A DNA stretch of 35,745 nucleotides, from NCBI GenBank assembly GCA_018818165.1, contig JAHISP010000072.1:1-35745 (forward strand), written 5' to 3'. Position 1 is the stretch's first letter; every line of letters starts with the position of its first letter. Positions 1-35,745 of this stretch are shown here, in pieces. This stretch comes from Bacteroidota bacterium (lineage in GTDB: Bacteria > Bacteroidota > Ignavibacteria > Ignavibacteriales > Melioribacteraceae). Below the pieces are notes generated by a model. It did no database searches and had not been told where the DNA came from. It saw only the letters and a program-made list of their open reading frames with translations. The translations under genes and the position numbers were made by a program.

Positions 1-183
1 AACGAGATAATATTGTTCAACAACTTGGAGAATATCTTTAATGATAGCAGTTGCAGTAACACAACCTTTGTCGTATCCATAGTTATTAATGAACCGAAAA
101 AGAAGGTGTTGTTCAAGAGATTTATCTTTAAGCCTACGATATTTTTTGTTTTGTAATTGGGCTTTAGTTAAAGGCTTACTCAT
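1..183 (-). CDS. Second gene of a DUF1670-type element, 3' end cut off by window edge
   Basis: An open frame runs leftward from an ATG at 183-181 to the window edge without a stop, giving 61 residues that begin MSKPLTKAQLQNKKYRRLKD. The N-terminus is basic, with many Lys, Arg and Gln residues. Its start overlaps the stop of the DUF1670 gene in an ATGAGTAA arrangement, so the two are very probably translated as a coupled pair. I do not recognise the family from this short piece. A DNA-binding or transposase-like protein is possible, because DUF1670 genes tend to be multicopy and mobile-looking, but that is inference. The rest of the gene lies outside the window. Confidence 0.6.
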   Translation of the reverse strand, partial: MSKPLTKAQLQNKKYRRLKDKSLEQHLLFRFINNYGYDKGCVTATAIIKDILQVVEQYYLV

Positions 184-1021
184 AACCATTACCTCCTCTT
201 GGAATAGAAACATTGGATTTTTTTTTAGCTCCGTTATTTGGAAGTTCGGGAGTAATAAGTTCAATAAGCCTAAGGTTGTCTTGTTCTTTATAGAATTGGA
301 ATAATTGAGAGTACTCTCTAACCAGTCTATCTGATTTTTGCACAATAAGTCTAATTTGGTTGTGAGAGAAGTTTTGATTTATTAGAGAAGCAATTTGCAC
401 GAAATCGGCAAGATATCTTTTAACAGAAAGTTCAGAGTGATTAGTTTTCGATTCAATATCGGTAAAAGTATAACCTTTGAAATAGAGCTCAATAATTTCA
501 GTTTTATGAGATATACCGGGTCCCATATCGAGTTTGGCACCACGAGTCATAATAAACTTACCGTCTTTCTTAAGATAAGAAATATCACGTTTGATAGTTG
601 AAGGAGAAGTAGTTAAAATCATAGCAATATCTTCATAACTAAGCAAAGCACCTTGGTCGTAGGCTTGACGAGTAATTCTTTGTAATCGATGCCGTCTAAG
701 TCCAGCAAGCCCAAAATTAGCAAGGGCTTGGTAATCTGAGTTAATATCCATAAGTCTAATTCTGAGAGTAACTTTACGAGTAAGACGGATGTGTTTGCCA
801 GCTGGTTCATCAGCAGAAACAGCTTCATAGGAAATTTCACCACTACTTAATTTAATATTAGAATGTTCTTCAAAGTAGTGAGAAACTTGAGAGTAATAAG
901 CCTCAGCAATAATTGGGGTAAGATTAAAATCTGTAGCCAACTTTTGAATAATAGCATTTTTAGCATTTTTCGATTCTAAACGTTTAATACCGTAAGAATC
1001 ACAATTTGGTAACTTGACCAT
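176..1021 (-). CDS. DUF1670 family helix-turn-helix protein
   Basis: This 281-aa protein resembles the DUF1670 family, whose function is unknown and which is known from archaea and scattered bacteria. There is no signal peptide or membrane segment. Two stretches look like helix-turn-helix units: around residues 125-160 (YEDIAMILTTSPSTIKRDIS) and around 185-210 (GYTFTDIESKTNHSELSVKR). The first resembles sigma-factor or transposase HTHs. A role in DNA binding is therefore likely but inferred. The start is supported by AAGGAG seven bases upstream of the ATG. The gene overlaps the next gene on the same strand by 8 bp, so the two form a cassette. A perfect 12-bp palindrome lies upstream. It could belong to an insertion element or to a small regulatory module; the second gene would decide. 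Confidence 0.75.
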   Translation of the reverse strand: MVKLPNCDSYGIKRLESKNAKNAIIQKLATDFNLTPIIAEAYYSQVSHYFEEHSNIKLSSGEISYEAVSADEPAGKHIRLTRKVTLRIRLMDINSDYQALANFGLAGLRRHRLQRITRQAYDQGALLSYEDIAMILTTSPSTIKRDISYLKKDGKFIMTRGAKLDMGPGISHKTEIIELYFKGYTFTDIESKTNHSELSVKRYLADFVQIASLINQNFSHNQIRLIVQKSDRLVREYSQLFQFYKEQDNLRLIELITPELPNNGAKKKSNVSIPRGGNGYE

Positions 1022-1062
1022 AGTTTGTTCTCCTTTTTTATTACAAAATTAAGAACTCCTAG

Positions 1063-1074
1063 GGTCATATGACC
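1063..1074. promoter_or_regulatory. Perfect palindrome GGTCATATGACC upstream of the DUF1670 gene
   Basis: A 12-bp perfect dyad sits 42 bp upstream of the DUF1670 start codon. Its position, just outside the ribosome-binding site, fits a promoter-proximal operator, possibly for the HTH protein itself. It could also mark the edge of a mobile element. Only the dyad is seen; the role is inferred. Confidence 0.4.
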
Positions 1075-1153
1075 TAAACTTTAAATAACCATTCTTCAAA
1101 ATTGAATAATATGTTTTACAACCAAATATTTAATAAACAGAACGGTGAAACAA

Positions 1154-2035
1154 ATGAAAAAAATTATAATGAGTTTTATAATATTTTTAACATCCCTTGT
1201 TTTTGCGCAGGAGGTTGATTCCACAAAATACTTTTTAATACGCTGCGATGATTTTGGAATGAATCATTCTGTAAATATGGCAATCAAAAAAGTAATTGAT
1301 ACTGGAATTCCCTTTTCAACTTCAGTAATGTTCGCATGCCCTTGGTACCAAGAAGCAGTCGATATTCTAAAAGAAAATCCGCAAGTTGGGGTTGGAATTC
1401 ACTTAACGCTTAATTCAGAATGGCAAAACTACAAGTGGGGACCAGTTCTTGGAAAAGGAGGTGCTTCAAGTTTGGTTGACAGTATGGGGCACTTTTTTCC
1501 ATCACGAAGTAAATTGTTTGCAAACAATCCAAAGTTTGAAGAAATAGAAAAAGAATTACGCGCACAAATTGACCGTGCAGTTAATTCTGGAATAAGAATT
1601 GATTATCTCGATTATCATATGGGCGCAGTTGTTGAAACTAAAGAATTGCGAAAATTAGTTGAAGCTTTAGCAAAAGAATATGGATTTGGAATGTCTGGAT
1701 ATTTCAGCGAACAATATTCAAGCATAACATATGGCGCTCCACTCGGGACAAAAATTGATAGCCTTCTTAATCATGTAAAAAATCTTTCTTCTGGAGTAAA
1801 CATGCAAGTTTTCCATGTTGGTATTGATGATTCCGAAATGAGTGCGCTAAAAGACATGAATACTTTTGGATTAAAAAAAATGAGCGTTCATCGTCAAGAG
1901 GAACTAAATTGTGTAATTTCACCAAAATTAATTGAATTGCTAAATGAGGAAAATGTAATTCCAATTTCGTACAAAGATCTTATTAAAAGAATTGGATTAC
2001 AAAACATGTATCGCCCCGAGGATAGTGAATATTAG
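1154..2035 (+). CDS. Secreted ChbG/YdjC-type carbohydrate deacetylase
   Basis: The 293-aa protein has an N-terminal signal peptide (MKKIIMSFIIFLTSLVFAQ) followed by a ChbG/YdjC-type (HpnK-like) polysaccharide deacetylase domain. That family removes N-acetyl groups from amino sugars such as chitobiose, using a metal held by Asp and His. Visible family marks are RCDDFGMNHS (Asp32 and Asp33), GIHLTLNS (His83) and the later YLDYHMGAV. Secretion is unusual for ChbG itself, which is cytoplasmic, so the substrate is probably extracellular or periplasmic; this is inference. A GTG nine bases upstream is in frame, but the ATG at 1154 gives a normal signal peptide start. The gene stands alone and is followed by a long hairpin. 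Confidence 0.8.
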   Translation: MKKIIMSFIIFLTSLVFAQEVDSTKYFLIRCDDFGMNHSVNMAIKKVIDTGIPFSTSVMFACPWYQEAVDILKENPQVGVGIHLTLNSEWQNYKWGPVLGKGGASSLVDSMGHFFPSRSKLFANNPKFEEIEKELRAQIDRAVNSGIRIDYLDYHMGAVVETKELRKLVEALAKEYGFGMSGYFSEQYSSITYGAPLGTKIDSLLNHVKNLSSGVNMQVFHVGIDDSEMSALKDMNTFGLKKMSVHRQEELNCVISPKLIELLNEENVIPISYKDLIKRIGLQNMYRPEDSEY

Positions 2036-2042
2036 TATTTGA

Positions 2043-2103
2043 TATCGTTCTAAAATAGGTTGATTCAAAAAGAATAAAATTGTTAGCCTATTTTAGGACG
2101 ATA
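2043..2103. repeat. Long inverted repeat after the deacetylase gene
   Basis: Arms at 2043-2059 and 2087-2103 pair over 17 bp with a single G-U, and pairing can extend inward with wobble pairs. The loop is about 27 bases or less. It sits 8 bp past the deacetylase stop and may terminate transcription, but no T-run follows on the + strand. It could equally be a palindromic repeat element. Confidence 0.6.
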
Positions 2104-2618
2104 CATATTTAGAAACATGAGTGACATCAATGATTGAATTTATTGCTCATACAAAGAAATACATTATTGTTCAAATTTCAGAAGAACCAAATCGTTTTAT
2201 ATTCTCACCATTAAACTTGTTATATCCAGAATTATTGAATGGTTTAGTTTATTCAGAGCTATTTTTCCTCTAATAATTTCAACTCTTCTACCGAATCAAA
2301 ATTTGGATTATTTTTCTCTTTTTGTATTTCAATAATATAAAACTTATAACTATTTGCTATAAATTTTCTATGATTAGAAAATGTTAAAATGATTTATATA
2401 ACTAAAAAGTATAATTATTATTATAAAATGCAAAAGAATTATTTTACAATTACTAAATTATGTAATGTTATTAATAAAATTGTTTTATCTGCAATGGTCA
2501 TGGAAATAATGATAATTCTTGCAAAACTCATAATTGCAAAGGATTCGGACTTGGAATAACATATTCTTTAATTAACAAACGATGAATACAAATTATTTAG
2601 AAATATAAAGGATCAAAA
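2104..2618. other. Long intergenic stretch with small, possibly decayed ORFs
   Basis: No convincing gene is present. Three short open frames were read by hand. One is 46 aa at 2130-2270 (+), starting MIEFIAHTKKYIIVQISEEP. One has no start codon, is 44 codons at 2259-2393 (-) and ends SVEELKLLEEK. One is 43 aa at 2428-2559 (+), starting MQKNYFTITKLCNVINKIVL. A one-base shift near 2494 would join the third to a Cys-rich tail (CNGHGNNDNSCKTHNCKGFG) ending at 2585. These look like remnants of small genes, but AT-rich DNA produces such frames by chance. Confidence 0.35.
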
Positions 2619-3842
2619 ATGAAACTAATTACATTTATACTACTCATTCTCTTATGCTTTGCTCAGCTTAGCCTTGCGCAGGATGCGTCCAAAACGCCAG
2701 CGCAAAACGCTATGTCAAACGTTTTAGGTGTTACAATTGATGGAGGAGTAGCCCTTGGATCAACCGATTATACAAGAACGGTAATGGATTACACAGGGAA
2801 AGCCTCCTTGGAATACTATCTGCCTTCTACCAAGCTGGGAAATTTTGGATTTAGAATTTTTGGACAAGAAGCATTCATTTCTGGAGAAGGTGTTTTTCAA
2901 TGGATACAACCAACAGATAAATTCACCACAAAAATTGATATGTTTGGTGGTGGAGTATTTTATACCCTCGCAATTACAGACATGATTTATCCTTGGGTGG
3001 GCATTGGACTTTCAAACCTTTGGTTTTATCCAGAGGATGGTAATGGAAATCAGTTGCCAAATTATATCGCGAATAAATATGATAAATCAATGTTAGCTTA
3101 TAACGGTGATGCAGGTGTAAGAATTATGGTATCTAAAAACATAAGTGTAAATTTAGCTGGCGGAATTGTTCTGGGAGCTAAGGATTTTCTTGATGATATA
3201 GAGGTTGGTTCAAGAAATGATGAGTTTGTTACCATAACCGCAGGCGTGTCATACTACTTTGGAAGATCAGTAGATACTGATGGTGATGGTGTTCCAAATT
3301 ACAATGATGCATGTCCAGGTACTCCCAAAGGCGCAAAAGTTGATAAATTTGGCTGCCCACTTGATGAAGACAAAGATGGCGTTCACGATTATCTTGATGT
3401 TTGTCCAAACACACCTTTTGGTATAGAGGTTGACGCTGATGGATGTCCAATTATAAAAGATACTGTAAGTGCTAAACAAACAAAAATTGAATCTCTAGTT
3501 TTGAGTGGCGATACAAATTTTGAATTTGATGAGTCAAACCTACTCCCCATTTCATATCCTGCGCTTGACGATTTAGTAAAAACAATGAAGGAACACCCAG
3601 AATACACATGGGAAATTGGTGGATATACAGATTCTATTGGCAGGGATCGTTATAACGAAACACTTTCGGAACAAAGGGCTCAATCTGTTGCAGACTACTT
3701 GTTAAAAAAAGGTGTTATAAAGAATAATCTTAAAATAGTTGGATATGGCAAAGCTAATCCTATTGCTACTAACGAAACTGAGGATGGAAGGTTTTTGAAT
3801 AGAAGAGTGGAAATAAAATTACTATCAAAGGGAATAGAATAA
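2619..3842 (+). CDS. OmpA-family outer-membrane protein with TSP3 repeats
   Basis: This 407-aa protein has a signal peptide (cleavage near LSLAQ, about residue 21). An N-terminal beta-barrel domain of about 200 residues ends in GVSYYFGRS. Two calcium-binding thrombospondin type 3 repeats follow (DTDGDGVPNYNDACPGTPKG and DEDKDGVHDYLDVCPNTPFG). The C-terminal OmpA peptidoglycan-binding domain spans roughly residues 290-405, with NFEFDESNLLP, GYTDSIGRDRYN, LSEQRAQSVADYL and a final RFLNRRVEIKL. The architecture is that of OprF/OmpA-like proteins, which tether the outer membrane to the cell wall. AAAGGATC upstream serves as the ribosome-binding site. It is a single-gene unit with no clear partner. 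Confidence 0.92.
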   Translation: MKLITFILLILLCFAQLSLAQDASKTPAQNAMSNVLGVTIDGGVALGSTDYTRTVMDYTGKASLEYYLPSTKLGNFGFRIFGQEAFISGEGVFQWIQPTDKFTTKIDMFGGGVFYTLAITDMIYPWVGIGLSNLWFYPEDGNGNQLPNYIANKYDKSMLAYNGDAGVRIMVSKNISVNLAGGIVLGAKDFLDDIEVGSRNDEFVTITAGVSYYFGRSVDTDGDGVPNYNDACPGTPKGAKVDKFGCPLDEDKDGVHDYLDVCPNTPFGIEVDADGCPIIKDTVSAKQTKIESLVLSGDTNFEFDESNLLPISYPALDDLVKTMKEHPEYTWEIGGYTDSIGRDRYNETLSEQRAQSVADYLLKKGVIKNNLKIVGYGKANPIATNETEDGRFLNRRVEIKLLSKGIE

Positions 3843-4187
3843 ATTGTATAGTCATGAATTGGTTGACTAATTATTGTAGTGCAAAATTTTGTAAATGGAA
3901 AATATCAATGAAGTAAAGGGAGTCCCACTTTTCGGGCAATGCTGTCAACTTAAGCTCTTGTCATTCTGTGATGTTTCCCGTATAAAAATACGGGACAGTT
4001 ATTCGGTTAAAAGTCAACAATTGAACAGTAGTAATGTTCAAGAAAATATTTAACCCAGATTTGTCGACAGGAATAAACTTCTAAGGTCATTAGAGAATAA
4101 ATGATTTTAGCTGTTGTTATTTAAGTAATTAGAGTAGATAAAAATTATTAAATTGGCGTAAAATTTAAAATTAGAATTGCTTACAAA
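3843..4187. other. Intergenic region between the OmpA gene and the IS1380 remnant
   Basis: No gene is seen. A clean hairpin (TCCCGTAT, loop AAAA, ATACGGGA) lies at 3976-3995, without a T-run. GTAAAGGG-AGT at 3913-3923 is close to the reverse complement of ACTCCCCTTTAC at 4725-4736. These may be worn terminal repeats bounding the transposase remnant, but the match is short. Confidence 0.4.
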
Positions 4188-4688
4188 ATGAAAAAAATAG
4201 AAATAGCCTTTACCGACAAAGCAATCACGCGGGGAGGATTAAGTTTACTACGCCGAATGCAAATAGAATAAGTTCTGGAAAAAATATCTCTCCCTCACAA
4301 GGTTCCAATCGTGGTTATTCTCCCAAGCAAATGATACAGAAATTTTGGGTTGGAGAATGGAGTGGAGCCAATTGTTTTAAACACTTGGAAGTAACGCGTC
4401 ATGATGAAGTATTAAGAGAGATATTTGAATGGAAACAAATGGCTGGAAGTAGAGCTTTCCAACGGTATTTTCAACAAATTCATTCAAGCCATTACTCAAG
4501 AAGTCATTACTAGATTGTATCAATGGTTTTTCAAAAATCTACAATTTGATAACTACACAATGGATTTCGATTCCAGCCTACTGACTCGCTATGGAGACCA
4601 AGAAGGGAGTAAAAAAGGGTACAATCCCAAGAAAAAATCACATCATCTGATTATAGCTTTTTTATATTTGCTGGTACCTTTTTGGTGA
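4188..4688 (+). pseudogene. Decayed, truncated IS1380-family transposase
   Basis: Reading across frames gives a recognisable N-terminal third of an IS1380-type DDE transposase: MKKIEIAFTDKAITRGGLSL, then GSNRGYSPKQMIQKFWVGEW, GANCFKHLEVTRHDEVLREI, KQMAGSRAFQRYF, then QFDNYTMDFDSSLLTRYGDQ and EGSKKGYNPKKKSHH. The pieces lie in different frames. There is an in-frame stop near 4270, one frameshift near 4260-4300 and another near 4470. The protein ends abruptly at 4688, at about 150 residues, where the family is usually over 400. DFDS.. TRYG.QEG is the conserved region carrying the first catalytic Asp. It is clearly dead, and most of its 3' part is deleted. Confidence 0.85.
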
Positions 4689-5116
4689 ATATTGCAGGCT
4701 CTTTTTCGTGAATATTAACACTCTACTCCCCTTTACCCGATTAGAAGTATTTTTTATTGTTGATTAAATTATAATATTTTATATAATGGTTAAACTAAAT
4801 AACTTGTAAGGTAAGATAAACAAAATAAAAAGTCTAAATTCTTGGGATGAATATTTGCATAAAGTATTTTAGTTAACCCCAGTTTATGCATTGGATAATC
4901 TCAATTTATATAAGGCGTTATGTTATAAAAGTTTATACTAATGCAAAGTAATAAAAACGGTTATATTGAGTAATCCCGAAAATGATTATTTTTTATGAAT
5001 TTACAAAGAATATTATTTTCTGTTGCATAATTGAGTTAACAAAATAGGATTTTTATCATGGTTATTTCTATTTTTAGCATAAGGAATCTCAAATTTTGAA
5101 AATTTTAGGATAAATA
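4689..5116. other. Intergenic region upstream of the channel gene
   Basis: AT-rich sequence without a gene. A perfect 8-bp inverted repeat (TGCATAAA at 4856-4863, TTTATGCA at 4883-4890) is present, with a 19-base spacer. The segment 4685-4715 contains two similar GTGAATATT blocks. An AGGATAAATA ribosome-binding context precedes the channel ATG. No promoter can be named with confidence. Confidence 0.4.
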
Positions 5117-6394
5117 ATGAACAGAAATATTTGGATAAAATTTACCTCAAATTTCATGAGTTTTTTAGTCATAATTGCTTTTTTCCTCTTTTCAATTTTT
5201 GCCCCATTTAATTTGATATTTCCAAATATTACTCCCAATTATTTCTATTCACTCAGTTGGATAGTTAACATCATTTTCATTCTTGATTTAGTTTTTAGGT
5301 TAGTTTTATTAAGCAACCATAAAAATAGTCTTGGAATTCTCTCCGAGGATAACCTAATCAGTTATCTTCAATTAAACTTTATTTTTGATCTTGTGTCTAT
5401 TATTCCAATTGCTTTTTTCCCAAATCCATCTTTATGGCAATTACTTCCACTAATAAAAATATTTTCAGTTTTTAACAGAATATCATTCATCCGCCAAACA
5501 ATGCTAAAATTCGCTGCTTTCTCAGTGGTAATTCAATTTATGTATTGGTTTGCACAAATAACGCATTGGATTGCTTGCGGATGGCTCAAAATAGTTGGAA
5601 TTGATGAAAATATTCCAATCAGTTCAAATTATATTTCCGCACTTTATTGGACAACCACCACATTAACAACAGTTGGTTATGGCGATATTGTTCCACACAC
5701 AAATTTTGAAATGCTTTATGCCGTTGCGGTAATGATAATTGGTGTTGGTTTATATGGATATTTAATTGGAAATGTTGTGTCGGTAATTACCAAACGCGAC
5801 CCGGCGCATGAAAAATTTATTTCTAATCTTGAAAATCTTTCTTCACTGGTCAGATACAGAAATCTACCTAAAAATATAACAATAAGAATAAGACAATACT
5901 TTTTATATCTCTGGAAAAACAGATTGGAGCATAACGAAAATGTATTTTTGGAAAAACTTCCTGATGGATTAAAATTGGAAGTCCTTACATTCTTAAAACA
6001 AGATGTTATTAAAAACGTGGAACTATTTAAAGACGCAAGTCACGAATTTATAGCGGAATTAGCGGAAAATTTAAAGGAACTTGTAATAACTCCAGATGAA
6101 TTTTTGTTCCGAGAAGGAGATATTGGCAATAGAGTTTTCTTTGTAATTGAAGGACAGTTATCAGTTCTGATGAAAAGCAGCCCAAAGGAAATTGCTAAAA
6201 TAAAAAAAGGAGATTTCTTAGGGGAAATTTCACTGTTTAAAAATAAGCCGCGCAATGCATCTGTAAAAGCAAATACATTTTGCCATTTATATTATTTGGA
6301 TAAAAATTCATTTAATTTACTAATTCCTAAATATCCATCAATTGCTAAAAAGATAGAAGATAAAGTTTTGGAACGTGAAAAATTGAATGGGTAA
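5117..6394 (+). CDS. Cyclic-nucleotide-binding potassium channel (CNG/HCN-like)
   Basis: The 425-aa protein has six predicted membrane segments in the first 240 residues. The pore loop carries the K+ selectivity filter TVGYGD at residues 185-190, preceded by YWTTTTLT. A helical C-linker of about 80 residues follows (ITIRIRQYFLYLWKNRLEHN), then a cyclic nucleotide-binding domain at about 300-420 whose phosphate-binding cassette reads GEISLFKNKPRNASVKA (Glu370, Arg379). This order matches eukaryotic-type CNG/HCN channels and their bacterial relatives such as SthK. The S4 segment (LLPLIKIFSVFNRISFIRQT) has few positive charges, so voltage sensing is probably weak. The ligand is presumably cAMP or cGMP. 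The last 56 codons recur as a fragment 3.4 kb downstream. Confidence 0.9.
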   Translation: MNRNIWIKFTSNFMSFLVIIAFFLFSIFAPFNLIFPNITPNYFYSLSWIVNIIFILDLVFRLVLLSNHKNSLGILSEDNLISYLQLNFIFDLVSIIPIAFFPNPSLWQLLPLIKIFSVFNRISFIRQTMLKFAAFSVVIQFMYWFAQITHWIACGWLKIVGIDENIPISSNYISALYWTTTTLTTVGYGDIVPHTNFEMLYAVAVMIIGVGLYGYLIGNVVSVITKRDPAHEKFISNLENLSSLVRYRNLPKNITIRIRQYFLYLWKNRLEHNENVFLEKLPDGLKLEVLTFLKQDVIKNVELFKDASHEFIAELAENLKELVITPDEFLFREGDIGNRVFFVIEGQLSVLMKSSPKEIAKIKKGDFLGEISLFKNKPRNASVKANTFCHLYYLDKNSFNLLIPKYPSIAKKIEDKVLEREKLNG

Positions 6395-6446
6395 ATGTTC
6401 AAAAACCTACTTTTTGGCTTGTTTTTTGTCTCACTAATATAGGCAC

Positions 6447-6551
6447 AGAGGGCAATATCTGCAAAACGCCAAGCAGTGTTAACTATGTGGCGAGCAATAT
6501 CAGCAATTAGGCGAGCAGATTTAACAATGCAACAAGGGACTTCAACTATTC
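6447..6551. repeat. Five imperfect 21-bp tandem units
   Basis: Units start at 6447, 6468, 6489, 6510 and 6531, an exact 21-bp period. Units 2-4 share a GGCGAGCA/GCCAAGCA core. Units 1 and 3 share GGCAATATC/AGCAATATC-like blocks and units 4 and 5 resemble each other more loosely. Because 21 is a multiple of three, one + frame stays open as heptads (QAVLTMW, RAISAIR, RADLTMQ) from just after a TAG at 6439 to a stop near 6594, but it has no start codon upstream. It may be a worn coding repeat or a minisatellite. Confidence 0.6.
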
Positions 6552-6811
6552 ACATTAAAGGGGCAGAAACGTGGTTATTAACACATTCTTTCTAAAATAT
6601 TCCATTTCCAAAACTAAAAATTATAGCTTTTGTTTAAGTCAAACATTTCTTTTTACAAAAATTTCTAACTCATGTTACGCAAGTTTTAATAACCTTGAAG
6701 GTTTTGTTAGGAGAATTCGTGAAGATTGCTAAATCTTGTTTTGGGTAAGTAAAACCACGCAAACAACACCATTAGAAAAGCAACATGTTTAGGAGTGTTT
6801 GGTTAAATAGG

Positions 6812-6882
6812 GGAACGAAAATATTCGCCCCCTACTATTAACTTGATTTTTAAGTAGATTAAGAGCAAGATTAGGACTAAGA
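6812..6882. repeat. Copy 1 of a dispersed hairpin repeat
   Basis: This copy begins GGAACGAAAATATTCG and continues through CCCTACT, TTGATTTTTAA, TAGATTAAGAGCA and GATTAGGA blocks that recur in the same order at 6980-7058. Its hairpin arm is degenerate (CCCCC in place of TTCCC). Confidence 0.7.
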
Positions 6883-6979
6883 CCACGAGTAAATATTTTG
6901 GCAATAAAATAATAATAGATTAATTTTATAAGAATAAAATAAAGAAGTTTAAGTGCATAGAAAATAATGGCAAAATAAA

Positions 6980-7058
6980 GGAACGAAAATATTCGTTCCC
7001 TACTCTAATTTGATTTTTAATTAGATTAAGAGCATGATTAGGATTAGGATTAAGATTA
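6980..7058. repeat. Copy 2 of the dispersed hairpin repeat
   Basis: About 75 bp closely matching 6812-6882. Here the hairpin is intact: GGAACGAA, loop AATA, TTCGTTCC. It ends in a small GGATTAGGATTAAGATTAAGA run. It lies about 85 bp upstream of the T9SS propeller gene, but a regulatory role is unproven. Confidence 0.7.
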
Positions 7059-7142
7059 AGACTTGCGTAAAAGGTTAGATTATAGGTAAATGATAAAACG
7101 GAAATACAATTTTATAAATAATAATATTACAAAAAGGAAAAA

Positions 7143-9599
7143 ATGAAAGGGAAAGTAGCAGTTATCGTTCTATTTAGTTTGGTTTATTATTTTGGTTTAA
7201 CGAACCAAACATATTCACAAACAGCAAATCCAGATATGTGGGTAACTAACGGATCAGTTAACGCAATAGCCATTGATGGAGATTACACATATATTGGTGG
7301 TGATTTTACTTATGTAGGACCAAATACTGGGTGCGGTGCCAAAATAACTACAACATCAACATCGCCAAATATGTCATTCCCCAAGGTTAATGGCAGTATT
7401 GTATGTTCAATCTCAGATGGTAGTGGTGGGTGGTACATTGGAGGTGGTTTCAATAAAGTTGGGACTTATAAAAGAAATAATATTGCACATATTCTTTCAG
7501 ATGGTTCTGTGGATGCAACTTGGAATCCAAATGCAAATAGTGATGTCTATTCAATAGCCATAAGCGGAAGTGATATTTATGTTGGAGGATATTTTACATC
7601 AATCGGTGGTCAGACGAGACACTTTATTGCCAAACTAAACAATACCGAGGGCTCAGCAAATGCAAAATGGAATCCAAATGCAAATGGTCCTGTCTATTCG
7701 ATAGCCGTCAGCGGAAGTGATATTTATGTCGGAGGAGATTTTACATCAATCGGCAGCCAGTTAAGAAACTATATTGCCAAGCTAAACAATACTGATGGTT
7801 CGGTAGATGCAACTTGGAATCCAAATGCAAGCAGTCCTGTCAACTCAATAGTCATTAGTGGAAGCGATATATATGTAGGAGGAACTTTTAACTCAATTGG
7901 TGGTCAGACGAGAAGAGCTATCGCTAAACTAAACAACACCGATGGCTTGGCAGATTCAATATGGAATCCAAATGCAGATTTTATTGTCAATTCAATAGCC
8001 ATCAGCGGAAGTGATATTTATGTTGGAGGAGGTTTTACAACAATCGGTGGTCAGTTGAGAAGTAAAATTGCCAAACTAAACAATACTGATGGCTTTGCAG
8101 ATGCAACTTGGAACCCAAATGCAAGTGGTACTGTCGAATCAATAGCCATCAGCGGAAGTGATATTTATGTTGGAGGATGGTTTAAAACAATCGGCAGCCA
8201 GTTAAGAAACTATATTGCCAAGCTAAACAATACTGATGGCTCGGCAGATGCAACTTGGAATCCAAATGCAAATAGTTATGTCTATTCAATAGCCATCAGC
8301 GGAAGTGATATTTATGTTGGTGGAAATTTTACATCAATTGGTGGTCAGTCGCGAAATAGAATTACCAAACTAAATAATACCAATGGCTCAGCAGATGCAA
8401 CTTGGAATCCAAATGCAAGTGGTACTGTCGAATCAATAGCCATCAGCGGAAGTGATATTTATATTGGAGGAAGTTTTACGTCAATCGGTGGTCAGACGAG
8501 AAACCATATTGCCAAACTAAACAATACTGATGGTTCAGCAGATGTAACTTGGAATCCAAATGCAGATAGTTCTGTCTCTTCAATAGCCATCAGCGGAAGT
8601 GACATTTATGTTGGAGGAGGTTTTTTGATAATTGGTGGTCAGTCGAGAAATCGAATTGCCAAACTAAATAATACTGATGGTTCAGCAGATGCAACATGGA
8701 ATCCAAATGCATATACTTTTGGCTCTGTCAATTCAATAGCCAACAGCGGAAGTGACATTTATGTTGGAGGAGATTTTTCGTCAATTGGTGGTCAGTCGAG
8801 ATTTGGAATTGCCAAACTAAACAATTCTGATGGTTCAGCAGATGCAACATGGAATCCAAATGCAAATAGTACTGTCAATTCAATAGCCATCAGTGGCAGT
8901 GATATTTATGTTGGAGGGGGTTTTACAACAATCGGTGGCCAACTAAGAAACCATCTTGCCAAACTAAACAATACTGATGGCTCGGCAGATGCAACTTGGA
9001 ATCCAAATGTAAATGTTGGTGATTATTCATATATCAGTTCAATAGCCATTAGTGGAAGTGATATTTATGTTGGAGGAGAATTTAATACTTCAATCGGTGG
9101 TCTGTCGAGAAATAGAATTGCCAAATTAAACAATAATGATGGCTCGGCAGATGCAACATGGAATCCAAATGCAAGTAATACTGTCAGATCAATTGCAGCC
9201 AGTGGAAGTGATATTTATGTTGGAGGGAAATTTACTACGATGAATGGTGATGCACAAGGAGGATTTGCACTTTTCACTGATAGAACGCTTCCAGTTGAAC
9301 CAATAATAGAAATTGTGCCATCAGAATACAAGTTGGAACAAAATTACCCAAATCCGTTTAACCCAAGTACGGTAATTAGTTATTCAATACCAACAGATGT
9401 GAGAGGTGAGATGCAAGAAGTGAGACTTATGGTATATGACATACTTGGAAAAGAAGTAGCGACTTTGGTAAACACAAAACAAAGTGCAGGTAACTACGAA
9501 GTTAAATTTAATGCAAACAAACTAACAAGTGGAGTTTATTTCTACAAATTGCAAAATGGCAATTTTACCGAGACAAAGAAGATGCTCCTTTTGAAATAA
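7143..9599 (+). CDS. Secreted beta-propeller-like repeat protein with T9SS sorting domain
   Basis: This 818-aa protein has a signal peptide, then about 14 repeats of roughly 49 residues, then a C-terminal T9SS sorting domain. The repeat core is SIAISGSDIYVGG, FTSIGGQ, IAKLNNTDGSADATWNPNA, which resembles the delta-60/DUF5122 repeat that folds as propeller blades. Two N-terminal units and the last one are degenerate; the eleven in between are nearly identical. The tail (YKLEQNYPNPFNPSTVISYS, then LTSGVYFYKLQNG and KKMLLLK) is the type A sorting signal that directs export through the Por/T9SS machinery and attachment to the cell surface. The function is unknown; surface binding or adhesion is plausible. 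AAGGAAAAA precedes the ATG. A strong hairpin follows the stop. Confidence 0.9.
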   Translation: MKGKVAVIVLFSLVYYFGLTNQTYSQTANPDMWVTNGSVNAIAIDGDYTYIGGDFTYVGPNTGCGAKITTTSTSPNMSFPKVNGSIVCSISDGSGGWYIGGGFNKVGTYKRNNIAHILSDGSVDATWNPNANSDVYSIAISGSDIYVGGYFTSIGGQTRHFIAKLNNTEGSANAKWNPNANGPVYSIAVSGSDIYVGGDFTSIGSQLRNYIAKLNNTDGSVDATWNPNASSPVNSIVISGSDIYVGGTFNSIGGQTRRAIAKLNNTDGLADSIWNPNADFIVNSIAISGSDIYVGGGFTTIGGQLRSKIAKLNNTDGFADATWNPNASGTVESIAISGSDIYVGGWFKTIGSQLRNYIAKLNNTDGSADATWNPNANSYVYSIAISGSDIYVGGNFTSIGGQSRNRITKLNNTNGSADATWNPNASGTVESIAISGSDIYIGGSFTSIGGQTRNHIAKLNNTDGSADVTWNPNADSSVSSIAISGSDIYVGGGFLIIGGQSRNRIAKLNNTDGSADATWNPNAYTFGSVNSIANSGSDIYVGGDFSSIGGQSRFGIAKLNNSDGSADATWNPNANSTVNSIAISGSDIYVGGGFTTIGGQLRNHLAKLNNTDGSADATWNPNVNVGDYSYISSIAISGSDIYVGGEFNTSIGGLSRNRIAKLNNNDGSADATWNPNASNTVRSIAASGSDIYVGGKFTTMNGDAQGGFALFTDRTLPVEPIIEIVPSEYKLEQNYPNPFNPSTVISYSIPTDVRGEMQEVRLMVYDILGKEVATLVNTKQSAGNYEVKFNANKLTSGVYFYKLQNGNFTETKKMLLLK

Positions 9600-9608
9600 T
9601 TAGAATAC

Positions 9609-9646
9609 ATGGAATAAATACCCTAGTAATGGGGTATTTATTCCAT
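9609..9646 (+). terminator. Hairpin terminator of the propeller gene
   Basis: A perfect 15-bp stem (ATGGAATAAATACCC with its complement at 9632-9646) closes an 8-base loop, 10 bp past the stop codon. The T-run is poor, but the stem is strong and well placed. Confidence 0.7.
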
Positions 9647-9663
9647 TATCAAACTTAATAAAT

Positions 9664-9831
9664 ATAGCCCTATTTAAAAATAAACCTCGAAATGCTTCTG
9701 TAAAAGCAATTACTTTTTGTCATTTATATTATTTGGATAAAAATTCATTTAATTTACTAATTCCTAAATATCCATCAATTGCTAAAAAGATAGAAGATAA
9801 AGTTTTGGAACGAGAAAAATTGAATGGGTAA
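9664..9831 (+). pseudogene. Detached C-terminal fragment of a second CNBD channel gene
   Basis: These 168 bases align without gaps to the last 168 bases of the channel gene (6227-6394), including the stop codon and 13 bp beyond it. The encoded piece runs from IALFKNKPRNASVKAITFCH to EREKLNG. From the CTA/CTG codon onward I count nine base differences. Eight are synonymous; the ninth changes Asn to Ile. Most differences lie in the first 60 bases. The 5' nine tenths of the gene are missing, so it cannot make a channel. The pattern says the copy diverged while still under selection and was broken later. Confidence 0.88.
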
Positions 9832-9922
9832 ATGTTCAAAAACCGAACACTTCGTAATGGCATTCAGAAAATTTTCTTATTTCAAAAGAAACAATTGTAT
9901 AAATATCCGTGATATTTAAATT

Positions 9923-9961
9923 TTGTTATTTTTGATTTGCATTTTTATTAAAAAATAACAA
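9923..9961. promoter_or_regulatory. Inverted repeat in the trp leader promoter region
   Basis: TTGTTATTTTT at 9923-9933 and its exact complement AAAAATAACAA at 9951-9961 are separated by 17 bases and end 11 bp before the leader-peptide ATG. This could be an operator across a promoter or a 5' hairpin in the leader RNA. A possible -10 (TATAAA) lies near 9899, but no convincing -35 was found. Confidence 0.4.
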
Positions 9962-9972
9962 TTTTAGAAACC

Positions 9973-10023
9973 ATGAAAAAACAATTATCAAATATTAACA
10001 ATTGGTGGTGGTGGCACTTTTAG
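9973..10023 (+). CDS. trpL: Tryptophan leader peptide (attenuator), 16 aa
   Basis: The open frame encodes MKKQLSNINNWWWWHF and a TAG stop. Four consecutive TGG codons near the end of a short peptide, followed within 40 bases by a terminator hairpin and then by a tryptophan synthase gene, are the hallmark of ribosome-mediated transcription attenuation. In known systems, scarcity of charged tRNA-Trp stalls the ribosome on these codons and an alternative RNA fold prevents termination. The peptide itself has no further role. The frame has only a weak upstream Shine-Dalgarno. The gene class is assigned from codon content and context. Confidence 0.87.
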   Translation: MKKQLSNINNWWWWHF

Positions 10024-10094
10024 TTCCTCTGTCCTAAAGTTATATAAATTTTAATAATGCCGTGGATAGTAGGAATACCATTCACGGTTTTTTT
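10024..10094 (+). promoter_or_regulatory. Trp attenuator: candidate antiterminator segments and terminator 1
   Basis: Terminator 1 is CCGTGGAT (10060-10067) paired with ATTCACGG (10080-10087, one G-U), followed by seven T residues. Just after the leader stop, TTCCT (10024-10028) and TCCTA (10032-10036) can pair with AGGAA or TAGGA at 10070-10075, which lie inside the terminator loop. This is a plausible but short antiterminator. The pause hairpin involving the TGG run was not identified with confidence. Confidence 0.65.
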
Positions 10095-10097
10095 GTT

Positions 10098-10128
10098 TTA
10101 AAAGCCGTTTATAAAAGCGGCTTTTTTT
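10098..10128 (+). terminator. Second intrinsic terminator in the trp leader region
   Basis: AAAAGCCGTTT pairs with AAAGCGGCTTTT, with one bulged base, and is followed by a T-run, 4 bp after the T-run of terminator 1. Two terminators in tandem before trpB would make read-through stringent. Either could be the attenuating one. Confidence 0.75.
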
Positions 10129-10168
10129 ATAATTATTTCTAAATCACAATAAATTAATGGAGAAAAAA

Positions 10169-11530
10169 ATGAGAGACAATCAGATTTACCTTAATCCGAG
10201 TGAAATGCCAACAAAGTATTACAACATTGTTCCAGATTTACCAACTCCTTTGGCTATGCCGCTAAATCCTGCCACAAAACAACCAGTTAGTCCCGATGAT
10301 TTAGCACCTCTTTTCCCAGAAGAATTAATTATGCAAGAAGTGAGTCAGGAACGTTTTATTGATATTCCAGAAGAGGTATTGGAATTATATTCATTAAGCC
10401 GTCCAACCGCGATGCACAGAGCATTCCGTTTGGAAAAAGCATTAGGAACTCCAGCAAAAATATTTTTCAAATACGAAGGTAGTAACCCTGCCGGAAGCCA
10501 CAAAACCAACACAGCAATTGCTCAAGCATATTACAACAAAAGGGCTGGAATTAAAAAAATTGTAACAGAAACTGGTGCAGGTCAATGGGGAAGTGCGCTC
10601 TCAATTGCAACACAACATTTTGGAATTGATTTAGAAGTGTACATGGTAAAAGTTAGCTATGACCAAAAGCCTTACAGACGCACTTTAATGCAATTACACG
10701 ATGCTAAAGTTTATGCATCACCATCCAATAGAACAAATTCTGGAAGACAAATTTTGGAAAAAGACCCGAACTCGCCTGGTTCACTTGGAGTTGCAATTAG
10801 CGAAGCTGTTGAGATAGCAGCAAATAACAAAGATACAAATTATGCACTTGGTTCAGTATTAAATCATGTAATGTTGCATCAATCAATTATTGGGGAAGAA
10901 GCTCGCTTGCAACTTGATAAAGTGAATGAATATCCCGATATAATTGTTGCCTCAGCTGGTGGAGGAAGTAACTTTGCCGGGATTGCAAGTCCATTTTTAC
11001 GTGATAAATTATCTGGAGCAAAAAAGGATTTAAAGGTTGTTGCAGTAGAACCATCTTCCTGTCCTACATTAACGAAAGGCAAATTTGCGTACGATTTTGG
11101 TGATACTGTTGGTTTTACTCCATTATTAAAAATGTTTACACTAGGTCACACATTTATTCCACCCGCAATTCACGCTGGCGGTTTGCGTTATCATGGAATG
11201 TCTCCAATTGTTTCCAACCTTTATGAAAATAAAGTAATTGAGGCAGTAAATTATCACCAGATTGAGGTATTTGATGCGGCAAAATTGTTTTTAACAACTG
11301 AAGGTATTTTGCCAGCACCAGAAAGTGCACATGCAATTAAAGGTGCAATTGAACAAGCAAAATTATGCACCGAAAGAAACGAAGCAAAAACAATTCTTTT
11401 TAATCTTTCTGGGCATGGATTTTTGGATCTCGGTTCTTATGGTTCATATATAGATAATAAGCTTGAAGATTACAAATTGCCTGATGAAGTAATTATGCGA
11501 TATTTTGCTGATTTGCCAATTGTGGATTAG
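10169..11530 (+). CDS. trpB: Tryptophan synthase beta chain, TrpB2 type
   Basis: This PLP enzyme makes L-tryptophan from indole and serine. The 453-aa length, N-terminal extension and diagnostic stretches (RPTAMHRAFRLEKALGTPAK, FKYEGSNPAGSHKTNTA, ETGAGQWGSALS, YDQKPYRRTLMQLHDA, IHAGGLRYHGMSP) mark the TrpB2 branch, not the shorter TrpB1 that partners TrpA. The PLP lysine is Lys112 in GSHKTN; the phosphate loop is SAGGGSNFAG. I place the start at 10169 because GGAG lies seven bases upstream. The in-frame ATG at 10157 lacks a ribosome-binding site and contributes that GGAG. No other trp gene is adjacent. Expression is evidently controlled by the Trp-codon leader upstream. TrpB2 is often viewed as an indole-salvage enzyme, so tRNA-Trp-dependent control is informative. 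Confidence 0.93.
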   Translation: MRDNQIYLNPSEMPTKYYNIVPDLPTPLAMPLNPATKQPVSPDDLAPLFPEELIMQEVSQERFIDIPEEVLELYSLSRPTAMHRAFRLEKALGTPAKIFFKYEGSNPAGSHKTNTAIAQAYYNKRAGIKKIVTETGAGQWGSALSIATQHFGIDLEVYMVKVSYDQKPYRRTLMQLHDAKVYASPSNRTNSGRQILEKDPNSPGSLGVAISEAVEIAANNKDTNYALGSVLNHVMLHQSIIGEEARLQLDKVNEYPDIIVASAGGGSNFAGIASPFLRDKLSGAKKDLKVVAVEPSSCPTLTKGKFAYDFGDTVGFTPLLKMFTLGHTFIPPAIHAGGLRYHGMSPIVSNLYENKVIEAVNYHQIEVFDAAKLFLTTEGILPAPESAHAIKGAIEQAKLCTERNEAKTILFNLSGHGFLDLGSYGSYIDNKLEDYKLPDEVIMRYFADLPIVD

Positions 11531-11542
11531 TTAAATTTTGTT

Positions 11543-11576
11543 TATTCACCTGCAGTTTCTTAACTGTGGGTGAATA
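11543..11576 (+). terminator. Hairpin after trpB
   Basis: A 15-bp stem with two wobble pairs (TATTCACCTGCAGTT with AACTGTGGGTGAATA) closes a 4-base loop 12 bp past the stop. The T-run is weak. Confidence 0.65.
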
Positions 11577-11692
11577 GTTATTCATGTTTCCAATTCATTG
11601 GTCAAAATAAATTGTATTAAATGGTGAAGACTATAATAAAACATCTTATGAAAAATACTTTTATCAAGATGTTGTTATATAATACTTTATCC

Positions 11693-11721
11693 TTGACAAA
11701 TAAAGTAATTCTTTATATTTA
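11693..11721 (+). promoter_or_regulatory. Sigma-70-like promoter for the small membrane protein gene
   Basis: TTGACA at 11693-11698 matches the -35 consensus. After 17 bases comes TATTTA at 11716-11721; TATATT is available at a 15-base spacing. It lies about 30 bp upstream of the start codon. Confidence 0.5.
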
Positions 11722-11751
11722 TACAATAGTTATTTTTATTGATTGAAGAGA

Positions 11752-12354
11752 ATGAATAAAACAAGCAATAATATAAAATATCAAAGTGCTAAATCAGATA
11801 ACTTTGCAGACGAAATTATTATTGGTACAAATTCAATTCTGAGTAAAAATCTTCAAAACTTTTCGAATATTGATCTAACCGCTAGACAAACCCAAATTGG
11901 TAATGAGTTTCTTGAAAAGTACAGTAATAATTATCTTTTTAATTTTTCTGTGGTAATCATTGGCTTAATGGCTGCTGTTATTTTACTCACAAAAATTGTA
12001 ACAATTTCTTTTTCCATTGTAAACAATTTTTCAACAGGCGTTTTTATTTTTGGATATATTTTTATTTTCATTTCAACAGTTATTTTAATTACAAAAAGAA
12101 AAATGCTTTCGTTGAAAATTAAAGATGAAACTTTATATATAAAAAGCTTTCCTGCATTGAATAAAAAGATTTCAGTAAGTCAAATTTTGAAGTGTGAATT
12201 AAATACTATCGATAATGGACATTTCAATTCGAAGGGGAAAATTCATTTTGCAATTAATGAAAATGGAAATAGATATAAACAACCACTAACTGCTGGTATA
12301 ACTCTTCAATTGATAGACGGAAATAATATTATTATTGGTTCTGTTAAATCATAG
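11752..12354 (+). CDS. Hypothetical two-helix membrane protein
   Basis: A 200-aa protein that I do not recognise. The first 55 residues are soluble and polar. Two membrane helices follow (around residues 64-86, FNFSVVIIGLMAAVILLTKI, and 96-116, GVFIFGYIFIFISTVILI). A C-terminal domain of about 80 residues, rich in beta-prone residues, is presumably cytoplasmic. The layout recalls bacterial membrane proteins with a PH-like tail, but no motif confirms this. ATG at 11752 is preceded by GAAGAGA; an in-frame TTG at 11743 is less likely. A good promoter precedes the gene, and it converges on the NCS2 permease gene with which it shares a terminator. Confidence 0.65.
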   Translation: MNKTSNNIKYQSAKSDNFADEIIIGTNSILSKNLQNFSNIDLTARQTQIGNEFLEKYSNNYLFNFSVVIIGLMAAVILLTKIVTISFSIVNNFSTGVFIFGYIFIFISTVILITKRKMLSLKIKDETLYIKSFPALNKKISVSQILKCELNTIDNGHFNSKGKIHFAINENGNRYKQPLTAGITLQLIDGNNIIIGSVKS

Positions 12355-12396
12355 GCACTATACAAAAAATAACAAATTAAATTATCTACACTTATC

Positions 12397-12428
12397 TTTT
12401 ATCCATAAATATTTTAATATGGATAAAA
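12397..12428. terminator. Bidirectional terminator between convergent genes
   Basis: TTTTATCCATA (12397-12407) pairs perfectly with TATGGATAAAA (12418-12428) around a 10-base loop. The stem overlaps the last codons of the NCS2 gene, which ends at 12414, and is flanked by A/T runs on both sides, so it can serve both strands. Confidence 0.75.
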
Positions 12429-13715
12429 AACATAAAACAAACAAGAAACACAAAACAGAACCCACATTGATGGATGTATCTCATTTGATTTGCCACCAAC
12501 AAGTTTAGCAATTGGATATAGTACAAATCCGGCTGTCATTCCTATTCCTATATTATATGTAAAACTCATTAGGATAATTGTAAAAAAGGCTGGAATTACA
12601 TCGGTTAAATCATCAAAATTTAATTTAGTAATTGGTCTTAACATTAACATTCCTACAATTATTAGAGCAGAACCATATGCATAAGATGGAACTACAGTTA
12701 ATATTGGTGTAAAAAATAAAGCAGCAAGAAATAGAAGGGCTGTAACCACAGATGTAAATCCAGATCTACCACCAGCTTCTATGCCAGCTGCGGATTCAAT
12801 GAATGTTCCAGTTGTGCTTGTTCCAAGTAAGGCTCCAACAATAGTTGCAGTAGAATCGCAAAGCATTGGTTTTTCAATTTCTGGTAAATTACCATTCTCA
12901 TCAAGAAAACCAGCTCGGTATGAAACACCAATAAGAGTGCCCATTGTATCCACAAAATCCATGACAAACACTGTTAGAATAACAGCAAAAAATCCCCATG
13001 TAATTGCACCTGCAATATCAAGTTGCAAAAATATTTCGGAAATGTCTGGAGGCATACTGATAAAATTTTCTGGAATTGGAGTTATTCCAAATACAAATCC
13101 AAGAATTGTAGTTCCAACTATTCCAATTAAAATGGAAGCATTTACTTTTTTTATCATCAAAATTGAAATAGTTAAAAGTCCAAAAATTGCCAATAAATTT
13201 GTGGACAAATGCAAATTAGTAACTTTAACTGGAGCACCAGGAACTCCTAGTGCTATTATCCCAGTTTCATTAAGACCAATAAAGGCAAGGAAAAAACCGA
13301 TTCCGACTGCGAAAGCAATTTTTAATGATTCTGGAATACCATTGGCAAGCCAACTTCGTATTTTAAAAAGAGTCAAAATTGTGAAAAGAACTCCTGAAAG
13401 AAAAATTGCTCCAAGTGCAGTTTGCCAACTATAGCCAAGTACTTTAACTACAGTAAAAGCTATAAAAGCATTTTCGCCCATATATGGAGCTATTGCAAAT
13501 GGTCTTTTAGCATAAACCCCCATTGCAAGGGTTCCGAAAAAGGCACTGATTATTGTTGCTACCATCGATGGACCAACTGGAATACCAGCAATTTCAAGAA
13601 TTTTGGGATTTACAATAATTATATAAGCCATAGTGAAAAAGGTTGTAAATCCAGCTATAATCTCAGACTTGTAATTAGTATTTAATTTTTCGAATTGAAA
13701 ATATTTTGCAATCAT
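12414..13715 (-). CDS. NCS2-family purine permease (AzgA/GhxP/PbuG-like)
   Basis: This 433-aa integral membrane protein has about 12-14 helices and belongs to the adenine/guanine/hypoxanthine branch of the nucleobase:cation symporter-2 family. Diagnostic stretches include AGFTTFFTMAYIIIVNPKIL near the N-terminus, FAIAPYMGENAFIAFTVV, FVMDFVDTMGTLIGV and GTSTTGTFIESAAGIEAGGR. It should import a purine base with protons. Substrate choice cannot be read from the sequence. The start is set at 13715 by an ideal AGGAGG six bases upstream; an upstream in-frame ATG at 13733 would place that site inside the gene. I see no purine-riboswitch core in the 120 bases upstream. Confidence 0.92.
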   Translation of the reverse strand: MIAKYFQFEKLNTNYKSEIIAGFTTFFTMAYIIIVNPKILEIAGIPVGPSMVATIISAFFGTLAMGVYAKRPFAIAPYMGENAFIAFTVVKVLGYSWQTALGAIFLSGVLFTILTLFKIRSWLANGIPESLKIAFAVGIGFFLAFIGLNETGIIALGVPGAPVKVTNLHLSTNLLAIFGLLTISILMIKKVNASILIGIVGTTILGFVFGITPIPENFISMPPDISEIFLQLDIAGAITWGFFAVILTVFVMDFVDTMGTLIGVSYRAGFLDENGNLPEIEKPMLCDSTATIVGALLGTSTTGTFIESAAGIEAGGRSGFTSVVTALLFLAALFFTPILTVVPSYAYGSALIIVGMLMLRPITKLNFDDLTDVIPAFFTIILMSFTYNIGIGMTAGFVLYPIAKLVGGKSNEIHPSMWVLFCVSCLFYVFYPY

Positions 13716-13903
13716 TAAGTGCCTCCTGGACATAATTAAGGAATCACGGATGTTCTAATTATTATTTATAATACGATAGAATACATATTTCAATATTCAT
13801 TATATGTTATTTTTGTAAAATTACTAAATATTAAATTAATTTAATATAAAATTAAATGACTTGTAAATGCAGTCTGTGAGGCAATAAAATTATGATAGGA
13901 TAT

Positions 13904-13948
13904 AAAAAAAAATCCTCTCACACATAAAGTGAGAGAGGATTTTTTTTG
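13904..13948 (-). terminator. Terminator of the first cytochrome gene
   Basis: ATCCTCTCAC and GTGAGAGAGGAT form a stem with a two-base bulge, flanked by A-runs and T-runs on both sides. It lies 18 bp downstream of the cytochrome stop on the minus strand. Confidence 0.8.
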
Positions 13949-13965
13949 TTGTGGTTTATAATAAA

Positions 13966-16035
13966 TTATTTCAATAATACCATTTTCTTGGTTTGTACAA
14001 AGTTGTTTGCTGTAATACGATAAAAATAAATTCCAGCAGAATAATTTGACGCATTCCAATCTGCAGTGTAGTTACCTGCACCCATTTTATTTTCTACAAG
14101 AGTTTCCATTTCTCTACCAAGCGCGTCGTAAACAACTATTTTAACACTACTAGCTTCTGGAATTGAGAAATTAATTAATGTAGATGGATTGAATGGATTA
14201 GGATAATTTTGTGACAATTTGTAGTCTGTTGGAATTTCAGAATCATCCATATTAATACCAGTTGTTCCACCAAGATCTTCAATTGCAGCTTTTAAAATTG
14301 CAATTGTAAATGCTGGATTGTGAATACCAAAACTTCTATCTTCTTCAACCCATAAATATACATAACCAGCTTTCATTATTGCAGGAGTAAGATTAGAATC
14401 AGCAGCTGTAGTAATTGAAACTACACCATCTTTTTGTGGTAATAGAGTAGCTAATTTACCCAATAAACCATGTACTTCTAACTGAAGTCCTTGTACTACT
14501 CCGTTTCCATCAAGATCTGCATTGTTATTAACATAATATTTTTTATTTGTGAAAGATTCACCAACATTGCCATGGCATTTATTACATGCGTCAACATTAT
14601 CATTACCTTCAGCATCATTCATATTAAATGAGTGACCGCCAACAAGAACAACATTGCCTTCAGCATCAACAGCAGATTCACCTGACATATGACAATCAAC
14701 ACATGAATTTCCACCAGCAACAGAGTGAGGGGAACTAGGGAATTTAATACCATAATCTGGAGCATTAACACCTAAAAGCATATCAGCTTGTGGACCATGA
14801 TGAGCACCGTAATGAGAACTTTGGTTTTTTACATCAGATGCATAAGTTGCAGCTGAACGACGACTTCTATGACATTCCATACATTGAGCACCTGTGCCAT
14901 ATTGTTCAAAAGTAATAGGAGTACCATCACCAAGTTGAGTATCAGCAAATCTTAATTGATGTAGATTTGAAGCATCGTGAGGATCATGGCAAACTGCACA
15001 CGAAATGTTAGTAGCTTTAGGACGTAAAGCCGTTTTTGCTGGTAATCCATTTGCATCAACTGGTCTACCTTCTTTAGTCCATTGAATGTATCCTGCACCA
15101 CTATGGCATGGTGAGCAACCATCTCTATCAGTGGATCCAACAAATGCACCTATAGCATGACCACCGTGGAAACCACGTCCGTCAAAATCAGTTGCATCTT
15201 CACCTGAAGCATCCCATTGTGCAGGGAATGCATGATGAGTGCCAGAATCATGACAAATTGCGCATACTTTTGAATCTAATGAAATTGATATTCTATTATC
15301 TCTAATTACAGAAAAGTGTTCACTGGATGGACCGTGGCAAGATTCACATTGAATATTTGCAAGTTTCATAGCATCTGGATAAGCTGCAGCAGTAATATCA
15401 GCTTGCCCATCAAATAAAGAATCAGGGAATACAAATGAAAAATCATCAAAACCATTGTTAACTGCATTTGCATCAAAACCAGTTGAGTGACAGCTAACAC
15501 AATTTGGGCCAAAATGATCACCCTTTAAACCGTTTAATCCTCTTGTAAGAGCAGTTGCATGACCAGTTTCTGACCATTTATCAACAACAAAATCATAATC
15601 AGCATTATTATGGCAAAGAGCACAAGTTGGAGCACCAGTTGTACTTAAGTACTTACCAGCATTAATTACAATTGTATCTGCTAAAGCACCATCTGTAAAA
15701 ATAATAACATAAGTACCTGTTACATCAGGTTTAAATATTATGGTTTCTGTATTTGTATCATTTGATCTTGTACCAAAATCGGCTACGGAACCAAATGGTT
15801 TTGTTAGCATCCAAGTTTGAGAGCCACTAAGAGCATCACTTGATGTAGCTTTAAGATAAATTTGTGTTCCAATTCCAACATTAGGTAAGCCATTATATGC
15901 AAGATCAAAAATATCGGTTGTACTAACAGCAGCATCTCTTGGCGATACACCAAAAGTTTCAACCGATATTGTTTGAGTGTATATTGTTGAAAAAGAAAGT
16001 AAAGTAATTAAAATCAATAAGAAACTTTTTCTCAT
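13966..16035 (-). CDS. T9SS-exported nonaheme cytochrome c (paralog 1)
   Basis: This 689-aa protein has a signal peptide (MRKSFLLILITLLSFSTIYT). An Ig-like N-terminal domain of about 120 residues follows, then nine CxxCH heme sites: CALCH, CVSCH, CESCH, CAICH, CSPCH, CAVCH, CMECH, CVDCH and CNKCH. A linker leads to a T9SS type A sorting domain (YKLSQNYPNPFNPSTLINFS, ending KKMVLLK). It should be loaded with heme in the periplasm and exported to the cell surface. An electron-transfer role, possibly with extracellular acceptors, is inferred. GGAGGAAATC fixes the start; the in-frame ATG 12 bp upstream contains part of that site. It is a close paralog of the next gene upstream but lacks that protein's fibronectin-like insert. 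Each gene has its own upstream element and terminator. Confidence 0.92.
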   Translation of the reverse strand: MRKSFLLILITLLSFSTIYTQTISVETFGVSPRDAAVSTTDIFDLAYNGLPNVGIGTQIYLKATSSDALSGSQTWMLTKPFGSVADFGTRSNDTNTETIIFKPDVTGTYVIIFTDGALADTIVINAGKYLSTTGAPTCALCHNNADYDFVVDKWSETGHATALTRGLNGLKGDHFGPNCVSCHSTGFDANAVNNGFDDFSFVFPDSLFDGQADITAAAYPDAMKLANIQCESCHGPSSEHFSVIRDNRISISLDSKVCAICHDSGTHHAFPAQWDASGEDATDFDGRGFHGGHAIGAFVGSTDRDGCSPCHSGAGYIQWTKEGRPVDANGLPAKTALRPKATNISCAVCHDPHDASNLHQLRFADTQLGDGTPITFEQYGTGAQCMECHRSRRSAATYASDVKNQSSHYGAHHGPQADMLLGVNAPDYGIKFPSSPHSVAGGNSCVDCHMSGESAVDAEGNVVLVGGHSFNMNDAEGNDNVDACNKCHGNVGESFTNKKYYVNNNADLDGNGVVQGLQLEVHGLLGKLATLLPQKDGVVSITTAADSNLTPAIMKAGYVYLWVEEDRSFGIHNPAFTIAILKAAIEDLGGTTGINMDDSEIPTDYKLSQNYPNPFNPSTLINFSIPEASSVKIVVYDALGREMETLVENKMGAGNYTADWNASNYSAGIYFYRITANNFVQTKKMVLLK

Positions 16036-16084
16036 GATTTCCTCCATTTAGTTTTAATAAGTTTTTATCATATGTAAATTTTAA

Positions 16085-16128
16085 TAATTGAGTAACAACA
16101 GTAAAGAAAACAATTATGAAAAAATTTT
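16085..16128 (-). promoter_or_regulatory. 44-bp element upstream of cytochrome paralog 1
   Basis: This stretch matches 42 of 44 bases at 19028-19071 upstream of the other cytochrome, while the sequence around it differs. In gene orientation it contains CTTTACTGTTGTTACTCAAT, where two TTAC blocks lie nine bases apart, a spacing like the direct half-sites of OmpR-family regulators. It lies about 50 bp upstream of the start codon. It may include the promoter. Confidence 0.6.
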
Positions 16129-16160
16129 TATAATTCATTAAAATATTATAAAAAAGAGAA

Positions 16161-16190
16161 AAAAAAAGCCCTCATGAATGAGGGCTTTTT
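16161..16190 (-). terminator. Terminator of the second cytochrome gene
   Basis: AGCCCTCAT pairs with ATGAGGGCT around a 2-base gap in the DNA, with an A-run on one side and a T-run on the other. It lies 18 bp beyond the stop of paralog 2 and separates the two cytochrome transcripts. Confidence 0.85.
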
Positions 16191-16207
16191 GGGAAAGCGT
16201 TAAAATA

Positions 16208-18955
16208 TTATTTAACTAATAACATTTTACTAACTTTTGTGAATTTACTTGTAGTCATTTGTAAGAAATAAATTCCTGACGCACGATTAGAAGCATTCCA
16301 GTTATATGTGTGATATCCAGCATTTAAGTTATCATTAACTAAAACTTCAACTTTGTTACCAACCATATCATAAATTGTAATTTGAACATCCGATGCTTCT
16401 GGAATTCCAAATTTAATTGTAGTTGATGGGTTAAATGGGTTAGGATAGTTTTGACTTAATGAATAAGCAGTAGGAATATTTTCTATATCATTAACATCAG
16501 TAATAGTTAAGTTAACTTCCAAAGAAGCTGCACTTTGATTTTTTGAGAAATCCATTGCATTAACTTTATAGAAATATGTTTTTCCACTTTCTACTTGTGA
16601 ATCGTTATAAATTGGTTCAACAGTTGTTTTTACCAAGTTTTCTGCAGATGGTATAAAACCTTGAGTTTCACTTCTGTAAACTGTAAAGTAATTGAAATCT
16701 GCATCAACTGGTTTATCCCATGTTAATACTGCTGTGTTATTATCAAGAGCAATAGCAACATTTCCAGGAACAGCTGGTGCTAGGTTATCAACTGAGAATC
16801 CTGACATAGGAGAAGTTTCAGCTTGAATACCATCTTTTGTTTTACCAAGAACCTTAAATGTTGATAAAACTGTGTCACCTTCAACAGCATTTTGAAGAGT
16901 AGGAACTACTGCAGAATATTCTAGGTATCTAATAGCAGGAACAGTAGCAACAACATCCCAAAGTTCACCATTAACATCAAGTAAATTTCCAGCTTCTAAA
17001 TTGGTTGTAATGCCTTTGAATGAAGAGAATTTACTTCTATCACGGTTAGCTGCACCAACTGGAGCTTGACGTAAAATAGTATATGATTCAACTTGATCTT
17101 TTGCAACACCATCATCAGCACCAAAAGCAGTCCAAACAACACGCACTTGGTAACCTTGATCGTTCATAATATCATCAACGCTAATCATTTTACCAGAAGT
17201 AATTGCACCATATTTCATTGATTCAATTGCAACTTTTAACATTGCAACTGTAAATGCAGGATTGTGAATACCAAAACTTCTATCTTCATCAACCCACATA
17301 TAAGAATATCCAGCTTTCATAACTGCAGGAGAGTTTGATTTGCTTGACATTATAACATTACCGTTTGCATCTTTTGGTAAGAATGCAGCAAGTTCTACCA
17401 TTAAACCACGAACTTCTTCTTGAACGCCTTCTGCAACTCCATCACCATCATGATCGGCAATACCATTAAAGAAATATTTTTTCTCTTTGAATGATGCACC
17501 AACGTCACCGTGGCAAGGAGCACATGCTTCAACATGATCTTCACCTTCAGCATTATTCATGTTAAATGAGTGACCTCCAACAAGAATAGGGTTACTATTG
17601 GCATCAACTGCAGCTTCGCCAGCCATATGACAATCAACGCAAGAATTTCCACCAAGAGCATGAGGAGAAGTTGGTAAATCGTAACCAAAATCAGGATAGT
17701 TTGCACCAATTAACATATCGGCTTGTGGTCCATGATGTGCACCATAGTGTGTACTTGCATTGTTTGGATTAGAGGCATAAGTTTTAGCTTCACGACGACT
17801 TCTATGACATTCCATACATTGAGCGCCAGTACCATATTTTTCGAAAGTAATAGGTGTGCCATCACCAAGTTGAGTGTTAGCTTGTCTTAGTTGATATAGG
17901 TTTGTAGCATCATGAGGATCATGACAAACAGCACATGAAATATTTGTAGCTTCTGGACGAACAGCAGTTGCTGCAGGTAAACCATTAGCATCTACTGGTC
18001 TTCCTTCTTTAACCCATTGAACATATCCAGCACCACTATGACATGGTGAGCAACCATTTCTATCTGTTGAGGCAACAAAAGCACCTGCAGCGTGTCCACC
18101 ATGGAAACCACGACCATCAAATTCTGTTGCATCTTCACCAGATGCATCCCATTGAGCTGGGAAAACATGGTGAGTGCCAGAATCATGACAAACAGCACAA
18201 ACTTTTGCATCTAAAGAAATATCAATTTTATTATCAGTAGTAACTGAAAAATGTTCACTAGCTGGTCCGTGGCAAGATTCACATTGAATATTTGCGCGTT
18301 CCATTGCATCTGGATAAAGAGCAGCAGTAATATCAGCTTGACCGTCAAATAAAGAATCTGGGAATACAAATGAAAAATCATCAAAACCATTGTTTGATGC
18401 ATTTTTATCATAGCCAGTTGAATGGCAGCTAACACAATTTGGTCCAAAATGATCTCCTTTAAGTCCATTTAAACCTCTTGTAAGAGCTGTCGCATGACCA
18501 GTTTCATTCCATTTTTCTGCCATACCTGAATGGCACAAAGCACAATTGCCACCACTAGCACTTAAATATGTACCAGAATTAATAGTGATAGTATCTGATA
18601 CACCACCATCAGCAAAAACAATAACATAAGTACCTTTTAGGTCTGGTTTAAATACAATTGCTACAGCATTTGTATCCAAAACTTGTTTTACTCCAAATGC
18701 AGCTGTAGAACCAAAAGGTTTTGTCACTGTCCATGTTTGTGTACCGCTTAAAGCAACACTTGAAGTAGCTTTAAGGTAAATTTGTGTTCCTCTGCCAACA
18801 TTAGCTAAGCCGTTGTAAGCTAAATCAAAAATATCTGTTGCACTAACTGCAGCATCTCTTGGCGAAACGCCATAAGTTTCAACTGATACAGTTTGAGAAT
18901 AGATTGTTGAAAAGGAAAGTAAGGCAAATAAAATCAATAAGAAACTTTTTCTCAT
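16208..18955 (-). CDS. T9SS-exported nonaheme cytochrome c with fibronectin III-like insert (paralog 2)
   Basis: This 915-aa protein has the same layout as its neighbour: signal peptide, Ig-like domain, nine heme sites (CALCH, CVSCH, CESCH, CAVCH, CSPCH, CAVCH, CMECH, CVDCH, CAPCH) and a T9SS sorting domain (YSLSQNYPNPFNPSTTIKFG, ending KMLLVK). Between the heme region and the sorting domain it adds about 230 residues with a fibronectin type III-like unit (AVPGNVAIALDNNTAVLTWD, ESGKTYFYKVNAMD). That could hold the cytochrome to other surface proteins. The heme regions of the two paralogs are nearly collinear, so a tandem duplication followed by loss or gain of the insert is likely. GGAGGAAATC marks the start. 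It is divergent from a two-component system, with 180 bp between them. Confidence 0.92.
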   Translation of the reverse strand: MRKSFLLILFALLSFSTIYSQTVSVETYGVSPRDAAVSATDIFDLAYNGLANVGRGTQIYLKATSSVALSGTQTWTVTKPFGSTAAFGVKQVLDTNAVAIVFKPDLKGTYVIVFADGGVSDTITINSGTYLSASGGNCALCHSGMAEKWNETGHATALTRGLNGLKGDHFGPNCVSCHSTGYDKNASNNGFDDFSFVFPDSLFDGQADITAALYPDAMERANIQCESCHGPASEHFSVTTDNKIDISLDAKVCAVCHDSGTHHVFPAQWDASGEDATEFDGRGFHGGHAAGAFVASTDRNGCSPCHSGAGYVQWVKEGRPVDANGLPAATAVRPEATNISCAVCHDPHDATNLYQLRQANTQLGDGTPITFEKYGTGAQCMECHRSRREAKTYASNPNNASTHYGAHHGPQADMLIGANYPDFGYDLPTSPHALGGNSCVDCHMAGEAAVDANSNPILVGGHSFNMNNAEGEDHVEACAPCHGDVGASFKEKKYFFNGIADHDGDGVAEGVQEEVRGLMVELAAFLPKDANGNVIMSSKSNSPAVMKAGYSYMWVDEDRSFGIHNPAFTVAMLKVAIESMKYGAITSGKMISVDDIMNDQGYQVRVVWTAFGADDGVAKDQVESYTILRQAPVGAANRDRSKFSSFKGITTNLEAGNLLDVNGELWDVVATVPAIRYLEYSAVVPTLQNAVEGDTVLSTFKVLGKTKDGIQAETSPMSGFSVDNLAPAVPGNVAIALDNNTAVLTWDKPVDADFNYFTVYRSETQGFIPSAENLVKTTVEPIYNDSQVESGKTYFYKVNAMDFSKNQSAASLEVNLTITDVNDIENIPTAYSLSQNYPNPFNPSTTIKFGIPEASDVQITIYDMVGNKVEVLVNDNLNAGYHTYNWNASNRASGIYFLQMTTSKFTKVSKMLLVK

Positions 18956-19027
18956 GATTTCCTCCATTTAATTGAAAATAACATTTAATTAATAAAACAA
19001 TAAGTATTTCACACTTGTAAAGTTTGC

Positions 19028-19071
19028 TAATTGAGTAACAACTGTAAAGAAAACAATAATGAAAAAATTTT
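19028..19071 (-). promoter_or_regulatory. 44-bp element upstream of cytochrome paralog 2
   Basis: Copy of the element at 16085-16128, with two differences. It lies about 73 bp upstream of the paralog 2 start and 65 bp from the divergent response-regulator start, so it could affect both. A further CTTTACA block lies just downstream in gene orientation, near 19017-19023. Confidence 0.6.
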
Positions 19072-19135
19072 CATTATTATTAAGCACTCTTTTTAGAATA
19101 TATTTTATATATTTTGTGAGCAAAAGGAAAGTAAG

Positions 19136-19804
19136 ATGAAAATACTAATTGTAGAAGACGAAAAAAAAATTGCAGAATCTTTAAGGAAGAACTTTAATGA
19201 TGAAGGATTTGAGACAATAGTTTGCTTTGATGGTTCAGAAGCACTTGAAACAATTTCTAAAGAAAAATTTGATTTAATTCTTTTGGATTGGAGATTGCCA
19301 GAAATTACAGGTATTGAAGTTTGTAAACGAATTAGAAATGCAAATAATAGAACACCGGTAATATTATTGACCGCTCTTTCAAATATCTCTAATAAAGTTG
19401 AAGCTCTAAATTGTGGGGCTGATGATTATATAACTAAACCGTTTTCTTTTGAAGAAGTTTTAGCCAGGGTTAATGCTATTATTAGAAGATATAAATTTTT
19501 GAATAATATCATCGAATTTGAAAATATGTCGCTTAATCTTATTACACACACACTTGAAACAAAAACTGAATCAATTAAACTTCCAGAAATGGAGTTTGAA
19601 TTACTCAAGTATTTTTTGGAAAACAAGGATAGAATAGTATCTAGAGAAATTCTTTGCGAAGAAGTTTGGAAACTTAAATATACACCAACCACAAATGTTG
19701 TTGAAGTTACAGTTAAAAATCTTAGAAAAAAATTAGAAGAATACTCCGACAATAAATTTATAAAATCAGTTTATGGAGAAGGGTATTTATTTATCTCTAA
19801 TTAA
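19136..19804 (+). CDS. OmpR/PhoB-type response regulator
   Basis: The 222-aa protein has an N-terminal receiver domain. Its acidic pocket is EDE at residues 7-9, the phospho-acceptor is Asp51 in LILLDWRLPE, the switch threonine is in VILLTA and the conserved lysine is in DDYITKPF. A C-terminal winged-helix DNA-binding domain follows (EMEFELLKYFLENKDRIVSR, then NVVEVTVKNLRKKLE and VYGEGYLF). It is the transcriptional half of a two-component pair; the kinase gene follows after two bases. Its divergent placement opposite the cytochrome genes makes them its likely targets, though no binding data exist. Confidence 0.95.
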   Translation: MKILIVEDEKKIAESLRKNFNDEGFETIVCFDGSEALETISKEKFDLILLDWRLPEITGIEVCKRIRNANNRTPVILLTALSNISNKVEALNCGADDYITKPFSFEEVLARVNAIIRRYKFLNNIIEFENMSLNLITHTLETKTESIKLPEMEFELLKYFLENKDRIVSREILCEEVWKLKYTPTTNVVEVTVKNLRKKLEEYSDNKFIKSVYGEGYLFISN

Positions 19805-19806
19805 TT

Positions 19807-21204
19807 ATGAAAAAACCATTAATTACAAAAAGTGTTAGAAATAACGCCGCTTTTCTTACCCTTTTATTATTTATTGGCTATTTAATTTTTAGTTTTTTTT
19901 CAGTTATTCAGATAAATTATTATTTTACCGATAATATTGATACAAGATTGAAGCACGAAATTGTGCATATAGAATATAATTTAGAAATTTTAGATAATGT
20001 AATTATTATTCGTTCGGATAAAGAGTTTCAAGAATATGATATGCTGCACGAAACGGACAACTCATTTTATCTTCAAATCTATAACACAAAAGGTGAATTA
20101 TATTTTCAAAGTAAAAACTTAAAATTATTCCCTGGCATGCCAACTCCAATTAGAAATTTTGAAGAAGAGTTTTTATTACTAGATGAAAAAGTTAATTATA
20201 AGGGTTTAAGAGTTTGTTATTCAAAAGTCTATTTTGGAGATGAAATAGTAGGTTATATTCAACTAGCAACTCCTAAAACTTCAGCAAATAGTGCTATTGA
20301 TGATATTATTGCATTTAATTTGTGGACGCTACCTTTAGCTTTTATTCTTTTTGTTATTGTAAGCTTAATTTTTGTTAAACGATCACTCAACCCAATAAAT
20401 AAAATTATTGCTATTTCTCAAGAAATAACGGCTACAAATTTAAGTAAGCGAATTAACTATGAGGCGGATTCTGATGATGAATTGGGAAGATTGAAATTTA
20501 CACTTAATGATTTGTTTGATAGACTTGAATTTCAAATAAATCAAATATCACAATTTTCTGATAATGCATCTCATCAACTAATGACTCCTTTAACAGCAAT
20601 TAGTACAGAGCTAGAATATATGCTTAAAAAAGAGCATTCGTCTGATGAGTATCGAGACACTCTTAAAAATGTTGAAGAACAAACAAAAGAAATGGTTAAA
20701 ATAGTTAAAACACTTTTAATTCTTGCAAAGGATTGTTCTATTTGTACAGATAGCAGAAGTGTTTTTAGTCTTTCACATTTACTTAAAAACGAAATAAAAG
20801 AAGCTTTTAAAAATAATAAAGTGACAATAAGCGTTGATGAAAACATTTATCTAAAAGGCGAAGCCGATTATTTCAAAATGGTTCTTGAGAACTTAATTAA
20901 TAATGCTATTAAATATTCATCAGAAAATGATGAAGTAAGAGTCATAGTAAAAGAGGAATTAGATAATACTATTATATCAGTTTATGATAATGGAATTGGT
21001 ATTCCTGATTCTGAAAAAACTGTTGTATTTGAACGGTTTTACAGAGGTGAAAAAGTTGAAAGCACTGGAATTAAAGGTCACGGCTTAGGTTTGAACTTAG
21101 CGAGCAATATTGTAACGAAAATGGGTGGTAAAATACTGATACGTGATAATGAAGAAAAAGGAACAATTTTTATTTTAGAAATGCCGAAACTAGTATTAGA
21201 ATAA
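19807..21204 (+). CDS. Sensor histidine kinase of the cytochrome-linked two-component system
   Basis: This 465-aa kinase has a first membrane helix at about 14-36, a periplasmic sensor of about 130 residues and a second helix at about 171-192. HAMP is at 193-245. The phospho-acceptor is His256 in SDNASHQLMTPL, where Gln and Met replace the usual Glu and Arg. The ATPase domain shows ENLINNAIKYSS, YDNGIGIP, FERFYRG and GHGLGLNLA. A CSIC pair (Cys310 and Cys313) sits just after the dimerisation helices, an unusual place that could sense redox state; this is a guess. The signal is unknown. The gene is two bases after the response regulator and ends in a bidirectional terminator. Confidence 0.93.
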   Translation: MKKPLITKSVRNNAAFLTLLLFIGYLIFSFFSVIQINYYFTDNIDTRLKHEIVHIEYNLEILDNVIIIRSDKEFQEYDMLHETDNSFYLQIYNTKGELYFQSKNLKLFPGMPTPIRNFEEEFLLLDEKVNYKGLRVCYSKVYFGDEIVGYIQLATPKTSANSAIDDIIAFNLWTLPLAFILFVIVSLIFVKRSLNPINKIIAISQEITATNLSKRINYEADSDDELGRLKFTLNDLFDRLEFQINQISQFSDNASHQLMTPLTAISTELEYMLKKEHSSDEYRDTLKNVEEQTKEMVKIVKTLLILAKDCSICTDSRSVFSLSHLLKNEIKEAFKNNKVTISVDENIYLKGEADYFKMVLENLINNAIKYSSENDEVRVIVKEELDNTIISVYDNGIGIPDSEKTVVFERFYRGEKVESTGIKGHGLGLNLASNIVTKMGGKILIRDNEEKGTIFILEMPKLVLE

Positions 21205-21237
21205 AAAAAAGGGATTGTATTTACAATCCCTTTTTTT
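21204..21237. terminator. Bidirectional terminator between kinase and ccmF
   Basis: AAAAAAAGGGATTGT pairs perfectly with ACAATCCCTTTTTTT around a 4-base loop, between two convergent genes. A/T runs on both sides make it work in both directions. Confidence 0.9.
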
Positions 21238-21242
21238 ATAAA

Positions 21243-23648
21243 CTATTTAGCTTCTTTTTTCCTTCTAACCATAGCTATAAAAAATCCAAGAACAATTGTT
21301 AAAGTACCAACCCAGATAAGACTGATAAAAGGTTTGATACTAATGTCAACCCATAAGGAAGCACCTTTAACCACTTGTATTTCTTTATTGTCAGAATCAG
21401 ATTTCTCGTAAATTACAACATCTATTTTACCAGATGCATCAAGGTTTTTCAATTCAATTTTTAAGTTAGTTTCATCCACTACAACATCTTCAAATGTTTT
21501 TTCACCAGCACTACTTTTCATTTTTGGCTCAACAGTGTATGTTTTTCCATTATGTATAACTTCTATAACTGCACCAATAAAGAAGTCAGCACCAGATTGC
21601 ATAGAATTCATTGCATCTTTTGGGAAGTTAAATTTAGTAAAGGTAATTTGGGAGCCATGAAATTCAAATGGTTCTCCTTTAATAAGTGTAGTTTGATGCT
21701 CGTGATCGCCATTACTTACAACTTTTGCATCTTCGTAACTAACTGGCGAAATATATAAATCCTTTGTAATAAGACTAATAATATCAGGATCACGCATTAA
21801 GCTATTGTTAAATTGTGACACATACATAACTGGAGCCAGATTGTTATCTGAGCCATCTTTAGAAGCTATTATATTAAAAGCAAATTTTTCACCATTTTCA
21901 ATAGGCGAGTAACCAGTGAAAGTGAAACCGTAACCAAGGGCTTCTTTTGTTTCACCTTGTATTAGTTCAATTTGCATTTCCCTTGTAAACCAACCAGATG
22001 ATATAACCCCAAGCATAAAAAATGCAAAACCAATATGAGCAATATATCCACCAATATAGGATATGTTTTTTTTCATTGTTTTAAATGCAAAAATGGTATT
22101 AACTACAAATGCAAAATAGGCTGAAAATAAAAAGATAATTGCCATTATATCAGTAAAACCACCTAAAAATGCTGTTAATACTGAAAGTACAAAAGTGACT
22201 AGTAGTGGAATTTTAAGGCTGTTAATAAGCGTCTTTTCATCTGTTTTGTCCCAATTAATCAAAAGACTTAAACCGATTAGCAAACCCATTAATATTGCAA
22301 TAGGCAGTGTCATTTCATTATAAAAGCTAATTTCAACCGCAGAACCAAAAATAGGAGTAGAAGTTCCAGCAATAATAATAGCAGCAGCACCCATTAATAA
22401 TACAGACCCAACAAAAAGAGCTAATTCTCTGGAAAGCATATTGCCTTCGGAGGAAAAAGTTTTTTCGAGATATTTCCAGCGATAAATTATTGCTCCAAAT
22501 CCTAGAATGGTAAAAGTGCTAATAAATATAATTAGCAAAGTATATGTCATCATTCCTGGAGTAACAAATGAATGAACAGATGCATCGCCAAGAACACCAC
22601 TACGCGTTAAGAACGTTGAATAGAGTACTAATAAATATGTTAAAATTGATAAAATTAAATTAGTTTTAACAAATCTTCCAGCATGTTCTTTTGTTTGTGT
22701 TCGTTTCTGTATTAACATTGTATGAATACCTGCTAAACCAACAATCCATGGAACAAGAGAGGAATTTTCAACTGGGTCCCAGCCCCAATAACCACCCCAA
22801 CCAAGAATGACATAAGCCCAATAACCACCAAGCATTATTGCTAATCCAAGTACCATCATTCCACCAAGCAGCCAAGGTAGAGATGAATTAACCCAATCTC
22901 TGTACTCATTGCTAATTAAAGCTGCAAAAGCAAATGAAAATGGAACTGTGGACATTGCAAATCCTATGAATAATATTGGAGGGTGAATTTGCATCCAAAA
23001 ATTATTTAGTAAAGGATTTAATCCCTTACCATAATGAATAAAGTCATTAAGAGAAATTCCATTGCTCGCCAAAAGTCCAGCTAGTTTTTCATTTATAAGT
23101 ATTAGGCTAGAATTTGAGGATTGATCGGTAAATAAAAATTCATTAATAAATGGTAGAGAAAGAAATGATTGACTAATGTTTTTAAGATCCACATAAGTTG
23201 GGTCTGCCCAGATTAATGTAAATGGGTTTTTTAATCCTGGACTTATCATGATTAATAAAAATGTTACAGCAAGTGTAAAAACCATCATAACACGGCTTTC
23301 TAAATTGCCACGTTTTGAAGTATATTCTAGCAATGCAAGACCAGCAACTGCAGTGAAAAGTAACCAAAGCAAAAAGCTGCCTTGCTGTCCAGCCCAAAAT
23401 GTAGACATCAACATTCCAGTAGAGAGGTCACTGTTAGAGTAATCATAGATATATTTAAATTCGTATTGATGATTTAATATAGCTTTCATCAGGTAAGCCG
23501 ATGCACCGAGAATGGAAAGCGTGGTAGCGTGGTAGCCAACTCGAGCTAGTTTTAATGTATTATCATATCCTTTGTAAGTAAGGTAATACATTATAATAGT
23601 AAAAACACTTGCCAGCAAAGCAAATGTAATAAGAATATTTCCAACCAT
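21243..23648 (-). CDS. ccmF: Cytochrome c heme lyase subunit CcmF
   Basis: This 801-aa polytopic membrane protein of the heme-handling family carries the WWD signature WGGYWGWDPVENSSLVPW and the flanking conserved stretches NNFWMQIHPPILFIGFA and TFLTRSGVLGDASVHSF. CcmF takes heme from CcmE and ligates it to CxxCH sites on the outer face of the inner membrane. The C-terminal region holds a large periplasmic loop of about 200 residues before the last helix. The start at 23648 is supported by AAAGGAACTA upstream; the longer frame from 23702 is unlikely. It is the last gene of a ccmC-D-E-F run. The adjacent cytochromes, with 18 heme sites between them, are obvious clients. Confidence 0.94.
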   Translation of the reverse strand: MVGNILITFALLASVFTIIMYYLTYKGYDNTLKLARVGYHATTLSILGASAYLMKAILNHQYEFKYIYDYSNSDLSTGMLMSTFWAGQQGSFLLWLLFTAVAGLALLEYTSKRGNLESRVMMVFTLAVTFLLIMISPGLKNPFTLIWADPTYVDLKNISQSFLSLPFINEFLFTDQSSNSSLILINEKLAGLLASNGISLNDFIHYGKGLNPLLNNFWMQIHPPILFIGFAMSTVPFSFAFAALISNEYRDWVNSSLPWLLGGMMVLGLAIMLGGYWAYVILGWGGYWGWDPVENSSLVPWIVGLAGIHTMLIQKRTQTKEHAGRFVKTNLILSILTYLLVLYSTFLTRSGVLGDASVHSFVTPGMMTYTLLIIFISTFTILGFGAIIYRWKYLEKTFSSEGNMLSRELALFVGSVLLMGAAAIIIAGTSTPIFGSAVEISFYNEMTLPIAILMGLLIGLSLLINWDKTDEKTLINSLKIPLLVTFVLSVLTAFLGGFTDIMAIIFLFSAYFAFVVNTIFAFKTMKKNISYIGGYIAHIGFAFFMLGVISSGWFTREMQIELIQGETKEALGYGFTFTGYSPIENGEKFAFNIIASKDGSDNNLAPVMYVSQFNNSLMRDPDIISLITKDLYISPVSYEDAKVVSNGDHEHQTTLIKGEPFEFHGSQITFTKFNFPKDAMNSMQSGADFFIGAVIEVIHNGKTYTVEPKMKSSAGEKTFEDVVVDETNLKIELKNLDASGKIDVVIYEKSDSDNKEIQVVKGASLWVDISIKPFISLIWVGTLTIVLGFFIAMVRRKKEAK

Positions 23649-23740
23649 ATTAGTTCCTTTCTTTAATAAAAATAAACCCTTACTCTCTTTAGAAATTTCC
23701 AAAGTAAGAATAAAGGTTTAACTAAATATTTTAATAAATA

Positions 23741-24133
23741 TTACGACGCTTTTTCAGCGGCTTCATACTCAGTTTCATATTTTGATGGGCATTTTGTTAA
23801 AATATCGGAAGCATAAAATTTGCCTTCTTTATACTTTCCGGTAACAACAACGCTTGTTGAGGATTCAAAATTATTTGGAATAGCCCCTTTATAAATAACT
23901 TTAATTTCTTTTCCATTATAATCTTTCATATAAAACGAAAAGACATTTTTTTGTTTATCAATGTCATAGCTTTTTTCTTTCACCCAGCTACCAGTGGCTT
24001 TAATTGTGGCGTCACTTTTTACTATTTCAGCAAAATCTTGTTCATATTTAATGTTAGTTTGAGTAAGTAAAAAACCCATTATCCCAAAAAATATTACTAT
24101 TATTATACCGCCAAAAATATATTTGTTGTTCAT
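23741..24133 (-). CDS. ccmE: CxxxY-type heme chaperone CcmE
   Basis: The 130-aa protein has one N-terminal membrane anchor (residues about 5-24) and the OB-fold periplasmic domain of CcmE (VVVTGKYKEGKFYASDIL). The heme-binding site reads KCPSKYE, so Cys115 replaces the usual His of the HxxxY motif and Tyr119 is kept. This CxxxY variant is known from some sulfate reducers and archaea, where heme is attached through Cys. The start codon directly follows the ccmD stop (TAGATG), with AAAGGAG inside ccmD, indicating translational coupling. The length is normal for the family. Confidence 0.93.
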   Translation of the reverse strand: MNNKYIFGGIIIVIFFGIMGFLLTQTNIKYEQDFAEIVKSDATIKATGSWVKEKSYDIDKQKNVFSFYMKDYNGKEIKVIYKGAIPNNFESSTSVVVTGKYKEGKFYASDILTKCPSKYETEYEAAEKAS

Positions 24134-24280
24134 CTAGTTCTCCTTTATTTCGTCTTTTATTTCCTTTAATCGTTTATCAATTGATAAAAGAAAAAGAAAG
24201 ATTCCTGTCCAAATAATTAATGTAATAATTAAAACTATATATATAGAATTATCTTTTAAAAAAGTGAATAGTCCTTCCAA
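24134..24280 (-). CDS. ccmD: CcmD-like small membrane protein, TTG start
   Basis: A 48-aa open frame between ccmC and ccmE. It has one membrane helix (YIVLIITLIIWTGIFLFLLS) followed by a charged tail (IDKRLKEIKDEIKEN), the standard CcmD build. CcmD helps release holo-CcmE from the CcmC complex. No ATG is available; TTG at 24278-24280 preceded by GAGG (5-base spacing) is the best start. The stop abuts the ccmE ATG. Identity rests on size, topology and position, since CcmD sequence is poorly conserved. Confidence 0.85.
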   Translation of the reverse strand: MEGLFTFLKDNSIYIVLIITLIIWTGIFLFLLSIDKRLKEIKDEIKEN

Positions 24281-24287
24281 AATTACC

Positions 24288-25013
24288 TCAAATGAATTTT
24301 TTTGATAGTTTGTCTTTAATAATTATTGATTTGTAAGTCAAATTCCAAACCCAGAAATATAAAATAGAAAAAGCAGTTAAGGATAGGAAAAAGATAAGCT
24401 GCATATTTCCATTCATTTTTAAGTCAATTACAGGTCCAGCAGTATCATCATTTGCGGAACCAGGATGTAACCCAGTCATAATTCTAGGCATAATGAAAAT
24501 AAAGAATGGGACTGTAAGAAATGAAATTATTGCGTAAACTGCCGATAGTTTAGCTCTTTTATCTTCGTTCTCAATTGCAGAGCGAAGCGCGAAAAGTGAG
24601 CCATAAATTAGCATAAGAACAAAAATTGAAGTCTCTCTCGGATCCCAATGCCAAAAAGATCCCCAAGCAAACTTTGCCCATAGCGAACCAGTAATTGTTG
24701 CCAAAATTACAAAAACCATTCCAATTTGTAATGCGGCTAAAGATTTAGCATCATCATCCAAATTATTGCTTCGCAGATACTTAATTCCAAATATCATAGC
24801 AACTAAAAAAGAAAGGGTAGCCAGCCAAGCAGTTGGAACATGGAAAAATATAATTTTAGCCTGCTCGCCTAAGCCTGGAATAAAAGGGAAATGGTACCAT
24901 TCTGTTGTTTGAGCTACTAGTGGGAATGCAATTCCACCCACTATTACAAAGGACATCAGAACAAAGAGCAGTCCTTTCCACAAAAAATCTATATGCATAA
25001 AAAATTCTTTCAT
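24288..25013 (-). CDS. ccmC: Heme exporter/handling protein CcmC
   Basis: This 241-aa protein has six predicted membrane helices and the WWD-domain signature WGSFWHWDPRETS, with the flanking conserved IIFFHVPTAW and MPRIMTGLHP. CcmC loads heme onto CcmE in System I cytochrome c maturation. It is first in the cluster here. The ABC-transporter genes ccmA and ccmB that often precede it are absent from the window, as are ccmG and ccmH. The start at 25013 has no clear Shine-Dalgarno; a second ATG 15 bp downstream is possible. Confidence 0.94.
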   Translation of the reverse strand: MKEFFMHIDFLWKGLLFVLMSFVIVGGIAFPLVAQTTEWYHFPFIPGLGEQAKIIFFHVPTAWLATLSFLVAMIFGIKYLRSNNLDDDAKSLAALQIGMVFVILATITGSLWAKFAWGSFWHWDPRETSIFVLMLIYGSLFALRSAIENEDKRAKLSAVYAIISFLTVPFFIFIMPRIMTGLHPGSANDDTAGPVIDLKMNGNMQLIFFLSLTAFSILYFWVWNLTYKSIIIKDKLSKKFI

Positions 25014-25360
25014 TAATAATTTAACTTACTACGTAAAATATACATAACCAATTCAATTTACAATTGAAAATCAATTTGTATAGATTTTTACACCGTTGTA
25101 AAAAAAATATTTTTTTAAATAACAATCTATTAAAGAGTAAAACGAATTACAAAAATACTTAAGAGGAAATAGGATATATTGTCTAATAGGGTTTTTTAAT
25201 GAATGAAAAAGATAAGTTAATAATGTGGATTAGAAATATAATACGGTGGTCAGAAAAGTTAGTATTAAGAAATTTGAGTGTAATTAAAATAATTATTAGT
25301 TCATTTTACTTGAAATATTTAATAGATTGCAAATGTATATTGATCGTAAAGTAGAGTGAA
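25014..25360. other. Divergent intergenic region between ccmC and the rhodanese gene
   Basis: It should hold promoters for both directions, but none stands out. A 51-aa open frame lies at 25199-25354 (+, MNEKDKLIMWIRNIIRWSEK). It lacks a ribosome-binding site and has a composition typical of chance frames in AT-rich DNA, so I do not call it a gene. Confidence 0.4.
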
Positions 25361-25747
25361 ATGAAAAATAAATATATAATTATAATTTTTGCAACAATTT
25401 TATTGTTATCAGCCTATATATTTTCGCAGAGTACAGGTAAATCCGAAATATCAATTGCTGATTTAATAGTTCAATTGGAAAGTGAAGAAAAACCAATTCT
25501 ATTAGATGTTAGAAATCCAAATGAGTTAAAAGGTGAATTAGGGCATATTTATAATGCTATAAATATTCCAGTTCACGAATTAGAAGGTCGATTGTCAGAA
25601 TTAGCTGATTACAAAGCAAAAAAGATTTTTGTTATATGCCGCTCGGGAAATAGATCGCGTTATGCAACGGCATTATTAAATAAAGCCGGCTTTAATGCTT
25701 CAAATGTAAAAGGTGGCATGATAGAGTATCACAAAGTTAAAAAATAG
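25361..25747 (+). CDS. Exported rhodanese-domain protein
   Basis: The 128-aa protein has an N-terminal signal or anchor helix (MKNKYIIIIFATILLLSAYI) followed by a single rhodanese domain. The domain shows LLDVRNPNELKGELGHIYNA and the active-site loop ICRSGNRSRYA with its catalytic cysteine, then a GGMIEY motif near the end. Such proteins transfer or bind sulfane sulfur in the periplasm. It starts a two-gene unit with the membrane protein that follows after 9 bp. Proximity to the ccm genes may be coincidental. Confidence 0.88.
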   Translation: MKNKYIIIIFATILLLSAYIFSQSTGKSEISIADLIVQLESEEKPILLDVRNPNELKGELGHIYNAINIPVHELEGRLSELADYKAKKIFVICRSGNRSRYATALLNKAGFNASNVKGGMIEYHKVKK

Positions 25748-25756
25748 GAATGTTTT

Positions 25757-26287
25757 ATGAGTATCTTCCCAAAAGTGAATATTAAAAATTCGCATAAGTT
25801 ACTTAGTTGGTCACTTTTAGCTGGAGGTATTTATTTTTTCTTAATATGCGTTGCCCATCTATTTGGCCTAAAAATACCCATTCTGTTTATTTATTTTAAC
25901 GTTCCATCATATATTTATCAAGATATGATAATTTCATTTCTTGCTTTTGGTTTTGGAATGTTCTTTTATGCAGGTTATTCATCAGTAAAACGAAATGAAC
26001 TAATTACTACTAAATATATAATTATTGCAGGATTTGGTGCAGTGATTGGTCTGATGAATATTAACTTTTTTACAGATTTCAATTATTTTGAAGCCGAATT
26101 TAAGTTAAAAATTTCTTTGGTTAATTTTTGGAGTGAAACGATTTTTGTTTTCTTATATGTTTTGTGGCTTCAAATTCTTTACATAAGTGCACTTAATTCA
26201 AATAAAAAAAAAGAAAGTAATAAAGAAGTAAAATCTCTATTTGATGTTGCTAATGATGAGCAGAAAAAATTTAGGAAGTATAGATAA
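25757..26287 (+). CDS. Hypothetical four-helix membrane protein
   Basis: I do not recognise this 176-aa protein. It has about four membrane helices (near residues 17-37, 52-72, 86-106 and 124-146) and a charged, lysine-rich C-terminal tail of 30 residues (KKKESNKEVKSLFDVANDEQ). It starts 9 bp after the rhodanese gene on the same strand, so the two are probably co-transcribed. It could be a small metabolite or stress-related membrane protein, but nothing fixes a function. Confidence 0.7.
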   Translation: MSIFPKVNIKNSHKLLSWSLLAGGIYFFLICVAHLFGLKIPILFIYFNVPSYIYQDMIISFLAFGFGMFFYAGYSSVKRNELITTKYIIIAGFGAVIGLMNINFFTDFNYFEAEFKLKISLVNFWSETIFVFLYVLWLQILYISALNSNKKKESNKEVKSLFDVANDEQKKFRKYR

Positions 26288-26289
26288 TA

Positions 26290-26649
26290 TCACCCGTTAC
26301 TTTCAATTATTTCAACAGGTACTTTAAGTTTAGTTATTTTATTGTAATTTAATAATTTCATTAAACTAGCTTCAGAGAGTTCTCTTCCTTTTGTTAGTAG
26401 TAAAATATTGTTTACATCTTTTATTCCATCTGCTAAAACCATACCTGGTTTCAATTCAAATAATTCTCTAGTTGAAATAATTTGTCCTTCTGCAATTCCA
26501 GACATTTCAGCAACAAGCGCTCCCCAAATATCAGGGTCATAAATATTGGTGTTATTTTCAAGTTCTTCAACTGCTTGCTTTGAATTTAATCCAAAATGGA
26601 TTAGGTTCAACTTTTCTGAAACTGAAACATAAAGTCCACACAGAAGTAG
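26290..26649 (-). pseudogene. C-terminal remnant of an HD-GYP-like response regulator
   Basis: The open frame ends at 26290 and extends back to a stop at 26652-26650 with no ATG; only a TTG at 26610 could start it. The 119 codons read like the tail of HD-domain signalling proteins: NNTNIYDPDIWGALVAEM followed by ELKPGMVLADGI, ILLLTKGRELSEASLMKLL. In intact relatives this segment follows the receiver and HD domains, which are absent here. It lies just downstream of an intact receiver-HDOD gene on the same strand but does not duplicate it. An independent small protein from the TTG is possible but less likely. Confidence 0.6.
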
Positions 26650-26846
26650 TTATCTATAAATATTTTAAAATAGAATTCTTTTCCTTATGAAGCTCATTTA
26701 TAAATTTTTGTGTATAAACGCAAAAATGCATTTTTATAAAGTGGAAATTTATAGCTTAATAAAACATTATCTAAAATATAACACAATGTTTATAGTAGAA
26801 TGCAACGTTGGTAATCTTTTATATAGATGCGAATTAAATTCTACTG

Positions 26847-28001
26847 CTATTTAAAAAGTGGGGTAATTTCATGCAAAAACCTTTCATATCCATTTTTAAT
26901 GAAAAATTCAGAAGCTATTTCATCTGATTTTGAAATTATATTTGCAAAAAAAACAGAGGATAAAATTGAAAATTTTTCACGATCTATTTTGGAAATATCA
27001 TGGTGATTTAACACAGAATCAACAATAATTTGTGGCAAACCCCACAAGCTTAGTAAGTATCCACCAATTTCAGCGTGTGTAGTTCCAAGGACTATTTTCT
27101 CAGCTTCATTATATTCAATATTCTTTGCTTTCATTAATTTAAGAATATCATAAATAAATTCTTCAGTATTTATAACAATTATTTTCCCAATATCATGAAG
27201 CAAACCAGCAATGTATGCGGTTTCGGCATCTTTTTTATCCCAAAGATGGCTAATTAGTTTTTTAGAATTATGTGCCACTTGCAAGCTGTGTTCCCAAATA
27301 CTTTTCTGCAGTTGTTCTACCCTCATATTTCCTTCAAAGGAACAAAAAATCTGTGTATAAAGAATAATTGATTTAATCATAGTTATTCCAAGCAGATTTA
27401 CAGCTTGTCTTATATCTGTTATACTTTGGGCAAGTCCAAAATATGGTGAATTAACAACTTGGAGAATTCTGGTGGTGACAAATATATCATTATATATAAT
27501 ATCGGAAATTTTTTGCAGTGAAAAACTATCTTTATTTAGCTCTGCTTCAATGTCAATATAAGTTTGTGGAAGTGTAGGGAACTTCTTTATTTTATTAATT
27601 ACCTTTCGAAGGTTTTCACTAGCTAACAAATTGTTCAGTTGAACTGTTTGCAAAAGAATTGTTTCAAATTTTTCTAGTTCTATTGGTTTTGCAATAAATT
27701 TATGAGAAGAAACTACAGAGGTAAGTAAAAGGTCAATTTTACTTTTTTGCTCAAAAAGAACAACTCTAATTGCGGATGAATACTTTTCCTTAATTATATC
27801 AAGAAAATCAACACCATTTACTTGAGGTGTTCTAATATCAGATAAGACTAAATTTATTTGATTTTCGCTCATAATGGAAAGAGCTTCTTCTTCATTTTCA
27901 GTAAAGAAAAAATTTCCCTCAATTTTCAAAGAGTTAAGTAGCTCTTTGATGTGAGTTAAAGTATCTGAATCTTTGTCAATTGCTAAGATATTTAACTTCA
28001 T
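26847..28001 (-). CDS. Receiver-HDOD signalling protein
   Basis: This 384-aa protein has an N-terminal receiver domain with phospho-acceptor Asp55 in LVLSDIRTP and the conserved lysine in KFIAKPIE. An HDOD domain follows from about residue 135 (KKFPTLPQTYIDIEAEL, VNSPYFGLAQSITDIRQAVN). The HD-like residues are retained in AGLLHDIGKII and TTHAEIGGYLLSLWGLP. HDOD proteins act in signalling, often binding partners or nucleotides without hydrolysing them. There is no kinase partner adjacent. I prefer the ATG at 28001, which has AAGGA nearby, over the one at 28007. Confidence 0.9.
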   Translation of the reverse strand: MKLNILAIDKDSDTLTHIKELLNSLKIEGNFFFTENEEEALSIMSENQINLVLSDIRTPQVNGVDFLDIIKEKYSSAIRVVLFEQKSKIDLLLTSVVSSHKFIAKPIELEKFETILLQTVQLNNLLASENLRKVINKIKKFPTLPQTYIDIEAELNKDSFSLQKISDIIYNDIFVTTRILQVVNSPYFGLAQSITDIRQAVNLLGITMIKSIILYTQIFCSFEGNMRVEQLQKSIWEHSLQVAHNSKKLISHLWDKKDAETAYIAGLLHDIGKIIVINTEEFIYDILKLMKAKNIEYNEAEKIVLGTTHAEIGGYLLSLWGLPQIIVDSVLNHHDISKIDREKFSILSSVFFANIISKSDEIASEFFIKNGYERFLHEITPLFK

Positions 28002-28139
28002 ATTCATCCTTGAATTTTATTTAAATAAGAAAGTCTAAATCAGACTTATGGCTATTCTTCAAATATCATACCATTAACTTTAGTGTAAATTATTTCTATT
28101 TGCTTTATAATACAACCCCTAATATTGTCTTTTTACATT

Positions 28140-28189
28140 TTTACATGTAAATATTTCCTGATTACTTATACGGAATATCCGAGTAATCA
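28140..28189. promoter_or_regulatory. Palindrome and hairpin upstream of the symporter operon
   Basis: A perfect 12-bp dyad (TTTACATGTAAA, 28140-28151) is followed by a compound hairpin: TGATTACT (28159-28166) pairs with AGTAATCA (28182-28189) and encloses CGGA-ATA-TCCG. It lies 115-165 bp upstream of the small membrane protein gene and downstream of the divergent HDOD gene start. It looks like an operator pair or a structured 5' leader; no known family was recognised. Confidence 0.45.
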
Positions 28190-28302
28190 CACCAAAAATA
28201 TTAAGAGAGTAGAGTCTAGTAAAAACTCTTTACACTTAAATTATTTGCAACTAATTTCAAACCTTATTATGTTATATAAGCATTCAAATTAAATTTATTA
28301 AA

Positions 28303-28515
28303 ATGACTTCAATAACTCACACATGGCTTCCATTTTTATATCTTTATGGAGTAGGAGGAATATTTTTTCTGATTGGATTGATTATTATCAGAAAAAGTAA
28401 AGCTGTGGATATGAAAAAGAAACGCCACCGTTTTTGGTTTGGAGTTTTAATATTTGGTTTCTTTTATTTTGTGGTTTTACACGCAATTATTACACTAATA
28501 GCTTTGTATTGGTAA
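28303..28515 (+). CDS. Small two-helix membrane protein paired with a symporter
   Basis: This 70-aa protein has two membrane helices (LPFLYLYGVGGIFFLIGLII and WFGVLIFGFFYFVVLHAIIT) joined by a basic loop (RKSKAVDMKKKRHR), so both termini probably face outward. The symporter gene starts 3 bp after its stop. Some sodium:solute symporters work with a small membrane subunit encoded just upstream, so an accessory role is a reasonable inference. I do not recognise the family. There is no strong ribosome-binding site. Confidence 0.7.
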   Translation: MTSITHTWLPFLYLYGVGGIFFLIGLIIIRKSKAVDMKKKRHRFWFGVLIFGFFYFVVLHAIITLIALYW

Positions 28516-28518
28516 CAA

Positions 28519-30636
28519 ATGGAAATAGAAACAAAAAATATAGAAACTACTTTTCACAGTATCGGGTCATCTTCCGATTGGATTGTAATGGTCGTTTATT
28601 TTATTGTTATTATGCTATTTGGAAGTTATTTCGGAAAGTATAATAGAAGCACAAAAGATTTTTTCTTTGGCGGAAGACGTTTTGCATGGTGGTTAATTGC
28701 GTTCTCAATTGTTGCAACTGGCATTGGTAGTCATAGTTTTGTGAAATATTCTGCTAAAGGATTCGAATATGGGTTTTCATCAACTATGACCTATATAAAC
28801 GATTGGTTTTTTCTACCCTTTTTCCTTTTTGGATGGCTTCCAATAATTATTTACACAAAAATTAGATCAATTCCTGAATATTTTGAAAAAAGATTTTCTC
28901 CCTCCGCTAGATTTTTGGCTACAATACTACTTGTGTTTTATATGATTGGTTATATTGGAATAGGGTTTTTAACTCTGGGCAAAGCAATTGTGCCAATGCT
29001 TCCAGAAAATTTTTCAGTTTTGGGTTATCAATTTGATGTAACATTAATGGGAGTAATAATTTTCATTTCTATAATAACAGGTATTTATATCACTTTAGGA
29101 GGACAAACAGCAGTTATATTTACTGATTTACTTCAGGGCGGTGTGCTTCTTTTTGCTGGGTTTTTACTATTCTTTCTTGGAATTTCTTATTTAGGGGGAT
29201 TTGAAAATTTTTGGAATTTATTACCAGTAACGTGGAAGTTGCCATTAGCCGATTTAACTAAACCCCCAGATTTTAACTTTATTGGGATATTTTGGCAGGA
29301 TGGTGTTGCTGGTTCTATTGGATTTTTATTTATGAACATGGGATTAATAATGCGCTTTATGGCTACAAAAAGTGTTGATGAAGGAAGAAAAGCAGCTACA
29401 TTTAATATACTTTTTATGCTTCCACTTTCAGCTATTGTAGTAGGTAACGCTGGTTGGATTGGAAAAGCTCTTTCAATTTCAAATCCTGAACTCGTTCCTC
29501 CATCAACCTCGCCCGATCAAATATTTGTTGTGGTTGCTAATATTGTGGCAATTCCAGGTGTTTTTGGTTTTGTAATGGCAGCATTAACTGCAGCTCTTAT
29601 GTCAACTGTGGACACTTTAATAAACGCAACAGCTGCAATTTATATTAATGATATACATAGACCAATTGTTACTTTTTTTGAAAAAGGAAAAGAAGAAGGC
29701 AAAGGTAAAGATAAAAAAGAATTAGCTGCTGCACGATGGTCGTCAGTTGTTATTACAGCGTTAGGAGTAATTGCTGTGCTAGCGTTTAAGAATTTTCCCA
29801 CAGTGTATGAAGCACATGGATTTTTCCATTCAACTCTAACTCCGCCTTTAGTAATTGCAATATTTCTTGGAATATTCTGGAAAAAATTTACTCCAAGTGC
29901 GGTTATTTCTACATTTATTGGAGGCGTTGCTTTTATGATTATTGGTTTACACGATCCAAATTTAATAACACCTTTTGCTCAAGGAATTGAGATGAATACA
30001 GAGCATCCATATTCTTATATAAGGGCGCTATATAATTTATTTGTATGTGGTGCTGTTGCTGTCATAATTACATATACAACTTCTATGCAGCAAAACTTAG
30101 TTGTTAAAATAAAAAGCAAAATAAACGACAAAGAGATTATTTACAGTTTAGTTTCAGTATCAGTTGTGGTATTTGTTCTTGTTGTATTTAATGTTGGCTT
30201 AGTTTATATTCAGCTAATTGGGGTTTTGGTTTTAAGCTTTGTTGTTGCGGTAATTACAAAATATTTTGTTAAATATGATGCAGTTGCACAGACAGAAGGA
30301 TTAACAGTTTGGTCGTTAGTAAAGGCAAAAGAAGGCTTCAAAGGAAGCAAAGTTAATGAAGAGGAAGGTGAGATAATTAAAGTAACATGGAAAATTAAAG
30401 ATGGTGATGATGATATTGCTAATTTTTCTCAAAATGATATGCGTAAAATGAAAGCAAATGTAGGTGATTTAATTTATCTTTGCGATGCAAGAAAAATACT
30501 TGGTGGTTTAAAATCTGTTCATACAGTTTATGGAGAACCGCACAATGAAGATGGAGTGGTTTTAATTAACAATGAACACCTCTTAAATGGTGTATTTATA
30601 AAAGGCAAATTGCTTACAGCCGAAAAAGAAATGTAA
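28519..30636 (+). CDS. Sodium:solute symporter (SSS family) with C-terminal soluble domain
   Basis: This 705-aa transporter has about 14 membrane helices. SSS-family marks include STKDFFFGGRRFAWWLIAFS at the N-terminus, ITLGGQTAVIFTDLLQGGVL in the middle and MAALTAALMSTVDTLINATA around the sodium-site serine region. An unusual cytoplasmic region of about 110 residues follows the last helix (EEEGEIIKVTWKIKDGDDDI to LLTAEKEM). The substrate is not predictable. A small membrane protein precedes it by 3 bp, and a deoxyhypusine synthase-like gene follows after 43 bp. If the three are one operon, a polyamine-related solute is worth considering, but this is only context. Confidence 0.88.
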   Translation: MEIETKNIETTFHSIGSSSDWIVMVVYFIVIMLFGSYFGKYNRSTKDFFFGGRRFAWWLIAFSIVATGIGSHSFVKYSAKGFEYGFSSTMTYINDWFFLPFFLFGWLPIIIYTKIRSIPEYFEKRFSPSARFLATILLVFYMIGYIGIGFLTLGKAIVPMLPENFSVLGYQFDVTLMGVIIFISIITGIYITLGGQTAVIFTDLLQGGVLLFAGFLLFFLGISYLGGFENFWNLLPVTWKLPLADLTKPPDFNFIGIFWQDGVAGSIGFLFMNMGLIMRFMATKSVDEGRKAATFNILFMLPLSAIVVGNAGWIGKALSISNPELVPPSTSPDQIFVVVANIVAIPGVFGFVMAALTAALMSTVDTLINATAAIYINDIHRPIVTFFEKGKEEGKGKDKKELAAARWSSVVITALGVIAVLAFKNFPTVYEAHGFFHSTLTPPLVIAIFLGIFWKKFTPSAVISTFIGGVAFMIIGLHDPNLITPFAQGIEMNTEHPYSYIRALYNLFVCGAVAVIITYTTSMQQNLVVKIKSKINDKEIIYSLVSVSVVVFVLVVFNVGLVYIQLIGVLVLSFVVAVITKYFVKYDAVAQTEGLTVWSLVKAKEGFKGSKVNEEEGEIIKVTWKIKDGDDDIANFSQNDMRKMKANVGDLIYLCDARKILGGLKSVHTVYGEPHNEDGVVLINNEHLLNGVFIKGKLLTAEKEM

Positions 30637-30679
30637 GCTAAATACTAGTTTTTGATTTATTAATTATTTAGAGAATAAC

Positions 30680-31702
30680 ATGTTAACAAAAAAAGATTAC
30701 TTAAAAGACGTTATTAAACATATTGATATTAAAGAGCATAACGTTGTTCCTTTGGTTGAATCAATGGGCAAAATGGCATTTTCTGCAAGGGATTTAAGCC
30801 GCGCAGCTAGCATTTATGATATGATGCTCAAGGACAAAGACACAGCAATTATTTTAACTATTGCTGGTTCAATTTTTAGTGCTGGATTAAAAAAGATTGT
30901 TCACGATTTAGTTGATAACAATATGGTGGATGCAATTGTTTCAACTGGTGCTTTAATGGTTGACCAAGATTTTTTTGAAGCTCTTGGATTTAAACATTAC
31001 ATTGGCTCGCCTGATGTTGACGATAACGAAATGCGAGAACTGCACATTGATAGAATTTATGACACATTTATTGATGAAGATGAGCTACGCGTTTGTGATG
31101 ATACAACTGCTGCAATTTTCGATTCGTTAGAACCACGTCCATATTCATCACGAGAATTACTTAAAGAATTTGGAAAATATTTGGATGAAAATGGCGGACC
31201 AAAAGTTGACGATAGCATAATTTACAAAGCATACAAAAAGAATGTTCCTTTATTTGTTCCAGCGTTCTCGGATTGTTCTGCCGGCTTTGGAATTGTAATG
31301 CACCAATATAAAAATCCAGAAAAACATGTCTCTTTCGATTCTGGAAAAGATTTTCTGGAATTGACTAAAATTAAATTAGCTAACAGAGAAACTGGAATTT
31401 TTATGGTCGGCGGTGGAGTTCCCAAAAACTTTACGCAAGATATTGTTGTTGCGGCTGAAATTTTACAAGATGATGCTCCAATGCACAAATACGCTGTTCA
31501 AATTACAGTTGCTGATGTTCGAGATGGCGCTCTTTCAAGCTCAACTCTTAAAGAAGCAAGCAGTTGGGGAAAAGTTGAAACCACTTACGAACAAATGGTT
31601 TATTCCGAAGCAACACTTGCATTGCCTTTAATTACCAGCTATGCTTACCATAAAGGTAGTTGGAAGGAACGTACAGGAAAAGAATTGAGTAAGTTATTCT
31701 AA
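30680..31702 (+). CDS. Deoxyhypusine synthase-family protein
   Basis: This 340-aa protein belongs to the deoxyhypusine synthase fold. It has the NAD-binding stretches LTIAGSIFSAGLKKIVHDLV, VSTGALMVDQD and MVGGGVPKNFTQD. The C-terminal DGALSSSTLKEASSWGK contains the lysine (Lys298) equivalent to the covalent-intermediate lysine of the eukaryotic enzyme. Bacteria lack eIF5A, so the natural substrate is probably a free polyamine such as putrescine, giving homospermidine, as shown for some relatives; for this protein that is inference. It follows the SSS symporter by 43 bp on the same strand. The length matches the family. Confidence 0.9.
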   Translation: MLTKKDYLKDVIKHIDIKEHNVVPLVESMGKMAFSARDLSRAASIYDMMLKDKDTAIILTIAGSIFSAGLKKIVHDLVDNNMVDAIVSTGALMVDQDFFEALGFKHYIGSPDVDDNEMRELHIDRIYDTFIDEDELRVCDDTTAAIFDSLEPRPYSSRELLKEFGKYLDENGGPKVDDSIIYKAYKKNVPLFVPAFSDCSAGFGIVMHQYKNPEKHVSFDSGKDFLELTKIKLANRETGIFMVGGGVPKNFTQDIVVAAEILQDDAPMHKYAVQITVADVRDGALSSSTLKEASSWGKVETTYEQMVYSEATLALPLITSYAYHKGSWKERTGKELSKLF

Positions 31703-31709
31703 AATTGAA

Positions 31710-31759
31710 GGAATGATGGAATGATGGAAGGTTGAAATATTTTTACTTTCCATTATTCC
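31710..31759. repeat. Imperfect inverted repeat after the synthase gene
   Basis: GGAATGATGGAA (31710-31721) pairs with TTCCATTATTCC (31748-31759) with one wobble pair. A second ATGATGGAA lies directly beside the first arm. It may act as terminator of the symporter-synthase unit, although no T-run follows. Confidence 0.5.
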
Positions 31760-31817
31760 CAAATTCCAATAAGTTATACTAAATTATTTTTTTCAGGTTC
31801 TCAGCTCAAATATTAAA

Positions 31818-31942
31818 GTTTCTACAAAATATAGATTTATTTCTTTGTCATTTCGAACGAATGTGAGAAATCTCGCACAATTTGAAAGATTTCTCACCCA
31901 CAAAACGGGTTCGAAATGACAGATTCATTATTTTGTAGAAAC
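31818..31942. repeat. Nested palindromic element (three stacked inverted repeats)
   Basis: The outer arms GTTTCTACAAAAT pair at 31818-31830 and 31930-31942. The middle arms GTCATTTCGAAC pair at 31847-31858 and 31909-31920. The inner arms GTGAGAAATCT pair at 31863-31873 and 31887-31897. All three are perfect and concentric, giving one 125-bp cruciform-like unit. The TGTCATTTCGA core looks like a dispersed palindromic repeat of this bacterial group; a non-autonomous mobile element is likely. Confidence 0.8.
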
Positions 31943-31987
31943 CCTATTTAATAAAAGGACGCAAATTATGCGACCATTATTTTTTTA

Positions 31988-33070
31988 CTAAAAGAAAAAA
32001 TTTAACCCAAGTCCAGTTTTAAAACGTATTGTTGTATTTTCGACATCTTCTTCACCACGCTCAGTTACTAATCCCATATAAATATTTTCCCATTTATATG
32101 TTGATGATGCGGAATTATATTTTACTTTAAAAAACCCAGAAAGAGAAAGTGATTCTGAAATTGCATATTCTGTTCCAAAACCAAAAGAAATAATTATAGG
32201 TGAATTTAATCCTTCTATAAATTCATTTTCATTATTTTTATATATGTGATCATTTGTTTGACCTGAATAATGTGATTTATAATAACTATCGGCAAAAGCA
32301 AATTGTTTACCAATACTTAAAGTAATAAATGGATTCACATTGCCAACTTCAAAATTTCCAAAGTAGCGCTTCAGACCAATTTCAAAGAGAAATTTATCCA
32401 TGGAATTTTGATTTTCATAAGAACTTGATGAAATAGTGCCCTCCCAAGTATTATGGTTAGTAGTTGTAGAAGTAATTCTGAATAAATCCGCACTATATCC
32501 AATGGACAAAATGGCAAATAAATTATTAGCAACATTAAATCCTAATTGAGATTCCATTGAAACCAAGTTTTGCTCAAGTTCATAATAGAGGGTCGGATAA
32601 AGCCAATCAAGAGTAGTATTGGGAGAAATTCTATAAATATGCGGGTTATATGCAAAAATCAATTGTTTAGTTATAGATGGGAAATAATGAATTGCAAAAG
32701 TCCATCTTTTATCACCGTTAAAATAATATGCTGGTTCATCAAAAACTAACTTTGGTTGGTTAATTAAAAAACTATAATCAGCATTTCGCTTTTTCAGAAA
32801 AGCATTAATTGAATCAAGTGAAACAGAATATCCAGTTGATTCAGAATACACTAATCCCAAGTCGCCAATTGTTATTTCACTAATTGTATTAAGAAAAATT
32901 TTAGACTCAGAATTATCAACTGATTTAAAAATTATGTAATTGCTGTTTACCTCTTGAACAAAGCAATTTTGTGAAATTGTTGATTTTGAAACTAAATTGT
33001 CTGGGTTGTAGTTTTCTTGTGAATAAATTAATGTTGAAAGTATCAAAAGAATAGAAAAAAATGACTTCAT
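31988..33070 (-). CDS. Predicted outer-membrane beta-barrel protein, function unknown
   Basis: This 360-aa protein has a signal peptide (MKSFFSILLILSTLIYSQ), a short N-terminal region of about 90 residues, then a run of alternating amphipathic strands typical of an outer-membrane barrel (WTFAIHYFPSITKQLIFAYN, FLFEIGLKRYFGNFEVGNVN, SLSLSGFFKVKYN). It ends in FKTGLGLNFFF, the aromatic C-terminus expected for insertion by BamA. No known family was recognised. GAGG six bases upstream favours the ATG at 33070 over the one at 33082. It lies downstream of a TonB-dependent receptor but is separated from it by a strong terminator. Confidence 0.75.
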   Translation of the reverse strand: MKSFFSILLILSTLIYSQENYNPDNLVSKSTISQNCFVQEVNSNYIIFKSVDNSESKIFLNTISEITIGDLGLVYSESTGYSVSLDSINAFLKKRNADYSFLINQPKLVFDEPAYYFNGDKRWTFAIHYFPSITKQLIFAYNPHIYRISPNTTLDWLYPTLYYELEQNLVSMESQLGFNVANNLFAILSIGYSADLFRITSTTTNHNTWEGTISSSSYENQNSMDKFLFEIGLKRYFGNFEVGNVNPFITLSIGKQFAFADSYYKSHYSGQTNDHIYKNNENEFIEGLNSPIIISFGFGTEYAISESLSLSGFFKVKYNSASSTYKWENIYMGLVTERGEEDVENTTIRFKTGLGLNFFF

Positions 33071-33478
33071 TTTATGCCTCATTATTTTAGTAATAGGATG
33101 TAAATATATAATTAAATTAAAAGCTCTGAAAGAGAAAAAATTATCCCATTAGCACTAAATATTTATTGGAATCAATAGAAAAAAAACTATGTGCTTAATT
33201 GCATATCACTTTAGGTTCCAAAATTGTCATTATAAAATGCAAATGTCAAAAGAGAAATTTCAAACAAATATCAAAAACGAATTTTAAAAAAAGCCCAACT
33301 TTTACCAAATGAAAACTGAAAAGCCCAACTTTTCAAAAAAGTTGGGCTTTTTAAACCGCAAAGTTTGGATATTAGAAATTGATATTTGGATATTATTTTG
33401 TTTTTTATAGTTTGTCATTTGGTCTTTCAAAACGAAATTCATTAGTAACCAAAACTATTGACTTGCAGTCCATAGTGA
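33071..33478. other. Intergenic region with stacked terminator arms
   Basis: No gene is present. It holds the terminator at 33319-33351, an additional left-arm copy (AAAAGCCCAACTTT) near 33289-33302, and a 10-bp stem with one mismatch at 33454-33476 just past the receptor gene's stop. The promoter of the beta-barrel gene must lie near its left end, but no motif stands out. Confidence 0.5.
33319..33351. terminator. Strong bidirectional terminator downstream of the TonB receptor gene
   Basis: AAAAGCCCAACTTTT pairs perfectly over 15 bp with AAAAGTTGGGCTTTT around a 3-base loop, with A- and T-runs on either side. It lies 128 bp beyond the receptor stop on the minus strand. Confidence 0.85.
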
Positions 33479-35293
33479 TTATTTGCTTAAACTAAATTTT
33501 ACTCCTCCTGCAATCCAACGTCCAGGCAAAGTAATTCCAATAAAATCAAAGTAATCAACGTTAAAGAGATTGGTTGCTTTTATAAAAACATTGAAGTTGT
33601 TAAAGGATTTATTAATACTTAAATCGGTAATAAAATTACTTTCGGAATTATATCTATCTTCATATCGGAAGTACCAATTTGTTTCTATATCCCAAACTAA
33701 ATTGTGATTTATTGAAACAATTCCATGGTGTTTCAAGTACTTTAATAAATATCGGGAAGTAAATTTATCTTGTGTGTAATCGGAATTTAAGTATGTGTAT
33801 TTTATGTCAATATTATTTATCAATTGTTGTTTTAATAATTCACTTAAATTAAGATTAAAGTTTAACTCAATTCCTGCTGTGTTTAATTCCGCAATATTCA
33901 TTGCAGACCAAGGAAGTTTTGTACTGACTTGAACATAGTCAATAATATTTGTCCCAGATTTATAAAATAGTGAAGTCGACAAAGTAAAATTTGAGTTGAA
34001 ATATTTTGCTCCAATTTCATAGTTGGTAGTTTCTTCAAAAGACAAATTGGAATTTCCAATAATAGTTGGGCTTTTGTAAAATAACTCTGTGTATGTTGGA
34101 ATTCTGAAACCACGACTAAAGTTTGCAAATAGATTTAAATTTTTAGCTGCCGAATATCCTAATTCAATGCCAGGCCAAAGTTTCCAGCCAATTGTTGAAT
34201 AATTGTAAGCGAAGCCACTAATTCCCAAATAAAAATTGTTAAACTCTGGAAGTTTTTGTTCAACAAATATGCCCATTCTGTTTCTGTTGTGGTTGCCAAG
34301 ATTATTACTTTCAATTTTATCATAAACAAACTCACCGCCAAATGAAGTTTCTCCAATTTCGGATTTTAGAAACAAATCCGCTTCAACTCCATAAATATTA
34401 GTTGTGTGATTGTTTTTATAAAATGAAGGATTTGTTTTATTCAAAAGGAATTCATCCTCATTATTTCGCCAATAAAACTTTGTGGAATAATTTAAGTCAT
34501 CATTTCCAAACTCTGCAGAAGCTTTGACTAACGCAGTTTTTGTATGTTCAAATTGTAGTGGAAATGCAGTTGTGTAAAAGCTATTTGCGCCGTATGATTT
34601 ATCATTGTAGCCAATAAAAATATCAATAATGCTTTTGGAAGTTGTGTAAGATGCACCATAAGATAAGTTTGTAATATCATATTCCGTATTTTCTTGATAA
34701 CCGTTTGAGTGATTTTTTTCAATTGAGATGTTATTACTTAGATTTCCTAAATTGAAACTCCCAAATAAAGAGCCAGAATAAAGTCCAAAATCACCACTTT
34801 CGGCAAATGCACTTATGCTATTAAATTTATTTCGCTTTGTTCTAAAATTTACCAATCCACTAAAAGCATTTGCACCATTTATGTTGGATGAATTTCCTTT
34901 TACAATTTCAATCTGCTCAATGTTTAACAAAGTAATTGGTAAATTCAAATTGTGATGACCAGTTTGTGGATCAATAATTTTTATTCCATCAAGCATTATC
35001 AGTGTTTGCTCAAAATTTCCGCCACGGATTCCTAAATCCGCTTGCACTCCATTTGCACCACGTTGACTAAGTTCAACGGAATTTGAGTAGCTTAAAAAAT
35101 CATGAACGCAATTTATTGGAGAAGATTCAATCTTTTGTAAAGGAATAATTTCCATGCTTCGGTTTACATCAAAAAGCAAAGCTGGTCTGTGTAACGATGT
35201 AACCACAATATCATCTAATTTGTATTTTAGTGAGTCTTGTGCAAAAAGTGAATTTAATGTTATTATTAATAGTAAAGTAAATAGTTTTTTCAT
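33479..35293 (-). CDS. TonB-dependent outer-membrane receptor (BtuB/vitamin or siderophore type)
   Basis: This 604-aa protein has a signal peptide (MKKLFTLLLIITLNSLFAQ). The TonB-box region and plug domain follow (KLDDIVVTSLHRPALLFDV, QADLGIRGGNFEQTLIMLDG, LLNIEQIEIVKGNSSNINGA), then a 22-strand-type barrel. FSRGFRIPTYTELFYKSP and the final ATNLFNVDYFDFIG...PGRWIAGGVKFSLSK are typical receptor signatures. It should import a scarce ligand across the outer membrane using TonB energy; cobalamin-type (BtuB-like) is the closest impression, but the substrate is unproven. AAAGGATAAA before the ATG at 35293 decides the start over an upstream in-frame ATG at 35362. It is a single-gene unit. Confidence 0.9.
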   Translation of the reverse strand: MKKLFTLLLIITLNSLFAQDSLKYKLDDIVVTSLHRPALLFDVNRSMEIIPLQKIESSPINCVHDFLSYSNSVELSQRGANGVQADLGIRGGNFEQTLIMLDGIKIIDPQTGHHNLNLPITLLNIEQIEIVKGNSSNINGANAFSGLVNFRTKRNKFNSISAFAESGDFGLYSGSLFGSFNLGNLSNNISIEKNHSNGYQENTEYDITNLSYGASYTTSKSIIDIFIGYNDKSYGANSFYTTAFPLQFEHTKTALVKASAEFGNDDLNYSTKFYWRNNEDEFLLNKTNPSFYKNNHTTNIYGVEADLFLKSEIGETSFGGEFVYDKIESNNLGNHNRNRMGIFVEQKLPEFNNFYLGISGFAYNYSTIGWKLWPGIELGYSAAKNLNLFANFSRGFRIPTYTELFYKSPTIIGNSNLSFEETTNYEIGAKYFNSNFTLSTSLFYKSGTNIIDYVQVSTKLPWSAMNIAELNTAGIELNFNLNLSELLKQQLINNIDIKYTYLNSDYTQDKFTSRYLLKYLKHHGIVSINHNLVWDIETNWYFRYEDRYNSESNFITDLSINKSFNNFNVFIKATNLFNVDYFDFIGITLPGRWIAGGVKFSLSK

Positions 35294-35440
35294 TTTATCC
35301 TTTGTGAATAGAAAATTTGTAGGAAATTTGTCATTCCCGAATGTTTTTATTGGGAATCTCATTTAGTAAAAGAGTTTCAATTTAAAGCAATGTAATTGTA
35401 GCTAAATATAACTAGAATGTGCTTTGTGTATTTAATGGAA

Positions 35441-35496
35441 TTTCACAAACATGAACAGAAATGAGAATTTCTGCCGAGCCGAGTGTGTTTGTGAAA
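35441..35496. repeat. Nested inverted repeat
   Basis: TTTCACAAACA (35441-35451) pairs perfectly with TGTTTGTGAAA (35486-35496). Inside it, AGAAAT (35457-35462) pairs with ATTTCT (35467-35472). The concentric design resembles the element at 31818-31942, although the sequence differs. Confidence 0.65.
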
Positions 35497-35568
35497 GAAC
35501 GAGTGACTGCAATTATAAAATTAAAATTACAATCCAAATGTAAATAGAAGAAATTATGAAGTCAAATT

Positions 35569-35602
35569 ACCCCACTATTTTTAGATTAAAAAACAGTGGG
35601 GT
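35569..35602. repeat. Long hairpin at the edge of the IS element
   Basis: ACCCCACT pairs with AGTGGGGT. After one mismatch, TTTTT pairs with AAAAA, around a 6-base loop. It sits just before the presumed IS left end and may be a terminator or a target-site hairpin. Confidence 0.6.
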
Positions 35603-35610
35603 TCCACATC

Positions 35611-35745
35611 TGTCCAAAACGATAAAATAGAAAAAAGCAGGCTCCAACTCAGCAAAATAACTTTGCTGAGCATAAATTTGTTTTTCGGAAATAAATTTAA
35701 ATAAGGAGCCACAATGAACATAACACTTTTTAGTCAATTATTGCA
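35611..35745 (+). mobile_element. Left end of an IS4-family insertion sequence (cut by window)
   Basis: The assignment rests on the transposase start at 35714. A perfect 9-bp hairpin (CTCAGCAAA at 35648-35656, TTTGCTGAG at 35662-35670) precedes the gene, as often seen in IS leaders that block outside transcription. The exact left terminus is not provable here; TGTCCAAAAC at 35611 is a candidate. Confidence 0.55.
35714..35745 (+). CDS. IS4-family transposase, N-terminal fragment
   Basis: Only the first ten codons fall in the window (MNITLFSQLL). This start resembles IS4-group transposases common in Bacteroidota and Chlorobi relatives. An AAGGAG site five bases upstream of the ATG supports a real start. 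Catalytic residues are outside the window, so intactness cannot be judged. Confidence 0.6.
   Translation, partial: MNITLFSQLL

Follow-up and report, generated by a model that had tools for sequence, protein, structure and literature searches.

The window, by which we mean the whole 35,745-nucleotide stretch analysed here, belongs to a genome of 4.88 Mb that lies near the Melioribacteraceae/Ignavibacteriales (top named match, Ignavibacteriales CG18, 95%). It carries a trpB2 gene preceded by a short leader frame with tryptophan codons and by two hairpins, each followed by a run of Ts. The features of this region are listed below.

9936–9966, plus strand: candidate Bacteroidota-like promoter, read by eye (TTTG at 9936–9939, 19 nt, then CAATTTTA at 9959–9966)
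9973–10023, plus strand: leader peptide ORF MKKQLSNINNWWWWHF-stop (16 codons), from the ORF list and from relatives; it is perhaps leaderless, its start coinciding or almost coinciding with the RNA 5' end
10003–10014, plus strand: four consecutive TGG (Trp) codons inside the leader ORF, the presumed sensing site
10013–10018, plus strand: segment 1, 5' arm of the protector hairpin, which pairs with 10022–10027 with one mismatch in the window
10024–10034, plus strand: segment 2, 5' arm of the antiterminator (TTCCTCTGTCC), from folding
10059–10094, plus strand: terminator T1 (3:4), a hairpin at 10059–10088 and then a T run
10064–10075, plus strand: segment 3, 3' arm of the antiterminator, within the T1 5' arm and loop
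10083–10092, plus strand: segment 4, the T1 3' arm with its Us, which can pair with segment 5 (-9.4 kcal/mol in the window)
10100–10109, plus strand: segment 5, the T2 5' arm, from its complementarity to the T1 3' arm
10100–10131, plus strand: terminator T2 (5:6), a hairpin at 10100–10125 and a T run, from the terminator scan and folding
10157–11530, plus strand: trpB2, 457 amino acids; the likelier start is the ATG at 10169, after the Shine-Dalgarno sequence GGAG at 10159–10162

A sequence-only reading of this DNA had picked out the leader frame with its four TGG codons ahead of trpB2, and both are confirmed. The four-TGG string TGGTGGTGGTGG is present seven times in the 4.88-Mb genome; the other six copies all fall within open frames of 226–681 codons in a different frame or strand, and the leader copy has no competing frame longer than 25 codons. 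Among the aligned relatives the leader holds two to four Trp codons, which are consecutive or split by one or two codons. Ribosome-mediated Trp attenuators are characterized by a short ORF that has tandem Trp codons and lies ahead of the gene, and the locus shows this feature. Interrupted runs replace WWWW in two relatives, namely WRQWQ in L013 (G034) and WWQW in L019 (G049).

A sigma-70 promoter scan of the window returned nothing at the leader. The TTTG-N19-CAATTTTA arrangement ends 6 nt upstream of the leader ATG and was compared with the Bacteroidota promoter consensus, the window box not being a strict TAnnTTT. As a raw count, 23 of the 38 loci have a TAnnTTT that starts 10–21 nt ahead of their leader; the window is outside this group. 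If the Bacteroidota consensus applies, the leader would be translated from an RNA almost devoid of a 5' UTR; leaderless attenuator ORFs are known in mycobacteria. In two relatives the end of a tRNA-Lys gene lies a few bases ahead of the leader ORF of trpB2 (L029:3004–3076, L032:2995–3067 (minus strand)), and there the leader RNA may be freed by tRNA processing rather than by its own promoter.

Both of the terminators described earlier were recovered: T1 and T2 fold far better than shuffled sequences (z of -4.2 and -3.5, respectively) and each is followed by Ts. The consensus terminator scan lists T2 only, T1 being absent from its output. T1 follows the leader stop codon at a distance of 35 nt, which places an intrinsic terminator between leader and gene, as in Trp attenuators. 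The short segments said to pair with the terminator are also real, since 10024–10034 pairs with 10064–10075; the minimum-energy fold of 10015–10096 is the antiterminator, and 10052–10096 folds as T1. The antiterminator overlaps the terminator 5' arm, and this overlap is kept in relatives.

Operons do end in back-to-back terminators, and the hairpins could be taken as ordinary terminators of the upstream gene (7143–9599), with the TGG run there by chance. T1, however, starts 460 nt past the upstream ORF, and the leader, the pairings and their place before trpB2 recur in relatives, two of which (L029 and L032) have the tRNA-Lys gene just upstream instead. Chance is further opposed by the fact that only one of the seven genomic TGG runs is free of a long competing frame. 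Both the upstream-gene and the chance-TGG explanations were rejected because of the recurrence before trpB2, the conservation of the helices and the unique context of the TGG run, and we consider them highly improbable.

For the three competing helices, 31 loci were aligned from the TGG run to T1 and each helix was scored against 500 shuffles. Over the 31 rows, 96.8% of cells were paired in the terminator 3:4 (8 changed on both sides; covariation 0.146 against 0.115, sd 0.008, in shuffles), 93.5% in the antiterminator 2:3 (22 changed on both sides; 0.317 against 0.229, sd 0.016) and 83.8% in the protector 1:2 (24 changed on both sides; 0.440 against 0.233, sd 0.025). No shuffle among 500 reached the covariation score of 3:4, 2:3 or 1:2, and pairing drops when the partner is slid. 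Kinship alone can exceed column shuffles, and the measures least prone to this are the changes on both sides and the pair types; neither was clearly above the shuffles, the former being equalled by 88, 14 and 93 of 500 and the latter by 482, 352 and 158 of 500 for 3:4, 2:3 and 1:2, respectively. The earlier expectation that relatives would show conserved TGG runs and compensatory changes is thus borne out for the TGG run, the terminator and the covariation score, but not clearly by the stricter counts. The protector 1:2 adjoins the Trp codons over the 31 rows, and is weak in the window, where its probability is 0.05 without a ribosome.

Partial transcripts of the 31 loci were then folded with a mask on the leader that mimics a ribosome either stalled or at the stop codon. 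With the stalled mask and the RNA extended to just before the complete T1 3' arm, the probability of 2:3 exceeded 0.5 in 31/31 loci; with the ribosome at the stop, that of T1 exceeded 0.5 in all 31 as well. Without a ribosome T1 was ahead of 2:3 in 28/31, the exceptions that favour antitermination being the window (L008), L009 and L014. At equilibrium over the region from leader to T1 end, T1 beats the stalled 2:3 in 28 of the 31 loci, so that the switch must be kinetic in most relatives; 2:3 wins in three, and in the window it does so with a probability of 0.97. Whole-leader equilibrium folding was dropped as a test of the switch, T1 being ahead of 2:3 in most loci even when stalled. Because its protector is weak, the default state of the window without translation may be 'on'. 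A ribosome covers up to 12 nt past the stop codon according to PMC4833913, and in the window segment 2 (10024–10034) would then be covered.

We propose that trpB2 is transcribed as a single gene under the control of a ribosome-mediated tryptophan attenuator, a reading to which we assign a probability of roughly 0.87 on the sequence evidence. It upholds the interpretation first offered for this DNA, in that the leader, terminator and alternative pairings are conserved in relatives. The codons, hairpins, alternative pairings, their conservation and their confinement to one trpB2 clade are seen directly; for the promoter, the ribosome positions, the direction of the response to tryptophan, the relay considered below and the role of the enzyme we infer the following course. 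The RNA would start close to, or exactly at, the leader ATG. With little charged tRNA-Trp available, the ribosome would stall on the TGG run and cover segment 1; segments 2 and 3 would then pair while the T1 3' arm is still to be transcribed, T1 would not form and RNA polymerase would go on. When charged tRNA-Trp is plentiful, the ribosome would reach the stop codon and cover segment 2, T1 would form and transcription would end. If the leader is not translated, T1 is predicted in most of the folded loci (default off), and not in the window. The TrpB2 product would be expected to convert indole to tryptophan independently of TrpA. As an added and less certain layer, segment 4 may also pair with segment 5, and antitermination at T1 would then also disfavour T2 in the host genome or free the trpB2 Shine-Dalgarno sequence in a sister group.

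The enterobacterial trp operon attenuator (trpL) combines tandem Trp codons, mutually exclusive 1:2, 2:3 and 3:4 helices and an intrinsic terminator, and responds to charged tRNA-Trp. The trpB2 leader shares the tandem codons, the exclusive helices and the terminator, and presumably the dependence on tRNA-Trp. It differs from trpL in having no Rfam match, a single-gene target, a leader start possibly at the RNA 5' end, an antiterminator arm that abuts or lies inside the leader ORF, and a T2 or Shine-Dalgarno module after T1 in 32/38 loci. An Rfam search of the window gave no match to any family, and the gathering score of Trp_leader (RF00513) was not reached. By the sequence evidence, a known mechanism stands here before a lone trpB2. 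The actinobacterial trp attenuators treated in passages of PMC1262725, one of them before trpB2A in C. diphtheriae, likewise have a UGG-rich leader and a terminator/antiterminator pair; unlike the present case they precede operons, the 'trpB2' there is the second trpB in trpB2A, and no 4:5 relay was found in those passages. An open-access literature search brought up, among the matches listed, no paper that describes attenuation upstream of a TrpB2_o gene or within the Ignavibacteria, a class to which the present locus would add tryptophan attenuation.

In total, 38 trpB2 loci with the leader and T1 layout were compared. A TrpB match was obtained in 72 of the 79 genomes of the GTDB family; among the matches listed, 43 score above 300 bits. 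A W-run leader and T1 precede trpB2 in 28 of the 30 family loci examined; L017 ends at a contig edge and L026 has no Trp run. The layout is also found in three named loci (L057, L058 and L059) and seven further ones of other families; the named-database search covered the best 80 of 355 candidate loci, and upstream DNA was read for 42. None of the next 12 family TrpB2 loci (59–64% identity) has the element, the partial thirteenth, L050, not being counted. In a phylogenetic tree rooted at its midpoint, the attenuator-bearing trpB2 genes fall in a single clade, which has 41 rows and support of 100/99; the 19 rows of its sister group lack the attenuator.

Searches with an RNA model of the element (R1) gave a similar distribution. 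Matches at E<=5.7e-5 were obtained in 38 of 164 genomes of the order, 37 of them upstream of trpB2 and the remaining one (G005) at a contig edge. Of 21 weaker or more distant matches, five lie before trpE (L171, L174, L175, L176 and L178) and two before trpB2, namely L186, which is L059 again, and L184, whose leader is broken; the other 14 (L172, L173, L177, L179–L181, L185 and L187–L193) have no match to the seven trp query proteins nearby. A class sample of 391 genomes yielded 33 matches at E<=0.001, eight of which are outside the order, two upstream of trpB2 (G248 and G286) and six not. A phylum sample of 395 genomes yielded 13 matches, ten in the order, one in G248 and two away from trpB2. 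In G286 (L184) the scan found no W leader started by ATG or GTG, and this leader looks broken or mis-sequenced. Judged by the contexts of the 21 weaker matches, false positives are frequent among R1 matches beyond the order with E around 1e-3 to 1e-5.

The second terminator of the sequence-only reading needs refinement: its hairpin and T run are real, and it is best described as part of a downstream module that in a derived group is possibly a Shine-Dalgarno sequestor. The complementarity of the T1 3' arm to the spacer was compared with 1000 dinucleotide shuffles of the spacer in all 38 loci, independently of the pattern by which segment 5 was recognized. Seventeen loci including the window (type A) carry a second terminator, the 5' arm of which could base-pair with the T1 3' arm; the arm-spacer complementarity has p<0.05 in 14/17; the misses are the window (0.057), L011 (0.089) and L018 (0.082). 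Fifteen loci (type B) have instead a segment GCCGTGAAC or similar, with perfect or near-perfect pairing to the T1 3' arm (p<=0.001 in 15/15); this segment is complementary to the Shine-Dalgarno region of trpB2 as well, for example GGAGGTTCAC (p<=0.018 in 15/15). GGTTCA stands beside the Shine-Dalgarno sequence in all 15 type B loci and in 0/23 others. Four loci (type C: L019, L022, L023 and L027) show no arm complementarity (p>=0.49), and only L023 shows pairing to the Shine-Dalgarno region (p=0.028). Neither L031 (arm p=0.026, Shine-Dalgarno p=0.91) nor L059 (0.28 and 0.19) was placed in types A–C. In the TrpB2 tree type A is basal on both sides, and type B, with type C, L026 and L031 inside, is one group (99/95). 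Remnants resembling T2 are kept in the type B loci L024, L025, L028, L030 and L058. The simplest reading, though not a forced one, is a single exchange of T2 for the Shine-Dalgarno module.

Conditional folding downstream of T1, with segment 4 free or locked, was done for 14 of the 15 type B and for 11 type A loci. In type B the minimum-energy fold with segment 4 free has 4:5 in 14/14, and with segment 4 locked segment 5 pairs with the Shine-Dalgarno region in 13/14, L024 forming a T2-like hairpin. Accessibility from Shine-Dalgarno to ATG is computed to rise modestly, by a factor of 0.9 to 2.6, with practically no gain in L020, L024 and L035. In type A, T2 is retained in 9/11 loci with segment 4 free (exceptions, L011 and L016), and in the window it wins at equilibrium; a type A relay could therefore only be kinetic.

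These results can be read as a six-segment relay, for which we would give about even odds. The T1 3' arm would act as the release strand of a second downstream block, so that a single stalled ribosome would undo two locks; the second of these would ancestrally be a terminator, swapped apparently once for a sequestor of the trpB2 Shine-Dalgarno sequence, with intermediates that bear traces of both, and the switch would guard the indole-to-tryptophan enzyme, the sole trp gene left after repeated pathway loss. T2 may then not be redundant, the pairings suggesting that the relay enforces one decision twice. In the window the relay is weak: the arm-alone p is 0.057 and T2 still folds with segment 4 free. 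The alternative is that the core attenuator stands and T2 is a mere back-up, the 4:5 complementarity being a by-product of a T2 copied from or convergent with T1. The short 4:5 helix of the window and the retention of T2 with segment 4 free in 9 of the 11 folded T2-type loci fit this explanation, as do the T1-arm changes in L009–L011 and L167 that segment 5 does not match; in L018, L168 and L170, however, segment 5 varies together with T1.

The column shuffles of 4:5 bear on both sides. They covered 33 of the 38 loci, leaving out L059 and four loci without segment 5, and gave 308/363 paired cells against 299 in shuffles (1/2000 as high); this is a weak test, since segment 5 was chosen by a pattern that fixes its CG core, so that its conservation is built in, and the loci of the Shine-Dalgarno type vary too little. 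For the 17 T2-type loci alone the paired cells are not above shuffles (454/2000 as high), while the covariation score is (2/500), and the spacer test adds its 14/17. Weak R1 matches elsewhere are ordinary terminators with similar GCCG..CGGC stems (L172, L173, L177, L179 and L180), as a back-up T2 would have it. Against this, AAAGCCG..CGGCTTT occurs at only three places in the 4.88-Mb genome, one of them T2, a rarity that speaks against a generic terminator motif in spite of the similar stems elsewhere. A second, unreleased terminator would also tend to hold the gene off, and in the derived group segment 5 matches both the T1 arm and the Shine-Dalgarno region in 15/15. We regard the back-up explanation as a serious one, somewhat short of an even chance.

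If the relay is real, a transcription attenuator has been extended, or turned towards translation control, by the rewiring of one strand, and the intermediates would be visible in living lineages. In the rtpA (anti-TRAP) operon a single leader also combines transcription and translation control, and uses a T-box. Judging by the title of a study cited in PMC10314930, B. subtilis vmlR likewise has both controls in one leader; it answers antibiotics.

The assignment of the gene to the TrpB2 type was confirmed, the protein scoring above the cut-offs of NF009057 (704 bits) and TIGR01415 trpB_rel (624 bits) and below that of TIGR00263 (trpB). By gene context it is of the TrpB2_o kind of PMC1854888, which lies outside the operon with TrpB1 in the trp operon: trpB2 is on contig C23, and TrpB1 (C19:84080–85090) is near trpC and trpA. 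The host trp operon contains trpE, trpC, TrpB1 and trpA by search, and its intervening ORFs, named by eye, resemble trpG, trpD, trpF and an aroF-like gene.

Several relatives are more reduced. The 28 family genomes in which trpB2 is attenuated divide as follows: trpA and trpC are both present in 15, and neither is above cut-off in ten (G006, G012, G013, G015, G027, G029, G034, G074, G075 and G076), G034 and G075 having trpA-like matches under it. In G063, which has trpC and trpE, no trpA was found; G025, with trpE, and G020, 66% complete and without trpE, are outside the 75-genome samples for trpA and trpC. A trpE search of 16 genomes, with matches in four, gave 0/10 in the ten. These also have no match at the level of TrpB1; G027 and G029 show only hits of E>=4e-5. 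With a completeness of 93% or more, seven of these genomes (G006, G012, G027, G029, G034, G074 and G076) keep the attenuated trpB2 without trpE, trpC, trpA or trpB1 above cut-off, although draft assemblies may miss genes. The ten are scattered at several places of the TrpB2 tree.

The 'primary or stress role' first suggested for TrpB2 in tryptophan supply is better put as conversion of indole to tryptophan without TrpA, given that in several relatives trpB2 is the one trp gene detected. The survival of trpB2, presumably under Trp control, beyond the loss of the pathway is consistent with an enzyme that turns acquired indole into tryptophan, and the pattern favours scavenged indole as the probable substrate. 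In T. kodakarensis, which has TrpB1 and TrpB2, indole-to-tryptophan conversion is cited in PMC11085991. TrpB2 might on the other hand be mainly something other than a tryptophan synthase, e.g. a serine deaminase, a role once predicted for it as reported in PMC1854888, and TIGR01415 is only a 'hypothetical equivalog' family. We think this unlikely: according to the same text the TrpB2_o proteins tested had poor serine deaminase activity, the T. kodakarensis conversion points the other way, and so do the presumptive control by Trp codons and the retention of the gene in the seven genomes where no other trp gene was detected. For P. horikoshii, whose trpB2_o is kept without other trp genes, another, not yet identified selective function is put forward in PMC1854888; a Trp-codon sensor together with survival without other trp genes makes 'tryptophan from indole' a testable answer to the question of trpB2_o function.

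The attenuator does stand before a lone trpB2, as had been claimed, but it is not peculiar to that gene, since the host trpE also has one. Its leader MKNLLNISTLNKNNNWAWWQFIL-stop (WAWW) lies at L051:1870–1941 (G000:C19) and is followed by a terminator at L051:1981–2006, the loop and 3' arm of which could base-pair with CTCAGTGA downstream of the leader stop; another hairpin, this one lacking a T run, stands before trpE. Five relatives (L171, L174, L175, L176 and L178) also have a W-rich leader and a terminator before trpE, as at trpB2. A complement for 2:3 is visible by eye in L051 and L175. In the five relatives trpE follows T1 within a few tens of bases, and by eye there is no T2 or Shine-Dalgarno module, which sets them apart from trpB2.

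Other tryptophan leaders were observed before more distant trpB2 genes. In L040, L041 and L045 (G073, G071 and G072) a leader ending in WW (..WWLSC-stop) has a hairpin across its stop and no T run, and is possibly a translational attenuator. L110 (Bacteroidales) has an apparently separate WWW leader, MKKINLHTWWWHGINSNAVNHAGM-stop, with a terminator. Directly 3' of trpB2 in the window, an inverted repeat without a T run was read by eye at 11543–11576; it is perhaps the end of the single-gene transcript.
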